Part shown: piece after piece, positions 1 to 64,000 of the stretch | How the letters are laid out: each line of letters starts with the position of its first letter | Position numbering within the stretch: the first letter of the stretch is position 1 | Origin: Luteimonas terrae | Lineage (GTDB): Bacteria; Pseudomonadota; Gammaproteobacteria; Xanthomonadales; Xanthomonadaceae | Reading direction: 5' to 3' | NCBI RefSeq assembly: GCF_004358165.1 | Contig: NZ_SMTG01000002.1 | Location: 496,001 to 560,000, forward strand | DNA: 64,000 bases | Translations under genes and position numbers: made by a program | Notes under the pieces: generated by a model | The model's database searches: none | What the model saw: only the letters and a program-made list of their open reading frames with translations | Told to the model about the DNA's origin: nothing

Positions 1-1095
<1,095 letters not shown>

Positions 1096-1188
1096 GCCTT
1101 GAATCCTGGAAATCCGGTCCGATAACACGCGGCAGCACAGTCTACCGGAGCAGACGCGTCCACCAGCGGGCGTTCTGGTCCACGGGAG

Positions 1189-1194
1189 TACAAT
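1189..1194 (+). promoter_or_regulatory. -10-like hexamer TACAAT, 6 nt before the Fe-S carrier ATG
   Basis: TACAAT matches the sigma-70 -10 consensus at 5 of 6 positions and ends at 1194. The ATG is at 1201, so transcription starting the usual 6-8 nt downstream would begin at the start codon. No good -35 is visible at 16-18 bp. A GGGAG at 1184-1188 overlaps the hexamer's upstream edge and is too far away to be a normal Shine-Dalgarno. Same geometry as four other genes in this window. Confidence 0.45.
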
Positions 1195-1200
1195 CACCTC

Positions 1201-1536
1201 ATGGCCATCGCACTTGCCCCCGCAGCCCTCGAACGCGCCCGCCGCTTCCTCGCGGCCAGTCCCGGCGCGCTGGGACTGCGCTTCGGCGTCACCAAGACCG
1301 GTTGCTCGGGCTGGGGCTACGTCGTCGACATCGCCCACGAGGAGAAGCCGGGCGATGCGGTCAGCGAGCAGGACGGCGTGCGCATCTACGTCGATACGGC
1401 CAGCCAGCCGATTGTCGACGGCACCGAGATCGACTTTGCGCAGAAAGGGTTGAACCAGGAATTCGTGTTCCGCAACCCGAACGCGGCCGCGGCCTGCGGC
1501 TGCGGTGAGAGCTTCACGACTGATCCGACCAAGTAA
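1201..1536 (+). CDS. A-type iron-sulfur cluster carrier (IscA/HesB family)
   Basis: A small scaffold/carrier that passes Fe-S clusters to apoproteins. The 111-residue length fits the family (~107-120). All three cluster-ligand cysteines are present: Cys35 in TGCSGWGY and Cys99/Cys101 in the C-terminal CGCGESF. It stands alone, not in an isc or suf operon, divergent from asnS. That makes it hard to say whether it is the IscA, SufA or ErpA type, so no symbol is given. A -10-like element ends 6 nt before its ATG. It may serve the Fe-S proteins encoded nearby (SdhB, class I fumarase), but this is only inference. Confidence 0.9.
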
Positions 1537-1747
1537 ACCGTCTGCTGTGAGCGGACGCTTGCGCCCCTCTCACTCCGGGAGAGATGAGCGCGGCGGAGGC
1601 CGATGGTGGGGTAAGAGGCACGCGCGCGAAGCCGCTTGAATGACACTTGTTGCTCAAGCCCGGCCCTCACCCGACGCGCTCTGCTCGTTGACCTCTTCGG
1701 TACGGACCCGATCAGTGTCCTGTCTCAGCTTGCGGCCAACTGAAGTC

Positions 1748-1905
1748 CTCCCCCGCACTGCGGGGGAGCGTTGGGTGGGGGCGAACCGTCCGGGCGCAGC
1801 AATGCCCGCCGCGTGCGGACGTGGTTGAGCGATTGCGCCGGGTTCATTGCATCCCGCACGTCCGGTTTGCCCCCATCCCAGCCTTCCCCCGCACGCGGGG
1901 GAAGG
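1748..1905. repeat. REP-like inverted pair in the 445-bp gap 1537-1981
   Basis: Two similar GC-rich hairpins face each other. The first (1748-1768) pairs CTCCCCCGC with GCGGGGGAG around a 3-nt loop. The second (1882-1905) has a 10-bp stem, CCTTCCCCCG with CGGGGGAAGG. The flanks also match in inverted orientation: TGGGTGGGGGCGAACCG near 1772-1788 against the reverse complement of 1858-1879. The whole therefore looks like a degenerate inverted pair of one ~45-bp unit, as in BIME/REP doublets. The rest of the gap holds no convincing gene. Confidence 0.6.
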
Positions 1906-1981
1906 GGCAGATTGCGACGCTCACGGCTTAGCTGAGACACGACGCTCTTCAGGCCGTAGGGACTGGCGCTTCCACAGGCGC

Positions 1982-2719
1982 TCAGCGCTTGCGCCGGAAC
2001 TCGCTCCGCACGACGAATCCCGCCGCGAGCAACGCGAGCAGCGCCATGCCGAACCAGGTCAGCGCATAGCTGAGATGGTTGTTGCGAAAGCTGACCATCG
2101 TCATGCCGGCGACCGGCCAATTGCCGATATCGATTCGGTCCTGCGCATCGACGAAGAAGGGTGCGACCGGTCCGGGCATTTCGCGCGCCGCGGTGAACTC
2201 GTCCGGCGCGCGGGTGTACCAGCGGTCCTCGCCAGGCACGTTGTCGCGCAGGAACAGGCCGGCGCGCTCGGGCAGGCGCAGCAGCCCGGTAACCGAGACG
2301 CGCTCGTCGTCGGTGTGACGCGCGCGGCTGTCGCGCGCGCGGTGTGCGTTGTCGACGTAGCCGCGGTTGATCCAGACCGTGCCGTCGGCGGTCACCAGCG
2401 GAGTGAAGATCCAGTAGCCCGGGCCGCGCTCGGTGGTCGCGTAGACCGCGACCTCCTGCGAATGCAGGAACCGCCCGGTGGCGGTGACACGTCGGTACTC
2501 GTCGTCGACGGTGTGGATGCGGGCCCAGTACGACGACGCCGGCATCGGGGCCGGCGTGGCGTGCACGCGTGCGTCGACGCGTGCGATCAGGTCGCGTTTC
2601 CAGCCCAGACGTTCTACCTGCCACACGCCGAGGGCGATGAAGCCCGCGGCGGCGGTGAGCAGGAAGGCCAGCAGCGCCCAGCGGACGAGCGGGCGTGTGG
2701 CGCGGGTGGACTCGCTCAC
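1982..2719 (-). CDS. SURF1 family oxidase assembly protein
   Basis: An inner-membrane assembly factor that helps insert heme into subunit I of heme-copper oxidases. The 245-residue protein has the SURF1 layout: an N-terminal membrane segment (~13-33) followed by GVWQVERLGWKRDLI, a large periplasmic domain with the conserved GPGYWIFTPL and WINRGYV motifs, and a second membrane segment (~217-238). The start is GTG; the only nearby ATG upstream runs into an immediate stop. It begins 13 nt after cyoD, so it is the last gene of the cyo operon. This suggests it serves the bo3 quinol oxidase, like Surf1q of Paracoccus, rather than an aa3 oxidase. Confidence 0.88.
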   Translation of the reverse strand: MSESTRATRPLVRWALLAFLLTAAAGFIALGVWQVERLGWKRDLIARVDARVHATPAPMPASSYWARIHTVDDEYRRVTATGRFLHSQEVAVYATTERGPGYWIFTPLVTADGTVWINRGYVDNAHRARDSRARHTDDERVSVTGLLRLPERAGLFLRDNVPGEDRWYTRAPDEFTAAREMPGPVAPFFVDAQDRIDIGNWPVAGMTMVSFRNNHLSYALTWFGMALLALLAAGFVVRSEFRRKR

Positions 2720-2732
2720 GAAGGCATGCGTG

Positions 2733-3116
2733 TCAGGGTGCGACGCGCATCTGCTCGGGCGACATCGGCATCATGTTGGTGTCGAGGTGGTGCATGACCC
2801 ACAGCGAGCCGACCAGCGCGATGACGATGATGATGCCGGTGAACAGCAGCGACATCAGGATCCAGCCGCCTTCCGATTTCCGGTTCATGTGCAGGAAGTA
2901 GACCATGTGCACGACGATCTGGATGGCGCCGAAGATCATGATCAGCGCGACGGTCCAGACGCGGCTTTCCAGCACTTCGCCCATGACCAGCCAGAACGGG
3001 ATGACGGTGAGGATCACCGACAGCACGAAGCCGATCACGTAGTCGCGCATGCTGCCGTGGCCATGCGCGTCGTGCGCCGACTCGTGGGCGCCGTGGTGGT
3101 TGGTTTCGGTGCTCAT
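2733..3116 (-). CDS. cyoD: Cytochrome o ubiquinol oxidase subunit IV
   Basis: Small structural subunit of the bo3 quinol oxidase, thought to stabilise the CuB site during assembly. It has 127 residues: a His-rich N-terminus (~residues 7-20, [17 protein letters not shown]), then three membrane helices (~25-45, 54-75, 84-106) with the family motif [14 protein letters not shown]. The ATG at 3116 overlaps the cyoC stop by 4 bp (ATGA), indicating coupled translation. The His-rich leader is longer than in E. coli and could bind metal, but there is no direct evidence. Confidence 0.93.
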
Positions 3117-3766
3117 CCCACGACTCCCATCAGATACACATACGAGAACACGCCGATCCAGATCACGTCGAGGAAGTGCCAGAACATCGACAGGCACATC
3201 AGGCGACGGTTGTTGGCGGCGTTGAGGCCATGCTTCTTGAGCTGGAAGACCAGCGTCACCAGCCAGATCAGGCCGAACGTCACGTGCAGGCCGTGCGTGC
3301 CGACCAGGGTGAAGAACGACGACAGGAACGCGCTGCGCTGCGGCGTGGCGCCGAGGTGGGCGAGGTGGTGGAACTCGTACAGCTCGATGCCCAGGAACGC
3401 CAGGCCGAACAGGCCGGTCACCAGCAGCCACCCGATCGTGCGACGCAGGTTGTTCTTGTACGAGTTCAACATCGCGAACCCGTAGGTGATCGACGAGAAC
3501 AGCAGCATGAACGTCGCCACCAGGATCAGCTTCAGGTCGAACAGGTCGGCCGGCGAGGGGCCGGCCGCGTAGTTGCGGCCGAGCACGGCGTAGACGGCGA
3601 ACAGGATCGCGAAGATCAGGCAGTCGCTCATCAGGTACATCCAGAAACCGAGGTTGGTGCCGGTTTCCGGGTGATGCTCGTGCCCGTCGTCGTGGGCGTG
3701 CGGGTCTTCGAACACGTGGTAGACGCGCTCGGTCCCGACGGTGGGGGAGTGGGTGGTATGTGCCAT
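3113..3766 (-). CDS. cyoC: Cytochrome o ubiquinol oxidase subunit III
   Basis: Integral membrane subunit III of the heme-copper quinol oxidase. The 217 residues contain a His/Asp-rich cytoplasmic leader (~18-33) and five membrane helices, with [19 protein letters not shown] at the first helix and the family signature [15 protein letters not shown] near residues 135-150. It lies 3 nt downstream of cyoB and overlaps cyoD by 4 bp. Length and helix count match E. coli CyoC (204 residues). Confidence 0.95.
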
Positions 3767-3769
3767 GGT

Positions 3770-5782
3770 TCAGAGCGCCTGCTGTGCGAGTTCGCGCGTC
3801 CGCGCGTCCTCGGTCGTTTTCACTTCGTCGGCCGGGATGTAGTAGTCGCGGTCGTAGTTGAAGGTGTGCCAGATCGACGCGACGATCAGCGTCACGAACG
3901 ACAGGCCCGCCAGCCACCAGATGTGCCAGATCAGACCGAAGGCCAGCGCCGTGCTGATCGCCGACAGCACGACGCCCGCGCCGGTGTTCTTGGGCATGTG
4001 GATCGAGGTGAAGCCGGTGGTCGGACGCGTGTAGCCGTGCTTCTTCATGTCCGTCCAGGCATCGATCTCGTAGACGACCGGGGTGAACGCGAAGTTGTAG
4101 TTCGGCGGCGGCGAGGAGGTCGCCCATTCCAGCGTGCGGCCGTTCCACGGATCACCGGTGGTGTCGAGCAGCTTCTTGCGGTTCTTCACCGCGACCGCGA
4201 TCGACAGCAGGAACGCGCCGATGCCGGCCGCGACCAGTGCAGCGCCGATGGCCGCGATGATGAAGAACACCGACAGCGAGGTGTCCTCGAACTGGCTCAG
4301 GCGACGGGTCACGCCCATCAGACCCATGATGTAGAGCGGGGTGAACGCCAGCCAGAAGCCGACCAGCCAGCACCAGAACGAGACCTTGCCCCAGAACTCG
4401 TCGAGCTTGAAGCCGAACGCCTTCGGGAACCAGTACACGATGCCGGCGAACAGACCGAACAGCACGCCGCCGATGATCACGTTGTGGAAGTGCGCGACCA
4501 GGAACAGCGAGTTGTGCAGCACGAAGTCGGCCGGCGGCACCGCCAGCAGCACGCCGGTCATGCCCCCGATGACGAAGGTGAACATGAAACCGATCGTCCA
4601 CAGCATCGGCACGTCGAAGCGGATGCGGCCCTTGTACATGGTGAAGAGCCAATTGAAGATCTTCGCGCCCGTCGGGATCGAGATGATCATCGTCGTGATG
4701 CCGAAGAACGCGTTGACGCTCGCGCCCGAGCCCATCGTGAAGAAGTGGTGCAGCCACACCAGGTACGACAGGATCGTGATCACCGCGGTGGCGTAGACCA
4801 TCGAGGTGTAACCGAACAGGCGCTTGCCGCAGTACGTCGCCACGACCTCGGAGAAGATGCCGAAGGCGGGCAGGATCAGGATGTAGACCTCCGGGTGACC
4901 CCAGATCCAGATCAGGTTCACGTACATCATCGGGTTGCCGCCGAGATCGTTCGTGAAGAAGTTCGTGCCGACGTAGCGGTCCATCGTCAGCAGCGCGAGC
5001 GTCGCCGTCAGGATCGGGAACGAGGCCACGATCAGAATGTTGGTGCAGAGCGAGGTCCAGGTGAAGATCGGCATGCGCATCAGCTTCATGCCCGGCGCGC
5101 GCATCTTGACGATGGTCACGATCAGGTTGATGCCCGATAGCGTCGTGCCGACACCGGCCACCTGTAGCGCCCACAGGTAATAGTCCATGCCTGTGCCTGG
5201 ACTGTAGTCGGCGCCCGACAGCGGCGGATACGCCAGCCAGCCGGTACGTGCGAACTCGCCGACGAACAGCGACGCCATGATCAGCGCGGCACCGCCGGCG
5301 GTCATCCAGAAGCTGAAGTTGTTGAGGAACGGGAACGCCACGTCGCGCGCGCCGATTTGCAGCGGCACGACGTAGTTCATCAGGCCCGTCACCAGCGGCA
5401 TGGCCACGAAGAAGATCATGATCACGCCGTGGGCGGTGAAGATCTGATCGTAGTGGTGCGGCGGCAGGAAGCCCTCGCCACCGCTGGAGGCCATGGCCTG
5501 GTGCGCGCGCATCAGCACCGCGTCGGCGAAGCCGCGCAGCAGCATCACGATCGCCAGCACGCAGTACATGATGCCGATCTTCTTGTGGTCGATGCTGGTG
5601 AACCACTCCTTCCACAGATAGCCCCAGAGGCGGTACCTGGTCAGCAGGAAGAGCGTGGCAATACCGCCCAGCACGACGCCGACGAAGGTGACGCCGACGA
5701 CCGGGTCATGGAGGAAGGGCAGTGCATCGAGCGACAAGCGCCCGATCCACGGGGATGTGATCTGGTCCTGGGGTGCGGACAT
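3770..5782 (-). CDS. cyoB: Cytochrome o ubiquinol oxidase subunit I
   Basis: Catalytic subunit that reduces O2 to water with electrons from ubiquinol and pumps protons. It has 670 residues (E. coli 663). The heme and CuB ligands are visible: the first low-spin heme His in [11 protein letters not shown], the CuB His and cross-linked Tyr in WGHPEVYIL, the adjacent His pair in WLHHFFTMG, and the two heme His residues in [12 protein letters not shown]. No cyoE (heme O synthase) follows the operon here, so heme O must be made from a gene elsewhere. Confidence 0.97.
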
Positions 5783-5827
5783 GGAGTTCCTGCCTGGTAC
5801 TTGGATTGCGTGATGCGATGCGGACGA

Positions 5828-7027
5828 TCAGCGACCGGTCCGGCCGCCGTCGTTGTCCGGCTTGCCGGGAGCGCCTTCGTTCTGCGGTTCCTGGCCCGGC
5901 GGGATCGGCTTGACGCCTTCGTCGTCGTCCTCGTTGGACGGCGTCGGCTGCGGCGTCGGCTCATCCGGCGACACGGCGCGCGGCTGGTGACCCTGCGGCT
6001 CGTCGCCACGGGCTTCGCGGCCGGCTTCGGGGAACGTCGCGGCCGGGGCTGCGACCGGATCGTCGGCATGACGGTTGTCGTAGCGCAGACGGTCGTAGTT
6101 GGCCTGGCTGTCGACGCCGCCGCCACCGCTGCGGTCGATGTGCGCCATCTCGTGCACGCACATCGAACCGGGCGCGACGCACATGTTGACGATCGCCTCG
6201 AACAGCGCCGGATCGACGTCGCCGAAATAACGCACCGGCTCACGCTCGGACGGACGCTCGAGCACCAGGTATTCCTCGCGGCCCAGACGCGTCGTGTCGG
6301 CCTGGACCTTGGCCACCCAGGCGTCGAAGCCGTCCTCGCTCAGGCCGTGGAAGTCGAAGCGCATGTGCGAGAAGCCGTCGCCGCTGAAATTGCCGGAGAA
6401 GCCCTTGTAGACGCCTTCCTTGTTGATGACCGCGTGCAGCTTGGTCTCCATGCCCGGCATGGCGTAGATCTGGCCTGCCAGCGCGGGGACGAAGAAGGAA
6501 TTCATGATCGACGACGAGGTCAGCTTGAACTGGATCGGGCGGTTCACCGGCGCGGCCAGTTCGTTGATCGTGGCGATGCCCTGTTCGGGATAGAAGAACA
6601 GCCATTTCCAGTCGATCGCGACCACTTCCACCACCAGCGGCTCGACGCCCTCGGGAATCGGCGTGTTCGCGTCGATGCGGTCGAGCGGGCGATACGGATC
6701 GAGCTTGTGCGTCGCGATCCAGGTCACCGTGCCCAGCACGAGGATGATCGCCAGCGGCGCCGACCAGATGATCAGCTCCAGCCGCGTGGAGTGGTGCCAC
6801 TCGGGCGCGTACTCGGCGTCCTTGTTCGACTCGCGGTATTTCCAGGCGAAGAAGAACGTCAGGAAGATCACCGGCACGATGATCAGCAGCATCAGGACCG
6901 TGGACAGCACGATCAGGTCGCGCTGCTGGACCGCGATGTCGCCCGAAGGCGCCATGACGGTCCATTCGCAGCCGGACAGCACCGTGGCTGCCAGGAGCAG
7001 CGCGAAGATTCGAAGAGTGGATTTCAT
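5828..7027 (-). CDS. cyoA: Cytochrome o ubiquinol oxidase subunit II with long C-terminal tail
   Basis: Lipoprotein subunit II of the bo3 oxidase. ATG at 7027 gives 399 residues; an in-frame TTG six codons earlier is less likely. A signal peptide ends in the lipobox LSGC (Cys20). Two membrane helices and the cupredoxin domain follow. The CuA ligands are absent (FSGNFSGDGFSHM in their place), as expected for a quinol oxidase. It is ~85 residues longer than E. coli CyoA because of a low-complexity tail (from about residue 310) rich in Asp, Glu, Pro, Arg and Gln. The tail should be periplasmic and looks disordered. First gene of cyoABCD-SURF1. Confidence 0.93.
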   Translation of the reverse strand: MKSTLRIFALLLAATVLSGCEWTVMAPSGDIAVQQRDLIVLSTVLMLLIIVPVIFLTFFFAWKYRESNKDAEYAPEWHHSTRLELIIWSAPLAIILVLGTVTWIATHKLDPYRPLDRIDANTPIPEGVEPLVVEVVAIDWKWLFFYPEQGIATINELAAPVNRPIQFKLTSSSIMNSFFVPALAGQIYAMPGMETKLHAVINKEGVYKGFSGNFSGDGFSHMRFDFHGLSEDGFDAWVAKVQADTTRLGREEYLVLERPSEREPVRYFGDVDPALFEAIVNMCVAPGSMCVHEMAHIDRSGGGGVDSQANYDRLRYDNRHADDPVAAPAATFPEAGREARGDEPQGHQPRAVSPDEPTPQPTPSNEDDDEGVKPIPPGQEPQNEGAPGKPDNDGGRTGR

Positions 7028-7205
7028 TGAGGGGATCGACGACAACGGAGAGGAATACGACTTGACGGAAGCGCTACGGCGCGGCCGTTAGCGTGGGGGT
7101 GTAGCGGGGCGCCGGGCCTTGCTGCTGCGCACCTTGCTTGGCGGGCCCGTTTCGGGTTCACAATGCGGCGCATTATCCCCCATAACGACCGGAGAGAGCG
7201 CGCAG

Positions 7206-8525
7206 ATGAGCGATATTGCACAGCAAGCCACCACCGGCCTCGACGACGCGCCGGAAACCGACGACCTGGAAGTGTCTCCAGGCAAGATCGCGTTTCCCGT
7301 CGTCATGGGGCGGACATCGGAATTCTTCGACTTCTTCGTGTACGGCATCGCCGCGGTGCTGGTGTTTCCGTACCTGTTCTTTCCCGATGCCGATCCGGTG
7401 CAAGCGACGCTCAAGTCGTTCGCGGTGTTCTCGCTGGCCTTCATCGCACGTCCGATCGGCTCGATCGTCTTCATGGCGATCGACCGCAACTTCAGCCGCG
7501 CGGCCAAGCTGATCGGCGCGTTGTTCCTGCTGTGCGGTTCGACGATGGCGATCGCCTTCCTGCCCAGCTATGCGCAGGCCGGCATGCTCGCGCCGGTGCT
7601 GCTGGCGGTGTTCCGCTTCGGCCAGGGCCTGGGTTGGGGCGGCGCTTGGGACGGCCTGCCGTCGCTGCTGTCGCTGACGGCGCCGCGCGAGCGCCGCGGC
7701 TGGTACGCCATGGTTCCGCAGCTCGGCGCGGCCTTGGGCTTCATGCTCGCCTGCGGCATGTTCCTGATCTTCACCCGCGTGCTGAGCCAGGAAGACTTCA
7801 TGGCGTGGGGCTGGCGCTTCCCGTTCTTCGTCGCGCTGGCGCTCAATGTGGTCGCGCTCTTCGCGCGCCTGCGTCTGGTGGTCACGCCCGAGTTCAAGCG
7901 TCTGTTTGACGAGAAGGAACTGCAGCCGCGGCGCGTCGTCGAGACCATCGCCACGCATCCGCGCCAGGTGTTCGTCGGCGCGCTGATTCCGCTGGCGACC
8001 TATGCGATGTTCCATCTGGTGACGATCTTCCCGCTGAGCTGGGCGACGCTGTTCACCGATCACAACGCGACCGATTTCCTCGGCAGCCTGTTCCTGGGCT
8101 CGATCGTCGGCGGGCTGGGCATCATGCTGTCGGGCATCCTGGCCGACCGCGTAGGCCGCCGTGGCCAGCTGGCGATCGCCGCGGTGCTGATCGCGCTCTT
8201 CAGCTTCTTCGCAGCGCCGCTGCTGGGCAGCGACACCACCGCGGGCCGCACGACCTACGTCGTCATCGGCTTCGCCCTGCTGGGCCTGTCGCTCGGGCAG
8301 GCGAGCAACGCGATCGCCTCGCGCTTCGAGAGCATCTACCGCTACACCGGCGCTGCGGTGACCTCGGACATCGCCTGGCTCGTGGGCGCCGGTTTCGCGC
8401 CGCTGGTCGCGCTGTGGCTGTGCAGCCACTACGGCCTGGCCTACGTCGGCTACTACCTGCTCTCGGGCGCGGCGGTCACGCTGGCCGCCCTGGGCTTCAG
8501 CCGCACGCTCGAAACGGTGCGCTGA
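7206..8525 (+). CDS. MFS transporter, metabolite:H+ symporter (MHS)-like
   Basis: Probable proton-coupled importer of a small organic solute; the substrate cannot be read from sequence. The 439 residues have the MHS pattern: an N-terminal cytoplasmic stretch, GRTSEFFDFFVYGIAAVLVF at helix 1, LAFIARPIGSIVFMAIDRNF at the helix 2-3 loop, FRFGQGLGWGGAWDGLPSLL in helix 4, and twelve predicted helices. The start was placed at ATG 7206 because GGAGAGAGC lies just upstream; the open frame extends further 5' without support. Divergent from cyoA, and a hairpin at 8544-8568 follows it. Confidence 0.85.
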   Translation: MSDIAQQATTGLDDAPETDDLEVSPGKIAFPVVMGRTSEFFDFFVYGIAAVLVFPYLFFPDADPVQATLKSFAVFSLAFIARPIGSIVFMAIDRNFSRAAKLIGALFLLCGSTMAIAFLPSYAQAGMLAPVLLAVFRFGQGLGWGGAWDGLPSLLSLTAPRERRGWYAMVPQLGAALGFMLACGMFLIFTRVLSQEDFMAWGWRFPFFVALALNVVALFARLRLVVTPEFKRLFDEKELQPRRVVETIATHPRQVFVGALIPLATYAMFHLVTIFPLSWATLFTDHNATDFLGSLFLGSIVGGLGIMLSGILADRVGRRGQLAIAAVLIALFSFFAAPLLGSDTTAGRTTYVVIGFALLGLSLGQASNAIASRFESIYRYTGAAVTSDIAWLVGAGFAPLVALWLCSHYGLAYVGYYLLSGAAVTLAALGFSRTLETVR

Positions 8526-8543
8526 ACGACCGCACCCGCGCGC

Positions 8544-8568
8544 ACGCGCCGCCCTGGGGGCGGCGTGT
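8544..8568 (+). terminator. GC-rich hairpin after the MFS gene
   Basis: An 11-bp stem (ACGCGCCGCCC with GGGCGGCGTGT, one G-U pair) closes on a 3-nt loop 19 nt after the stop codon. There is no T-tract, so it may be a weak or factor-assisted terminator. Confidence 0.5.
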
Positions 8569-8796
8569 GTCGGGATGCGGCGGGCGGCTGGCACGTTGAC
8601 GACTCCTGGGCTCCGTGGGGGCGGAGCATCTGATCCGCTCCCGGGGTCTAGCCGTCCGGGAAGGTGCGCCACGCGGGCGCTTCGGCGCGTGTATTTCAGC
8701 ATCTGACATGCAATGCGGGGCTGCGACCGAATGTCGCACTGTGCGCATATAAAGATGTCGCGCGCAGAAGCGTCGCGGCCTATGGGTCCGGCGCAC

Positions 8797-8825
8797 TTGC
8801 TCCGGGGCAGGGCATCTGTGAGAAT
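8797..8825 (+). promoter_or_regulatory. Predicted sigma-70 promoter of the rpsF operon
   Basis: TTGCTC (8797-8802), a 17-bp spacer, and GAGAAT (8820-8825) preceded by TG one base before it (extended -10, TGTGAGAAT). Transcription would start near 8832, giving a leader of ~113 nt before rpsF. A leader of this length is plausible for ribosomal-protein feedback control. The rest of the 419-bp gap 8526-8944 shows only GC-rich sequence and small hairpins. Confidence 0.5.
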
Positions 8826-8944
8826 GCCCGGCTCCCTGCGGCTGTCCGCCGGGAGACCCTTGCCCCACTGTGCGGCCTTGCCGCAGATCGGGGGGCTATC
8901 CAGGCCGGCGCGACCGCGCGGCCGATACCCGAAAGGAAACCACC

Positions 8945-9379
8945 ATGCGTCATTATGAAGTCGTGTTCCTGGTCCATCCGGACCAGAGCGAGCAGGTGCC
9001 TGCGATGATCGAGCGCTACAAGTCGCTGATCGAGGGCGCCGACGGCAAGATCCACCGTCTCGAGGATTGGGGCCGCCGCCAGCTGGCCTACCCGATCAAC
9101 AACCTCGTCAAGGCGCACTACGTGATGTTCAACATCGAAGTCGGCCAGGCCGGCATCGACGAGCTCACCGAGGCGTTCCGCTTCAACGATGCGGTGCTGC
9201 GTCACCTGGTCGTGCGTCGCGACGAGGCCGACACCGAGCAGTCCCTGATCATGAAGAACAAGGACGAGAAGGGCGACAAGCCCGAGCGTGGCGAGCGCCG
9301 CCGCCGTGACGACGAAGGCGATTCGGCCGGCAGCGATGCCGAGTCCGACAAGTCCGACAACAACGCCGAAGCCGCCTGA
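8945..9379 (+). CDS. rpsF: 30S ribosomal protein bS6
   Basis: Component of the small subunit platform that binds 16S rRNA with bS18. The 144-residue protein starts [18 protein letters not shown] and contains the family motif [21 protein letters not shown] (about residues 35-55). From about residue 105 it carries a charged, low-complexity tail (Lys, Glu, Asp, Arg, Ser) typical of proteobacterial bS6; in E. coli this end is glutamylated by RimK. ATG 8945 has the ribosome-binding site GAAAGGAAA just upstream. First gene of rpsF-rpsR-rplI. Confidence 0.97.
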
Positions 9380-9390
9380 GGATCACGCAC

Positions 9391-9621
9391 ATGTCCAAGT
9401 TCTTCCGCCGCCGCAAGTTCTGCAAGTTCACCGCCGAGGGCGTCAAGGAGATCGATTACAAGGATCTCAACACCCTGCGCCAGAACCTCACCGAGAACGG
9501 CAAGATCGTCCCGAGCCGCATCACCGGTACCAAGTCCAAGTACCAGCGCCAGCTGGCCACGGCCGTCAAGCGCGCGCGTTTCCTCGCGCTGATCCCGTAC
9601 ACGGACAACCACAACGTCTGA
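9391..9621 (+). CDS. rpsR: 30S ribosomal protein bS18
   Basis: A 76-residue basic protein that pairs with bS6 on the 30S platform. The sequence has the family signature ([15 protein letters not shown], then [22 protein letters not shown]) and the RNA-binding [21 protein letters not shown] near the end. It lies 11 nt after rpsF, in the standard gene order. Confidence 0.97.
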
Positions 9622-9710
9622 TCGCCTCGCGGCGCTCGAGCGTTCTCGTCCGATTCGGACAGCAACCGTTGCGGCGCCACCGGCGCCGCTAACGAATACG
9701 GAGCAACACC

Positions 9711-10163
9711 ATGCAACTGATTCTTCTGCAGAAGGTCACCAACCTCGGCAACCTCGGTGACAAGGTCAACGTGAAGCCGGGCTACGGCCGCAACTACCTC
9801 GTGCCGCAGGGCAAGGCCGTGCCGGCGACCGCCGCCAGCATCGCCGAGTTCGAATCGCGTCGCGCCGAGTACGAAGCCAAGGCGAAGTCGCAGCTCGACG
9901 AGGCGCAGCAGCGCCTGGCCAAGCTGGAAGGCGCCAGCGTGACCGTTTACGCCAACGCGTCGACCGAAGGCAAGCTGTACGGCTCGGTCGGTCCGCGCGA
10001 AATCGCTGACGCGCTGACCAAGGCGGTCACACCGGTCAACAAGTCGGAAGTCGTGCTGGGTGAAGGCGCGTTCCGCAACACCGGTGAGTTCGAGGTCGTG
10101 GTGCACCTGCACGCCGACGCCGAGACCACCGTCAAGGTGATCATCGAAGGCGAGGTCGCCTGA
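9711..10163 (+). CDS. rplI: 50S ribosomal protein bL9
   Basis: A 150-residue large-subunit protein with two RNA-binding lobes joined by a long helix. The N-terminal lobe shows [19 protein letters not shown] and the glycine-rich [16 protein letters not shown] signature. The linker helix spans roughly residues 42-75, and the C-terminal domain contains [14 protein letters not shown]. It follows rpsR after an 89-bp spacer and ends the ribosomal operon before a clear terminator at 10189-10212. Confidence 0.97.
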
Positions 10164-10188
10164 TCCATCGGATCGGGTTGTCCTTGGG

Positions 10189-10212
10189 CGGGCGCCGAAA
10201 GGCGCCCGTTTT
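10189..10212 (+). terminator. Rho-independent terminator of rpsF-rpsR-rplI
   Basis: The stem CGGGCGCC pairs with GGCGCCCG (8 bp) around a GAAA tetraloop and is followed by TTTTCGTTT. It lies 25 nt after the rplI stop, so dnaB downstream must have its own promoter. Confidence 0.88.
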
Positions 10213-10311
10213 CGTTTGGGCGTTCTGTTCTGGCCGCTTGTACCGGGCTTTGGCTTCGGGGACCGCGCATCGGCCTGCCGGGCCACGGTCGCTTTTCCCT
10301 CGGTCAGGACG

Positions 10312-10483
10312 CTTCGCGGTCCGGCCCGGCGCAGCGCGCCGTGCGTTCGTGTGGACGCGCGGCAATGCCGCGCAAGCCGTCACCACTCACCCTGCCCTGA
10401 CTCGGGCGCGCGCCTGCTTCGCGGCCCGGCCGGGCAAAGCATGCCCGGCGTTCACCCGGTCGCGCGGCATGCCGCGCAAGCAG
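10312..10483. repeat. Degenerate ~105-bp direct repeat in the rplI-dnaB gap
   Basis: The stretch 10312-10379 recurs in degenerate form at 10416-10483. Both copies contain GCTTCGCGG, then CCGGCC, then a near-palindrome: GCGCGGC-AAT-GCCGCGC at 10357-10373 and GCGCGGC-AT-GCCGCGC at 10462-10477, each followed by AAGC. The repeat lies in the 767-bp gap 10164-10930. The open frames crossing it start inside the terminator or lack ribosome-binding sites, so I read this stretch as non-coding. Confidence 0.5.
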
Positions 10484-10677
10484 ACCGAGCTCATCCATGG
10501 CGCGCTCGGCGCAACCATGGCCCGTCAGTCCGCTGCTCGCTGCAACTACCAGCTTTCGTGGCTTCGAAAACGCTTCACGCATCAGCGCATTTCAGAGGTG
10601 TTTGGCCGATCTGCGGCATCCAACTGCAGTGCGTACGAGCTTTCGAAGTCTGCGTAGTCCCAGGTCGCGGGCGAGGG

Positions 10678-10755
10678 CTCGGCCGGGTGTTGCGGAGAGC
10701 GGACCATGGATGGTCCGCGGCGGCGAGTCAGTCAGGGATGACTGACCGAGCCGAG
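10678..10755 (+). ncRNA. Candidate structured RNA: twin ANGGAT-loop hairpins (CsrA/RsmA-type or TwoAYGGAY-like)
   Basis: Two perfect 7-bp hairpins carry hexaloops containing GGA. The first is 10699-10718 (GCGGACC, loop ATGGAT, GGTCCGC); the second is 10727-10746 (GTCAGTC, loop AGGGAT, GACTGAC). Eight bases separate them. An outer 6-bp helix, CTCGGC (10678-10683) with GCCGAG (10750-10755), would close the unit as a three-way junction. A-N-GGA presented in a hairpin loop is the established binding signal of CsrA/RsmA. Two hairpins with AYGGAY loops are the hallmark of the predicted TwoAYGGAY motif; the first loop fits exactly and the second has G in place of Y. Strand is chosen from the GGA orientation. 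Confidence 0.55.
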
Positions 10756-10842
10756 GAGCAATCCCGGCCGGGCACTCGCAGCATCCGAAGAAGTCGTCTC
10801 AGTCCGCGAGATAACTCGTTGTGAAGCTGCGCATCGTTAGGC

Positions 10843-10874
10843 TTATCCACAGGTTGTGGCGTCGCGTATCCACA
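10843..10874 (+). promoter_or_regulatory. Two DnaA boxes upstream of dnaB
   Basis: TTATCCACA at 10843-10851 is a perfect DnaA box. GTATCCACA at 10866-10874 differs at one position, in the same orientation, 23 bp further on (about two helical turns). They end 56 bp before the dnaB ATG. DnaA binding here could couple dnaB transcription to initiation state. No AT-rich unwinding region is present, so this is unlikely to be an origin. Confidence 0.6.
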
Positions 10875-10930
10875 GGCGTACGCCCTAGCATTCCAAGCGC
10901 CGTAGTCCGTTCCTCCAGAAGTCCACCGCC

Positions 10931-12352
10931 ATGTCCGCACGCAACGAATTCCGCAACAACGACCGCTTCGACCGCGATCGCGACCGCAGCGATGCGCGCG
11001 TGGAGCAGTTGCGTGTGCCGCCGCAGTCGGTCGAGGCCGAGCAGGCGGTGCTGGGCGGCCTCATGCTGGTGCCCGACGCCTACGACCGCATCGCCGACCT
11101 GCTGGTGCCGGACGATTTCTATCGCCGCGACCACCAGAAGATCTACGCCGCGATCCAGGAGCTGGCCGAGAAGAGCAAGCCCTTCGATGCGGTGACGCTG
11201 GGCGAGTGGTTCGAGTCCAACGGCCTGTCGGAACTCGTCGCCGGCGGCGCCTATCTGGGCGAGCTGGCCAGCACCACGCCCTCGGCGGCCAACATCCGTG
11301 CGTACGCCGAGATCGTGCGCGACAAGGCGATCCTGCGGCAGCTGATCGAAGTGGGCACCGAGATCGTCAATGACGGTTTCCAGCCTGAAGGCCGCGACAG
11401 CAGCGAGATCCTCGCCAAGGCCGAGCAGCAGGTGTTCAAGATCGCCGAGGCCGGTGCGCAGGGGCGCACCGACTTCACGGCGATCAACAAGGCAATGGCC
11501 GACGCCTTCGACGTGCTGCAGACGCGCTTCAACAACGGCGGCGGCGTCACCGGTCTGCCGACCGGCTATACCGAGTTCGACGAGATGACCGCCGGCCTGC
11601 AGCCGACCGACCTGATCATCCTCGCCGCGCGTCCGGCGATGGGCAAGACGACCTTCGCGCTCAACATCGCCGAATACGCGGCGATCAAGACCAAGAAGGC
11701 CGTGGGCGTGTTCTCGATGGAAATGTCGGCCAGCCAGCTCGCGCTGCGCCTGATTTCATCGAACGGTCGCATCAATGCCACGCGCCTGCGCACCGGCCAG
11801 CTGGAGGACGAGGACTGGAGCCGCGTCAGCAGCGCGATCCGCATGCTCAAGGAAACCAAGATCTTCATCGACGACACGCCGGGCCTGGGGCCCGACGTGC
11901 TGCGCGCGAAGTGCCGCCGTCTCAAGCGCGAGCACGATCTGGGCCTGGTGGTCATCGACTACCTGCAGCTGATGAGCGTGCCGGGCAACAGCGAGAACCG
12001 CGCGACCGAGATCTCGGAGATCTCGCGCTCGCTCAAGGGCCTGGCCAAGGAATTGAACGTGCCGGTGATCGCACTGTCGCAGCTCAACCGCTCGCTGGAA
12101 ACGCGTGCCGACAAGCGCCCGGTGATGGCCGACCTGCGCGAATCGGGCGCGATCGAGCAGGACGCCGACATCATCATCTTCATCTACCGTGACGACTACT
12201 ACAACAAGGAGACGTCGCCGGACAAAGGCCTGGCCGAGATCATCATCGGCAAGCAGCGTAGCGGCCCGACCGGCTCGGTGAAGCTGAAGTTCTTCGGCGA
12301 GTACACGCGCTTCGACAATCTCTCGCACGATTCGATCGGCAGCTTCGAGTAA
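10931..12352 (+). CDS. dnaB: Replicative DNA helicase DnaB
   Basis: Hexameric 5'-3' helicase that unwinds DNA at the replication fork and is loaded at the origin by DnaA with a loader. The 473 residues comprise an N-terminal collar domain (VPPQSVEAEQAVLGGLML, from about residue 30) and a RecA-like ATPase domain. Walker A is ARPAMGKTTF (Lys ~239), Walker B-like VVIDYLQLM, and motif H4 SQLNRSLETRADKRP. No intein or insertion is visible. The N-terminus is unusually rich in Arg, Asp and Asn. There is no obvious Shine-Dalgarno before the ATG, and two DnaA boxes lie upstream. Confidence 0.97.
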   Translation: MSARNEFRNNDRFDRDRDRSDARVEQLRVPPQSVEAEQAVLGGLMLVPDAYDRIADLLVPDDFYRRDHQKIYAAIQELAEKSKPFDAVTLGEWFESNGLSELVAGGAYLGELASTTPSAANIRAYAEIVRDKAILRQLIEVGTEIVNDGFQPEGRDSSEILAKAEQQVFKIAEAGAQGRTDFTAINKAMADAFDVLQTRFNNGGGVTGLPTGYTEFDEMTAGLQPTDLIILAARPAMGKTTFALNIAEYAAIKTKKAVGVFSMEMSASQLALRLISSNGRINATRLRTGQLEDEDWSRVSSAIRMLKETKIFIDDTPGLGPDVLRAKCRRLKREHDLGLVVIDYLQLMSVPGNSENRATEISEISRSLKGLAKELNVPVIALSQLNRSLETRADKRPVMADLRESGAIEQDADIIIFIYRDDYYNKETSPDKGLAEIIIGKQRSGPTGSVKLKFFGEYTRFDNLSHDSIGSFE

Positions 12353-12433
12353 CGCTGCGGTTCACCCGCGCGGCCGCGCGCCGCGCGCGGAACGCGCACA
12401 ATAGACGACCGTTCCGTCGCCTGTCCTGCCCGC

Positions 12434-13522
12434 ATGGCCCGTCCGATCACCGCCACCATCCACGCCGACGCGCTGCGCCACAATCTGGCGGCGATGCGCG
12501 CGCGGGCGCCGGGCCGGCGTCTGATGGCGATGGTCAAAGCCGATGGCTATGGCCATGGTCTTGAAACCGTCGCGCGCGGCCTGCGCGAGGCCGATGCCTT
12601 CGGCGTCGCCGCGATCGAGGATGCGGCCCGCATCCGCGCTGTGGGTCTCGAACAGCCGATTCTCGTGCTGTCGGGTTTCGACAATCCCGACGATCTCGAC
12701 CAGCTGCGCGCGCTGCGCGCCGAGGCGATCGTGCACCACGCCGCCCAGCTCGATCTGCTCGAACAGACCGAAGGCGCGCCGATCCGTGTCTGGCTCAAGA
12801 TCGACACCGGCATGCATCGTCTCGGCTTTCCGCCCGAGCAGGTGCGCGAGGCCTATGCGCGCCTGCGCGCGGCGCGCGGCGTCACTGGCGACATCGTGCT
12901 GATGACGCACTTCGCCAGTTCCGACGAGTTCGACGTGCATGCGCGCAATGGCGCGCAGACACCGGCGCAGATGCGCGTGTTCGCCGCCGCGACCGAAGGA
13001 CTCGACGGGCCTCGCTCGCTGTCCAATTCCGCCGCCGTGCTCGGCTGGCCGGATGCCTGTGGCGACTGGATCCGGCCAGGCGGTGCGCTGTACGGCATGT
13101 CGGTCGTCGCCGGGCGCAGCGGCGCCTCGTTCGGCCTGCGGCCGGCGATGACCTTTGAAACGCGCCTGCTCGCGGTGAATCACGTCGGCAAGGGCGAGCG
13201 CATCGGGTATTCGGCCACCTGGGAAGCGCCGGAAGACATGGCGGTCGGCGTGGCCGCGGTCGGTTACGGCGACGGTTATCCGCGCCTCGCGCCCGCCGGC
13301 ACGCCGGTGCTGGTGAACGGCCGCATGGCGGCCGTCGCGGGGCGCGTCTCGATGGATCTGATGACGATCGACCTGCGCGGCCAGACCGACGTGCGCGCCG
13401 GGGATCCGGTGCTGCTCTGGGGCGACGCGCTCCCGGTCGAGACGGTCGCCGATGCGGCCGGCACGATCTCCTACGCGCTGACCTGCGGCATCACCCGGCG
13501 GGTGCGATTCGTCAATGCCTGA
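12434..13522 (+). CDS. alr: Alanine racemase
   Basis: PLP enzyme that interconverts L- and D-alanine for peptidoglycan. The 362-residue length matches the family. The PLP lysine is Lys35 in VKADGYGHG, and the second catalytic base is about Tyr259 in ERIGYSATW. The PLP-phosphate region GVAAVGYGDGYPR and the C-terminal VSMDLMTIDL are also conserved. It lies 81 bp after dnaB in the same direction, an arrangement common in Gammaproteobacteria. It converges with the lipoprotein gene at 13526 with only 3 bp between stops. Confidence 0.96.
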   Translation: MARPITATIHADALRHNLAAMRARAPGRRLMAMVKADGYGHGLETVARGLREADAFGVAAIEDAARIRAVGLEQPILVLSGFDNPDDLDQLRALRAEAIVHHAAQLDLLEQTEGAPIRVWLKIDTGMHRLGFPPEQVREAYARLRAARGVTGDIVLMTHFASSDEFDVHARNGAQTPAQMRVFAAATEGLDGPRSLSNSAAVLGWPDACGDWIRPGGALYGMSVVAGRSGASFGLRPAMTFETRLLAVNHVGKGERIGYSATWEAPEDMAVGVAAVGYGDGYPRLAPAGTPVLVNGRMAAVAGRVSMDLMTIDLRGQTDVRAGDPVLLWGDALPVETVADAAGTISYALTCGITRRVRFVNA

Positions 13523-13525
13523 GCG

Positions 13526-13981
13526 TCAGGGCTGCACGTGGCGCAGGCGCACCTGCCCGACGTGCACGTCCAGCGCGCCGTCGCCGATGCTGACCGGTAC
13601 GCGCGTGTCGGTGAGGAAGCGCACGCTGCCGTCTGGCGCCGACACCGAGGCATGCAATCCGAACTGGCCGCCCGGGCGCAGCTTCGCGCGCGGCACGTCG
13701 ATCGCGAATTCGTAGGGACCGGCGCCGACCGTCGTGACCTGTTCGGCGAGTACGGCGCGCTGCGTGTCGGCCAACTGGTTGTCGAGAATCTGCACCCGCA
13801 ACTGCGAGCCCTCGGGCATCAGGATCTTCTCGAAGTACAGCGCTTCGCCCTGGATGCGCACGGTGGCGGTGGATTCCTGCATCGGGGTGTCTCCGGTCGT
13901 GGGCGGCGAGGACTGGCAGGCAGCCAGCGACAGAGCGGCGCACAGGGGCAGGGCGGCGAGGTGGCGCAGGGCACGTGGCAT
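13526..13981 (-). CDS. YbaY-family lipoprotein
   Basis: Starting at ATG 13981, the 151-residue protein has a signal peptide ending in a lipobox (SLAAC), a short Pro/Thr linker, and one beta-rich YbaY/YscW-type domain (ATVRIQGEALYFEKILMPEG; GPYEFAIDVPRAKLRPG; LTDTRVPVSIGDG). The family contains outer-membrane lipoproteins and secretin-pilot-like proteins, mostly without a defined role. An upstream in-frame start would add 20 residues lacking signal-peptide character. It lies downstream of the exonuclease gene at 14038, in the same direction. Confidence 0.75.
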   Translation of the reverse strand: MPRALRHLAALPLCAALSLAACQSSPPTTGDTPMQESTATVRIQGEALYFEKILMPEGSQLRVQILDNQLADTQRAVLAEQVTTVGAGPYEFAIDVPRAKLRPGGQFGLHASVSAPDGSVRFLTDTRVPVSIGDGALDVHVGQVRLRHVQP

Positions 13982-14037
13982 GGCGGGAACTCCGGAGGCG
14001 ACGGGCCGAGCATGCGCCCGACCACGGGAATGGTGGA

Positions 14038-14874
14038 TCAATGTCCGTTCGGACGCAGCACCACCAGCGTGCCGAAGTGGTCGGAGGGCCAGGTCCCGTC
14101 CGCACCGGGCGTGTCCAGCACGACACGCGCCTCGACCAGGTCGAACCGGCCGGCCTCGGCAAATACGTGGTCGATGCGGCGGCGCACCTCGAAGAAATGC
14201 GGATTGAGCGTGGTCACGCCGCGGGCATCCGCGTCGGGGTGCAGCGCCCCGTACACGTCGACGAAGCCGTCCAGCGCATCGAGTTCCGGCGCACTGGCCG
14301 GTGCATTGAAGTCACCCAGGACGAGCGCAGGTGCGCCGTCGTCGTGGCGGCCCATGAAGGTCCGCCCGTCCTGCAGCTGGCGACGGCGCAGCGCTTCGCC
14401 CTCGGGCGTGTGGTGCAGGTGGGTGAAATAGACGTCGATCGGGTGACCCGCGAACTGCAGGCGCGCGTGCCCCATCGTGCGCGAGTCCGCGCGGGGCTCG
14501 AGCGCCGTCCAGTCGCGCGACTGCACCGGCAAGCGGGTCAGCAGCGCATTGCCGTAGCGGTGCGCCTGGCCTTCCGGATCGGTGGAGACGAACTGCACCG
14601 GGTAGCCGAGCGCGTCGCCAATGGTCTGCGCCTGGTTCGGCAGACCGTCGAACTGCAGCACCTCCTGCAGTGCGATGACGTCGGCATCGAGCGCGCGCAG
14701 CTGTTCGATGATCAGCGGCAGGCGCTTCGGCCACTCGGCCTTGTCGTGATAGATGTTCAGCGTGACGACCCGCAGGTCGGACGGGCCGGCCGTGGTCGCG
14801 ACATCGGGACGCGTGTGCGGCGCGCTGCACGCAGCGAGCACGAAGGTGAGCAGGGCGGTCAGCAGGTGCTTCAT
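14038..14874 (-). CDS. Endonuclease/exonuclease/phosphatase (EEP) family lipoprotein
   Basis: A 278-residue exported hydrolase of the EEP superfamily (nucleases, sphingomyelinases and inositol phosphatases). The signal peptide ends in lipobox LAAC. The catalytic signatures are all present in order: TLNIYH, ADVIALQEV (metal-binding Glu), GDFNAPA, and the C-terminal WPSDHFGTLVV with the catalytic His. The substrate cannot be inferred. Its ATG overlaps the stop of the M14 peptidase gene by 4 bp (14871-14874), so the two are co-translated. Confidence 0.85.
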   Translation of the reverse strand: MKHLLTALLTFVLAACSAPHTRPDVATTAGPSDLRVVTLNIYHDKAEWPKRLPLIIEQLRALDADVIALQEVLQFDGLPNQAQTIGDALGYPVQFVSTDPEGQAHRYGNALLTRLPVQSRDWTALEPRADSRTMGHARLQFAGHPIDVYFTHLHHTPEGEALRRRQLQDGRTFMGRHDDGAPALVLGDFNAPASAPELDALDGFVDVYGALHPDADARGVTTLNPHFFEVRRRIDHVFAEAGRFDLVEARVVLDTPGADGTWPSDHFGTLVVLRPNGH

Positions 14875-16658
14875 GGCGCAGCGTCTCCGGTCGGAACAGT
14901 GTCGGTACGCAACACAGGGTAGAGGTTGTAGCGCGCGTCCCAGGCGCTGTGGCGGCGATAGAAGAAGTCCAGGCGCGCGTCGGCACTCGCGGCGAACGCC
15001 GCGTCGTCGCGCAGCTTCGCCTCGAACTCGGCGCGGAGCGCGGGATCGGTCGCCAGCATCTCGCGCGCGACCTGTTCGGCCACGTAGTCCTCCATGTATT
15101 CCTTGCGCTCGAAGTGGGTGTTGAAGCGGCCCCATGCGGCGAGTGCATCGGGCGCCTGCGGTTCGAGCAGGGCGGCGACGAGGCGGGCTTTCGGCTGGGC
15201 GATCGGCACGAACAGGGCGCCGGCGCCGATATCGTGCGGTTCGCGCACCCAGGCGCCCTGCAGATCGAGGCGCTGATGGCCTTCGACGGAGGTTGCGCCC
15301 GGGCTCGCCTGCGTCGCGCGGAACGCGTCGGTCGTGACATTTTTCTGCGGCTTCGTCAGGGTCCGGAAGGCGATGCCGTGTTGTGCCAGCTTCTCTCCCA
15401 CCCACGCGGCATGCGCGGCGGGGACCAGATAGCCGCCGCGCGGCAGCGTGACCTCCAGCGACGGTTGCAGCGTGTCGCGCATCGGCACCCGCCACAGCTG
15501 CGGCGTGCGCTCGTCGTAGCGGGTCATCAGCTGCCCCGATATCTCCGACGGTGTGCGCGTGTACGCGTAGCCGCGGAAGTCGACGGTGTGGCTGGCATCG
15601 GTCGCCTTCCACGCGAGCGGTGCGCGTGTGCCGCCGAGCGCCGCGGCGCGGGCATCCGCCTCGCGTGCGACCCGCATCCAGTCGCGGCCATGCCGGGCGA
15701 TCTGCTCGACCACCGACACCACCGTGCTGCGGGTGATGCGCACGCGCACCGGGTATTCCTTCCACGAGTGCGTTTCGACCAGCATGGCGATGCGGTTGCG
15801 CAGCAGGAAATAGCCGGTCGAGAAACGCGGCGGCGAGACGCCGTCCTCGAAACCCGAGGCCGGATTGTCGTGTTCGACGAAGGACGGGTAGTAGGGCAGC
15901 GGCAGCGAGCCCTGCGCGGCGAGATCGGCCATCACCGCGTCGCGGAACGTGCGCCCGACTTCGCGCAGCGCGGCATCGCCGGCATGCACCGGTTCGACCT
16001 GGATCGAGATGTCGTGCTCGAACTGCGCGCCATTGGTGGCGTGCAGATCGACGTAGGCGATCGGATCCCAGGCCTCGACCAGCGCCAGCATCGCCTGCAT
16101 CTCCGGCGCATCGGCCTTGGCGTAGTCGCGGTTGAGGTTGAGGTTCTGCGCGGTGGTGCGCCAGCCCATCTCGCGCGGCCCGCGCTGGTTGGGGCGGTTC
16201 CAGGCGCCGAAACGCTCGTGGCCGTCGACGCTGAACACCGGTACGAACACCAGCACGACATCCTCGAGCGCGCCCGGCGCCGCCGTGCCGTCGAGCAGCT
16301 CGCGCAGGGCGAGGAAGCCCGCGTCCTTGCCGTCGATCTCGCCGGCGTGGATGCCGCCCTGGACCAGCACCACCGGCACGCCGGCCTTGCGGGCCGCCGC
16401 GGGGTCGAGCGCGCCGCTGCGGCTGGCGATCAGCGCCTGCATCGGCCGGCCTTCGGGCGATGTGCCGAAGCGAATGCAGCGCACGGCATCCGGGTGCAGG
16501 CGGGCGAAGGTGTCGCACAGCGCGATCACCTCGTCGTAGCGGCCAGTCTCGACGAAACCGCTGCGCTCGGCGACGGTCATGCGGGGATCGTCGGATGCCC
16601 AGGCCGCGGTGGCGGACAGCAGCAGGGCGAGGGCGAACGGAAGGCGGGCAGGCGACAT
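14871..16658 (-). CDS. M14-family zinc carboxypeptidase, exported
   Basis: A 595-residue metallopeptidase with a signal peptide (LALLLSATAAWA) and an M14 catalytic domain (~residues 30-330). The zinc ligands are in GGIHAGEIDGKD (His and Glu) and VDLHATNG (His); the catalytic Glu is likely in LVETHSWKEY. Related Xanthomonadaceae proteins are large secreted M14 enzymes with a C-terminal extension, as here. The start at 16658 was chosen because the signal peptide begins there; the frame is open for another 163 codons upstream without coding character. It is divergent from the POT peptide transporter at 16839. Confidence 0.87.
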   Translation of the reverse strand: MSPARLPFALALLLSATAAWASDDPRMTVAERSGFVETGRYDEVIALCDTFARLHPDAVRCIRFGTSPEGRPMQALIASRSGALDPAAARKAGVPVVLVQGGIHAGEIDGKDAGFLALRELLDGTAAPGALEDVVLVFVPVFSVDGHERFGAWNRPNQRGPREMGWRTTAQNLNLNRDYAKADAPEMQAMLALVEAWDPIAYVDLHATNGAQFEHDISIQVEPVHAGDAALREVGRTFRDAVMADLAAQGSLPLPYYPSFVEHDNPASGFEDGVSPPRFSTGYFLLRNRIAMLVETHSWKEYPVRVRITRSTVVSVVEQIARHGRDWMRVAREADARAAALGGTRAPLAWKATDASHTVDFRGYAYTRTPSEISGQLMTRYDERTPQLWRVPMRDTLQPSLEVTLPRGGYLVPAAHAAWVGEKLAQHGIAFRTLTKPQKNVTTDAFRATQASPGATSVEGHQRLDLQGAWVREPHDIGAGALFVPIAQPKARLVAALLEPQAPDALAAWGRFNTHFERKEYMEDYVAEQVAREMLATDPALRAEFEAKLRDDAAFAASADARLDFFYRRHSAWDARYNLYPVLRTDTVPTGDAAP

Positions 16659-16838
16659 GGCAGGGTCCGGGCGGGCAGTCGCCCATGATGCCGCGCGGCA
16701 CCAGCCCGCCCAAGGCATCCCGTCGCAGTGGCGGGGCCAGCGCCCGGCACTTGCCGCACCGGCCGGCCGCGTGCCAGGCGCGGCCCCCGGCGCCGGATCG
16801 GGTAGGCTGTGCGACCTTTCCGAACGCCTGCGCCGCCG

Positions 16839-18461
16839 ATGACGACGACTGCCCAGACCGGCAACGGGCCGATGCCCCGCCAGATCTCCTACATCATCGG
16901 CAACGAGGCGTGCGAGCGCTTCAGCTTTTACGGCATGCGCAACATCCTGGTGCCGTTCCTGATCAGCTCCATCCTGCTCGGCTATCTGCCAAGCGAGGGC
17001 GACCGGGAAGCGCAGGCCAAGGACATCTTCCACATGTTCGTGATCGGCGTGTACTTCTTCCCGTTGCTGGGCGGATGGCTGGCCGACCGGTTCTTCGGCA
17101 AGTACCACACGATCCTTTGGTTCTCGCTGATCTACTGCGCCGGTCATGCGTGCCTGGCGATGTTCGAGAACAACGCCAACGGCTTCTACACCGGCCTGTT
17201 CCTGATCGCGCTCGGCTCGGGCGGCATCAAGCCGCTGGTGGTCTCGTTCTGCGGCGACCAGTTCGACCAGACCAACAAGTCCAAGGCCAAGGTGGTCTTC
17301 GACGCGTTCTACTGGATCATCAACTTCGGCTCCTTCTTCGCATCGCTGCTGGCCCCGCGCCTGCTCGACAGTTACGGCCCGGCAGTGGCATTCGGCGTGC
17401 CGGGCGTGCTGATGTTCATCGCGACGTTCGTGTTCTGGCTCGGGCGCAAGCAGTACACCAACGTGCCGCCGTCACGCCGCGATCCGCACGGATTCTCCGA
17501 GGTGGTCAAGACCGCGCTGCGCGCGCACAGCGCAGGCCGGATGCGGCTGGGCCTGCTGGTCGCGATGACCGGCGTGACGACGGCGGTGGTGATGCTGCTG
17601 CTGTGGGCGCTGTCGGCGACGGTGGGGCTGTCGTGGTGGCCGACCGACTTCGGCTTCGTCATCACCGCCTGTCTTGCGCTCGGGGTGATCATCGCGCTGG
17701 GCGGCTGGGGCGCATCGATGCAGATCGAACGCGCGCGCGGCCTGCATCCCGATGCGGCGGTCGACGGCGTGCGCGCCGTGCTGCGCATCCTGATCGTCTT
17801 CGCGCTGGTCACGCCGTTCTGGTCGCTGTTCGACCAGAAGGCCTCGACCTGGATCATCCAGGGCCGCGAGATGGTCGTCCCGCACGCCGCATGGTGGTGG
17901 CCGAGCTGGCTGATCGACAACCCGGCGCAGATGCAGGCGCTCAATCCGCTGCTGGTGATGCTGCTGATCCCGTTCAACAACCTGATGCTGTATCCGGCGC
18001 TGCGCCGCATGGGCTTCGAGCCGACCGCATTGCGCCGCATGGGCTGGGGCATCGCGATCTCGGGCACCTCGTGGATCGTCGCCGGCGGTCTGCAGATCTG
18101 GCTCGACGGCGGGCAGGAAGTCTCGCTGGCCTGGCAGTCGCTGCCGTACCTGCTGCTGACCTTCGGCGAAGTGCTGGTGTCGGCGACGGCGCTCGAGTTC
18201 GCCTACAGCCAGGCGCCGCAGGCGATGAAGGGCGTGATCATGGCGTTCTGGTACCTCACCAGCACCTTCGGCAGCCTGTGGGTGCTGCTGACCAACGCCG
18301 GCGTGCGCAACGAGGCGGTGACTTCCTACATCGCATCCACCGGGCTGAGCGAGAACGCGTTTCTGATGTTCTTCTTCGCCGGCTTCGCCTTCGTCGCCGC
18401 GCTGGCGTTCGGCCTGTACGCGCGCCGCTACCCGATGCAGGACCACTACCGCGTCGCGTGA
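16839..18461 (+). CDS. POT-family proton-dependent oligopeptide transporter
   Basis: Inner-membrane symporter that takes up di- and tripeptides with protons. The 540 residues contain the PTR2 signatures: NEACERFSFYGMRNIL (helix 1 ExxER-type motif), GVYFFPLLGGWLADRFFGKY and FYWIINFGSFFASLLAP. Helix count is consistent with 12-14. The start is ATG 16839; an in-frame GTG ten codons earlier is less likely. Placement next to a secreted carboxypeptidase suggests peptide scavenging, with the peptidase and importer reading outward from one intergenic region. A TAGGCT near 16802 may be its -10. Confidence 0.92.
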   Translation: MTTTAQTGNGPMPRQISYIIGNEACERFSFYGMRNILVPFLISSILLGYLPSEGDREAQAKDIFHMFVIGVYFFPLLGGWLADRFFGKYHTILWFSLIYCAGHACLAMFENNANGFYTGLFLIALGSGGIKPLVVSFCGDQFDQTNKSKAKVVFDAFYWIINFGSFFASLLAPRLLDSYGPAVAFGVPGVLMFIATFVFWLGRKQYTNVPPSRRDPHGFSEVVKTALRAHSAGRMRLGLLVAMTGVTTAVVMLLLWALSATVGLSWWPTDFGFVITACLALGVIIALGGWGASMQIERARGLHPDAAVDGVRAVLRILIVFALVTPFWSLFDQKASTWIIQGREMVVPHAAWWWPSWLIDNPAQMQALNPLLVMLLIPFNNLMLYPALRRMGFEPTALRRMGWGIAISGTSWIVAGGLQIWLDGGQEVSLAWQSLPYLLLTFGEVLVSATALEFAYSQAPQAMKGVIMAFWYLTSTFGSLWVLLTNAGVRNEAVTSYIASTGLSENAFLMFFFAGFAFVAALAFGLYARRYPMQDHYRVA

Positions 18462-18476
18462 CGCGGGAGCACACCC

Positions 18477-19091
18477 ATGAATTTCGGTCCCGTGACCCTG
18501 TTCCTGATCGCGATCACCGTGCTGGTGTCGTGGCAGGCCTTCGAGAAGCCGAAGCTGGCCGGCCGCCTGATCCTGTGGCCGCCGGCGATCGATCGCCACA
18601 AGCAGTACGACCGGTTGATCGGTCACGGCTTCATCCACGCCGACTGGCAGCACCTGATCTTCAACATGATCACGCTGTTCTTCTTCGGCGCCGGCATCGA
18701 GCGCGCGTTCGCACCGTACATCGGGCCGGTCGGCTTTCTGCTCTTCTATCTTTCGGCGATCCTGGTCGCGATCCTGCCGACCTATCTGCGGCATCGGCAC
18801 GATCCGCACTACCGGAGCCTCGGCGCATCGGGCGCGGTATCGGCAGTGCTGTTCGCCTCGATCCTGATCAATCCCTGGCAGCTGCTGCTGGTGTTGTTCA
18901 TTCCGATGCCGGCGATCGTGTTCGGCGTCTGCTACATCGGCTACAGCATCTGGATGGACCGGCGCGGTGGCGACAACATCAACCACAGCGCGCATCTGTG
19001 GGGCGCCGGTTACGGCATGCTCTTCACCGTGATGATGGAACCGCGCGTCATCGGCGCGTTCCTGCAACGCCTCACCTCGCCGTCCTTCTGA
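18477..19091 (+). CDS. Rhomboid-family intramembrane serine protease
   Basis: A 204-residue polytopic membrane protein with six predicted helices. The catalytic serine is Ser118 in SLGASGAVSA and the His is His172 in NINHSAHLWGAGYG. The HGFIHADWQHLIFNM loop at ~50-64 matches the rhomboid WR/HxxxHxN region and provides the oxyanion-side residues. Substrates of bacterial rhomboids are mostly unknown. It follows the peptide transporter by 15 bp and is probably in its operon. Confidence 0.9.
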   Translation: MNFGPVTLFLIAITVLVSWQAFEKPKLAGRLILWPPAIDRHKQYDRLIGHGFIHADWQHLIFNMITLFFFGAGIERAFAPYIGPVGFLLFYLSAILVAILPTYLRHRHDPHYRSLGASGAVSAVLFASILINPWQLLLVLFIPMPAIVFGVCYIGYSIWMDRRGGDNINHSAHLWGAGYGMLFTVMMEPRVIGAFLQRLTSPSF

Positions 19092-19181
19092 CGCAGTCGC
19101 GTCGTCTCGCGGGCGCACCGCTCACCGCATCTGCATCGCGTGCATGTTAGTTCTCGGGGCACATCCACAAGGAGTGCTTTC

Positions 19182-20150
19182 ATGGCGATCACGCGAGCCA
19201 AAGCCACCGCCCTGCTCAACAAGACCGAGATGGGGCTGTTCGACGACAGTCGCAGCAACGCCGTCCGCGGCCACAGCGATGCGCGTCTCGCCCAACTGAT
19301 CGGACGCGCGCGCACCGCGCGCGATCGCGCACGTGACCTGGAAAAGCGTCAGCGTCTCGCATCGCGTGGCGCCACGGGCAGCAAGTCGGGACGCAGCGGA
19401 CAGGCCAACGCACGCACCGGCGAAAAGGCGGAGCTGCTGGGCGACATTCTCAAGCGTTTCGAGACGCAGCAGGCACAGGTCGCGAAGTCCACAAAGACCA
19501 CCAAGGCCAGCAAGACGACGAAGGCCGCCAAGGCGACCAAGGCGACAACGCCTGCGAAGACCGCCAAGGTCGCCAAGGGGGCCGCAACGAAGAAGACCTC
19601 GACTGCGGACAAGGCTGCTGACACCAGGACCAAGCGCGCGTCCACACCGTCGACGAAGTCCGCGCAGGCGAAGCGCGGTACGGGCACCGGCAAGACCGCT
19701 TACGCCAGCACGGGTGCTCGGGTCGCCAAGTCCACCGCGGGCAAGGGCGCACCGAAACCGAAGGCCGGCACGACGGCGCGTGCCAAGGCACAGCCCAGGG
19801 CGGAGGGTGCATCGCGCGTCAGCACCGCATCCAAAAAGGCGGCCAAGTCGCCGAAACGCGCTGCGGGTCCGGCTGCATCGGGCAAGGCGGACGGCATCAC
19901 GCCGCAGAAGGCACTCAAGAACACCCGCAAGCTGCTCGATGCGCGCAAGCGCGAAGCCAAGACCGGCCAGCCCTGGGAAACGCTCGTCGATGGCGCCAAT
20001 CAGGGGGCGCCGGGGTTCCAATCCGAGCAGGCCCGTTCGAAAGCCTTGCGTCTGCATGAGGCCGAGACCCGGCAGACCCCGATCCAGGGCAGCATCAGCA
20101 CGCGCGACCGCCGCAACCAGGGCAAGCGCGATCACCGCAACGACGAGTGA
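19182..20150 (+). CDS. Lysine/alanine-rich histone-H1-like protein of unknown function
   Basis: ATG 19182 is preceded by AAGGAG at good spacing. The 322-residue protein has three parts. Residues ~1-100 look folded and helical (ITRAKATALLNKTEMGLFDD). The middle, ~105-240, is low-complexity Lys, Ala, Thr and Ser with repeats such as TKTTKASKTTKAAKATKATT. The C-terminus, ~245-322, is conserved-looking (ITPQKALKNTRKLLDARKR, then QPWETLVDG). The middle resembles eukaryotic histone H1 tails and bacterial AlgP/HctB-like proteins, which bind DNA, so nucleoid binding is plausible but unproven. It has no signal peptide. A bidirectional terminator follows. Confidence 0.75.
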   Translation: MAITRAKATALLNKTEMGLFDDSRSNAVRGHSDARLAQLIGRARTARDRARDLEKRQRLASRGATGSKSGRSGQANARTGEKAELLGDILKRFETQQAQVAKSTKTTKASKTTKAAKATKATTPAKTAKVAKGAATKKTSTADKAADTRTKRASTPSTKSAQAKRGTGTGKTAYASTGARVAKSTAGKGAPKPKAGTTARAKAQPRAEGASRVSTASKKAAKSPKRAAGPAASGKADGITPQKALKNTRKLLDARKREAKTGQPWETLVDGANQGAPGFQSEQARSKALRLHEAETRQTPIQGSISTRDRRNQGKRDHRNDE

Positions 20151-20159
20151 CGCATTGCA

Positions 20160-20181
20160 GGCGCGCCCGGTCGGGCGCGCC
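20160..20181. terminator. Bidirectional hairpin between convergent genes
   Basis: A 9-bp perfect stem, GGCGCGCCC with GGGCGCGCC, and a 4-nt loop lie between the stops of the Lys-rich protein (20150) and the small minus-strand gene (20190). Only short T runs follow. Confidence 0.6.
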
Positions 20182-20189
20182 TTGCGTGG

Positions 20190-20360
20190 TCAGGCGACCG
20201 CGCGCAGCGCCGGGTCCGCGCTTTCGGTGTAGGTGTCGAGCAGACGCTGCTGGATGAAATGGTCCAGCTGTTCGAACTCGCTGCTGCCGGTCTGGTCCAG
20301 CATGCTCAGTTCGTAGAGACGTTCGATCGCTTCACGCAGATCGGTGCGGCGAGTATCCAT
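20190..20360 (-). CDS. Small acidic protein of unknown function
   Basis: A 56-residue protein, MDTRRTDLREAIERLYELSM and onward, predicted almost wholly helical and with no Cys or membrane segment. ATG 20360 has AGGGGAA upstream on its strand, which favours it over the earlier in-frame start at 20435. I recognise no family. It is convergent with the Lys-rich protein. Confidence 0.55.
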   Translation of the reverse strand: MDTRRTDLREAIERLYELSMLDQTGSSEFEQLDHFIQQRLLDTYTESADPALRAVA

Positions 20361-20587
20361 GCGATTCCCCTGTCGTTCCGCTGACGACAGCACGGGCCGT
20401 GCCACGTCCGACTGTGACGGTGCGCCCGTTTTCATGGACCGGCCGCGTCAGTCCGCCTGACGCGTTCGGCGCGGAATCGTGACGCGGTGCGTCATGCGCT
20501 GGCAGTCGGAGCGCTCGCGGGCCGCAGCCGAATGGCATGGCAGGATGGGTAAGGTTTTCCCCTCGACCACTGTCGGAGTTCTGGCTG

Positions 20588-20872
20588 ATGAGCGCGCAGC
20601 ATGTGCACCATGATCCCGTCCGCCACCTGTTCGAGATCAGCCTCGAAGGACAGGTGGCGCACCTCGAATACCGCGAAAAACAAGGCCTGATGACCATCCT
20701 GCACACCATCGTGCCGACCCCGCTGGGCGGTCGCGGACTGGGCACCGTGCTCGTCGATGCGGCGTTGGCCCACGCGTCATCGGTCGGGCTCAAGGTCGCG
20801 TCCGAATGCTGGTACGCCAGCCGCCGGATCGAGGCGCTCCGGGCTGCCGGGGAGGGCCCGCCGCTCGCCTGA
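20588..20872 (+). CDS. Small GNAT-like N-acetyltransferase (YjdJ type)
   Basis: A 94-residue minimal acetyltransferase-fold protein. It shows the beta-strand pattern VRHLFEISLEGQVAHLEY, the strand LMTILHTIVP, and the acetyl-CoA pyrophosphate loop GGRGLGTVLVDAAL. This matches the short Acetyltransf_CG-type family (E. coli YjdJ), although the usual C-terminal CPYV region is WYASRRI here. The substrate is unknown. The start at 20588 removes an unsupported 17-residue extension. Confidence 0.75.
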   Translation: MSAQHVHHDPVRHLFEISLEGQVAHLEYREKQGLMTILHTIVPTPLGGRGLGTVLVDAALAHASSVGLKVASECWYASRRIEALRAAGEGPPLA

Positions 20873-21115
20873 GGCCGCCCGCCGGCCTGTTCACCTTTTC
20901 CGCGGCAATTGCGGTATCGTGCGCGCACTGTTCAAGGCGGGATCACGGTACATCGTGGCTCCGATGCGGTAGATCCAAGTTGAACGCCCGGTTCGCCGGA
21001 CGGGACGATCCGCTCCATCGCTTTCGCGTTACCCCTTGCTCGACAGTCGCGACATCCGAAGCCAAAGCGTCAGCGGGTGTCGTGTTCCCATCAAACTGAT
21101 TCAAGGAGTAACACA

Positions 21116-21325
21116 ATGAGCGATCGTCAGACCGGCACCGTCAAGTGGTTCAACGATGCCAAGGGCTTCGGCTTCATCACCCCGGAAAGCGGCCAGGACC
21201 TGTTCGTCCACTTCCGTTCGATCCAGGGCACCGGCTTCAAGTCGCTGCAGGAAGGCCAGAAGGTGACCTTCAAGGTCGTGCAGGGCCAGAAGGGCCTGCA
21301 GGCTGACGAAGTGCAGGCCGTCTAA
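21116..21325 (+). CDS. CspA-family cold-shock protein (copy 1)
   Basis: A 69-residue single OB-fold nucleic-acid chaperone. RNP1 KGFGFI and RNP2 LFVHF are intact, and it starts [26 protein letters not shown] lies 9-10 nt before the ATG. The 243-bp gap upstream (20873-21115) holds no other gene and may supply a long 5' leader, as in known csp genes. It is closely similar to copy 2 at 38115 (e.g. [18 protein letters not shown] in both). A strong terminator follows at 21352. Confidence 0.95.
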
Positions 21326-21351
21326 GACGCCCCGCAGTTCGAAAGACCAGG

Positions 21352-21379
21352 GCCCCGGACGGAAACGTCCGGGGCTTTT
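21352..21379 (+). terminator. Rho-independent terminator of the cold-shock gene
   Basis: A 10-bp stem, GCCCCGGACG with CGTCCGGGGC, closes on a GAAA tetraloop and is followed by TTTT, 26 nt after the stop. Confidence 0.9.
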
Positions 21380-21466
21380 CGCATGTGGAGTCCGCGGTTC
21401 GTCCCGTCACGGGACTCGCACGACATCCCTATTAGTTTTTCGTTTCGCCACGCCTCTGGAACCCCG

Positions 21467-22300
21467 ATGTCCGCACCGAACCGGTCCCTGTACTGCCTGC
21501 CGCTGCTCGCCCTGGCGCTTGTCGCGTGCCAGCGTGATGTGCCGCCGGCGCCGACCCAGTCGGCGGAGGGTGCGCCGGCACCGGTGGAGCACGTGCAGCC
21601 GATCGATCAGGCGCCCGCCGAACTCAAGGACGTGGTGGAGATGGACCCGAAGTTCATCGTCGGCATCAGCTATCCGCCCGAAGCCAACAAGTACCCGGGC
21701 CTGGCGGCCGAGCTGCACCGCTACGCGCAGGCCGCGCGCGACGAACTTATGGAAGCGGTGCGCGGCGCCGAACTGCAGCCCGGCACGATGTACGACCTGT
21801 CGCTGAATTTCAGCACCCTCGTCGATACGCCCGACATGCTGGCGATCGCCGCCGATGGCAGCAGCTACACCGGCGGTGCCCACGACAGCCCGCTGATCGA
21901 GCGTTTCGTGTGGCTGGTGCGCGAGCAGAAGCTGCTGACCGCCGAAGAGCTCGTCGGCAATGCGGGCGACTGGAAAGCGATCTCGGGCTATGTGCGCGAA
22001 CAGCTGCATGCTGCGCTGTCGCAGCGGATCGATGCCGACGAGCTCGAGCCAGACGAGCGCAGCCGGCTGATGCGCTCGGCCGGCAAGATGATCGACGAGG
22101 GCTCGAGCCCCGACGTCGCCAACTACCAGCAGTTCGAGCCGATTCTAGGCGCCGGCGGCAAGCTGTCGGGCCTGCGTTTCGTGTTTCCGCCGTACCAGGT
22201 CGGCCCTTACTCGGACGGCGTGCAGACCGTCGATGTGCCGGCGCAGGTGCTCCTGCCGCACATCGCACCGGCGTACCGGGCGCTGTTCGTCGCCGGCTGA
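21467..22300 (+). CDS. DUF3298/RsiV-like lipoprotein
   Basis: A 277-residue lipoprotein with a signal peptide ending LVACQ, a Pro/Ala-rich linker, then an N-terminal alpha/beta part (FIVGISYPPE, LNFSTLVDTPDMLAIAADGS) and a DUF3298-type domain. The domain motif GGAHDSPLIERFVWL and the C-terminal FVFPPYQVGPYSDGVQTVDV are typical. In RsiV this fold senses lysozyme; in most lipoproteins of this type the role is unknown. The start at 21467 is the first codon with signal-peptide character. Confidence 0.8.
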   Translation: MSAPNRSLYCLPLLALALVACQRDVPPAPTQSAEGAPAPVEHVQPIDQAPAELKDVVEMDPKFIVGISYPPEANKYPGLAAELHRYAQAARDELMEAVRGAELQPGTMYDLSLNFSTLVDTPDMLAIAADGSSYTGGAHDSPLIERFVWLVREQKLLTAEELVGNAGDWKAISGYVREQLHAALSQRIDADELEPDERSRLMRSAGKMIDEGSSPDVANYQQFEPILGAGGKLSGLRFVFPPYQVGPYSDGVQTVDVPAQVLLPHIAPAYRALFVAG

Positions 22301-22309
22301 CGCCGGCGC

Positions 22310-23146
22310 TCAGCGGACCAGGGCGCCCAGCGTCGCGCCGATCTCCGCATCCAGTCGCAGCGTCGCCAGCGCATCGGCGCGCGTGGTACCGCCGTTGAGG
22401 ATCGCCAGCGGCAGGCCGGCGTCGGACGCCATCTTCGCGAAGCGGAACCCGGAAAATACCATCAGCGACGAGCCGACGACGAGCATCGCGTCGCTCGCGC
22501 CCAATGCCGTCTGCGCATCCTGCACGCGGGCGCGCGGCACATTCTCGCCGAAGAACACCACGTCGGGCTTGAGCAGGCCGTCGCAACGTTCGCAGCGCGG
22601 CGGTACGAAGCGGGCTTCCGCCGCCGATGCGATGTCGGCATCGCCATCTGGCGCCATGGCCGCATCGCCCGGATGCCAGCCAGGATTGCCGGCCGCCAGA
22701 CGTGGCTGCAGGGCGTCGCGCGTCATCCGCGCGCCGCAGGACAGGCAGATCACGGTATCCAGGCGGCCGTGCAGATCGATGACGCGCCGGCTGCCCGCGG
22801 CCTGGTGCAGGCCGTCGACGTTCTGGGTGAGCAATGTGGTGACCGGCCCGTCGCGTTCGAGCATCGCCAGCGCCGTGTGCGCCGCATTGGGCCGCGCGAC
22901 CGAGAACTTCGGCCAGCCGGTGAAGCTGCGTGCCCAGTAGCGGCGATAGACCGCGGGGTCGCCGGTGAAGGCCTGCCAGGTCACCGGCGCCGGCCGCTTC
23001 CATTCGCCATTCGCGTCGCGGTAGTCGGGGATGCCCGAGCCGGTACTGATGCCGGCGCCGGTCAGGACGAAGACGCGCTCGTAGCGCGCAAGCCATGCGC
23101 GCAGCTGCGACGTGGCGTCGAGGATGTCGGGAGCGATGGCGGCCAT
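22310..23146 (-). CDS. NAD-dependent protein deacetylase, Sir2 family
   Basis: Removes acyl groups from lysines using NAD+. The 278 residues contain the NAD-binding GAGISTGSGIPDYRD (~30-46), the catalytic TQNVDGLHQAAG with its His, two zinc cysteine pairs (CLSCG and CERCDG), and VVGSSLMVFSGFRF. It is a little longer than E. coli CobB and fits the class II/SIRT4-like bacterial group by its DYRDANGEWKR motif. A -10-like TAGCAT ends 6 nt before the ATG, making a leaderless message likely. It converges with the DUF3298 gene. Confidence 0.93.
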   Translation of the reverse strand: MAAIAPDILDATSQLRAWLARYERVFVLTGAGISTGSGIPDYRDANGEWKRPAPVTWQAFTGDPAVYRRYWARSFTGWPKFSVARPNAAHTALAMLERDGPVTTLLTQNVDGLHQAAGSRRVIDLHGRLDTVICLSCGARMTRDALQPRLAAGNPGWHPGDAAMAPDGDADIASAAEARFVPPRCERCDGLLKPDVVFFGENVPRARVQDAQTALGASDAMLVVGSSLMVFSGFRFAKMASDAGLPLAILNGGTTRADALATLRLDAEIGATLGALVR

Positions 23147-23152
23147 TCCCCC

Positions 23153-23158
23153 ATGCTA
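23153..23158 (-). promoter_or_regulatory. -10-like hexamer TAGCAT, 6 nt before the sirtuin ATG
   Basis: Read on the minus strand, TAGCAT is followed by GGGGGA and then ATG. The G-rich stretch is too close to act as a normal Shine-Dalgarno, so the transcript probably begins at the start codon. Confidence 0.4.
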
Positions 23159-23318
23159 CCGCGCGGGTGTCGGCGGCTCGTGGTGCGACCCGGGCGCGAT
23201 ACGGGGAACGCGGCAGCGGCATCGGTATCGACCGCTCGCGCGAGGGTGCTTCCAAGGGGCGCTGCGCCCCTGCGCTTCCGGCGTGGCCGTTCCGCGCAGG
23301 AACTGGTGACCGGCCAAA

Positions 23319-23349
23319 CGAAACGCCCGGCGCGTGGCCGGGCGTTTCG
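23319..23349 (-). terminator. Terminator of the M3 peptidase gene
   Basis: A perfect 12-bp stem, CGAAACGCCCGG with CCGGGCGTTTCG, and a 7-nt loop lie just after the minus-strand stop at 23372; the strand continues into TTTGG. It separates this gene from the divergent sirtuin promoter region. Confidence 0.8.
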
Positions 23350-23371
23350 ATGCAGCACTTGAGGCGAGGGC

Positions 23372-25570
23372 TTACTGCGCCGCGTCCTTCGGATCCGGCG
23401 CCAGGCCACGCTTGATCAGCAGCGGCTCGATCTTCGGCTCGTGGCCGGTGAAATCGACGAACAGCTGCTTGGCGTCCTTGCTGCCGCCGCGCGAGAGCAG
23501 GGTGCTGCGGAAGCGGTCGCCGTTGGCGCGGGTCAGGCCGCCGTTCTGCTCGATCCACTGGACCGTGTTCGCGTCCAGCACTTCCGACCAGATGTAGGCG
23601 TAATAGCCCGCCGCGTAGCCACCGTTGATGTGGCTGAAGTAGGGCGTGCGGTAGCGCGGCGGCACCGGGGCGTAGTCGAGGCCGGCGGCCTTCAGCGCAG
23701 CGGCTTCGGTCGCCATGACCTCGTCGGCGTCGGGCAGCTGGTCGGCCGGCAACTGGTGCAGATACTGGTCGAGCATCGCCGAGCCGAGGTACTCGGTGGT
23801 CGCAAAGCCCTGGTTGAACTTCGCCGCGGCCTGCACCTTCTCCAGCAGTTCGGCCGGCATGGCTGCGCCGGTCTGGTAGTGCTTGGCGTAGTTGGCGAGG
23901 ATTTCCGGCCAGTCGGCCCACATCTCGTTGACCTGCGAGGGGAACTCGACGAAGTCGCGCGGCACGCTGGTGCCGCTGAAGAAGGGGTACTTCACGTCCG
24001 AAAACATGCCGTGCAGCGAGTGGCCGAACTCGTGGAACATCGTTGTCACTTCATCCCAGGTCAGCAGCGTCGGCTGGCCGGCCTGCGGCTTGGGAATATT
24101 CTGGTGGTTGGCGGTGACCGTCAGCGTGCCGTCGAGCTCCGACTGCGAGACGTAGGAGTTCATCCACGCACCGCCGCGCTTGGAGCCACGCGCATAGGGA
24201 TCGAAGATGAAGATCGCCAGATCGCTGCCGTCCTCGTTCTTGACCTCGTAGGTCCAGGTGTCGGGGTGGTACTTGGGCAGGTCGGTGCGCTCCTTGAAGG
24301 TGATGCCGTAGAGCTTGGTCGCGGCGAAGAACACGCCGTTCTCCAGCACGTTCTTCATCTCGAAGTAGGGCTTGAGCTGCGCGTCGTCGAAGCTGTACTT
24401 GTCCTGGCGGACCTTCTCCGAGTAGTAGGCCCAGTCCCACGGCTCGAGCTGGAACGTCGGCTCGCCCTTGGCGGCCTGTTCGCGGTCGATCATGGCCTGC
24501 AGTTCGGCGGCTTCGAGCTTGGCGTTGGCAACGGCGGCCGGTGCCAGCTGGCCCAGCATGTCGTTGACGGCCTGCACGGTGCCCGCGGTCGAGTCTTCGA
24601 GGATGAAGGTCGCCTGGTTGGGGTAGCCCATGAGGTTGGCGCGTTCGGCGCGAAGTTTCAGGATCTGCGCGATCACGCCGGTGTTGTCGAACTGGTTGCC
24701 ACGGCTGCCGCGTGCGACCGAGGCCTTGTGGATGCGCTCGCGCAGTTCACGGTTGTTGATCTGCGGCAGCGGCGGCTGGCCGGTGGTGTTGAGCAGGGTG
24801 ATGACGTACTTGCCATCCAGACCACGCGACTTGGCCTCGTTGGCGGCCGCGGCGATCTGCGCCTCGCTCATGCCGTCGAGTTCCTCGACGGTGTCGACGA
24901 CCACGGCCGAATCGTTGACCTCGTTGAGCACGTTCTGGCTGAAGGTCGTGCCGAGCTTCGCCGATTCGGCATTGATGCGGCGCATCTCGTTCTTCTGCGC
25001 TTCGGTCAGATTGGCGCCGGCGCGGACGAACATGGTGTGGTAGCGCTCGACCAGGCGCTTGCCTTCGGCGTCGAGGCCCAGCGAGTCGACGTTCTTGTAG
25101 AGCGTATCGATGCGCGCGAACAGCTTCGGGTTCAGCATGATCGCATCGCGATGCACGGCGAACTTCGGCGCGTAGTCGGCGTCGATCTTCTTGCGTGCGT
25201 CGTTGGTGTCGGTGCCGTTGAGGCTGCTGAAGATCGTGCGCGCGCGCGAGAGCACCTCGCCCGACTTCTCCATCGCGATGATGGTGTTCTCGAACGTCGG
25301 CGCTTCGGGATTGTTCGCGATCGCCTCGACTTCGCGCAGGTTCTCGGCCATGCCGGCGTCGAATGCGGGGCCGAAGTGGGCGTCCTGGATCAGGTCGAAA
25401 CGCGGGTAGCGCAGGTCCAGCGTGCTCTCGACGAACAGCGGGTTGTCGGCCGGCACCTGGGCGCTGGCAGCGGGCGCGGCGTTGGCGGTGCCACGCGTCT
25501 GGGCGAAGGCGGGCAGGGCGGACACGGCGAGGGCCGCGCACAGGGCGACAGCGAGCGGGTGCTTGAGCAA
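23372..25570 (-). CDS. dcp: M3-family dipeptidyl carboxypeptidase, periplasmic
   Basis: Zinc peptidase that cuts dipeptides from the C-terminus of oligopeptides. The 732 residues begin with a signal peptide (VSALPAFAQ, cleavage near residue 23-25). The active site is HEFGHSLHG with ligands His513 and His517 and catalytic Glu514; a downstream Glu supplies the third ligand. The C-terminal HINGGYAAGYYAYIWSEVLD is the M3 substrate-recognition loop. Exported Dcp homologues are usual in Xanthomonadaceae, whereas E. coli Dcp is cytoplasmic or periplasmic. With the M14 enzyme and POT transporter it suggests strong peptide use. Confidence 0.93.
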   Translation of the reverse strand: MLKHPLAVALCAALAVSALPAFAQTRGTANAAPAASAQVPADNPLFVESTLDLRYPRFDLIQDAHFGPAFDAGMAENLREVEAIANNPEAPTFENTIIAMEKSGEVLSRARTIFSSLNGTDTNDARKKIDADYAPKFAVHRDAIMLNPKLFARIDTLYKNVDSLGLDAEGKRLVERYHTMFVRAGANLTEAQKNEMRRINAESAKLGTTFSQNVLNEVNDSAVVVDTVEELDGMSEAQIAAAANEAKSRGLDGKYVITLLNTTGQPPLPQINNRELRERIHKASVARGSRGNQFDNTGVIAQILKLRAERANLMGYPNQATFILEDSTAGTVQAVNDMLGQLAPAAVANAKLEAAELQAMIDREQAAKGEPTFQLEPWDWAYYSEKVRQDKYSFDDAQLKPYFEMKNVLENGVFFAATKLYGITFKERTDLPKYHPDTWTYEVKNEDGSDLAIFIFDPYARGSKRGGAWMNSYVSQSELDGTLTVTANHQNIPKPQAGQPTLLTWDEVTTMFHEFGHSLHGMFSDVKYPFFSGTSVPRDFVEFPSQVNEMWADWPEILANYAKHYQTGAAMPAELLEKVQAAAKFNQGFATTEYLGSAMLDQYLHQLPADQLPDADEVMATEAAALKAAGLDYAPVPPRYRTPYFSHINGGYAAGYYAYIWSEVLDANTVQWIEQNGGLTRANGDRFRSTLLSRGGSKDAKQLFVDFTGHEPKIEPLLIKRGLAPDPKDAAQ

Positions 25571-25779
25571 GGTGACTCTCCGGTGACAGGACCCCCAAGC
25601 CTAGCCGATCGGGCGCCGGCGTGACCCATGCCGGAAGTCCGCGTGGCCGGAACGGAGCGATTCGCCGGTTCATGTCCGACGGCGCAGGCACACTTCCGGC
25701 AGGCGTTCGAAGCGCGTTCGCGGTGCATGCGCAGCGTGATCGGTCAGACTGGCGGCCTCATCCATTCACGGACGCCGCG

Positions 25780-26262
25780 ATGACCAGTGCATTCGAGTTC
25801 CAGGCGACCAGCCTCGACGGTTCCCCGCAGCCGCTGTCCGATTACGCCGATCGCGTGCTGCTGATCGTCAACGTCGCGTCCAGGTGCGGATTCACGCCCC
25901 AGTACACCGGGCTGCAGCAGCTCTGGCGCGACTACCGCGATCGGGGACTGGTGGTGCTGGGCTTTCCATGCGACCAGTTCGGTCACCAGGAGCCGGGCAG
26001 CGAGGCGGACATCCGCGACTTCTGCGCGCTGAACTACGCGGTCGATTTTCCGATGTTCGCCAAGGTCGACGTCAACGGCGACACGGCGCATCCGCTCTGG
26101 GCGTGGCTGCGCACGCAGAAGTCCGGTCTGCTGGGCTCGCGCCGGATCAAGTGGAACTTCACCAAGTTCCTGGTCGGGCGCGATGGGCAGGTCATCGACC
26201 GGTTCGCGCCCACGACCACGCCCGATGCACTGCGCAAGCCGATCGAGGCGGCGCTGGGCTGA
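25780..26262 (+). CDS. Glutathione peroxidase (Cys type)
   Basis: A 160-residue thiol peroxidase of the GPx fold. The peroxidatic Cys is in NVASRCGFTPQY, with the Gln/Trp/Asn partners in GFPCDQFG and WNFTKFLVG. It has Cys rather than selenocysteine, as in most bacterial BtuE-like enzymes, many of which use thioredoxin. ATG 25780 was chosen; the frame is open far upstream but overlaps the divergent dcp promoter and does not resemble protein. Confidence 0.92.
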   Translation: MTSAFEFQATSLDGSPQPLSDYADRVLLIVNVASRCGFTPQYTGLQQLWRDYRDRGLVVLGFPCDQFGHQEPGSEADIRDFCALNYAVDFPMFAKVDVNGDTAHPLWAWLRTQKSGLLGSRRIKWNFTKFLVGRDGQVIDRFAPTTTPDALRKPIEAALG

Positions 26263-26425
26263 CGCTTTCACAGAAAGGTCAGAGCGCAGCGAAACCCATT
26301 GCCGTATCGGTGCGCGACAGGGTCATGCGCTGAGCGCGATTCCGCGCGCTGTGATCAGCGTGCGCGCACGCGGCAATGACGGGTTGCGCTGATGCTCGAC
26401 CGATCCTGCGTTCGCCCTGCGGGAC

Positions 26426-27220
26426 TTATTTCTCGACGAAGGCGCGCTCGAAGACGTACTGGCCGGGCGTGCCGATGCGCGGCGCGGCTTCGAAACCGCG
26501 GGCGTCGAGCAGGCTGCGGAAATCGGCCAGCATCTGCGGACTGCCGCAGATCATCGCGCGGTCGTGTTCGGGATCGAGCGGCGGCAAGCCGAGATCGGAC
26601 GCCATGCGGCCACTGTCGAGCAGGTCGGTCAGGCGGCCGCGATGGTCGCGCCCGTCGAAGTCGAAGGCTTCGCGCGACACTGCCGGGTAGTACAGCAGCT
26701 GCCTCGACATCTGCTCACCCAGAAACTCGTGGTGCGGCAGCTCGTTGACGATGTAGTCGCGGTAGGCGAGGTCCTGCGCGGTGCGCACGCCGTGGGTCAC
26801 GATGACCTTGTCGAAGCGCTCGTAGGTTTCGGGATCCTTGATCACCGACAGCCATGGCGCGAAGCCCGTGCCGGTCCCCAGCAGATACAGGTTCCGGCCC
26901 GGGTGCAGATCGTGGATCAGCAGCGTGCCGGTCGGCTTGCGGCCGATCAGCACCCGGTCGCCCGGTTTGATGTGCTGCAGGCGCGAGGTCAGCGGGCCGT
27001 TGTCGACCTTGATGCTGAAGAACTCCAGCTGCTCTTCCCAGTTCGCACTCGCGATCGAATACGCGCGCAGGATCGGCTTGCCTTCGGTCTCCAGCCCGAT
27101 CATCACGAACTGGCCGTTCTCGAAGCGGAAGCCGTCGTCGCGGGTGGTGGTGAAGCTGAAGTAGGCGTCCGTCCAGTGACGGACATCCAGCACCGTCTCG
27201 GTGCCATAGGCGGCTGACAT
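26426..27220 (-). CDS. fpr: Ferredoxin--NADP+ reductase
   Basis: FAD enzyme that moves electrons between NADPH and ferredoxin or flavodoxin. The 264 residues show the FAD-binding RAYSIAS, the isoalloxazine-side GPLTSRLQHIKPGD, the NADPH-binding LLGTGTGFAPWLSVI, the MICGSPQML motif, and the C-terminal VFERAFVEK characteristic of bacterial FPR. ATG 27220 is preferred to a GTG at 27250 because a -10 hexamer (TAGAAT) sits immediately before that GTG. Confidence 0.93.
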   Translation of the reverse strand: MSAAYGTETVLDVRHWTDAYFSFTTTRDDGFRFENGQFVMIGLETEGKPILRAYSIASANWEEQLEFFSIKVDNGPLTSRLQHIKPGDRVLIGRKPTGTLLIHDLHPGRNLYLLGTGTGFAPWLSVIKDPETYERFDKVIVTHGVRTAQDLAYRDYIVNELPHHEFLGEQMSRQLLYYPAVSREAFDFDGRDHRGRLTDLLDSGRMASDLGLPPLDPEHDRAMICGSPQMLADFRSLLDARGFEAAPRIGTPGQYVFERAFVEK

Positions 27221-27251
27221 ATGCGGAAAGGGCGACGCGGGAAACCGCACA

Positions 27252-27257
27252 TTCTAC
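27252..27257 (-). promoter_or_regulatory. -10 hexamer TAGAAT of fpr
   Basis: TAGAAT on the minus strand matches 5 of 6 consensus positions and would give a leader of about 25 nt before the ATG at 27220. No -35 is clear, which would be consistent with an activator-dependent promoter (fpr is SoxR/FinR-controlled elsewhere), but no operator is recognisable. Confidence 0.4.
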
Positions 27258-27336
27258 CAGCGATGAGAGCCGTTCTCGTCTCGCTGCTGAATCCCGCCAG
27301 GGACACGCCGTTCCAGCCCCTCGGCGCGTCGATCAG

Positions 27337-29013
27337 CTAGTTGGGTCCGCGTTCCTCGTTGGGCCGGGCGCGCTTGTCGCTCAGCAACGCGCTGAGCACG
27401 ATCGCGATACCCAGGCCCGCGCCGGTGAGGAACAGCAGCAGCGCGATCGCCGGATAGCCGAACAGCCGCGGTCCGCCCGGGTTGTCCATCATCATCGCCG
27501 AGGCGAGGATCAGCGCGGCGGTGACGACGCCGGCGGCGATGCGGTTGGCGATCTTGTGCAGGCTCTCGAGCAGGTGCGATTCCTCCAGCCCCGTCAGCCG
27601 CACGCGCAGACGGTTCTCCGACAGCAGCGAGAGCACGTTGGACACCTTGCGCGGTGCGTCGCGCACCAGCTCCTGCATGTCCATCAGTTCGCTGGCGAGG
27701 TTGGCCGGCGACAGCGATTTGCGCAGGCGCTGTCGCATCATCTCGTTGAGGTGGTCCTCGACCACGCGCTTCATGTCCAGCTCGGGGTCGAGCGCGTGCA
27801 CCACCGATTCCAGGTGCAGCAGCGTCTTGCCGAGCAGGCTCATCTCCGGCGGCGTGCGCAGGCCGCAGGCGGTGGCCAGGCGCACCAGGTCCAGCATCAG
27901 GCGGCCTTCGGTCTGACCGGTCGCGCCGGATTGCGCGGCGTAGCGTGCGACCAGCTGGCCGACATCGCGGTAGTAGCGGGCCTCGTCGAAATCCTCGAGC
28001 CGGGTGCCCATGGCGATGCTCTCGGCCGCGACGTGTTCGCCGCGGCCATCGACGGCCGCGAACAGCAGCTTGAGCAGGCGCTCGCGGGTGCGCGGCGGCA
28101 CGTGCGCCACCATGCCCAGGTCCAGCAGCGCCAGACGGCCGTCGCGCGTGTAGAGCAGGTTGCCCGGATGCGGGTCGGCGTGGATCTCGCCGTGCACGAA
28201 CACCTGGTCGAGATAGCCGTGCAGCAGCGACTTCGCCAGCGGCCCCAGATCGCGCTCGGTGCGCATCAGCCCCGAGATGTCGGTGACCTTGGTGCCTTCG
28301 ACCAGTTCCATGGTCAGCACGCGCGGACGGGTGAGGTCCCAGACCGGACGCGGCACGAACAGCGCGGGATAGCTCTCGAAGTGCGCATCGAAGCGATCAA
28401 GGTTCTCGGCTTCGACGCGATAGTCCAGTTCGGCCAGCAGGGTGCGGCGGAACTCGTGCACCCAGTCGGCGAAGCGGACGCGGCGACCGACCTCGGTCAC
28501 CCGATCGACGCCGCCGGCCAGGCGGGCGAGCGTGTCGAGATCGTCGCGGATCTGTTCGGCGATGCCCGGCCGCTGCACCTTCACCGCGACCTTGCGGCCG
28601 TCGCGCAGCGTCGCCCGGTGCACCTGCGCCAGCGAGGCGCTGCCCAGCGGCGTTTCGTCGAAGGTCTCGAAGATCTTGCTGATGCGCACGCCCAGCGCAT
28701 CCTCGACCGCGTCGTGGATCACCTCGAAGGGCAGCGGCGCGACATCGTCCTGCATGCGCTCCAGCGCGACGAGGTAGGCGGGCGGCACCATGTCCGGGCG
28801 CGTCGACAGCGCCTGGCCGATCTTGATGAAGGTCGGTCCCAGCGCTTCGAGATCGTCGACGAAGGCCTCGGGCTTGCCGTCGACCGCATCGGGCGGCGTT
28901 TCCGAACCGGCCGGATCGAGTTCGAACCCCGACAGGACACCCGCGCTGCGATATTTCATCAGGAAGCGCAGGATCTGCGCATGGCGTGCGAGCGCGCGGC
29001 TGGTGTCGGGCAT
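27337..29013 (-). CDS. UbiB/ABC1-type atypical kinase
   Basis: An inner-membrane protein of the ABC1/ADCK/UbiB family, ATPases that support ubiquinone synthesis or lipid handling. The 558 residues contain the family KxGQ motif in FIKIGQALSTRPDMVPP (~residues 82-98), the Ala-rich loop SLAQVHRATL, the Lys in VAVKVQRPGI, the catalytic-loop region HADPHPGNLL and LLDLGMVA (DFG-like). Two C-terminal membrane helices lie at ~495-548. It is close to UbiB in layout, but a second paralogue could be the true UbiB, so no symbol is given. Confidence 0.88.
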   Translation of the reverse strand: MPDTSRALARHAQILRFLMKYRSAGVLSGFELDPAGSETPPDAVDGKPEAFVDDLEALGPTFIKIGQALSTRPDMVPPAYLVALERMQDDVAPLPFEVIHDAVEDALGVRISKIFETFDETPLGSASLAQVHRATLRDGRKVAVKVQRPGIAEQIRDDLDTLARLAGGVDRVTEVGRRVRFADWVHEFRRTLLAELDYRVEAENLDRFDAHFESYPALFVPRPVWDLTRPRVLTMELVEGTKVTDISGLMRTERDLGPLAKSLLHGYLDQVFVHGEIHADPHPGNLLYTRDGRLALLDLGMVAHVPPRTRERLLKLLFAAVDGRGEHVAAESIAMGTRLEDFDEARYYRDVGQLVARYAAQSGATGQTEGRLMLDLVRLATACGLRTPPEMSLLGKTLLHLESVVHALDPELDMKRVVEDHLNEMMRQRLRKSLSPANLASELMDMQELVRDAPRKVSNVLSLLSENRLRVRLTGLEESHLLESLHKIANRIAAGVVTAALILASAMMMDNPGGPRLFGYPAIALLLFLTGAGLGIAIVLSALLSDKRARPNEERGPN

Positions 29014-29099
29014 CGGGTGTCTCCGTTCGAGGCGCCCAGCGTACCCAGCGCGGCGTCAACGCCGATTCATCGCAATGGCGCGTGTGCGCGCCGTCCGGC

Positions 29100-30971
29100 T
29101 CAGCGGTAGCCCGCCGCCTGCAGTTCGAACAGTTCAGCGTAGCGCCCGCCCTGCGCCATCAGGGCATCGTGCGTGCCGCTGGCTTCGATGCGGCCCTGTT
29201 CCAGCACCAGGATGCGGTCGGCCATGCGCACGCTGGAGAACCGGTGCGAGATCAGCACCGCGGTGCGGTCTTCGGAGAGTTCCTTGAAGCGCTGGAACAC
29301 CTCGAACTCGCTGCGCGCGTCGAGCGCGGCGGTGGGCTCGTCGAGGATCATCACCTGTGCGTCGCGCATGTAGGCACGCGAGATCGCGATCTTCTGCCAC
29401 TGGCCGCCCGACAGGTCCACGCCGTACTTGAAGCGGCGGCCGACGGGCTGGTCGAAGCCGCCGGCGAGCCCGGCGATCACCGCATCGGCCATGCCGCGGC
29501 GCGCGGCCTCGCGGATGCGCGCATCGTCGTCCATGGCCTCGGGCTGGCCGACCCCGATGTTCTCGCCGGCGCTGAGGCTGTAGCGCACGAAGTCCTGGAA
29601 GATCACGCCGACGTTGGCGTGCACTTCGTCGAGGTCGTAGTCGCGCAGATCGCGGCCGTCGAGCAGGATCCGGCCCTCGTCGGGGTCGTAGAGCCGTGCC
29701 AGCAGCTTGACCAGGGTGGTCTTGCCGGCGCCGTTCTCGCCGACCAGGGCCAGCACTTCGCCGGCGCGCAGTTCGAAGTCGAGATGCCGCACCGCCCACG
29801 CCGTCGCATCGGGATAGCGGAAGCCGACGTTCTCGAACACGAAGCCCTGGGTGATCGGGCGCGGGAACGGCGCGGGATCGGCGGGCGAGCGGATCTCGGG
29901 CTCGATCCGGAAGAACGAGAACAGATCGTCCAGATACAGCGCCTGGCCGGCGACCTGCGACACGCCGATCAGCAGGCCTTCGAGCAGCTGGCGCAGGCGC
30001 AGGAAGCTCGCGGCGAGAAAGGTCAGATCGCCGATGCTGAAATCGCCGCGCACCGTGCGCCAGCAGATGTAGGCGTAGGCGGCGTAATAGCCCAGCGTGC
30101 CCAGTGCCGCGAAGAGCGTGCCCCAGAGCATGCGTCGCCGGGCGAGACCGCGATTTGCGATGAAGAAGCGTTCGGCCAGCGTGCGGTAGCGCGCGATCAG
30201 GAACCGGTGGAGGCCGAAGATCTTGACCTCCTTGGCCGTCTCCACGCTGGCACCGGCCATGCGGATGTATTCGAGCTGGCGGCGCTCGGGCGTCCAGCGC
30301 GAATCGAGCGCATAACGCAGCGCGTTGAAGTGCGATTCGCCCAGAAACGCCGGCACCAGCGCCAGTGCCAGCAGTGCGATCAGCCAGGGCGCGTAGACGA
30401 TCAGGCCGACGGCCAGACTGGCCACGGTGATCGTGTCCTGCATCTGTCCGAACAGTTGTGCCATCAGCGTCGAGCGGCCGATGGTCTGGCGACGTGCGCG
30501 GTCGAGGCGGTCCTGCAGGTCCGGGTCTTCGAAATCCTCCAGATCCAGCACGGCCGCGTGCTCCATCAGCCGCACGCTGGTGGCGTTGGAGAACAGCTCC
30601 GACAGCAGTCCGTCGGAATAGGTGGTCAGGCGGCCGATCAGGTCCGAACCGATCGCCAGCGCGAACTCCGCCGCCAGCAGCACCAGCAGAGGGTCGAGGG
30701 TGCCGGCCTGCCAGGCGCCCGAAAAGCCGTCGTCGATCGCGCCGGCGCCGACCAGCCGCACGACTTCGTCGATGATCAGCTTGCCCACAAAGAGCATCGC
30801 CACCGGCAGCAGCGCACGCACGATGCGCAGGCCGACGCTGATGCAGGTCAGCAGCGGACTGACCGACCAGATCATCCGCAGGAACGGCGGGATGTTGCGC
30901 ATCGCGTCGAAGCGCTCGCGCAGGCTGGGCTGGCGGGCGTCGGTCGACGCGCGGGGTGGGGCGGCACTCAT
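29100..30971 (-). CDS. ABC transporter, fused permease and ATPase (MsbA/HlyB-type exporter)
   Basis: A 623-residue half-transporter that should dimerise to export a lipid, peptide or drug. The N-terminal membrane domain (~25-330) has about six helices. The ATPase domain has Walker A GENGAGKTTLVK, the Q-loop near VIFQDFVRYS, signature LSGGQWQKIA, Walker B VMILDEPTAALD and the His switch LISHRFSSV. Its substrate cannot be read from sequence. The gene lies alone between the UbiB-like kinase and the TRIC-type channel, all on the minus strand. Confidence 0.9.
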   Translation of the reverse strand: MSAAPPRASTDARQPSLRERFDAMRNIPPFLRMIWSVSPLLTCISVGLRIVRALLPVAMLFVGKLIIDEVVRLVGAGAIDDGFSGAWQAGTLDPLLVLLAAEFALAIGSDLIGRLTTYSDGLLSELFSNATSVRLMEHAAVLDLEDFEDPDLQDRLDRARRQTIGRSTLMAQLFGQMQDTITVASLAVGLIVYAPWLIALLALALVPAFLGESHFNALRYALDSRWTPERRQLEYIRMAGASVETAKEVKIFGLHRFLIARYRTLAERFFIANRGLARRRMLWGTLFAALGTLGYYAAYAYICWRTVRGDFSIGDLTFLAASFLRLRQLLEGLLIGVSQVAGQALYLDDLFSFFRIEPEIRSPADPAPFPRPITQGFVFENVGFRYPDATAWAVRHLDFELRAGEVLALVGENGAGKTTLVKLLARLYDPDEGRILLDGRDLRDYDLDEVHANVGVIFQDFVRYSLSAGENIGVGQPEAMDDDARIREAARRGMADAVIAGLAGGFDQPVGRRFKYGVDLSGGQWQKIAISRAYMRDAQVMILDEPTAALDARSEFEVFQRFKELSEDRTAVLISHRFSSVRMADRILVLEQGRIEASGTHDALMAQGGRYAELFELQAAGYR

Positions 30972-31001
30972 GCAGCGAGTATCGGTCAGGGCGCGTGTGC
31001 G

Positions 31002-31646
31002 TCAGCGCATCGCGTCGGGCGGCTCACCGTCGCCGCCCGACTGCAGCGCGATGGGCAATTGCCAGCCGAAGCGCAGGGCCATCATCCGCAGGCCGAAGCA
31101 CAGCAGCGCCCCGGCGATCGCGCAGGGCGTCGCAGGCCACTGCAGCCAGTGGCCGAGCGCGACCACCGCGCCGCCGGCGAGGGCGGCGACCGCGTAGAGA
31201 TCCGCGCGCAGCACCAGCGGCACCTGCGCCAGCAGCACGTCGCGCGCGATGCCGCCGCCGATGCCGGTCAACATCCCCAGGCCCGCCGCCATCGGGGGCG
31301 GCACGCCGAAGGCCAGCGCTTTCTGCGTGCCCGCGACTGCGAACAACGCCAGGCCCATCGCGTCGAACATCCGCACCGGCTGCTGCAGCCGCTCGATCGC
31401 GGGCGCCCAGACGAAGGTGATGAGGCCGGCGGACAATGCGATCGCCGGGTAGCGCCAGTCGCTGAGCGCGGCCACCGGTGTCGCGCCGATCAGCACGTCG
31501 CGCGTCATGCCGCCGGCCGTGGCGGCCGCGAGCGACAGCACCAGCACGCCGAACAGGTCCAACCGCCGACGCACGCCCAGCGTCGCGCCGCTGAGCGCGA
31601 ACACGAACGTACCGACGAGGTCGAGCACCAGAACGAGGGTTTCCAT
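31002..31646 (-). CDS. TRIC/UPF0126-family membrane channel (YicG-like)
   Basis: A 214-residue protein with seven predicted helices in an inverted repeat. Each half carries the signature glycine motif: AATAGGMTRDVLIGATPVA and TGIGGGIARDVLLAQVPLVL. Prokaryotic TRIC homologues form trimeric monovalent cation channels; the physiological role is uncertain and YicG-like members have also been linked to glycine uptake. ATG 31646 is used; a -10-like CACAAT ends 6 nt before it. Confidence 0.85.
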   Translation of the reverse strand: METLVLVLDLVGTFVFALSGATLGVRRRLDLFGVLVLSLAAATAGGMTRDVLIGATPVAALSDWRYPAIALSAGLITFVWAPAIERLQQPVRMFDAMGLALFAVAGTQKALAFGVPPPMAAGLGMLTGIGGGIARDVLLAQVPLVLRADLYAVAALAGGAVVALGHWLQWPATPCAIAGALLCFGLRMMALRFGWQLPIALQSGGDGEPPDAMR

Positions 31647-31652
31647 GCGCGT

Positions 31653-31658
31653 ATTGTG
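31653..31658 (-). promoter_or_regulatory. -10-like hexamer CACAAT, 6 nt before the TRIC gene ATG
   Basis: On the minus strand CACAAT is followed by ACGCGC and ATG, with no Shine-Dalgarno. The hexamer matches 4 of 6 consensus positions, so this is weaker than the TACAAT and TAGAAT cases. Confidence 0.3.
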
Positions 31659-31753
31659 CGCCCCGCTGCAACGCTCCGGCACGGCGCAGCGGACCGGCGC
31701 GTGGCCGGCATGGCCTAGAATGGGCGGGTTTTCCGCCAGCCTTCGAGCCAGCC

Positions 31754-33325
31754 GTGACCGCCAGCCATTCCGCTTCCCCGTCGCCGGGCTTCGTGTCCGC
31801 GCCGCCGGTGTCGATCCGCCAGGACGACCTGATCCAGTCCGTCGCCGATGCCCTGCAATACATCAGCTACTACCACCCGGTCGACTACATCCGGAATCTC
31901 ACCGCCGCTTACGAGCGCGAGGAATCGCCGGCCGCGAAGGATGCGATCGCGCAGATCCTGATCAATTCGCGCATGTGCGCCGAGGGCCACCGGCCGATCT
32001 GCCAGGACACCGGCATCGTCACCGTGTTCCTGGAAGTGGGCATGTCGGTGCGGTGGGACGACGCCACGATGTCGGTCGAGGACATGGTCAACGAGGGTGT
32101 GCGCCGGGCCTACAACCATCCCGACAACAAGCTGCGCGCCAGCGTGCTGGCCGATCCGGCCGGCAAGCGCCAGAACACGAAGGACAACACGCCGGGCGTG
32201 GTCAACGTCAAGATCGTGCCGGGCAATACGGTCGACGTGATCGTCGCGGCCAAGGGCGGCGGCTCGGAGGCCAAGTCCAAGTTCGCGATGCTCAACCCCT
32301 CCGATTCGATCGTCGACTGGGTGCTCAAGACCGTGCCGACGATGGGCGCCGGCTGGTGCCCGCCGGGCATGCTCGGCATCGGCATCGGCGGCACTGCCGA
32401 AAAGGCGATGCTGCTGGCCAAGGAATCGCTGATGGAGCCGATCGACATCGTCGATCTCAAGGCCCGCGGTGCCTCCAACCGCGCCGAAGAGCTGCGTCTG
32501 GAGCTCTACGACAAGGTCAACGCGCTGGGCATCGGCGCGCAGGGTCTCGGCGGCCTGACCACGGTGCTCGACATCAAGGTCAAGGATTTCCCGACCCACG
32601 CGGCCAACCTGCCGGTGGCGATGATTCCCAACTGCGCCGCCACGCGCCATGCGCATTTCACCCTCGACGGCAGCGGCCCGGTGATGCTCGACCCGCCGTC
32701 GCTGGCCGACTGGCCGGAGCTGACCTACAACCCGACCGGCGCGCGCCGCGTCGATCTGGACACGATCACGCCCGAAGAGGTCACGACCTTCAAGCCGGGC
32801 GAAGTGCTGCTGCTCAACGGCAAGCTGCTGACCGGCCGCGACGCCGCGCACAAGCGCATCGTCGACATGCTCAACAAGGGCGAGATGCTGCCGGTCGACC
32901 TCAAGGGCCGCTTCATCTACTACGTCGGTCCGGTCGATCCGGTGCAGGGCGAGGTGGTGGGCCCGGCCGGTCCGACCACGGCCACGCGCATGGACAAGTT
33001 CACCGGCCAGGTGCTCGAGCAGACCGGCCTGCTGGGCATGGTCGGCAAGGCCGAGCGCGGCCCGACCGCGATCGAGGCCATCCGCCAGCACAAGTCGGTG
33101 TACCTGATGGCCGTCGGCGGCTCGGCGTATCTCGTCTCGAAGGCGATCAAGGCCGCGCGCGTGCTGGCGTTCGAGGATCTGGGCATGGAGGCGATCTACG
33201 AGTTCGAGGTCCAGGACATGCCGGTGACCGTCGCGGTCGATTCGACCGGCGAATCCGTGCACGAGACCGGCCCGCGCAAGTGGAAGGCGAAGATCGGCGG
33301 GATTCCCGTGGTCGAGATCGCCTGA
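31754..33325 (+). CDS. Class I fumarate hydratase (4Fe-4S)
   Basis: TCA-cycle enzyme interconverting fumarate and malate. The 523 residues form the class I architecture: an N-terminal alpha domain (YYHPVDYI, CAEGHRPICQDTGIVTVFLEVG) and a C-terminal beta domain (GRDAAHKRI, AVGGSAYL). Cys in CQDTG and in IPNCAATRHAHF are probable cluster ligands. It is oxygen-sensitive, unlike class II FumC. The start is GTG 31754, since the first in-frame ATG would delete conserved sequence. A -10-like TAGAAT (31716-31721) is its likely promoter, and a strong hairpin follows the stop. Confidence 0.95.
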   Translation: MTASHSASPSPGFVSAPPVSIRQDDLIQSVADALQYISYYHPVDYIRNLTAAYEREESPAAKDAIAQILINSRMCAEGHRPICQDTGIVTVFLEVGMSVRWDDATMSVEDMVNEGVRRAYNHPDNKLRASVLADPAGKRQNTKDNTPGVVNVKIVPGNTVDVIVAAKGGGSEAKSKFAMLNPSDSIVDWVLKTVPTMGAGWCPPGMLGIGIGGTAEKAMLLAKESLMEPIDIVDLKARGASNRAEELRLELYDKVNALGIGAQGLGGLTTVLDIKVKDFPTHAANLPVAMIPNCAATRHAHFTLDGSGPVMLDPPSLADWPELTYNPTGARRVDLDTITPEEVTTFKPGEVLLLNGKLLTGRDAAHKRIVDMLNKGEMLPVDLKGRFIYYVGPVDPVQGEVVGPAGPTTATRMDKFTGQVLEQTGLLGMVGKAERGPTAIEAIRQHKSVYLMAVGGSAYLVSKAIKAARVLAFEDLGMEAIYEFEVQDMPVTVAVDSTGESVHETGPRKWKAKIGGIPVVEIA

Positions 33326-33340
33326 CGCGATCGATTCACG

Positions 33341-33366
33341 GACACGGCGCCCTCGGGCGCCGTGTC
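33341..33366. terminator. Bidirectional terminator between fumarase and the Cys-rich lipoprotein
   Basis: An 11-bp perfect stem, GACACGGCGCC with GGCGCCGTGTC, closes on a CTCG tetraloop between the convergent stops at 33325 and 33375. Confidence 0.75.
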
Positions 33367-33374
33367 CCGTTGGC

Positions 33375-33743
33375 CTATTCGGTGTCGAGCATCCGCGCGC
33401 CGCAGCGCAGGGCGCACATCAGGCGTTCCTCGTTGCAGGGCGTGTGGTCGGCGACCGAATCCGGACAGAAGCCCGTGTTCTGCTTCGCCTGGCAGGCGAG
33501 CATGGTCCGGTCGTCGACGGCGCGGTCGACGCAGGTCTGCACCTCATGGCTGTTGTCGCATCCGCTGGCGGCGCCCTGGGCGCGGAAGTTCTCGGAGGTG
33601 ATGCAGCGCGAACGCACCGCGTCACAGGCCGCGACGCAGGCCATGCCCTCGGGCGAGGTCGGCATCAGCAGGCGCGGCTCGCTTGCACAGCCGGCAAGCG
33701 CCATCAGCACCAGTGCCAGCCCGATCCGGATCGTGCGCATCAT
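33375..33743 (-). CDS. Cysteine-rich lipoprotein of unknown function
   Basis: A 122-residue lipoprotein: signal peptide with lipobox LAGC, then about 100 residues containing ten cysteines in spaced pairs (ACVAAC, RC, GC, TC, AC, FC, PC, MCALRC). An even number in the periplasm suggests five disulfides in a compact helical fold. I recognise no named family. It lies 9 nt after the sterol-desaturase-like gene and is probably in its operon. Confidence 0.65.
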   Translation of the reverse strand: MMRTIRIGLALVLMALAGCASEPRLLMPTSPEGMACVAACDAVRSRCITSENFRAQGAASGCDNSHEVQTCVDRAVDDRTMLACQAKQNTGFCPDSVADHTPCNEERLMCALRCGARMLDTE

Positions 33744-33752
33744 CGCGCGCCC

Positions 33753-34874
33753 TCAGTCCACGAACTCGTCGAACGTCTTCCTGCGCCGGAACGGCATCAG
33801 ATGCTGCCGGAGGATGCCGCGCGGCACGGTCTCGAGCTTCATCACGCCGTACTCCTGCGGCCACGCGGCCTGGTCGCGCGGCAGCTTGAACGTGCCCATC
33901 AGCATGTCGACCAGTGGCAGGTGGATCGCGTAGTTGACGTCGATGTAGTCCTGCTGCCGCGCGTGGTGCCAGTGGTGATAGCGCGGCAGCACCAGCAGGT
34001 ACTCCAGCCAGCCGAAGCGCACACCGATGTTGGCATGGGCGATTACCGCCTGCAGGCCCACGAGAATGACGTAGGCGTTGACCGCCGGCGTCGAGAAGCC
34101 CAGCACCAGCAGCGGCAGCAGCACGAAGCTGCGGGTCAGCACGATCTCGACGAAATGGATGCGCGAGCCGGCCAGCCAGTCCATCTCGCGGCTGGAGTGG
34201 TGCACGGCGTGGAAGCGCCACAGCCAGGGAATGTTGTGATACGCCCGGTGCAGCAGCGCCTGCGCCAGATCGGCGACGAAGACCGCGATCAGGAACTGCG
34301 CCCAGACCGGCAACGACTGGATCGCGTCCTTCAAAGCCGGAAACGCGGCGATGCTGGCGATGGTCGATGTCGACGCGGTCACAAGGATCAGGATGAACTG
34401 CACGAGCACGTGGCTCATGAAGAAGTAGGCGATGTCGGTGCGCCAGCCGGTGCGCAGCGGCGACACGCGACGCTTGCCGAAGTAGCGCTCCAGCGGCACG
34501 AAAACCAGCGCCGAGAAGAACAGCGAGATCACGAACCAGTCCAGGCCCAGCGCATAGGGCGTATGGCCGATTGCGTCGAACTGGACGTTGGTGCCGCCGA
34601 GCAGCACCGCCAGCGTCGCGCTGCACACGCCGATCATCGCCACGCGCTTGTTGCGGTCGCGCAGGATCGCCAGCGTACCGAGGATGAAGGCCGCGATCAG
34701 TCCGACCAGCAGCAGATTCCGGGCGAAGCCTTCGTCATAGACCGCGCGGAACTCGCGACTGGTCAGCAGTTCGGGATAGTGGAAGCACGCCACGCCCATG
34801 ACGCTGAGCAGGCCCAGCAGGGCCGAGGCATAGGCGAAGAACGAACGGCGGAAACGCGGTGCGGCGGCATCCAT
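33753..34874 (-). CDS. Sterol desaturase / fatty acid hydroxylase superfamily protein
   Basis: A di-iron membrane oxygenase-type protein that probably modifies a lipid. From ATG 34874 (CAGGA upstream) it has 373 residues, with several N-terminal helices and a C-terminal catalytic part carrying the His clusters HRAYHNIP, RFHAVHHSS and YHHWHHARQQ, matching the superfamily's HxxxH, HxxHH and HxxHH boxes. Bacteria usually lack sterols; likely targets are hopanoids, fatty acids or ether lipids. The family position alone does not settle this. It is downstream of pldA, after a hairpin. Confidence 0.85.
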   Translation of the reverse strand: MDAAAPRFRRSFFAYASALLGLLSVMGVACFHYPELLTSREFRAVYDEGFARNLLLVGLIAAFILGTLAILRDRNKRVAMIGVCSATLAVLLGGTNVQFDAIGHTPYALGLDWFVISLFFSALVFVPLERYFGKRRVSPLRTGWRTDIAYFFMSHVLVQFILILVTASTSTIASIAAFPALKDAIQSLPVWAQFLIAVFVADLAQALLHRAYHNIPWLWRFHAVHHSSREMDWLAGSRIHFVEIVLTRSFVLLPLLVLGFSTPAVNAYVILVGLQAVIAHANIGVRFGWLEYLLVLPRYHHWHHARQQDYIDVNYAIHLPLVDMLMGTFKLPRDQAAWPQEYGVMKLETVPRGILRQHLMPFRRRKTFDEFVD

Positions 34875-34926
34875 GCGACGGTCCTGCGGTGGGCCCGCCG
34901 CGAGCATAAGCCAATCGCCGCCGCAC

Positions 34927-34955
34927 CGGCGCCGGGCGCATCAGGCCCGGCGCCG
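34927..34955 (-). terminator. Strong hairpin after pldA
   Basis: An 11-bp perfect GC stem, CGGCGCCGGGC with GCCCGGCGCCG, and a 7-nt loop lie 5 nt beyond the pldA stop. There is no T-tract, so it may attenuate rather than end transcription into the next gene. Confidence 0.45.
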
Positions 34956-34960
34956 CGACC

Positions 34961-36115
34961 TCAGAACCACTCGAGCAGCGAGATGCCCAGGCCGACGTAG
35001 GTCGCCTTGTGGTTGTAGTCGATCAGGCTTTCGCCGTAGCCGTCGAAGATCTGCAGGTGACCGCGGAAATTCTTGTGGATCGGAAAGCCCCAGTCGAACT
35101 GCAGCGCACCGTGCGACCGGTCGCCACCACGCAGCGAATGGCGCGCCATCAGCGAGAACTCGTGACCGCCGCGCACGTGGGTCAGCGTGAGGTCGCCGCG
35201 GCCCATGTAGTCCTCGATGTCGGGATTGTCGTCCTCGTTGCCATCGGAGATCCGCACCCACGGCCGGATCATCACGGCCCAGTTCTCGCGGTCCAGGCCG
35301 ACGTTGAACATCACCCGGTTCCAGCTGCGCGACAGCGGGTCGCCCCGGCCGTTGGACTGGTGGTTGACGCCGATCGCCGCCATGCGCCCGTTCCAGCCAC
35401 CGATGCTGTAGTTGTTGCGGAACACCATCAGCACTTCGGGTTCGTAATTGGTCTCGCGGAACGGCCGCGAATCCTCGGTGTTGTAGACCTGCCAGCGCGA
35501 GCTCTGGGTGTAGCCCATCCAGATGTCGCCGTTGGTGTCGAAGAGGTTCTCCACGGCCTTGGTCTTGAAGCTGAGCTGGAACTTCGCCTCCAGGCTGTCG
35601 AGCGTCTGCGGCGTGGTCACCGTGTTCTCGGGATTCGGCGAGGACGGCGTCTCGTTCTTGTCCGAGGTCCAGAACGCGGGCAGCAGGTAGACGGGCTTGT
35701 AGGCGCGCAGATTGAACAGCCCCAGCTTGGAGTCGCGGGCCAGTTCCCAGCGGCTGTCGAGCAGCGAGCCCTGGCCGGCGTTGGCGATGGCGGCCTCGAG
35801 ACGGCTGCTGCCGTCATGGGCGTACAGGCCGTGCGCGACCGGGGCTTCAGCCATCGCATCGGCGCGGACCGCCGGGTTGTTGCGCAGTTCGCGTGCGACC
35901 GCCGCTTCGGTGTCTGCCTGCGCCGGAGTGCGCGTGGCGCGCCCGGTCATCGTGTCGAAACAGGCGAGGCGCTGCGCATCCTGTTCGAGTGCGACGCAGG
36001 CATCGAGGCTGGCGGGTGCGCTGGGCGCGGTGGTCGGCGGCGCGGTCTCCTGCGCATGCGTGGCGAACGGCAGGGCGGTCGCGAGTGCGGCCGGGAGCAG
36101 AAGGGTGGGGCGCAT
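34961..36115 (-). CDS. pldA: Outer-membrane phospholipase A1
   Basis: Integral outer-membrane barrel that hydrolyses misplaced phospholipids. The 384 residues comprise a signal peptide (ALATALPFATHAQ), an ~85-residue N-terminal extension rich in Ala that E. coli PldA lacks, and the 12-stranded barrel. The catalytic His-Ser pair is in VNHQSNGRGDPLSRSWNR, the diagnostic OMPLA motif. The protein ends in an aromatic residue (LLEWF), the usual BamA-recognised C-terminus. Its ATG begins 1 bp after the MscS gene stop, so the two are translationally linked. Confidence 0.95.
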   Translation of the reverse strand: MRPTLLLPAALATALPFATHAQETAPPTTAPSAPASLDACVALEQDAQRLACFDTMTGRATRTPAQADTEAAVARELRNNPAVRADAMAEAPVAHGLYAHDGSSRLEAAIANAGQGSLLDSRWELARDSKLGLFNLRAYKPVYLLPAFWTSDKNETPSSPNPENTVTTPQTLDSLEAKFQLSFKTKAVENLFDTNGDIWMGYTQSSRWQVYNTEDSRPFRETNYEPEVLMVFRNNYSIGGWNGRMAAIGVNHQSNGRGDPLSRSWNRVMFNVGLDRENWAVMIRPWVRISDGNEDDNPDIEDYMGRGDLTLTHVRGGHEFSLMARHSLRGGDRSHGALQFDWGFPIHKNFRGHLQIFDGYGESLIDYNHKATYVGLGISLLEWF

Positions 36116-36116
36116 G

Positions 36117-37295
36117 TCAGGTCGCGTCCTTGGGAGTGAGAAGAAGGTTGCCGTCGTCGGTGTTCTGGACCTCGGCGACCTGCCGGTCGATGTCGCGGTT
36201 GACCGAGGTGTCGACGCCGACGCTGGTGGCCGGTTCGTGATCGGCGACCGGCATCGCAGCCGCGTCCTCCTCCTTCGCCAGCACCACGTGCGTCGTGGTC
36301 TTCGGGCTTTGTATCCCGTCGCGCCAGAACGCGCCCTTCACACGGCGGATCGCCTCGCTGCGGGTCTTGCCGAGGTCGCTCCGGCGCTGGTCCACCCAGC
36401 CGAAAAAGCGCAGCGCGGTGCCATTGGCGCCGAACTCCACCACCGTCCACGACGGTGCGGGGTCGGCCAGCACGCCGTCGATGCTCGCGATCTCCGCCAT
36501 CGCCAGCGCGTGCGCACGGCTGATCGACTGGCTGGCATCGATGTTGAAGGTGAAATCGAACCGTCGCCGGGGGTTGCTGGTGTAGTTGAGGATCACCGCC
36601 TTGAACACCAGCGCATTGGGCAGACGCAGCTCGTTGCCTTCTAGCGTGACCAGCGCCATCGCACGCGCGCTGAGCGAGGCGACCTTGCCCTCGTAGCTGT
36701 CGATCTTGACCATGTCGCCCGGCTCGAACGGCCGGCGCAGGCTCAGCAGCACGCCGGCGATGTAGTTCTCGGCGATGTCCTTGAACGCGAAACCCAGCGC
36801 CAGACCCAGCACGCCGGCCGAGCCCAGCATCGCGCCGACCAGCGCCGTGGCGTTGAGCAGGTCGAGTGCGACGAGGATGCCGATCAGCAGGATCACCGCG
36901 CGCACGACGCGCCGGATCAATCCGTCGAGATACGGATTGCGCGTGCGCAGACGCAGCCAGTGCAGGCGCTGCGAAACGAAGCCGCCGAGCCACGAGGCCA
37001 GAAAGACGATGAGGGCGGCGGCCAGCAGCAAGGGCAGGTTCGCGACCAGACGCAGCACGCGGGCCTCGGCCTCGTCGTAGACCGCGTCCAGGCGACCCCG
37101 GACATCGACCTCCTCGACGGCCGGCGCCGTGGCAGGTGCGGCCGACGCCTGCGCCGGTGCATCCGCGGCTGGAGCTGTGGGGGCTGGTGCGACGTGTGCC
37201 GCAGAAACGGGCAGGGAAAGAATTGCGGACAACGCGAGTGCGCTCGCGAGCAGCAGGCTGCGCCAGCGCGTGCGCAGAAGATCGGTATCGGGCAT
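36117..37295 (-). CDS. MscS-family mechanosensitive channel, with signal peptide
   Basis: A 392-residue small-conductance channel releasing solutes on hypo-osmotic shock. It begins with a signal peptide (LSLPVSAAHV) and an Ala/Pro-rich periplasmic stretch, followed by three membrane helices. The pore helix is GAMLGSAGVLGLALGFAFKD, then the upper cytoplasmic beta domain (RRPFEPGDMVKIDSYEGKV) and the lower mixed domain. ATG 37295 is preferred to an upstream GTG at 37340, since it directly precedes the signal peptide. Operon with pldA and the DUF456 gene. Confidence 0.9.
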   Translation of the reverse strand: MPDTDLLRTRWRSLLLASALALSAILSLPVSAAHVAPAPTAPAADAPAQASAAPATAPAVEEVDVRGRLDAVYDEAEARVLRLVANLPLLLAAALIVFLASWLGGFVSQRLHWLRLRTRNPYLDGLIRRVVRAVILLIGILVALDLLNATALVGAMLGSAGVLGLALGFAFKDIAENYIAGVLLSLRRPFEPGDMVKIDSYEGKVASLSARAMALVTLEGNELRLPNALVFKAVILNYTSNPRRRFDFTFNIDASQSISRAHALAMAEIASIDGVLADPAPSWTVVEFGANGTALRFFGWVDQRRSDLGKTRSEAIRRVKGAFWRDGIQSPKTTTHVVLAKEEDAAAMPVADHEPATSVGVDTSVNRDIDRQVAEVQNTDDGNLLLTPKDAT

Positions 37296-37340
37296 GGGAC
37301 GGAACGGCGTGGTCCGGATCGGAGCGCGACGATAGTGCAC

Positions 37341-37841
37341 TCACCACCACCATGCGAATGCGAAGACCGCGAGCATCAGCACCGCCAGCGCGAGCTTCAG
37401 TGCGACGCCCAGTGCGATGCCGACCCAGGTGCCGATGCCCACGCGCGTGGCCTGGCCGAGTCCTCCGGGACGCAGATTGCGTCGCGCGATCAGCTCGCCG
37501 ACCACGGCGCCGACGAAGGGTCCGGCGAACAGCCCGGGCAGGCCGAAGAACAGGCCGACGAAGGTACCGACGACCGTGCCGACCAGCGCGAGCCGGCTTG
37601 CGCCGACACGTTTGGCACCGACCGCGGTGGCCCAGAAATCGACGACGAACGAGATCGCCGTGAGCACGCCGAGCGCGATCAGCGACCAGACGCCGATGCG
37701 TTCGAAACCGTCTGCCCACGCGGCGAGCAGCATGCCGGCGAACACCAGCGGCAGACCGGGCAGGGCCGGCAGGATCACACCTGCCAGACCGACCATGACC
37801 AGCAGCCCCGCGAGCACGTAGAACAGGCCTGTCATGTCCAT
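37341..37841 (-). CDS. DUF456 family membrane protein
   Basis: A 166-residue protein almost entirely of membrane helices, with the DUF456 pattern: MTGLFYVLAGLLVMVGLAGV, LPGLPLVFAGMLLAAWADGF, then GLFFGLPGLFAGPFVGAVVG. The function is unknown across bacteria. Alternative start Met3 is equally close. It heads the minus-strand run DUF456-mscS-pldA-sterol desaturase-lipoprotein. Confidence 0.8.
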   Translation of the reverse strand: MDMTGLFYVLAGLLVMVGLAGVILPALPGLPLVFAGMLLAAWADGFERIGVWSLIALGVLTAISFVVDFWATAVGAKRVGASRLALVGTVVGTFVGLFFGLPGLFAGPFVGAVVGELIARRNLRPGGLGQATRVGIGTWVGIALGVALKLALAVLMLAVFAFAWWW

Positions 37842-38114
37842 GTGGAAGCCTCGCCGCAGCGGGTCGGAACGGGGTTCGGGAAGGGTCGAAAAGATGGGGC
37901 GTACCCGGATTGCATTTTCATAAACAGCGGGGTACTTTGCAGGCGCTGTGTTTGTCAAGGTCACCGTGAACCGTGACCCTGTATGAAGAGGTTCGTGTCG
38001 GCTCGTCCCACCCGTCCCGCTGCATCGTCGCTCCGTGTTCTCCTTGTGCAACCAGCCGCCAAGACAGGCGTTCCATCGATCAACAATCGAATCGTTCCAG
38101 GGAGAGAGAGCAAC

Positions 38115-38324
38115 ATGGCAACGCGCGAAAACGGTACCGTGAAGTGGTTCAACGATGCGAAGGGCTTCGGCTTCATCAGCCGTGAGAGCGGCGAGGACGT
38201 GTTCGTCCATTTCCGCGCCATCCAGGGCACGGGCTTCAAGTCCCTGCAGGAAGGCCAGAAGGTTTCGTTCGAAGTCGTGCAGGGCCAGAAGGGTCTGCAG
38301 GCGGACGCCGTCACCCCGCTCTGA
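38115..38324 (+). CDS. CspA-family cold-shock protein (copy 2)
   Basis: A 69-residue single cold-shock domain with RNP1 KGFGFI and RNP2 VFVHF. GGAGAGAGAG lies just before the ATG. The 273-bp upstream gap (37842-38114) contains no gene and probably includes a long 5' leader with an inverted repeat at 37959-37978 (GGTCAC, 8-nt loop, GTGACC). The protein differs from copy 1 at 21116 mainly at the N-terminus and the last few residues. It has its own strong terminator. Confidence 0.95.
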
Positions 38325-38342
38325 TCCCCCTGGATCCGAGCC

Positions 38343-38374
38343 AAAAAAAACCCGGCTTGCGCCGGGTTTTTTTT
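38343..38374. terminator. Strong bidirectional Rho-independent terminator
   Basis: A8 - CCCGGC - TTGC - GCCGGG - T8 is symmetrical and serves both the cold-shock gene (stop 38324) and the convergent glycine-zipper gene (stop 38397). Confidence 0.95.
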
Positions 38375-38396
38375 GGGGTCGATCGGGCGACCGGAC

Positions 38397-38894
38397 TCAG
38401 TAGGCGTAGGCCTGCCCGTTCTGCACACGGACGTTCGATCCTTCGCGCAGTCCGCCGATGTCGCTCTGCGACAACACGGTCGTACGGCCGTCCTGCATAC
38501 GCACGTGGACGTTGTAGTAGTTGCCGCCCTCGGTGCGGTTCTGGATCGCGTTGCCGGCGATCGCACCGCCCACCGCGCCTGCGCCAATCGCGACGTTGCG
38601 ACGGCCTTCGCTGTCGGTGTTGCGACGTGCGAGTTCCTTGGCGGCGACCGCACCCACCACGCCGCCGATCAGCGGGCCGGCGATGTTGGGATTGCTGTTG
38701 CCGCGGACGGTTTCGATGCGCGTCACGGTGCCGCAGTCGTAGCAGTTGGCGGGGCGGTTGTAGCCACCGTTGCCGTAACCACTGTTGCCATAGCCGCTAT
38801 TGCCGTAGCCGGACCCGTAGCCGGGCGAGGTGGCACAGCCGGCGAGGGCGACCGAGGCGGCGATGACCGCGGTTCCGATGAGACCAGTCTTCAT
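38397..38894 (-). CDS. Glycine-zipper outer-membrane lipoprotein with Gly-Tyr-Asn repeats
   Basis: A 165-residue lipoprotein of the 17-kDa surface antigen / YMGG-like group. After lipobox LAGC comes a tandem repeat (GYGSGYGNSGYGNSGYGNGGY region, ~residues 25-45, encoded at 38759-38820), then a short Cys pair (CYDC). A glycine zipper follows (IAGPLIGGVVGAVAAKELAR and AIGAGAVGGAIAGNAIQ), then a beta-strand end that contains NYYNVHVRMQDGRTTVLSQ. Such proteins sit in the outer membrane; the molecular role is unknown. Confidence 0.8.
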   Translation of the reverse strand: MKTGLIGTAVIAASVALAGCATSPGYGSGYGNSGYGNSGYGNGGYNRPANCYDCGTVTRIETVRGNSNPNIAGPLIGGVVGAVAAKELARRNTDSEGRRNVAIGAGAVGGAIAGNAIQNRTEGGNYYNVHVRMQDGRTTVLSQSDIGGLREGSNVRVQNGQAYAY

Positions 38895-39054
38895 GGGGCT
38901 ATCCTCCGGTGCTTTCGCAGCATTCTGTTGGGAGCGCGGGCCAGAGCGCCCGACGTGCCGACGCTAGACGCGACGACGTGAATGCCGCAGCAATTGCGCT
39001 GCGTCGCGGTGCTGCGTGCAGCGTTGGTTCAGACCCGCGGCGCGGCCTTGCGGA

Positions 39055-39519
39055 TCAGCCGCGCATGTCCTGGTGGCAGCCGCTGCAGGCCTCGCCGATC
39101 GCGTCGATCGTCCGGCGCAGGCCCGCACAATCGTTCGGCGGCGAGGCGAGCGCGGCATCCAGCGTGCCGCGCATCCGGCTCGCATGCGAAGCGAAACCCG
39201 CGTGGTCGCGCAGGTCCGCAAAGGCCGGTTCCAGATCGTTCGACAACGCGCGCAGCGTCTGCAGACGGGCGAGCGTGTCGGTGGCCGCGCAGCGGTTGGC
39301 CTCGAGGTCAGCCGACAACTGCGCCGACTGCGCCATGTACAACTGCATCAGCGCGGCCGGGTAGCGGTCCTGCCAGGTCTTGCGGCCTTCGAGTGCGCGC
39401 AGCAGTACCACGATCAACACGATGCCCACGACCAGGCCGACGACGAACACCACGAGGTAGCGGGCGGCCGCGGAGGGCTCGGAATGCGGCGGCGTGGTGA
39501 CGGGCGGCGGTGCGGACAT
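39055..39519 (-). CDS. Membrane-anchored cytochrome c'-like protein, C-terminal CxxCH
   Basis: A 154-residue protein: a Pro-rich N-terminus, one membrane helix (~20-42, VVFVVGLVVGIVLIVVLL), then about 105 mainly helical residues ending in a single heme-attachment motif, ACSGCHQDMRG. A heme motif at the very end of a helical bundle is the layout of cytochrome c', here tethered to the membrane with the heme domain outside. The axial ligand would be the motif His. It reads divergently from tcdA. The function is not known; gas binding or electron transfer are possibilities. Confidence 0.7.
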   Translation of the reverse strand: MSAPPPVTTPPHSEPSAAARYLVVFVVGLVVGIVLIVVLLRALEGRKTWQDRYPAALMQLYMAQSAQLSADLEANRCAATDTLARLQTLRALSNDLEPAFADLRDHAGFASHASRMRGTLDAALASPPNDCAGLRRTIDAIGEACSGCHQDMRG

Positions 39520-39576
39520 GCGCGATTCCAGTGGGGCCGCCGGCGACAGCGCGAGGCTGCGCCGGGCGCGGCTCGC

Positions 39577-39582
39577 TAGAAT
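39577..39582 (+). promoter_or_regulatory. -10 hexamer TAGAAT, 6 nt before the tcdA ATG
   Basis: TAGAAT matches 5 of 6 consensus positions; the ATG follows at 39589 after ACGCGC with no Shine-Dalgarno. A leaderless transcript is predicted. No convincing -35 is seen. Confidence 0.45.
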
Positions 39583-39588
39583 ACGCGC

Positions 39589-40392
39589 ATGGACGACACC
39601 GCACACGCACGCTTTTCCGGCATCGAACGTCTCTACGGCGTGGGCAGCGTCGATCGCCTGCTGCGACGGCACGTCGCGGTGGTCGGTCTGGGCGGCGTAG
39701 GTTCGTGGGTGGCCGAAGCATTGGCGCGGACCGGCGTCGGCACACTGACGCTGATCGACGCCGACGACATCTGCGTGTCCAACACCAACCGCCAGCTGCC
39801 CGCGCTGGAAGGCCAGTACGGACGCAACAAGGCCGAGGCGATGGCCGAACGTTGCCGGGCGATCAACCCCTCGATCGACATCCATGCGCTGCAGGCGTTC
39901 GTGACGCCGTCGAATCTGGACGAAATGCTCGGCCGCGGCTACGACCTGGTCATCGACGCCTGCGACAGTTTTCGCGCGAAGGTCGAGCTGATCGCCTGGT
40001 GCCGACGCCGCAAGCTGCCCGTGATCACGGTCGGTGCCGCCGGTGGACGCATCGACCCGACGCTGGTGCGCGTTCGCGACCTGTCGCGCACCGAGCACGA
40101 CGCGATGCTGGCGCTCATCCGCAAGAAGCTGCGCGCGGAGTTCAACTTTCCCAAGACCGCCAAGCGCTATTTCGGCGTATCGGCGATCTATTCGCTGGAG
40201 AACGTGCGCTATCCACAGGCTGACGGCACGGTGTGCGGCATCCGCCCCCAGCTCGGGCCCGATGCGGCCTTGAGCCTCGACTGCGGCAGTGGTCTGGGAG
40301 CCGCCACGCATATCACCGGCGCGTTCGCGTTCGCGGCAGTGGGTCGCGCGCTGGAACTGCTGCTCAAACCGACGGCCGACGCGGCCGCCTGA
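39589..40392 (+). CDS. tcdA: tRNA threonylcarbamoyladenosine dehydratase
   Basis: E1-like enzyme that uses ATP to cyclise t6A37 to ct6A in ANN-decoding tRNAs. The 267 residues have the ThiF/MoeB fold: nucleotide-binding GLGGVGSWVAEALARTGVG (~27-45), LIDADDICVSNTNRQLPA with the conserved Asp and Arg, and the TcdA-type DLSRTEHDAMLALIRKKLR. CGSGLGAATHITGAFAFA near the end is the conserved C-terminal helix. It is convergent with tatD. Confidence 0.94.
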   Translation: MDDTAHARFSGIERLYGVGSVDRLLRRHVAVVGLGGVGSWVAEALARTGVGTLTLIDADDICVSNTNRQLPALEGQYGRNKAEAMAERCRAINPSIDIHALQAFVTPSNLDEMLGRGYDLVIDACDSFRAKVELIAWCRRRKLPVITVGAAGGRIDPTLVRVRDLSRTEHDAMLALIRKKLRAEFNFPKTAKRYFGVSAIYSLENVRYPQADGTVCGIRPQLGPDAALSLDCGSGLGAATHITGAFAFAAVGRALELLLKPTADAAA

Positions 40393-40401
40393 GCCTGCCG
40401 C

Positions 40402-41169
40402 TCAGTCGACGGGCAGCCCGAACAGGGCGATCGCGTTGCGTGTGGTCTGCGCGGCGACTTCGTCCGCAGGAATGCCGCGCAGGTCGGCGACGACGTCGCG
40501 GATCCGCGTCAGGCGCGCAGGCTCGTTGCGCATGCCACGGTGGTCGGCATCCGGCTGGTCGGGCGCATCGGTCTCGAGCAGGAGTTGCTCGAGCGGAATC
40601 TCCGCCGCCACGCGGTGCAGGCGCTTGGCGCGGTCGTAGGTCAGCGGGCCGCCCAGGCCGATCAGAAAGCCGGCTTTCCACAATTGCTTGGCCTGCTCGG
40701 GACTGCCGCTGAAGCTGTGCACCACGCCGCGCAGCCCGTCGTACTTGCGCAACAGCACGATCGTCTCCTCGACCGCCCGCCGTGCATGCACGATCACCGG
40801 CAGATCGAAGCGCTGCGCCAGCGCCAGTTGGCCCTTGAAGAAGTGCAGCTGGGCATCGGGGTCCAGGCCGTCGACGAAATGATCGAGTCCGCATTCGCCC
40901 ACTGCGACCGGCCGTTCGCGTTCGATCCAGTCCGACAGCGCATCCAGATCGACGGGGCGGTGGTACTCGAGAAACGTCGGGTGCAGGCCGTAGGCCGCGT
41001 GCAGACCGGGCGCTGACGCGCAGACCTCGCGCAGCTTCGGCCAGGCGTCCGCGTGCGTGGCGGGCACGATCTGGTGACGCACACCTGCTGCCCGTGCCCG
41101 CGCGATGACCGCGTCGCGGTCGGCATCGAACTCGGACGCATCGAGATGACAGTGGCTGTCGATCAGCAC
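40402..41169 (-). CDS. TatD-family metal-dependent hydrolase/DNase
   Basis: A 255-residue TIM-barrel hydrolase of the amidohydrolase superfamily. The metal site is visible in LIDSHCHLD, AVGECGLDHF, VIVHARRAVEE, RGVVHSFSG and LLLETDAPDQPD. Family members are 3'-5' exonucleases acting in DNA repair, or quality-control enzymes such as YjjV and YcfH; this one resembles YjjV by the ECGLDHF spacing. It is followed 8 nt later on the same strand by the DUF6116 gene's upstream neighbour position, and those two may be co-transcribed. Confidence 0.9.
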   Translation of the reverse strand: MLIDSHCHLDASEFDADRDAVIARARAAGVRHQIVPATHADAWPKLREVCASAPGLHAAYGLHPTFLEYHRPVDLDALSDWIERERPVAVGECGLDHFVDGLDPDAQLHFFKGQLALAQRFDLPVIVHARRAVEETIVLLRKYDGLRGVVHSFSGSPEQAKQLWKAGFLIGLGGPLTYDRAKRLHRVAAEIPLEQLLLETDAPDQPDADHRGMRNEPARLTRIRDVVADLRGIPADEVAAQTTRNAIALFGLPVD

Positions 41170-41177
41170 CGCTGCGC

Positions 41178-41423
41178 TCAGGAGCGCCGGGCCTGGCCGT
41201 TGATCGGCGGGCGCGTGCGCTCGTCATCGCGCTTTGGCGTGCGCTTGCGTTTGCGTTTGGCGAGCATCACGGTCGCCACGCCCAGCAACACCTCGTCGAC
41301 CAGCAGGATCGGATCGGGGATCAGCAGGTTCACGCCGAACAGCACGGCAGACACCATGAACAGACGGGGATAGCTCAGCCGCGACAGCCAGGCGACGAGC
41401 GGGGCGGACAGCGGATTGGGCAC
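41178..41423 (-). CDS. Small membrane protein, DUF6116-like
   Basis: An 81-residue protein with two membrane segments (~20-36 LFMVSAVLFGVNLLI and ~40-55 VDEVLLGVATVML), followed by a very basic tail (AKRKRKRTPKRDDERTR). The pattern PLVAWLSRLSYPRLFMVSA and LIPDPILLVDEVLLG matches what I recall as DUF6116 of Xanthomonadaceae; the function is unknown. It lies 8 bp upstream of tatD and is probably in its operon. Confidence 0.65.
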   Translation of the reverse strand: MPNPLSAPLVAWLSRLSYPRLFMVSAVLFGVNLLIPDPILLVDEVLLGVATVMLAKRKRKRTPKRDDERTRPPINGQARRS

Positions 41424-41603
41424 GGCGGACTCCGTCAGGTGGGCGCGGCAGATGCGTCGAAGATGGACGCTAGCACGCGGTTTCCCAACCCCGGTTTAGC
41501 GGATCGTCAGTTCCGCAGCTCGATTTCCGGCGGCTGTTCAGCATGCGGGTGCTGCAATCGGCACCAAGAACGACAAGGCCGCGACAGGCCGGAGGAGAGA
41601 GCG

Positions 41604-42401
41604 ATGAAGAGCAACACGATCGCAATTGCGCTGGCATCCCTGCTCGTTGGCGGTGTGGCCGTCGGCGCGTATCACAACAGCCGGGACGCGGCGGGCCCGG
41701 AGGTCGCGGGCGCGTTCGACGCACGCACCGGCGCGCCGCTCGGCCAGACGCGTGACGCGCTGGACTATGCCGACGTGGTCGACGTGCGCCCGGTCACCGA
41801 GACCGGACAGCTCTACGCGACGGTGCTCGGCAGCGAGCCGATCCGCGAGACGATGACCAGCAGCTCGCCGCGCGAAGTCTGTCAGGACGTCGTGGTGCAG
41901 GAACGTCTGCCCGAGCGCGACGGCAACGTCGGCGGCACCGTCGTCGGTGCACTGGTCGGTGGCCTCGTCGGCAACCAGGTCGGCAGCGGCAACGGCCGCA
42001 AGCTGGCCACCGCGGCCGGTGCGACCGCGGGCGGATTCATCGGCAACCGCGTCGACCGCAACCACGTGGGCGGGCGCGTCGTCGAACGCGTCGATCGCCA
42101 GTGCCGGACCGTGCAGGATTCGTCGCAGTCCTCCCGCGTGGTCGCCTACAACGTGACCTATCGCAACCCCGATGGCACGACCGGTTCGATGCGCACCGAC
42201 AGCAAGCCGGGCAACCGCATTCTGCTTGGCGACGAGCAGCGCACCGTCGGCTACGACGTGACCTACGTCTACGACGGCAGCGAGCGCACCATCCGCATGG
42301 ACGAGCGCCCGGACGAGCGTCTGCCGGTCATCAACGGCCGCATCATGACCGCCGCGCTGGACACCTCCGCTGCGGCCGAACCCCAGTACGACCGCCAGTA
42401 A
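41604..42401 (+). CDS. Glycine-zipper 2TM domain protein, exported
   Basis: A 265-residue protein with an uncleaved or weak signal sequence (IAIALASLLVGGVAVGAY), a variable linker, then the SlyB-like glycine zipper VGGTVVGALVGGLVGNQVGS and LATAAGATAGGFIGNRVD, and a C-terminal beta domain whose YRNPDGTTGSMRTDSKPG and DVTYVYDGSERTIRMDERP resemble the 17-kDa antigen end. Probably periplasmic or outer membrane-associated. GGAGGAGAG precedes the ATG; 55 open codons upstream are not used. A terminator follows. Confidence 0.8.
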   Translation: MKSNTIAIALASLLVGGVAVGAYHNSRDAAGPEVAGAFDARTGAPLGQTRDALDYADVVDVRPVTETGQLYATVLGSEPIRETMTSSSPREVCQDVVVQERLPERDGNVGGTVVGALVGGLVGNQVGSGNGRKLATAAGATAGGFIGNRVDRNHVGGRVVERVDRQCRTVQDSSQSSRVVAYNVTYRNPDGTTGSMRTDSKPGNRILLGDEQRTVGYDVTYVYDGSERTIRMDERPDERLPVINGRIMTAALDTSAAAEPQYDRQ

Positions 42402-42422
42402 TCGCGCCGCTTCACGCGTGAC

Positions 42423-42450
42423 CGGAGGGCCGGCGTCTGCCGGCCCTCCG
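42423..42450 (+). terminator. Long GC hairpin after the glycine-zipper gene
   Basis: A perfect 12-bp stem, CGGAGGGCCGGC with GCCGGCCCTCCG, and loop GTCT begin 21 nt after the stop. There is no T-tract. Confidence 0.6.
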
Positions 42451-42466
42451 CGTGTCCGCGCTACGG

Positions 42467-42496
42467 TCGGCACGCCCCCGTCGCCCCCGATACAAT
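42467..42496 (+). promoter_or_regulatory. Predicted promoter of the glutaryl-CoA dehydrogenase gene
   Basis: TCGGCA (42467-42472, 4 of 6) and TACAAT (42491-42496, 5 of 6) are 18 bp apart. The leader would be about 25 nt. Confidence 0.45.
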
Positions 42497-42526
42497 CGGC
42501 CGATCACCGTCCGGGACGATCTGCCG

Positions 42527-43690
<1,164 letters not shown>

Positions 43691-43727
43691 TCCGCAGCAC
43701 ACGACAGCGGATCCGGGGAGGGACGGG

Positions 43728-44282
43728 ATGACGGTTGCCGACATCCGGCTGGAAACCGAGCGGCTGGTCCTGCGCCTGCCGCAGGCCGGCGACTTCGAGC
43801 GCTATGCCGAGCTGATGGCCGATGCAGACGCCTGTCGCTACATCGGCGGGCATCTGCCGCGCGGCGCTGCTTGGCGCAAGTTCCTGCAGATGCCGGGCGC
43901 GTGGCTGTTGCAGGGCTTCGCGATGTTCTCGGTGATCGAGAAATCCAGCGGTCGTTGGGTCGGCCAGATGGGGCCCTGGAAGCCGGAGGGCTGGCCGGGC
44001 AACGAGATCGGCTACGCCTTCCATCCCGATGCCTGGGGGCGCGGGTACGCCCACGAGTCGGCGGTCGCCGCGATCGACTGGGCCTTCGACACGCTGGGCT
44101 GGGACGACATCGTCCATTGCATCGCGCCGGAAAACTTCGCCTCCAAGCGCGTCGCCGAGCGTCTGGGTTCGCACCTGCTGCGGACCGGTCGTCTGCTGCC
44201 GCCGCCGAGTGAGACCGCGGACGTCGAACTGTGGGGTCAGACCCGTGCGCAGTGGGCCGCGGGCAGGGCGGCGCGCGGATGA
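43728..44282 (+). CDS. GNAT acetyltransferase, RimJ/RimL type
   Basis: A 184-residue acetyl-CoA-dependent N-acetyltransferase. The sequence opens with the RimJ/L-like LETERLVLRLPQAGDFERYAEL and has the acetyl-CoA loop AWGRGYAHESAVAAIDWAF followed by ENFASKRVAERLGSHLL. The substrate could be an N-terminus, amino acid or drug. It follows gcdH by 37 bp and overlaps the GST gene by 4 bp. Confidence 0.85.
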   Translation: MTVADIRLETERLVLRLPQAGDFERYAELMADADACRYIGGHLPRGAAWRKFLQMPGAWLLQGFAMFSVIEKSSGRWVGQMGPWKPEGWPGNEIGYAFHPDAWGRGYAHESAVAAIDWAFDTLGWDDIVHCIAPENFASKRVAERLGSHLLRTGRLLPPPSETADVELWGQTRAQWAAGRAARG

Positions 44283-44923
44283 CGGTCGTCCACGGCTATT
44301 CGCCGTCCGGCAATTGCCACAAGGTCCGCCTGCTGCTCGAACAGCTGGGCAGGCCGTACACCTGGATCGAGACCGACAGCAGCCGCGGCGAGACGCGCAC
44401 GCCGGACTTTCTGGCGCGGAATCCGAACGGCCAGGTGCCGATGCTGGAGCTCGACGACGGCCGCATCCTCGTCGAGTCCAACGCCATCCTGTGTTTCCTC
44501 GCGGCCGGCACGCCCCTGTTGCCGACCGATCCCTGGCAGCACGCGCAGACGCTGCGCTGGATGTTCTTCGAGCAGTACAGCCACGAGCCGGCGATCGCGG
44601 TCGCGCGGTTCATCCGCGGCTGGACCGACGCCGATTCGCCGCGTCGCGCGGAACTGCCGGCGTTGCAGGTGCGCGGCCATCGCGCGCTCGCGGTGATGGA
44701 AGGCCATCTGGCCGGTGATGCGCGCTGGTTCTCCGGCGCGCACTACGGCGTGGCCGACATCGCGTTGTTCGCCTACAGCGCCGTCGCGCCCGATGGCGGT
44801 TTCGATCTCGAGCGGTATCCGGCCGTGCGCGACTGGCTTGCGCGCGTGCGGCGGACGCCGGGTTTCATCCCCATGCCGGCGCCCGCGCCGGCGCACGCCG
44901 CGAGGCTCGCGGCCACGGACTGA
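44279..44923 (+). CDS. Glutathione S-transferase family protein
   Basis: A 214-residue two-domain protein: an N-terminal thioredoxin-like domain with the putative glutathione-activating SPSGNCHKVRLLLEQLG (~8-24), the cis-Pro NGQVPMLELDDG and the Glu-Ser pair LVESNAIL, followed by an all-helical domain with YGVADIALFAYSAVA. Substrate unknown. ATG overlaps the GNAT stop (ATGA), so the two are co-translated. Start chosen by that overlap. Confidence 0.88.
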   Translation: MTVVHGYSPSGNCHKVRLLLEQLGRPYTWIETDSSRGETRTPDFLARNPNGQVPMLELDDGRILVESNAILCFLAAGTPLLPTDPWQHAQTLRWMFFEQYSHEPAIAVARFIRGWTDADSPRRAELPALQVRGHRALAVMEGHLAGDARWFSGAHYGVADIALFAYSAVAPDGGFDLERYPAVRDWLARVRRTPGFIPMPAPAPAHAARLAATD

Positions 44924-44936
44924 GAGGGTGTCGTCG

Positions 44937-47207
44937 ATGTTCGCAGTCGTTCCCGATCCGATTCCCGCCCGCATGAAGGGCCTCAACCGCGCCGAGATCT
45001 GCGACGCGAACTTCCAGCAGTTCGTCCGCGACTTCGACGGGCCGCGCACTGCCGCACCGGCGGCGCACGCGCCGATCCTCGAAGGCAGCGCGCTCGACGC
45101 GCACGGTTTTCGCGAGCTGTTCGAATCGCAGCTGATCAGCCGTCATCTCGATCTGATGGCGCGCGTGCTGCGCGTGCAGAACAAGGTCTTCTACACCATC
45201 GGTTCCAGCGGCCACGAAGGCAATGCGATGGTCGCGCGTGCCACGCGGCACACCGATCCGGCGTTCCTCCACTACCGCAGCGGCGGCTTCATGGCCGAGC
45301 GCTTTCGCAAGCTGCCGGGCATGGATCCGGTGATGGATTCGGCGCTGTCCTTCGCCGCCAGTGCCGACGATCCCGCCAGTGGCGGTCGACACAAGGTCTG
45401 GGGCAGCAAGCCGCTGTGGGTGCTGCCGCAGACCTCGACGATTGCCTCGCACTTGCCCAAGGCCGTGGGCACGGCGATCGCCATTGCGCATGGTCCCCGC
45501 ATCGGCCATGCGCTGCCGGTGCCGGACGACAGCATCGTGGTGTGCTCGTTCGGCGATGCGTCGAGCAATCACGCCACCGCGCAGGCCGCGTTCAACACCG
45601 CGGCGTTCACGGCCTACCAGCGTCTGCCGGCGCCGGTGCTGTTCATCTGCGAGGACAACGGCATCGGCATCTCGGTCAAGACGCCGGACGGCTGGATCGC
45701 GCGCAACTTCGCGCATCGGCCGGACCTGGACTACTTCGCGGCCGATGGTCTCGACCTCGCCACGGGCTACGGCGATGTGCAACGTGCGGTCGCGCATTGT
45801 CGACGCACGCGTCGGCCCACCTTCCTGCATCTGCGCACGACGCGGATCATGGGCCACGCCGGCACCGACTTCGAGATCGAGTGGCGCAATCTCGACGAAC
45901 TGTGCGCGGTCGAGGCCAGCGATCCGCTGCTGCGCAGCGCGGCCATCGCGCTCGAATCCGGTCTGATGTCGAAGGACGAGGTGCTGGCGCTTTACGAGAT
46001 CACGCGCGCGCGCTGCTTCGCCGCGGCCGAGGACGCCGATCGGCGTCCACGCCTGACGCAGCTGGCCGATGTCGTGGCGCCGCTCGCACCGTTTTCGCCC
46101 GATGCGGTGCGCGCCGAGGCGACGCGCGCGCCCGATACCGCCGCGCGCATCGCGGCGTTCGGCAGCGAGGCCGCGTTGCCGGAGCGACAGGCCCCCAGGC
46201 ATCTCGCGGTGCAGATCAACCAGGCGCTGCACGACCTGTTCGCGAAGTATCCGCAGGCGCTGCTTTTCGGCGAGGACGTCGCGCAGAAGGGCGGCGTCTA
46301 CACGGTGACCAAGGGCTTGCAGAAGGCGTTCGGCGGACGTCGCGTGTTCAACACGCTGCTCGACGAGACCACGATCCTCGGGCTGGCGCAGGGCTTCGCC
46401 AACATGGGCATGCTCGCGCTGCCGGAAATCCAGTACCTGGCGTACTTCCACAATGCCGGCGACCAGATCCGCGGCGAGGCGGCGAGCCTGCAATTCTTCA
46501 GCAATGGCCAGTACCGCAACCCGATGGTCGTGCGCATTGCCTCGCTGGGCTACCAGCGCGGATTCGGCGGGCACTTCCACAACGACAACTCGATCACCGC
46601 CTTGCGCGACATCCCGGGCATCGTGATCGGCTGCCCGTCGCGCGGCGACGACGCGGCGACGATGCTGCGTACGCTCGCTGCGATGGCGCAGGTCGACGGC
46701 CGCGTCTGTCTGTTTCTCGAGCCCATCGCGCTGTACATGACCAAGGATCTCCATGCGCCCGGCGACGGCGCGTGGTCGACGGCGTATCCGGCGCCCGACC
46801 AGGCGATGACCTTCGGCGAGGCACGCGTTTACAACGCCGAAGCCACGGATCTGGTCGTGCTGACCTTCGGCAACGGCGTGCCGATGAGCCTGCGTGCCGC
46901 CCGCACGATCGAGGCCGAGCGCGGCTGGAAGGTGCGCGTGGTCGACCTGCGCTGGTTGCTGCCCCTCAACGAAGGCGAGATCGCGCGCCACGTCGGCGAA
47001 TGCGCGCGCGTGCTGGTCGTCGACGAGGGGCGCCGCAGTGCCGGCGTGGGCGAGGGCATCATCACCGCGATCGCCGAGGCGGGCCTGGGCGACAGGCCGA
47101 TGCGGCGCGTGGTCGGCGCGGACACGTTCACGCCGCTGGCCGGTGCGGCGCTGCTGGTGATTCCGTCGGAGGCCGACATCGTCGCGGCGGCGTTGACGAT
47201 GCGGTGA
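44937..47207 (+). CDS. Fused E1-alpha/E1-beta thiamine-diphosphate 2-oxoacid dehydrogenase
   Basis: Decarboxylates a 2-oxo acid and passes the acyl group to the lipoyl domain of an E2. The 756 residues join both E1 subunits. The alpha part (~45-390) has RVLRVQNKVFYTIGSSGHEG and the ThDP/Mg site near residue 205 (SFGDASSNHATAQAAFN). After a linker the beta part (~418-756) has LLFGEDVAQKGGVYTVTKGL, FNTLLDETTILGLAQGFA and ALPEIQYLAYFHNAGDQIRG. Separate alpha and beta chains are usual. No E2 or E3 gene lies nearby. The substrate could be branched-chain 2-oxo acids or 2-oxoadipate; the neighbouring gcdH makes the latter worth testing. Confidence 0.85.
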   Translation: MFAVVPDPIPARMKGLNRAEICDANFQQFVRDFDGPRTAAPAAHAPILEGSALDAHGFRELFESQLISRHLDLMARVLRVQNKVFYTIGSSGHEGNAMVARATRHTDPAFLHYRSGGFMAERFRKLPGMDPVMDSALSFAASADDPASGGRHKVWGSKPLWVLPQTSTIASHLPKAVGTAIAIAHGPRIGHALPVPDDSIVVCSFGDASSNHATAQAAFNTAAFTAYQRLPAPVLFICEDNGIGISVKTPDGWIARNFAHRPDLDYFAADGLDLATGYGDVQRAVAHCRRTRRPTFLHLRTTRIMGHAGTDFEIEWRNLDELCAVEASDPLLRSAAIALESGLMSKDEVLALYEITRARCFAAAEDADRRPRLTQLADVVAPLAPFSPDAVRAEATRAPDTAARIAAFGSEAALPERQAPRHLAVQINQALHDLFAKYPQALLFGEDVAQKGGVYTVTKGLQKAFGGRRVFNTLLDETTILGLAQGFANMGMLALPEIQYLAYFHNAGDQIRGEAASLQFFSNGQYRNPMVVRIASLGYQRGFGGHFHNDNSITALRDIPGIVIGCPSRGDDAATMLRTLAAMAQVDGRVCLFLEPIALYMTKDLHAPGDGAWSTAYPAPDQAMTFGEARVYNAEATDLVVLTFGNGVPMSLRAARTIEAERGWKVRVVDLRWLLPLNEGEIARHVGECARVLVVDEGRRSAGVGEGIITAIAEAGLGDRPMRRVVGADTFTPLAGAALLVIPSEADIVAAALTMR

Positions 47208-47225
47208 GGGTCAGGCGCCTCATTG

Positions 47226-47332
47226 CCGTCATTCCAGCGAAAGCCGGAATCCATTTTGATCTTTAGTTCGATCCGACTTGCCGCGGACGGAGCGAACGGC
47301 CAAATGGATTCCGGCTTTCGCCGGAATGACGG
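47226..47332. repeat. REP-like 31-bp inverted pair after the E1 gene
   Basis: The arms 47226-47256 and 47302-47332 are reverse complements with one mismatch in 31. Each arm can itself fold (TTCCGGC-GAAA-GCCGGAA in the right-hand arm). The 45-bp centre has no gene. The doublet looks like a BIME/REP pair; comparable sequences are, to my recollection, common in Xanthomonadaceae. Confidence 0.7.
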
Positions 47333-47372
47333 AGGAAGGATGGCTGGCGTCCCGTCGCAAACATCCTGGATC

Positions 47373-47405
47373 CCCCTCCTCCCTCGCCGCGCGAGGGGGG
47401 AGGGG
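47373..47405. terminator. Long hairpin between the E1 and OmpA-like genes
   Basis: A 15-bp stem with one G-U pair (left 47373-47387, right 47391-47405) and a 3-nt loop sits 7 nt beyond the minus-strand OmpA stop. Its purine/pyrimidine arms resemble the hairpins near 1748-1905. It may be a terminator or a third REP-like unit. Confidence 0.5.
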
Positions 47406-47411
47406 AACCCC

Positions 47412-47915
47412 TCAGTCCGCGAAACGCACCCGCACCTCGACGCGACGGTTCGGTGCCAGGCAGGCGATCAGCGCCTGGCCGCGTTCGGTCTTGCACTCGG
47501 CGACCGGCTCGACGTCGCCGCGGCCCACCGCGGTGATGCGATCGGCGGCGACGCCGTGTTCGACGAGGTAGCCGCGGACGGCTTCGGCACGACGCGTGGA
47601 GAGGCGCAGATTGCCTTGCGGATTGCCAATGCGATCGCTGTGGCCGATCACGTGCACCACATCCAGCGCAGGGCCCGATGACAGCTGCGCGGCCAGCCCG
47701 TCCAGCGCGGCGCGACCGGCCGGGCTGATGTCGCCGATGGTGGCCTTGCCGAACGCGAACAGTCCGTCCGCGTCCAGTTGCTCGACGAAGGCGCTGGGGG
47801 GCGGTGGCGGGGGCGGCGGCGCGGCCTCCGGCACGGGAGCCTGACTGGCGCAGGCGGTGAGACCACACACGACCAACGAGGCGGCCACTGCCGCCCACGA
47901 CGCACGATGCTTCAT
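47412..47915 (-). CDS. OmpA-family peptidoglycan-binding lipoprotein
   Basis: A 167-residue lipoprotein with lipobox LTAC, a stretch of eight prolines (~33-40), and a C-terminal OmpA/MotB-like domain: DVVHVIGHSDRIGNPQGNLR, LSTRRAEAVRGYL, and NRRVEVRVRF, where the conserved Asp and Arg bind meso-diaminopimelate. The protein would link the outer membrane to peptidoglycan, like Pal. Two Cys in AECKTERGQALIACL probably form a disulfide. An extended -10 lies upstream at 48003-48011. Confidence 0.88.
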   Translation of the reverse strand: MKHRASWAAVAASLVVCGLTACASQAPVPEAAPPPPPPPPSAFVEQLDADGLFAFGKATIGDISPAGRAALDGLAAQLSSGPALDVVHVIGHSDRIGNPQGNLRLSTRRAEAVRGYLVEHGVAADRITAVGRGDVEPVAECKTERGQALIACLAPNRRVEVRVRFAD

Positions 47916-48002
47916 GAAATCCCCTTGGATGGTTCGAGTTCCCCGCCGTCGCAGCGACCGTGATCGCAGCGACGACTCCCTTGCATCCCCCTGTCGCGAC
48001 CG

Positions 48003-48011
48003 AGCATAGCA
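48003..48011 (-). promoter_or_regulatory. Extended -10 of the OmpA-like gene
   Basis: Minus-strand TGCTATGCT is an extended -10 (TGn plus TATGCT), giving a leader of about 80 nt. There is no clear -35. The rest of the 148-bp gap 47916-48063 shows nothing further. Confidence 0.35.
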
Positions 48012-48063
48012 GTCCGATTGCGACAGTCGAATGGCGGTGTGGCGGGGTTTCCGGCCTACGGGG

Positions 48064-48924
48064 TCAGCGGGCGAGACCGTCCAGCAGCGGGGTGGGCGTC
48101 ACCTGCACGCCGTCGACCGACAGCGTGTCTGCGACCCCGTCGATCGGCAGCACGGCAAGCAGCAGATCGCCTGTCGTGCAGACCACGCGGCCGATGGCCT
48201 GGTCGCCGGCGACGATCTCGTTGCCGGGCGCGGCCTGCGGGGCGCCGCGCAAGGCGGCGAGACCACGCTTGGCCTGGCCGAGGAAATGGGTGCGCGCGAC
48301 GATTTCCTGCCCGGGATAACACCCCTTGGCGACGCTGAAAGCGCGCAGCCGTTCCAGCGACAGCTGCTGCGGCGTCCATTGCTCGTGCTGGTCGTCGGGC
48401 AGGCGCGGCAGTCCGTGGGCGAGATCGAAGGCGCGCCAAGCGTGGTGCGCGTCCGCGTCATGCGTGAGAACGGGATCGATCGCGCGTACGCACAAGGTGC
48501 GCGGCTGCGCCGGCGATCCGACATCAAGCTCGAAGCCATCCCCATCGAGGGTTGCCTGCGCACCGCGTGCCTGGGCAGGAAGGAAGAAGCCGCCCGAGAC
48601 CTGCAGCTCGCCACGGGTTTCGATCGCGACCTTGCTGCGGAAGACGTAGCGTTTCAGCGATGCCGCCAATGCGTCGACGTCGCCATCGAGTACGACCAGA
48701 TCCAGGCGCTCCGCGCTGTGGCGCACCACCGCGAACAGCGCCACGACACGGCCTTTCGGGGTCAGCCAGCCGCTCCACTGCCACTGTCCATCGCCCAGCG
48801 CAGCGACGTCGCTCATGAATTGCGCCTGCGCGAATGCGATGCAATCGCGTCCGGACAACGTGAAAACCGCGATGTCGGAGAGCGCGAACTGCGGATTCGA
48901 CGCGGATTGCAGCTTGTCTGTCAT
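48064..48924 (-). CDS. ygfZ: Folate-binding Fe-S cluster maintenance protein YgfZ
   Basis: GcvT-related protein that uses tetrahydrofolate to help make or repair certain Fe-S enzymes. The 286 residues contain the hallmark AKGCYPGQEIVAR (with the essential Cys) at about residues 195-208, and FMSDVAALGDGQWQWSGWLT in the N-terminal domain. Start is ATG 48924; the open frame extends 125 codons upstream over the divergent sdh promoter and is rejected. Divergence from the sdh operon makes SdhB a plausible client. Confidence 0.92.
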   Translation of the reverse strand: MTDKLQSASNPQFALSDIAVFTLSGRDCIAFAQAQFMSDVAALGDGQWQWSGWLTPKGRVVALFAVVRHSAERLDLVVLDGDVDALAASLKRYVFRSKVAIETRGELQVSGGFFLPAQARGAQATLDGDGFELDVGSPAQPRTLCVRAIDPVLTHDADAHHAWRAFDLAHGLPRLPDDQHEQWTPQQLSLERLRAFSVAKGCYPGQEIVARTHFLGQAKRGLAALRGAPQAAPGNEIVAGDQAIGRVVCTTGDLLLAVLPIDGVADTLSVDGVQVTPTPLLDGLAR

Positions 48925-48942
48925 GCCTGCGGGAACTAAAAT
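48914..48942 (+). promoter_or_regulatory. Predicted sdh operon promoter with leaderless start
   Basis: TTGTCT (48914-48919), a 17-bp spacer and TAAAAT (48937-48942, 5 of 6) form a good sigma-70 promoter that overlaps the ygfZ start codon on the other strand. The ATG of the next gene is at 48950, where transcription should begin, and no Shine-Dalgarno precedes it. Confidence 0.5.
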
Positions 48943-48949
48943 TGAACGG

Positions 48950-49117
48950 ATGACCACCCCCGACATCATAGGCGAGGAGACGGACACCCCGTCGCCCGCG
49001 CCGGCGGAAATGCCTGTTCCGGCATCGCCGCCCGCCGAGGAAATCGGAGGCCGCGACGGTCCCGAACCGACGCGATATGGCGACTGGGAAAAGAACGGTC
49101 GTTGTATCGATTTCTGA
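48950..49117 (+). CDS. DUF1674 / SdhAF4-like succinate dehydrogenase assembly factor
   Basis: A 55-residue protein whose C-terminal half, GRDGPEPTRYGDWEKNGRCI, is the diagnostic DUF1674 motif of mitochondrial SDHAF4, which binds flavinated SdhA and helps it join SdhB. The N-terminal half is Pro/Glu/Thr-rich and looks disordered. The gene lies 81 bp upstream of sdhC, in the same direction, which supports the assembly role. It begins at the predicted transcription start (leaderless). Confidence 0.85.
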   Translation: MTTPDIIGEETDTPSPAPAEMPVPASPPAEEIGGRDGPEPTRYGDWEKNGRCIDF

Positions 49118-49198
49118 TCTGTCACGTCGTGACTGGCGGACAGGTCCGCAATACCAGCCACGCGGCGTGACGCCGCCAGCGAGGAGAGCACTACAACG

Positions 49199-49594
49199 AT
49201 GGCAAACCGCAACCGTCCCTTGTCACCGTTCATGCTCGGCACGGCGTATCGCCTGCAGATCACATCGGTGATGTCCTTCCTGCACCGCGCGACCGGCATC
49301 GCCGCGTCGGTGGGTGCCTTCGGTCTCGCCTGGTGGCTGCTCGCGGTCGCCGCAGGCGGCGAGGCCTACGCGTCCGCCGCGGCCTGCCTGGGCTCGCCGC
49401 TCGGCATGCTGGCGCTGGCCGCGTTCACGTTCTCGCTCGTCTATCACCTGCTCAACGGCATCCGCCACCTGATGTGGGATGTGGGCATGGGCTTCGAGCT
49501 GCCGGAGGTCTACCGCTCCGGCTATACCGTGATCGTGCTGTCGGTCGTGCTGACCGCCGCGATCTGGTTCATTGCACTGCGGGGTGGCGCATGA
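49199..49594 (+). CDS. sdhC: Succinate dehydrogenase cytochrome b556 subunit
   Basis: Membrane anchor of complex II that binds heme b and ubiquinone. The 131 residues have three helices. The family motif SFLHRATGIAASVG (~residues 25-38) includes the quinone-site Ser and Arg, and the axial heme His is in LVYHLLNGIRHLMWD (~81-95). The ATG follows GAGGAGAGCACTACAACG. It overlaps sdhD by 4 bp. Confidence 0.94.
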   Translation: MANRNRPLSPFMLGTAYRLQITSVMSFLHRATGIAASVGAFGLAWWLLAVAAGGEAYASAAACLGSPLGMLALAAFTFSLVYHLLNGIRHLMWDVGMGFELPEVYRSGYTVIVLSVVLTAAIWFIALRGGA

Positions 49595-50010
49595 GCGAGA
49601 CCAAGACTCCGGACGCCGCGTCGCGTCCGCGCGATTTCCGCACGCCCGTCGCACGCGCCCGCGGCCTGGGGTCGGGCAAGACCGGTACCGACCACTTCTG
49701 GTGGCTGCGCGTGACCTCGGTCGCCCTGGTCCCGCTGTTCGCATGGTTCATCGGCACGCTGGTGTCGCTGGTCGGCGCCGACCTGGCGACCGTGCAGACC
49801 GTGCTTGCCCGTCCGTTCAACGCGATCGCGTTCGCGCTGTTCGCCATCACCACGTTCTGGCACGCCAAGCTGGGCCTGCAGGTGGTGATCGAGGACTACA
49901 TCCACCAGCGCGGGCTGGAGATCGCCCTGCAGCTGCTCGTCACATTCGCCTGCGCCGCCGGCGCGCTCGCGTCGCTCTATGCGATCGCGCGCATCGCACT
50001 GCTGGGCTGA
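49591..50010 (+). CDS. sdhD: Succinate dehydrogenase hydrophobic anchor subunit
   Basis: The second membrane anchor of complex II. It has 139 residues and three helices. [20 protein letters not shown] near the N-terminus and [17 protein letters not shown], with the probable heme His and the quinone-site Asp-Tyr, are typical of the alpha/gammaproteobacterial type. Its ATG overlaps the sdhC stop (ATGA). The longer open frame upstream is not used. Confidence 0.92.
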
Positions 50011-50017
50011 GAACCTC

Positions 50018-51808
50018 ATGACCACTGCCTACAAGATCACCGAACACAAGTACGACATGATCGTCGTCGGCGCCGGCGGCGCCGGCCTGCGCGCGACCTT
50101 CGGCCTGGCCCACAAGGGTCTGCAGACCGCCTGCCTGACCAAGGTCTTCCCGACGCGCTCGCACACCGTCGCGGCGCAGGGCGGCATTTCCGCCGCGCTC
50201 GGCAACATGGGCGACGACGACTGGCGTTACCACTTCTACGACACGATCAAGGGCTCCGACTGGCTGGGCGACCAGGACGCCATCCAGTACATGTGCCGCG
50301 AGGCCATCCCGGCGATCATCGAGCTCGAGCACCAGGGCGTGCCGTTCTCGCGGACCGAGGAAGGCAAGATCTACCAGCGTCCGTTCGGCGGCATGACCAC
50401 CGAATACGGCAAGGGCATCGCCCAGCGCACCTGCGCCGCGGCCGACCGCACCGGCCACGCGATCCTGCACACGCTCTACCAGCAGTCGCTCAAGCACGAC
50501 GCGCGCTTCTTCATCGAGTACTTCGCGCTCGACCTGATCATGGACGAGGAGGGCGCCTGCCGCGGCGTACTCGCCATCGACATGGCCGAGGGCACGCTGC
50601 ATCTGTTCCGCGCCCAGGGCGTGGTGCTGGCCACCGGCGGTTACGGCCGCGCGTACTTCTCCGCGACCTCGGCCCACACCTGCACCGGCGACGGCGGCGG
50701 CATGGCCCTGCGCGCGGGCCTGGGCCTGCAGGACATGGAGTTCGTGCAGTTCCACCCGACCGGCATCTACGGCGCTGGCTGCCTGATCACCGAAGGTGTC
50801 CGCGGTGAAGGCGGCATCCTGCGTAACGCGTCGGGCGAGCGTTTCATGGAGCGCTACGCGCCCAACGCCAAGGACCTCGCCTCGCGCGACGTGGTCTCGC
50901 GTTCGATGACGATGGAAATCCGCGAAGGCCGCGGTGTCGGCGAGCACAAGGATCACATCCACCTGGATCTGACCCATCTCGACCCGAAGGAAATCCACGA
51001 GAAGCTGCCGGGCATCGCCGAGAGCGCGAAGATCTTCGCCGGCGTCGACGTCGAGAAGCAGCCGATCCCGGTCCTCCCGACCGTCCACTACAACATGGGC
51101 GGCATTCCGACCAACTACCACGGCGAAGTCGTGCAGTTGAAGAACGGCAACCCGGATGCGGTCGTCCCGGGCCTGTACGCGATCGGCGAAGCCGCCTGCG
51201 TGTCGGTGCACGGCGCCAACCGCCTGGGTTCGAACTCGCTGCTCGATCTGGTGGTGTTCGGCCGCGCGGTCGCCAACCGCTGCGCCGAGACCATCACCCC
51301 GAACGCACGGCACAAGCCGCTCGCCAAGGATGCCTGCGACAAGGCGCTGGCCAACCTCGACGGGCTGCGCCACGCCAGCGGCAGCACGCCGACTTCGGTC
51401 ATTCGCGACAACATGCAGCGCACGATGCAGAACGACGCCGCCGTGTTCCGCACCAGCAAGACGCTGGCCGAGGGCGTGGAGAAGATCCGCGAGATCCACG
51501 CGTCGTTCGCCGACGTCAAGGTCAGCGACCGTTCGCTGGTCTGGAACTCCGACCTCATCGAAACCCTGGAACTGCAGAACCTGCTGGGCCAGGCACTGGT
51601 GACCATCGTCTCGGCCGAGAACCGCAAGGAATCCCGCGGCGCGCACGCGCACGAGGACTTCCCGGACCGCGACGACGTCAACTGGCACAAGCACACGCTG
51701 TGCTCGGTCGACGAGGCCGGCAACACCACCATCGATTACCGCCCGGTGCACATGTACACACTCGACGACGAAGTCGAAGTCGTGCCGCCGAAAGCACGCG
51801 TCTACTGA
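50018..51808 (+). CDS. sdhA: Succinate dehydrogenase flavoprotein subunit
   Basis: Oxidises succinate to fumarate. The 596 residues contain the N-terminal FAD-binding [14 protein letters not shown], the covalent-FAD His in [16 protein letters not shown], the active-site [15 protein letters not shown] and RGEGGILRN, and the Arg in [15 protein letters not shown]. It starts 7 nt after sdhD; ATG 50018 was chosen as 13 in-frame codons upstream overlap sdhD. Covalent flavinylation is likely aided by SdhE (52790). Confidence 0.97.
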
Positions 51809-51823
51809 GCCGGGAGACCCCAG

Positions 51824-52606
51824 ATGGCAGAATTTTCGCTCCCGAAGAACTCCAAGGTGCAGCAGGGCCGGCACTTCCCGGCCACCGGCGCCAAGCGAAC
51901 GCGCACCTTCAAGGTCTATCGCTGGAATCCCGATGACGGCCGCAATCCGTCGACGGATACCTACGAGATCGATCTCGACAAGTGCGGCCCGATGGTTCTC
52001 GACGCGCTGATCAAGATCAAGAACGAGATCGATCCGACGCTGACCTTCCGCCGCTCGTGCCGCGAGGGCATCTGCGGTTCGTGCGCGATGAACATCGATG
52101 GCACGAACACGCTGGCATGCACGCGCGCGATCGAGGATTGCAAGAAGGCCGAAGTGCCGATCTATCCGCTTCCGCACATGGAAGTGATCAAGGATCTGGT
52201 GCCCGACCTGACGCACTTCTACGCGCAGTACGCCTCGATCCAGCCGTGGATCCGCACCCAGAGCGTGGCCCCGCCGGATCGCGAGCGCCTGCAGTCCAAG
52301 GAAGACCGCGCCAAGATCGACGGCCTGTACGAGTGCATCCTGTGCGCGTGCTGTTCGACCAGCTGCCCGAGCTACTGGTGGAACGGCGAACGCTATCTGG
52401 GCCCGGCGATCCTGCTGCAGGCCTATCGCTGGATCATCGACAGCCGCGACGAAGACACCGGTGCGCGCCTGGACGATCTGGAAGATCCGTTCAAGCTCTA
52501 CCGCTGCCACACGATCATGAACTGCGCGCGGACCTGCCCGAAGGGCCTGAATCCGGCGAAGGCGATCGGCGAGATCAAGCAGCTGATGCTGGCGCGCCGG
52601 GGCTGA
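51824..52606 (+). CDS. sdhB: Succinate dehydrogenase iron-sulfur subunit
   Basis: Passes electrons from SdhA to quinone through three clusters. The 260 residues show the 2Fe-2S ligands in [15 protein letters not shown], and the 4Fe-4S and 3Fe-4S ligands in [12 protein letters not shown] and [17 protein letters not shown]. It has about 20 more N-terminal residues than E. coli SdhB. It follows sdhA by 15 bp and ends the core operon; an inverted repeat separates it from sdhE. Confidence 0.97.
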
Positions 52607-52642
52607 TCGCGCCCCTCGTCGTTGTTTCGCAGCGATCGCATC

Positions 52643-52757
52643 GTGCTCGTCGCCCCAGCGGAAGCTGGGGCCCATCTTGACCCTCATGATGGCCGCGAAA
52701 ATGGGTCCCAGCTTGACCAGACATCCGTCTGTTGAAAGCTGCTGGGACGACGAGTGC
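52643..52757. repeat. REP-like inverted pair between sdhB and sdhE
   Basis: Hairpin A (52652-52671) is an 8-bp stem GCCCCAGC with GCTGGGGC around a GGAA tetraloop. Hairpin B pairs GTCCCAGC (52705-52712) with GCTGGGAC (52741-52748) across 28 nt that contain a smaller hairpin, CAGAC-ATCC-GTCTG. Outer flanks 52643-52651 and 52749-52757 match in inverted orientation. A and B thus look like inverted copies of one element, B having an insertion in its loop. Confidence 0.6.
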
Positions 52758-52789
52758 AGTCTCACCATCGCCCAGACGCTGCGACGGAC

Positions 52790-53047
52790 ATGACCCACGA
52801 CGACACCACCGAACTCCGTCGACTGCGCTGGCGCAGCCGGCGCGGCATGCGTGAGCTCGACCGGTTGTTCGAGCGCTGGCTCGACCGCTGCTGGACGACG
52901 TCCACCGACGCCGAGCGCGAGGTTTTCCGACGGCTGCTCGATTGCGAGGACGATAGGCTCTGGAAGTGGTTCCTCGGCCATGAGCGTTCCGATGACGCGC
53001 AGCTCGACGCCCTCGTCCAGTCCATCCGGCAGCTTCCGCCGGACTGA
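52790..53047 (+). CDS. sdhE: FAD assembly factor SdhE
   Basis: Small helical protein that promotes covalent FAD attachment to SdhA. The 85 residues carry the family RGMRELDRLFERWLD motif (RGxxE, about residues 18-32) and the C-terminal LLDCEDDRLWKWFLG. ATG 52790 was chosen over an upstream start. It overlaps the ygfX-like gene. Position after sdhCDAB is typical of Xanthomonadaceae. Confidence 0.93.
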   Translation: MTHDDTTELRRLRWRSRRGMRELDRLFERWLDRCWTTSTDAEREVFRRLLDCEDDRLWKWFLGHERSDDAQLDALVQSIRQLPPD

Positions 53048-53465
53048 GCCGCTGCCGTTGCGGCTCGCATGGCGGCCCTCCCGCCTGCTGCAGGGCATGC
53101 TCGCCCTGATCGGCATCGGTGGATGCGTAGGCCTGTGGTTGTCGGAGATGCCGACCGGAATAATGATCGTCGCGACGCCGCTGGTGCTGGTCGCCAGCGC
53201 CCATCACATCCGCCGCGAGCGCCGCAGCCCACATTGCGACCTCGTCGTCGACGCCAGTGGTGTCGCGTCTCTCGACGGGCGACGTCTGGACGCGCCGCGT
53301 CTGCACTGGCGTGGCCCGATCGCGTTCCTGTGCTGGCGCGAGGGTCGGCGCACACGCTGGCTGGTGTGGTGGCCGGACACCTTGCCGGCGGCCGCGCGAC
53401 GTGAACTCCGTCTGGCCGCGTCGGCCTTCGTGACGCGACCATCAGCCGATTCGATGGCACCATAG
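52980..53465 (+). CDS. YgfX/CptA-like membrane protein
   Basis: Read from ATG 52980, 161 residues overlapping the end of sdhE by 68 bp; ATG 52992 is an alternative. The protein has LPLRLAWRPSRLLQGML, two adjacent membrane segments (~38-75), and a C-terminal domain with VDASGVASLDGRRLDAPRLH and TRWLVWWPDTLPAAARRELR. This layout and the pairing with sdhE match YgfX, which in E. coli was reported as a toxin (CptA) and also affects respiration. The first ~25 residues overlap sdhE and may be untranslated. Confidence 0.65.
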   Translation: MSVPMTRSSTPSSSPSGSFRRTEPLPLRLAWRPSRLLQGMLALIGIGGCVGLWLSEMPTGIMIVATPLVLVASAHHIRRERRSPHCDLVVDASGVASLDGRRLDAPRLHWRGPIAFLCWREGRRTRWLVWWPDTLPAAARRELRLAASAFVTRPSADSMAP

Positions 53466-53531
53466 CGGCGCCCCGGGCGGGCGGTTCGACGGCGCGGCCG
53501 TCGCGGCCGCGGCCCCCATGACCGGACGTCC

Positions 53532-54765
53532 ATGCTCAAACCCATTCCTGCCGCGATCGGCCTGCGTTATCTCCGGGCCAAACGCCGCAACGGCTTCATT
53601 TCCTTCATCTCGCTGGCGTCGATCTTCGCAATCGCGATCGGCGTGACCGTGCTGATCACCACGCTCGCGGTGATGAGCGGTTTCCAGAAGGAAATCCGCG
53701 ACCGCATGCTCGGCATGGTCGCGCACGCGACGATCAGCGCCGATGGCGAAGTGCTGTCGAACTGGGCGCGTGCGGTGGATGTCGCGCGTGAGGATCCCCG
53801 CGTCGCCGGTGCGGCGCCGTACGTCGACACCCAGGCGCTGCTGCGCGGTCGTCGCAACGAGCCGGCCGCGGTGCGCGCGATCGTGCCGGAGGACGAGGCG
53901 CAGGTGTCCGAACTGGCGACCTCGATGGTGATCGGCAAGCTCGACGATCTGCAGCCGGGCACGTTCAACATCGTGCTCGGACGCGAGCTCGCGGTGTGGC
54001 TGGGCGTGGGCGTCGGCGACAGCGTCATCGTGACCACCGATTTCCAGGTCACGCCGATGGGCGCGGTGCCCCAACTCAAACGCTTCACCGTCAGCGGCAT
54101 CTTCGAGGTCGGCTACCAGGATTTCGACCGGCGCCTGGCGGTGGTCAACCTGCAGGACGCGCAGCGTCTGCTGCGCATCGGCGACGGCGTGACCGGCGTA
54201 CGCCTGAAGCTGCACGACATGGATCGCGCGCAGCAGGTCACCTACGACCTGGTGCACAAGCTCGGCGGCGTCTACCGGGTCAGCGACTGGAGCAGCGAGA
54301 ACGCCAACATGTTCCGCGCGCTCAAGCTCGAGAAGACGATGATCGGCATCCTGCTGTCGTTGATCATCCTCATGGGCGCGTTCTCGCTGCTCAATTCGCA
54401 GGTCATGCTGGTCACCGACAAGCACGCCGACATCGCCATCCTGCGCACGCTCGGCCTCACGCCGCGCGGGGTGATGCAGGTGTTCATGGTGCAGGGCACG
54501 ATGATCGGTGTGATCGGCACGGTGCTGGGCGTGTGCGGCGGACTGCTGCTGACATTCAATCTCGAACACATCCTGCGCGGGCTCGAGCGCCTGTTCGGCG
54601 TGGTGCTGATGCCCGAGGACGTCTACTACGTGACCGGTCTGCCGATCGATCTGCAGAGCAGCGATGTGGTGATGATCGGCGTGGTCGCGCTGGCGATGGC
54701 GTTCCTGGCGACGCTGTATCCGGCCTGGCGCGCGGCGCGCACCGCACCGGCGGAGGCGCTGCGCT

Positions 54766-54773
<8 letters not shown>
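53532..54773 (+). CDS. Lipoprotein-releasing ABC transporter permease LolC/LolE
   Basis: Inner-membrane permease of the LolCDE machine that releases mature lipoproteins to LolA. The 413 residues have the MacB/FtsX layout: one N-terminal helix (FISFISLASIFAIAIGVTVL), a large periplasmic domain (~50-270), and three C-terminal helices (SLIILMGAFSLLNSQVML; VMQVFMVQGTMIGVIGTVLG). RAKRRNGFISFIS at residues 18-30 is typical. Only one permease gene is present, so it probably forms a LolF-like homodimer or pairs with a gene elsewhere. It overlaps lolD by 8 bp. Confidence 0.92.
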
Positions 54774-55485
<712 letters not shown>

Positions 55486-55516
55486 GGGCAAGGTGCCGCA
55501 GGCCTCGCAGGACGCC

Positions 55517-56443
55517 CTATTCGGCGGGTTTCGCGGCCTCGGTCGGCCGCTGCGATGCAGCCCTTCGCGACAGCACCGCTTCGCGATGCGCGATGTAGCC
55601 GTTGGCGCCGAACACGATCGCCGCGCCGGCCGCCGTCCAGATGTCCAACGTTTCGCCGAACAGCCACCAGCCGAACAGCACGACGATGGGCAGCTGCACG
55701 AAGCTGATCGGCTGCAGCGCCGACACTTCGCCCAGCCGCAGCGCGCGCGTCCACAGCCACTGGCCAAGCGTGCCCAGCACGCCGGTGGCGATCAGCCACA
55801 GCCAGGCCACCGGGCCGGGCCAGACCCACTGGAACAGGGCGGGTGCCAGCGACAGCGGCACCCACAGCAGATAGGTGTAGAAGACGATCGTGTCGGGCGG
55901 GTCGATCTTCGACAGCTGCTTCATCTGGATCGCGACCAGCGCCGCGAGCAGGGCGCCGAACACCGGGACCAGCATCGGCAGCGAGAACGCCACGCCGGGC
56001 CGCAGGATCACCAGCACCCCGATGAAACCGGCCGACACCGCGATCCAGCGGCGCACGCGCACGATCTCGCCCAGCCACAGCACCGCCGCGATCGTCGCGA
56101 ACAGCGGCGCGGCGTAGGACAGCGAGATCGCCTGCGACAGCGGCAGATGGCCGATCGCCCAGAACGCGCACAGCATCGAACCCAGGCCGACCAGCGTGCG
56201 GACCAGATAGCGGCCCAGATGCCGCGTGCGCGGGATGCCGTTGCCCGCGTGCATCAGGATCGGCAGCAGCGCGAGCAGTCCGAAGAAGTTGCGGAAGAAC
56301 GCGACCTCGGTCGTCGGGATGGTCGCCGAAGCGAAGCGGATCGCGATCGCCATCAGCGCGAACGCCGAGGTGCTGCCGAGCATCAGCAGCGCGGCCTGGC
56401 CGTGCACGGTCGCCGGCTTCCAGCGCCGCAATTCGCCGCTCAC
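55517..56443 (-). CDS. EamA-family DMT transporter
   Basis: A 308-residue membrane protein with ten predicted helices in two EamA repeats (LLMLGSTSAFALMAIAIRFA with RNFFGLLALLPILM; then IVFYTYLLWVPLSLAPALF with FVQLPIVVLFGWWLFGE). Members export amino acids, drugs or metabolites; the substrate is unknown. The start is GTG 56443, overlapping the murB stop as GTGA. An ATG much further upstream would add ~67 residues lacking membrane character. Confidence 0.85.
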   Translation of the reverse strand: MSGELRRWKPATVHGQAALLMLGSTSAFALMAIAIRFASATIPTTEVAFFRNFFGLLALLPILMHAGNGIPRTRHLGRYLVRTLVGLGSMLCAFWAIGHLPLSQAISLSYAAPLFATIAAVLWLGEIVRVRRWIAVSAGFIGVLVILRPGVAFSLPMLVPVFGALLAALVAIQMKQLSKIDPPDTIVFYTYLLWVPLSLAPALFQWVWPGPVAWLWLIATGVLGTLGQWLWTRALRLGEVSALQPISFVQLPIVVLFGWWLFGETLDIWTAAGAAIVFGANGYIAHREAVLSRRAASQRPTEAAKPAE

Positions 56444-57468
56444 CAGCGTGCTCCGATGATCCTCGGCTCCGGTTCCAGGCGCACGCCGAAACGCATCTGC
56501 ACGGCCGCGGCGATCCGGCGCGCCAGACCGAGCAGGTCGGCGCCGCTCGCGCGGCCGTGGTTGACCAGCACCAGCGCATGTCCGGCCGAGACGCCGGCAT
56601 CGCCGTCGCGCTTGCCCTTCCAGCCGCACTGGTCGATCAGCCACGCGGCCGAGAGCTTGCGCAGGCCGTCGTCCACCGCGAACACCGGGATGCCCGCGTG
56701 TGCGGCAACCAGCGCCGCGGCCTGCGCGGCCGGGACGATCGGATTCTTGAAGAAGCTGCCCGCATTGCCGATCACCGCCGGGTCCGGCAGCTTGCTGCGG
56801 CGGATGTCGATGACCGCTTCGGCCACGTCGAGCGGGCGGGGCGCGGTGATGCCGCGGGCGGCCAGCGTGTCGCGCAGGCCGGCGTAGTCGAGCACGGGCG
56901 TTGCGAAGCGCTGCAATGCGAACTCGACCGCGGTGACGATCCAGCGGTCGGGCATCTGCTTGAACACGCTGTCGCGGTAGCCGAAGCGGCAGTCGGCGGT
57001 CCCGAGCCGCACGAATGCACGCGCGTCCTGATCGAAGGCCTCGACCGCGACCACGCGCTCACCGACCTCGACGCCGTAGGCACCGATGTTCTGGATGGGC
57101 GCGGCGCCGACGGTGCCTGGAATGAGCGCGAGGTTCTCCAGGCCGCCGAGCTCCTGCGCCAGCGTCCACAGTACGAAGCCATGCCAGTCGGCGCCGGCAC
57201 TCGCGCGCACGACGACGCGGTCGCCGTCGTCGGACACCACCGCGCGACGCGCATCGGTGATCGCCAGCGCATCCTCGGCATCGCCGGCGAACAGCAGGTT
57301 GCTGCCGCCGCCGATGACCAGCGGACGGGCGCCGTCGAGCGCGTCGAGCGCGCGCGGCAAGGCGCCGGCATCGGCCACTTCGACGAGCCGGCGCGCGGAT
57401 GCGGCCACGCCGAAGGTATTGCGCGGGCGCAGGTCGGCCGGCTGCAGCAGACGGAAAGGTGCGGACAT
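56440..57468 (-). CDS. murB: UDP-N-acetylenolpyruvoylglucosamine reductase
   Basis: FAD enzyme making UDP-N-acetylmuramate with NADPH. The 342 residues match type I MurB (E. coli 342). The sequence has the early NTFGVAASARRLVEV, FAD-binding VIGGGSNLL, PGTVGAAPIQNIGAYGVEV, and the catalytic Ser in IGNAGSFFKNP. ATG 57468 is the family-like start; the extension to 57531 lacks support. It lies 7 nt after pyrD and overlaps the EamA gene by 4 bp. Confidence 0.95.
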   Translation of the reverse strand: MSAPFRLLQPADLRPRNTFGVAASARRLVEVADAGALPRALDALDGARPLVIGGGSNLLFAGDAEDALAITDARRAVVSDDGDRVVVRASAGADWHGFVLWTLAQELGGLENLALIPGTVGAAPIQNIGAYGVEVGERVVAVEAFDQDARAFVRLGTADCRFGYRDSVFKQMPDRWIVTAVEFALQRFATPVLDYAGLRDTLAARGITAPRPLDVAEAVIDIRRSKLPDPAVIGNAGSFFKNPIVPAAQAAALVAAHAGIPVFAVDDGLRKLSAAWLIDQCGWKGKRDGDAGVSAGHALVLVNHGRASGADLLGLARRIAAAVQMRFGVRLEPEPRIIGARW

Positions 57469-57475
57469 CGACGGG

Positions 57476-58528
57476 TCAGAGGCTGGGCAGATTGCCGCGG
57501 CTCGGGGCCTCGCGCCTGCGGCGGATGGCATCGACGCAATCGCCGATCAGCGCCGGCCCGCGGTACACCAGACCCGAATAGACCTGCACCAGCGACGCAC
57601 CGGCCGCCATCTTCTTGACCGCGTCCGCGCCCGAGACGATGCCGCCCACGCCGACCAGCGGAATCTCGGTCGGCAGGCGCGTGCGCAGCATGCGCAGCAC
57701 GGTGGTGGCCTTGTTCATCAGCGGCTCGCCGGACAGGCCGCCGGTTTCCTCGGCGCGCGGATCGTCCTGCACGCTGATGCGCGAGATCGTGGTGTTGGTG
57801 GCGATGACGCCGTCGACGTGCAGGTCCGAAAGCACGCGTGCCGCGGCCTCGATGTCGTCGTCGCTGAGATCGGGTGCCACCTTGACCAGCACCGGCACGC
57901 GCTTGCCGTGCTGCGCGGCCAGACGTTCCTGCGCCTCGCGCAGCGTGCCGATCAGGCGCCGCAACGCCTGTTCTTCCTGCAGTTCGCGCAGGCCGGCGGT
58001 ATTGGGCGAGGAGATGTTGACGGTGATGTAGTCGGCCAGCGGATACACGCGTTTGAGGCAGAACAGGTAATCGTCGGCCGCCGACTCGTTGGGCGTGTCC
58101 TTGTTCTTGCCGATGTTGATGCCGAGGATGCCGGCGCGCTTGGCACGGTTGACGTTGGCGACCAGCGCATCGACGCCGGCATTGTTGAAGCCGAGCCGGT
58201 TGATCAGCGCGCGATGCCGCGGCAGGCGGAACATGCGCGGCTTCGAATTGCCGTCCTGCGGGCGCGGTGTGGTCGTGCCGATCTCGACGAAGCCGAAGCC
58301 CAGCGCGAACAGCGCATCGATGTGGTCGCCGTTCTTGTCCAGGCCGGCCGCCAGGCCCACGGGATTGGGAAACTGCAGGCCGAAGGCTTCGGTCGGCAGG
58401 GGCTGCGGCGGCTTGGCGATCAGCGACGACAGGCCGGCGCGATGCAGGGCGTCGAGGCCGCCGAGGGTCAGACCGTGCGCGCGCTCGGGGTCGAGCCGGA
58501 ACAGCAGCGGCCGGAGACTGCCGTACAT
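57476..58528 (-). CDS. pyrD: Dihydroorotate dehydrogenase (quinone), class 2
   Basis: Membrane-associated flavoprotein that oxidises dihydroorotate with quinone. The 350 residues have the class 2 N-terminal helix ([19 protein letters not shown]), [32 protein letters not shown], the catalytic Ser region [14 protein letters not shown] and the FMN phosphate site [20 protein letters not shown]. Its ATG overlaps the preceding stop by one base (TGATG). Confidence 0.96.
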
Positions 58529-58818
58529 CAGGCGTACGCCGCGATGGCGGCCATCACGCCGCCGAAGACCAGGAACACGAACAACAGGCCGAGGATGCTC
58601 ATCGCGACCATCGCGTAGCCGAGCACGAGGCCGGTGACCGCCAGTCCGTCGCCTTCGAACGCATCGGGACGACGACGGATCTCGGACCGTGCGAGGTGGC
58701 CGGTGACGATTGCGACGAGGCTGCCGATGAAGGGCAGCATCGACCAGCCGAGCAGACCCGACACCAGGCTGACGATCGCCAGCGTGCTGGTGCGACGGAA
58801 GGCGACAGGTGCGCTCAT
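58528..58818 (-). CDS. DUF4190-type small membrane protein
   Basis: A 96-residue protein with two or three membrane segments, starting with the DUF4190 pattern [38 protein letters not shown] and [19 protein letters not shown]. Function unknown. It overlaps pyrD by one base, so it heads the run DUF4190-pyrD-murB-EamA. The longer frame to 59013 is unsupported. Confidence 0.8.
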
Positions 58819-58976
58819 GCGCGTGGTGCCCGCGTCAGGATGCCCGCCCGCGCCGCGTCGCGATACGACGCAGCGTGCAAGGAAACCGGATTTCGCAGCG
58901 CCATCGGCGGCGGTCCAGGGAGAACGGGGGAAGACACGATTATTCAGAACCCGGGGCGGCGCGCGCAAGCGCGGGA

Positions 58977-59002
58977 GGCGCCGCAGCGTGTGCTGCGGCG
59001 CC
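58977..59002 (-). terminator. Perfect 11-bp hairpin in the ALDH-DUF4190 gap
   Basis: GGCGCCGCAGC pairs with GCTGCGGCGCC around GTGT. It lies ~150 bp after the ALDH stop and ~160 bp before the DUF4190 start. The 336-bp gap 58819-59154 otherwise shows no gene; the message after the ALDH gene probably ends here, although no T-tract is present. Confidence 0.45.
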
Positions 59003-59154
59003 GACATGCGCATGCGTCACCCGTCCAAGGTCCGTCGCGAGCGCCGCCGGATGGCGCGTGGCGGAGCACAGGAAGCGCAGCGTACGTGTAGTACGTGAGC
59101 ATTCCGAGCACCGCACGCGCGTCAGCCGGCAAGCGCAGCAGGACATTGGGCGGG

Positions 59155-60690
59155 TCAGAGGTCGAACTTGATGCCCTGCGCCAGCGGCAACGCGTCGGAG
59201 TAGTTGATGGTGTTGGTCTGGCGGCGCATGTAGGCGCGCCACGCGTCCGAACCCGACTCGCGACCACCGCCGGTCTCCTTCTCGCCACCGAACGCGCCAC
59301 CGATCTCGGCGCCGGAGGTGCCGATGTTGACGTTGGCGATGCCGCAGTCCGAACCCCAGGCGGCGAGGAACTGCTCGGACGCCTTGAGGTTGGTGGTGAA
59401 GATCGCCGACGACAGGCCCTGCGGCACGTCGTTCTGCTGCTCGATCGCGTCGTCGAGATCGCTGTACTTCATGACGTAGAGGATCGGCGCGAAGGTCTCG
59501 GTCTGCACGACCTCGGCATCGTTGGTCAGGCCGCTGATGATGGTCGGCAGCACGAAGTTGCCCTTGCGGTCGTCGAGTGCCTTGCCGCCGCTTTCGACGG
59601 TGCCGCCGGCGGCCTTGGCCTTCTCGACCGCGGAGAGGAACGCCTGCACGCCATCGCGCGAGTTCAGCGGGCCCATCAGGTTGGCGGCGTCGGTCGGATC
59701 GCCGATCTTTTTCTCGACCTGCGCGTAGCCCGCTTTGAGCTTGCCCAGCACCTCGTCGAAGATCGACTCGTGCACGAACAGGCGGCGCGTGGTGGTGCAG
59801 CGCTGGCCGGCGGTGCCGACGGCGCCGAACACGATCGCCGGGATCGCCAGTTTCAGGTCGGCCGAGGGGTCGACGATGATCGCGTTGTTGCCGCCGAGTT
59901 CCAGCAAGGAGCGGCCCATGCGGCGCGCGACGCGCTCGCCGACGTGGCGGCCGACCTTGGTCGAACCGGTGAAGCTGACCAGGTTGATGCGCTTGTCGTC
60001 GACGAAGGCCTGGGCGAGATCGCTGCCGGCGTCGTTGAACAGGAAGAAGATGTCCGGGAAACCGCCGGCCTTCAGCGCGTCGTTGCAGATCTTCATCGAC
60101 GCGATCGCCGACAGCGGCGTCTTCGGCGACGGCTTCCAGATGGTGATGTTGCCGCAGATGGCGGCGACGAAGCTGTTCCAGGCCCAGACCGCAACCGGGA
60201 AGTTGAAGGCGCTGATCACGCCGACGATGCCCAGCGGATGCCACTGCTCGTACATGCGGTGGCCGGGACGCTCGGAGTGCATGGTCAGGCCGTAGAGCTG
60301 GCGCGAGAGGCCGACGGCGAACTCGCCGATGTCGATCATCTCCTGCACTTCGCCGTCGCCTTCCGGCTTGGACTTGCCCATCTCCAGCGCGACCAGCGAG
60401 CCCAGCGCGTCCTTGTGGGTGCGCAGCGCCTCGGCGCACAGGCGGATCGCCTCGCCGCGGCGCGGGGCCGGGGTCTTGCGCCATTCGCGGAACGCGGCCT
60501 GGGCGCGGGTCACGATCTGTTCGTAGTCGGCTTCCGACGAGGCCAGCACCTGGCCCAGCACTTCGCCATCGGTCGGGTTGACCGGCTCGATGATGCCGGC
60601 GCCGCGGCCGGTGGCCCATTCGCCGTTGCCCAGATAGGTGCCCGATTCGGTGGCCTTGAGGCCGAGCGCGGTGAGGACGGGATGGGACAT
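59155..60690 (-). CDS. ALDH7-type aldehyde dehydrogenase (aminoadipate semialdehyde dehydrogenase-like)
   Basis: NAD(P)-dependent aldehyde oxidation. The 511 residues contain the NAD-binding [20 protein letters not shown], the general-base Glu in [12 protein letters not shown], the catalytic Cys298 in [13 protein letters not shown], and [20 protein letters not shown] near the end. The last motif and the N-terminal layout match ALDH7A1/AmaB, which oxidise 2-aminoadipate semialdehyde in lysine breakdown; other ALDHs cannot be ruled out. It is monocistronic. Confidence 0.88.
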
Positions 60691-60783
60691 CGCGGAAACT
60701 CCTTGTGCGTGCGGCCGGACGGCGTGAAGCCGGCGGCGGCGGGGGACAACGCGGAACGGCGCGGGGGACCGCTCGCGTGCGTG

Positions 60784-60860
60784 TGGTGACCCCGGCCCGA
60801 TTCGAACGGGCGACCTTCCCCTTAGGAGGGGGACGCTCTATCCAGCTGAGCTACGGGGCC
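60784..60860 (-). tRNA. tRNA-Arg (anticodon CCT), CCA encoded
   Basis: The minus strand folds as a full cloverleaf: acceptor GGCCCCG with CGGGGTC (one G-U), D-arm GCTCAGCTGGATAGAGC, anticodon loop CTCCTAA with anticodon CCT, T-arm GCCCG-TTCGAAT-CGGGC, discriminator A and an encoded CCA. It reads AGG codons, rare in this GC-rich genome. It is 77 nt including CCA. The gene is between the ALDH gene and the diguanylate cyclase, with no integrase nearby. Confidence 0.95.
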
Positions 60861-61017
60861 GAATTGGCCGCCCATGATATCCGACCGCCCCGCCGCACGT
60901 GCGACAGCCGGGGCGGCGGCGGATTGTCGGCAGGGCGGATCGGCCCGTGTGTCGCGGGGGGGCGGGGCGCGCCGACGCGCACTACACGATGACGTTGGAT
61001 GTCGCGGCGGGCCGCGC

Positions 61018-62850
61018 TCAGGGCGACTCCGCCAGTTCCACGCAGTCGCGGCCGTTGGCCTTGGCGGCATAGAGCGCGCGATCCGCGATGCAGAGCGCGG
61101 CGTCGACGCTGTCGGCGGCGCAGGCCTCGATCACGTGCACGCCGATGCTGGCGGTCACGCGGATGCGCACGTCCCCGCTGAGGCAGGGTTCGTCTCCCAG
61201 CGCGTGGCGGATGGCCTCGCCGATGCGGCCGGCCTCGGCCATGTCGCGGCCGGGAATCGCGACGATGAACTCCTCGCCGCCGAAGCGTGCCAGCAGGGCG
61301 TCGTGCGGCCGCAGGGTGCGGCCGATGCGCCGCGCCGCCCAACGCAGGCAGTCGTCGCCGACCAGATGGCCGTAGCGGTCGTTGATCGACTTGAAGTGGT
61401 CGAGATCGATCATCAGCACCGCCAGCGGCGCGCCGTCATCGCGCGCCTGGCGCGCGAGATCGCGGAAAGCTTCGTGGAACCAGGCGCGATTGTAGAGGCC
61501 GGTCAACCCGTCGCGGCGGCTGGAATCGCGCAGGCGCGCGTGCGCCTCCTCGAGCTGCAGCAGGGTGCTGCGCACTTCCTGCGTGCGCTGGGCGACCTTG
61601 CGTTCGAGCTTCTGGTTGGCCTCGGCGGTGATGCGCTGGTTCTCGTTGCGCAGCGCCGCGTAGCGATGCCCGAGTGCGATCGACAGCAGCAGCATTTCCA
61701 GGGCCGAGCCGATCTGCACGCCGTATTCGGTGGCGAAGTTCTTGGGCAGCACCCCGAACGCGAGCAGGGTGAACACCGCGGTGCCGAGCAGGAACATCGA
61801 CCACGCGAGCAGGAGCAGCCGCGCCGGCGCATAGCCGCGGCGCAGCACCACGACCGTCGCGATGACGATGCCGACCACGCCCAGCAGCACCGCGCGCGAG
61901 GCGACCGGCGTGGAGATCCGCAGCGGCAGCCACACCGAGGCCACGCCGAACAGCACGAAGAAGCCCATCAGCGCCAGCAGCAACAGGTTGCCGCGCGGCC
62001 AGCGCCTGGGCAGTTCGAGGAAGGTGCGCGAGAACTGCAGCATCGCCACCAGCGCCAGGCAGATCGAGATCGGCACCATGTGGTCGGCCATCCACGACGA
62101 GCCCGGCCACAGGTATTCGAAGCCCAGGCCGTTGAGCGTGAACAGCACCAGCCCGAAGGCGGTGACGTGGCACAGGTACCAGAAATAGCTGGCATCGCGC
62201 AGCGACAGCCACAGCACCAGGTTGTAGAAGAACAGCGCCAGCATGATTCCGTAGTACAGGCCGATTGCCAGCTGCGCGTCGCGCGAGACCTCGGTGAACG
62301 CCTTGGGCGTGTAGAGCTGCAGTGGCACCTGCATCGAACTCTGGCTGCGCACGCGCACCAGCACGTCGACCGATTCGCCCGGCGGCAGGTCGAGGCTGAA
62401 GTTCGGATGGCGGTAGCGCACGCTGCGCGAAGCGAACGGTCGATGGTCGCCGCCGGCGTGGTGGACGACGTGCCCGTCGGCGTAGCGGACGTGCACGTCG
62501 ACCTCGTCGCTGAGCGGATACTCCTGCACCAGCATCCAGCGCGGCTCGCGCGGATCGCGGTTGATCACCCGCGCATGGAACCAGAACGTGCCGCGCTGGA
62601 AGCCGAAGGCGTCGTTGCCGTCCGGCAACGGGCGCATGCCGCGCAGATCGACCCGCTGCCAGGCCGCGGCGAGATCGTCGCCGTCGCCGGCATCGTGGTG
62701 GTAGCGCAGATAGGGCGACAGCGAGACGCTGTCGGTGCCGGGCGCGAGCTGCACGCCCGCGCGTTCGGCGGCCGTTGCGGGCAGAGCCCACAGACAGACC
62801 AGCAGCAGCCAGCATCGCCACCACGGCGTCGCCCCGTCGATCCGCGTCAT
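61018..62850 (-). CDS. 7TMR-DISM diguanylate cyclase (GGEEF)
   Basis: Makes cyclic di-GMP. From ATG 62850 it has 610 residues; ATG 62874 is also possible. A signal peptide (LLLVCLWALPATAAE) precedes a periplasmic DISM beta-sandwich (~35-180) that usually binds a carbohydrate-like ligand. Seven membrane helices (~190-395) and a coiled coil (~410-455, LERKVAQRTQEVRSTLLQLE) lead to the GGDEF domain with RFGGEEFIVAIP. The usual RxxD inhibition site five residues before GGEEF is out of register by one (RPHD lies six residues upstream), so product inhibition may be absent. Confidence 0.9.
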   Translation of the reverse strand: MTRIDGATPWWRCWLLLVCLWALPATAAERAGVQLAPGTDSVSLSPYLRYHHDAGDGDDLAAAWQRVDLRGMRPLPDGNDAFGFQRGTFWFHARVINRDPREPRWMLVQEYPLSDEVDVHVRYADGHVVHHAGGDHRPFASRSVRYRHPNFSLDLPPGESVDVLVRVRSQSSMQVPLQLYTPKAFTEVSRDAQLAIGLYYGIMLALFFYNLVLWLSLRDASYFWYLCHVTAFGLVLFTLNGLGFEYLWPGSSWMADHMVPISICLALVAMLQFSRTFLELPRRWPRGNLLLLALMGFFVLFGVASVWLPLRISTPVASRAVLLGVVGIVIATVVVLRRGYAPARLLLLAWSMFLLGTAVFTLLAFGVLPKNFATEYGVQIGSALEMLLLSIALGHRYAALRNENQRITAEANQKLERKVAQRTQEVRSTLLQLEEAHARLRDSSRRDGLTGLYNRAWFHEAFRDLARQARDDGAPLAVLMIDLDHFKSINDRYGHLVGDDCLRWAARRIGRTLRPHDALLARFGGEEFIVAIPGRDMAEAGRIGEAIRHALGDEPCLSGDVRIRVTASIGVHVIEACAADSVDAALCIADRALYAAKANGRDCVELAESP

Positions 62851-62982
62851 CCTGCCGCCCCGTATTCCATGCATCCCCGCATCGGCCTCGTCCTTGGCCT
62901 GCGAACGCAGGAAGCGTAGACCAGCGGCCTGCCGAAATCATCCGGCGGCATAATCGGCCGCCCGTTCGCAACAGGATCTCCC

Positions 62983-64000
62983 ATGCCGTCCCAGAGTCCA
63001 CGCGCGTTCCTGCCGCTGGCAGCCGTCCTGCTGGCGCTGTCGTCCGGCGCGGCCTCGGCCTGCGAGACCGGGCGCGTCGTCGATGCGGACGGGCAGGGCC
63101 TGGCGGGCATCCGGGTGTCGGATGGCACGCGGATCGTCGTGTCCGCTGCCGACGGCCGCTTCTCGGGCCTGCGTGGTGGCGACGCGCCGGTGTTCGTGAT
63201 CCGCCCGGCGGACCGCTCGCTGCCGCGCGAGGGTGCCCATCCCGCGTTCTGGCGCGCGGCCGGCGCCAGTGGCGCGGCCTGCACGTTCACGCTGCCGGCC
63301 GGCGACCGCGCGCAGGACACCCTGCGGGTCGCGGTGTTCGCCGACCCGCAGACCGGCACGACCGAAGAAGTGGGCTATTACGATCGCGCGATCGTCGAGG
63401 CGGCGCTGGCGGGCGCGCCCTACGATCTCGGCCTGATGCTGGGCGACGTGACCAACGACGACCCCGCGCTGTATCCGCTGATCGACCGCGCGACCGCGCG
63501 TCTCGACACGCCATGGCTGCACGCGCCGGGCAACCACGATCTGGACTTCGACGCGCGCGACGATGTCGGGTCGACGGCCTCGTTCCGCGCCGCCTACGGC
63601 CCGGAGACCTATGCCTGGGAAACGGCGCAGGCGAACGTGCTCGTGCTCGACAACGTCATCTGGCAGCCGGCGCAGAAGCCGACCTATGTCGGAGGGCTGC
63701 GCGAGGACCAGTTCGCCTTCGTCGAGGCATATCTGGCATCGGCGCCACGCGACCGGTTGCTGGTCGTCGCCGCGCATATTCCGTGGTTCGACACCGCATC
63801 GTCGGGCGCGCCCGAGACGGTGCGCAGCGCCGATCGCGCGCGTCTGTTCGCGGCGTTGCAGCCGTTCCCGCACGTGTTGCTGCTGACCGGGCATCGCCAC
63901 ACCCAGCAGCACGTCCGCCACGACGCCGGCACCGGCTGGCATGGTTTGACGCCGCTGCACGAGTACAACGTCGGTGCCTCCAGCGGCGCGTTCTGGAGCG
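62983..64000 (+). CDS. Calcineurin-like metallophosphoesterase, exported, cut by window edge
   Basis: ATG 62983 opens a frame with no stop to the right edge (339 codons seen). A signal peptide (LAAVLLALSSGAASA) is followed by an Ig-like N-terminal domain (GRVVDADGQGLAGIRVSDG; ~28-100) and a calcineurin-type phosphoesterase domain. Metal motifs are FADPQTG (the usual DxH is DPQ), GDVTNDD, GNHD, and LTGHRHTQQH. The MetallophosN-metallophos-MetallophosC architecture has a further C-terminal domain, not visible here. A -10-like CATAAT lies at 62949-62954. The substrate is unknown. Confidence 0.85.
   Translation, partial: MPSQSPRAFLPLAAVLLALSSGAASACETGRVVDADGQGLAGIRVSDGTRIVVSAADGRFSGLRGGDAPVFVIRPADRSLPREGAHPAFWRAAGASGAACTFTLPAGDRAQDTLRVAVFADPQTGTTEEVGYYDRAIVEAALAGAPYDLGLMLGDVTNDDPALYPLIDRATARLDTPWLHAPGNHDLDFDARDDVGSTASFRAAYGPETYAWETAQANVLVLDNVIWQPAQKPTYVGGLREDQFAFVEAYLASAPRDRLLVVAAHIPWFDTASSGAPETVRSADRARLFAALQPFPHVLLLTGHRHTQQHVRHDAGTGWHGLTPLHEYNVGASSGAFWS

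Follow-up and report, generated by a model that had tools for sequence, protein, structure and literature searches.

A dispersed, extragenic, TwoAYGGAY-like repeat of Xanthomonadaceae that may display two RsmA sites when transcribed

The candidate structured RNA TwoAYGGAY was listed in 2010 from human gut, gamma-proteobacteria, and Clostridiales (Weinberg et al., PMC2864571); in the part of a later report that deals with it, it was proposed (2014) to bind CsrA and was described as having a tandem GA in one stem (Gardner and Eldai, PMC4333381). In Rfam search output, TwoAYGGAY (RF01731) and PrrB_RsmZ have the clan label CL00106 in common. The consensus for RsmA/RsmE recognition is given as 5'-A/U CANGGANG U/A-3' (PMC4353343). 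The sponge RNAs that sequester RsmA or CsrA (CsrB, CsrC, RsmX, RsmY, and RsmZ) carry GGA in hairpin loops that fit CANGGANG. To our knowledge, no homologues of CsrB/C or RsmV-Z have been reported in Xanthomonas. RsmU of Xanthomonas campestris, which belongs to the same family as the bacterium studied here, is described as an RsmA-sequestering RNA from an mRNA 3' UTR, and its binding to RsmA and its function persisted after replacement of all four GGA motifs (PMC7694677), so that GGA alone is weak evidence for RsmA binding. At the DNA level, REP sequences are described as GTAG-tagged palindromes of 20-40 bp (PMC3733652) and REPINs as inverted doublets with compensatory changes (PMC3116915). We compared these systems with a twin-hairpin unit found between rplI and dnaB in Luteimonas terrae. 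The unit resembles the sponge RNAs in its GGA-containing hairpin loops, and differs from them in having two loop sites, many dispersed copies, and no promoter or terminator of its own that we could see; no member of the CsrB, CsrC, RsmX, RsmY, or RsmZ families in Rfam matched in the window (the whole 64-kb stretch of DNA that was analysed). RsmU is reported to be a single locus (the comEA 3' UTR) kept in Xanthomonas only, and is set apart from the unit by this published description.

In the window, the complete unit occupies approximately 10671-10779 on the plus strand. The two 7-bp hairpins with GGA hexaloops to which the earlier note had drawn attention were confirmed. Hairpin 1 (10699-10718) has a perfect stem and the loop ATGGAT (10706-10711, context CATGGATG); hairpin 2 (10727-10746), separated from it by 8 nt, has a perfect stem and the loop AGGGAT (10734-10739), with the GGA cores of the two loops 25 nt apart. 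When either strand was scanned for CA(N)GGANG-loop hairpins with at least five stem pairs, just these two were found in the window, and a CA(N)GGANG twin with 7-bp stems was absent from 300 first-order Markov copies of the window. A lower stem, CGGC/GCCG, extends hairpin 2 to 10721-10753: GCCG at 10750-10753 pairs with 10721-10724, and between the lower and upper stems an unpaired GA (10725-10726) faces CGA (10747-10749) in an internal loop that would allow tandem GA. Both hairpins are enclosed by a long outer helix, with its 5' arm at 10671-10693 and its 3' arm at 10758-10779. A shorter 6-bp outer helix, CTCGGC/GCCGAG, had been suggested earlier; it does form in a fold restricted to 10678-10755, but the closing helix that is conserved is a different one: among 46 aligned copies the 6-bp helix is paired in 66.7% of cells (180/270), and the longer helix that lies beyond it in 92.8%. 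The minimum free energy of 10660-10780 was -75.1 kcal/mol, whereas its shuffles averaged -53.1 (z -5.68; none of 200 was as good). The opposite strand likewise gave a stable fold (z -6.11), as any near-palindrome would be expected to.

We built a covariance model, R1, from alignment A1, which holds 46 of the 48 distinct rows extracted (two near-identical dnaB copies were left out) and excludes loci L005-L008, where the units are interrupted. The MAFFT alignment A1 used no structural information; the consensus structure was derived from it afterwards. R1 matches the window at 10671-10776 with 106.7 bits (E 1.1e-22), the window copy itself belonging to the alignment of R1; the outer stem of the minimum free energy fold runs to 10779. 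In the consensus fold, the long outer helix encloses hairpin 1 and a hairpin 2 that has the lower stem and the GA/CGA internal loop. Compensatory stem changes with fixed loops, proposed earlier as a check on the hairpins, were seen: 95.0% of the cells in A1 pair and 28 of the 37 pairs have double-sided changes (0/500 shuffles as high), and shifting the partner by 1-3 columns lowered pairing to 32-44%. The outer helix has double-sided changes in 16/19 pairs; the lower stem of hairpin 2 is paired in 100% of cells with double-sided changes in 3/4 pairs. The broader alignment A3 (57 chosen sources) was fitted to the model and so leans towards structure; there, 96.9% of cells are paired and double-sided changes affect 36 of 37 pairs (0/500 shuffles as high), and this pairing count retains two opposite-strand shadow matches that were removed for the loop and G.T counts. 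The covariation indicates that the fold of the repeat unit is under selection. G.T pairs outnumbered A.C mismatches by 126 to 13 in A1 and 123 to 17 in A3, counted in cells that come from related copies and are hence not independent. Since a double-stranded cruciform predicts equal numbers of the two, the excess points to a single-stranded fold of the GGA-loop strand, either as RNA or as single-stranded DNA.

The loops vary far less than the stems. Of the 77 distinct units of A3, 74 match CA(N)GGANG in the first hairpin and 73 in the second, and the GGA itself is found in the loop of hairpin 1 in 77/77 and of hairpin 2 in 75/77. The N position may be any base or absent, approximately half of the hairpin 2 loops being without it. 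Stems that compensate around a constant CA(N)GGANG give sequence-level support to the proposal of the earlier note that the loops are the conserved and probably protein-read part. Its assignment of A-N-GGA as a CsrA/RsmA signal agrees with the Rsm/CsrA consensus in the form quoted above, as the unit loops match CANGGANG and retain it across distinct units. A CsrA domain is encoded in 240 of the 247 family genomes, the window's genome among them. GGA triplets that occur in the junction strands in addition to those of the loops were frequently lost among copies.

The unit is a dispersed repeat. A search of its own genome returned the window copy and six strong matches, partial or near-full, and R1 detected at least 11 units there. 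Scoring the best 150 candidates per genome in 12 chosen genomes, R1 gave lower bounds of 65, 38, 36, 30, 25, 25, 23, 17, 11, 11, 6, and 0 units, one of the 11s being the window's genome. With the best 15 candidates scored per genome, R1 matches were found in 79 of the 247 family genomes and 22 of the 54 genera. An exact-pattern search, which favours type A units, found 110 stretches in named genomes of Luteimonas, Xanthomonas, Pseudoxanthomonas, Lysobacter, Stenotrophomonas, and unclassified Lysobacteraceae; viral contigs carrying the exact pattern numbered zero, as did plasmids matched by blastn with the window unit. A second R1 match in the window (48406-48495, E 0.0047) has no CA(N)GGANG hairpins and was set aside as chance. 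In the titles and abstracts of the open-licence literature, we did not find such a repeat described. Two Xanthomonas loci (L126 at 4700-6700 and L171 at 6400-7900) carry tandem units joined to another repeat that contains CCCTCACCCCAACCCCTCTCCCG; an integron attC site, suggested by these tandem copies, was considered. The motif order of attC is RYYYAAC...GTTRRRY, and by eye this order is absent, so the idea was dropped.

The likeness to TwoAYGGAY noted earlier holds for the family and less well for the window copy. Both have an outer stem enclosing two hairpins with GGA-containing hexaloops, and the second stem of the unit has a GA/CGA internal loop that may be compared with the tandem GA reported for TwoAYGGAY in the part of that report cited above. 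In the window copy the outer-stem architecture is present and the first loop (ATGGAT) fits AYGGAY; the second (AGGGAT) does not fit the Y at position 2. Unlike TwoAYGGAY, the unit permits A-N-GGAT or no N in its loops, and the units are multi-copy and often head-to-head, two properties on which the cited passages on TwoAYGGAY are silent. The RF01731 model gave no match to the window copy at its gathering threshold (43 bits) or up to E 10, and its best match in the window's genome reached 20.9 bits at a different copy. Other units match RF01731 at full length and in register with 39.7, 36.3, and 35.1 bits, below the same cut-off of 43. At three loci, both models match at the same place and strand with RF01731 over the cut-off: L263 (50.1 bits; R1 56.2), L264 (46.0; R1 43.4), and L267 (45.7; R1 57.0). 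Two further R1 units fall below it, L270 (42.0; R1 53.2) and L276 (40.1; R1 86.9). With the best 10 candidates scored per genome, RF01731 matched in 49/247 family genomes at E <= 0.1 and exceeded its cut-off in 8/247. One over-cut-off locus from each of these 8 genomes was searched with R1, and all matched in register and in the same orientation; three of the matches were strong (43.4-57.0 bits) and five were weak (20.1-27.5 bits, E 0.0003-0.016). Two of the weak loci, read by eye (in G275 and G185), belong to another sequence type, "type C", and lie beside a TTTCTTTGG-type repeat. By these matches, the repeat and TwoAYGGAY overlap in the same structural continuum, in which the window copy is best called a diverged, repeat-borne relative. 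The co-matches strengthen the link to TwoAYGGAY, yet they bear on neither binding nor transcription and leave the odds of the readings discussed below unchanged. At L264 (1410-1485), the naRNA4 model (RF02564) matches below its cut-off (40.0 of 59.5 bits, E 0.0008) just before the over-cut-off TwoAYGGAY unit.

Gene context was examined for the first 80 of the 110 named stretches (129 units) with a home-made gene caller seeded on the window genes; for 37 of the 129 units, the caller placed a gene on one of the two sides at most. None of the 129 overlapped a gene by more than 30 nt. Gaps that hold units were convergent in 30 cases, co-directional in 23, and divergent in 4; among the remaining gaps, counted from 150 bp upwards, the numbers were 8, 64, and 40 (Fisher p 7e-11 for the convergent class and 3e-5 for the divergent one). 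In co-directional gaps, 19 units point with the genes and 14 against them. Neighbouring units are commonly arranged head-to-head: 39 of 47 neighbours less than 600 bp apart in the 80 named loci, where strand order is independent of the gene calls, and 24 of 34 neighbours closer than 500 bp to each other in ten one-contig genomes (150 of 182 matches). Placement in convergent gaps and away from promoters resembles that of REP sequences and speaks against a role as a leader.

We favour the reading, at a probability of roughly 0.5, that this is a dispersed, extragenic, probably mobile, TwoAYGGAY-like repeat of Xanthomonadaceae that displays two putative RsmA sites when transcribed, and that read-through RNA binds RsmA. 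One strand folds into a long outer stem enclosing two hairpins and presents CA(N)GGANG twice; read-through transcripts would cross a unit, and an RsmA dimer could then bridge both loops of the unit RNA. The copies together may act as a distributed RsmA sponge, and single copies as local RsmA-binding 3'-end elements. RsmA dimers are able to bridge two loop sites, and this ability, together with the 25-nt distance between the GGA cores, favours RsmA binding by read-through transcripts. The sequences themselves establish the fold and the strand that forms it, the constant loops, the dispersal of the units, their pairing, and their position outside genes; from these we infer transcription, RsmA binding, titration, and spread by an enzyme acting in trans. 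Several results count against this reading. A simple sigma-70 scan of 10100-10960 gave no promoter-like site; the ratio of 19 units with and 14 against the genes does not favour sense transcription; copies are decayed or missing at orthologous sites, so that no single copy looks essential; and the GGA in the junction strands is often lost.

The main rival is a mobile repeat that acts purely as DNA, similar to a REPIN or a MITE, whose loops are read as single-stranded DNA by a putative transposase or HUH-type endonuclease that recognises the fold and the ANGGAT loops, any effect on RNA being incidental. We regard it as possible, if doubtful. A loop-reading protein that binds or cleaves single-stranded DNA would yield the same covariation and the same strand asymmetry, and the rival would account for the dispersal of the copies, their head-to-head pairs, the CCGAAG-like motifs that recur by eye at unit ends, and the congeneric sites that lack a unit. 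REP, BIME, and REPIN sequences share with the repeat units an extragenic location, high copy number, palindromic structure, and a frequent arrangement as inverted doublets, with compensatory changes in REPINs as described in the source cited above. The unit differs from REP in its length of approximately 107 nt and its three-way junction vs. a 20-40 bp hairpin, and it lacks the GTAG tag; the listed Xanthomonas REPs differ from it in sequence. REP and REPIN sequences are paired with a RAYT, whereas the RAYT model NF047646 and PF01797 gave no match in the window's genome. Six more unit-rich genomes (G021, G054, G056, G060, G089, and G107) match neither model, and a RAYT/Y1 transposase as mobiliser is unsupported. 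Some unit-rich genomes do carry a RAYT (e.g., G176 and G257); that of G176 was found by NF047646 and missed by PF01797, so a negative with PF01797 alone is weak. By a crude reading by eye, no transposase was recognised among the 25 largest ORF clusters flanking 58 loci. A recurrent flanking gene was sought in the same clusters and rejected, as they consist of the rplI-dnaB neighbourhood, shadow frames, or orthologous neighbourhoods. The orientation of solo units to replication (ori taken from dnaA, some genome lengths rounded) showed no consistent preference in ten one-contig genomes: among 150 of 182 matches, 41 were co-oriented and 61 anti-oriented (p 0.06), with opposed ratios in G176 (3 vs. 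19) and G089 (13 vs. 2), some of these units being in tandem. A further point against the DNA-level rival is that a CA(N)GGANG loop with a free N is exactly the target of RsmA.

Alternatively, the unit could be an extragenic structure that stabilises or ends convergent mRNAs at their 3' ends, like REP/BIME and without RsmA. The very stable fold and the predominance of convergent gaps among those that hold units would suit this function; stability fails to explain why GGA loops stay constant amid near-universal change of the stem pairs, the window unit is not followed by a T-run in the sequence, and the sense bias is unclear (19 vs. 14). We consider this explanation improbable. The earlier note had raised a CsrA-sequestering sRNA or a regulatory leader, and a locus-specific dnaB leader, or an sRNA gene dedicated to the gap between rplI and dnaB, is hardly tenable: the R1 match lies on the dnaB strand, with 154 nt separating its end from the dnaB start, and six more congeners carry a unit upstream of dnaB, but units occupy many unrelated sites, most often between convergent genes in relatives, the site upstream of dnaB has no R1 match up to E 1 in three congeners (L026, L029, and L031) and two weak relics (21.6 and 19.5 bits) in a fourth (L030), and the scan described above found no promoter-like site.

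An extension of the RsmA-binding reading is tentative. A mobile family may have spread RsmA/CsrA-binding twin hairpins across the genomes of Xanthomonadaceae, to as many as tens of units in a genome, and so formed a distributed sponge tuned by copy number, with TwoAYGGAY as a branch of the same dispersed superfamily; with head-to-head pairing, transcription of either strand would yield one unit in RNA sense. If so, a spreading repeat and not dedicated sRNA genes would titrate a global post-transcriptional regulator, its copy number would tune the titration, and TwoAYGGAY would gain both a context in the genome and a host group in which it can be tested. Should RsmA not bind, a large repeat family with a covarying three-way fold and fixed loops, seven of whose genomes match neither of the Y1-transposase models searched, would still point to a novel loop-reading protein.

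The window copy belongs to a larger bipartite element. An inverted partner unit of type B lies on the minus strand at 10267-10536 in three blocks (10267-10306, 10388-10414, and 10492-10536), which were found by blastn with intact partners from L003 and L004. Two related inserts separate the blocks: a nested palindromic one (10307-10387), which resembles inserts in L002, L005, L006, and L007, lies at the hairpin 2 loop of the partner, and a second (10415-10491) at its hairpin 1 loop. By eye, from compared copies, the element ends on the left in GGCTTCGG (10252-10259, plus strand) and on the right in CCGAAG (10785-10790, plus strand). A clean target-site duplication was not obtained from the orthologous site of L003, which in G032 and G014 carries a different repeat, another twin ANGGAT-hairpin element that is type C by eye. 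At that site, L231 and L232 have a type C inverted pair where the window's genome has a type A/B pair. The second small palindromic repeat was inserted repeatedly at hairpin loops of units (in the window, L002, L005, L006, and L007) and may target the unit loop or a cruciform. Just 3' of rplI (10181-10215), a terminator-like hairpin GGGCGCC-GAAA-GGCGCCC is followed by a T-rich stretch; it is absent from the output of the consensus scan. Upstream of dnaB, two TATCCACAGG sites were found at 10843-10853 and 10868-10877, the first of which reads TTATCCACAGG and is DnaA-box-like by the consensus. Both sites are also kept in the congeners without the repeat (L026, L029, and L031).
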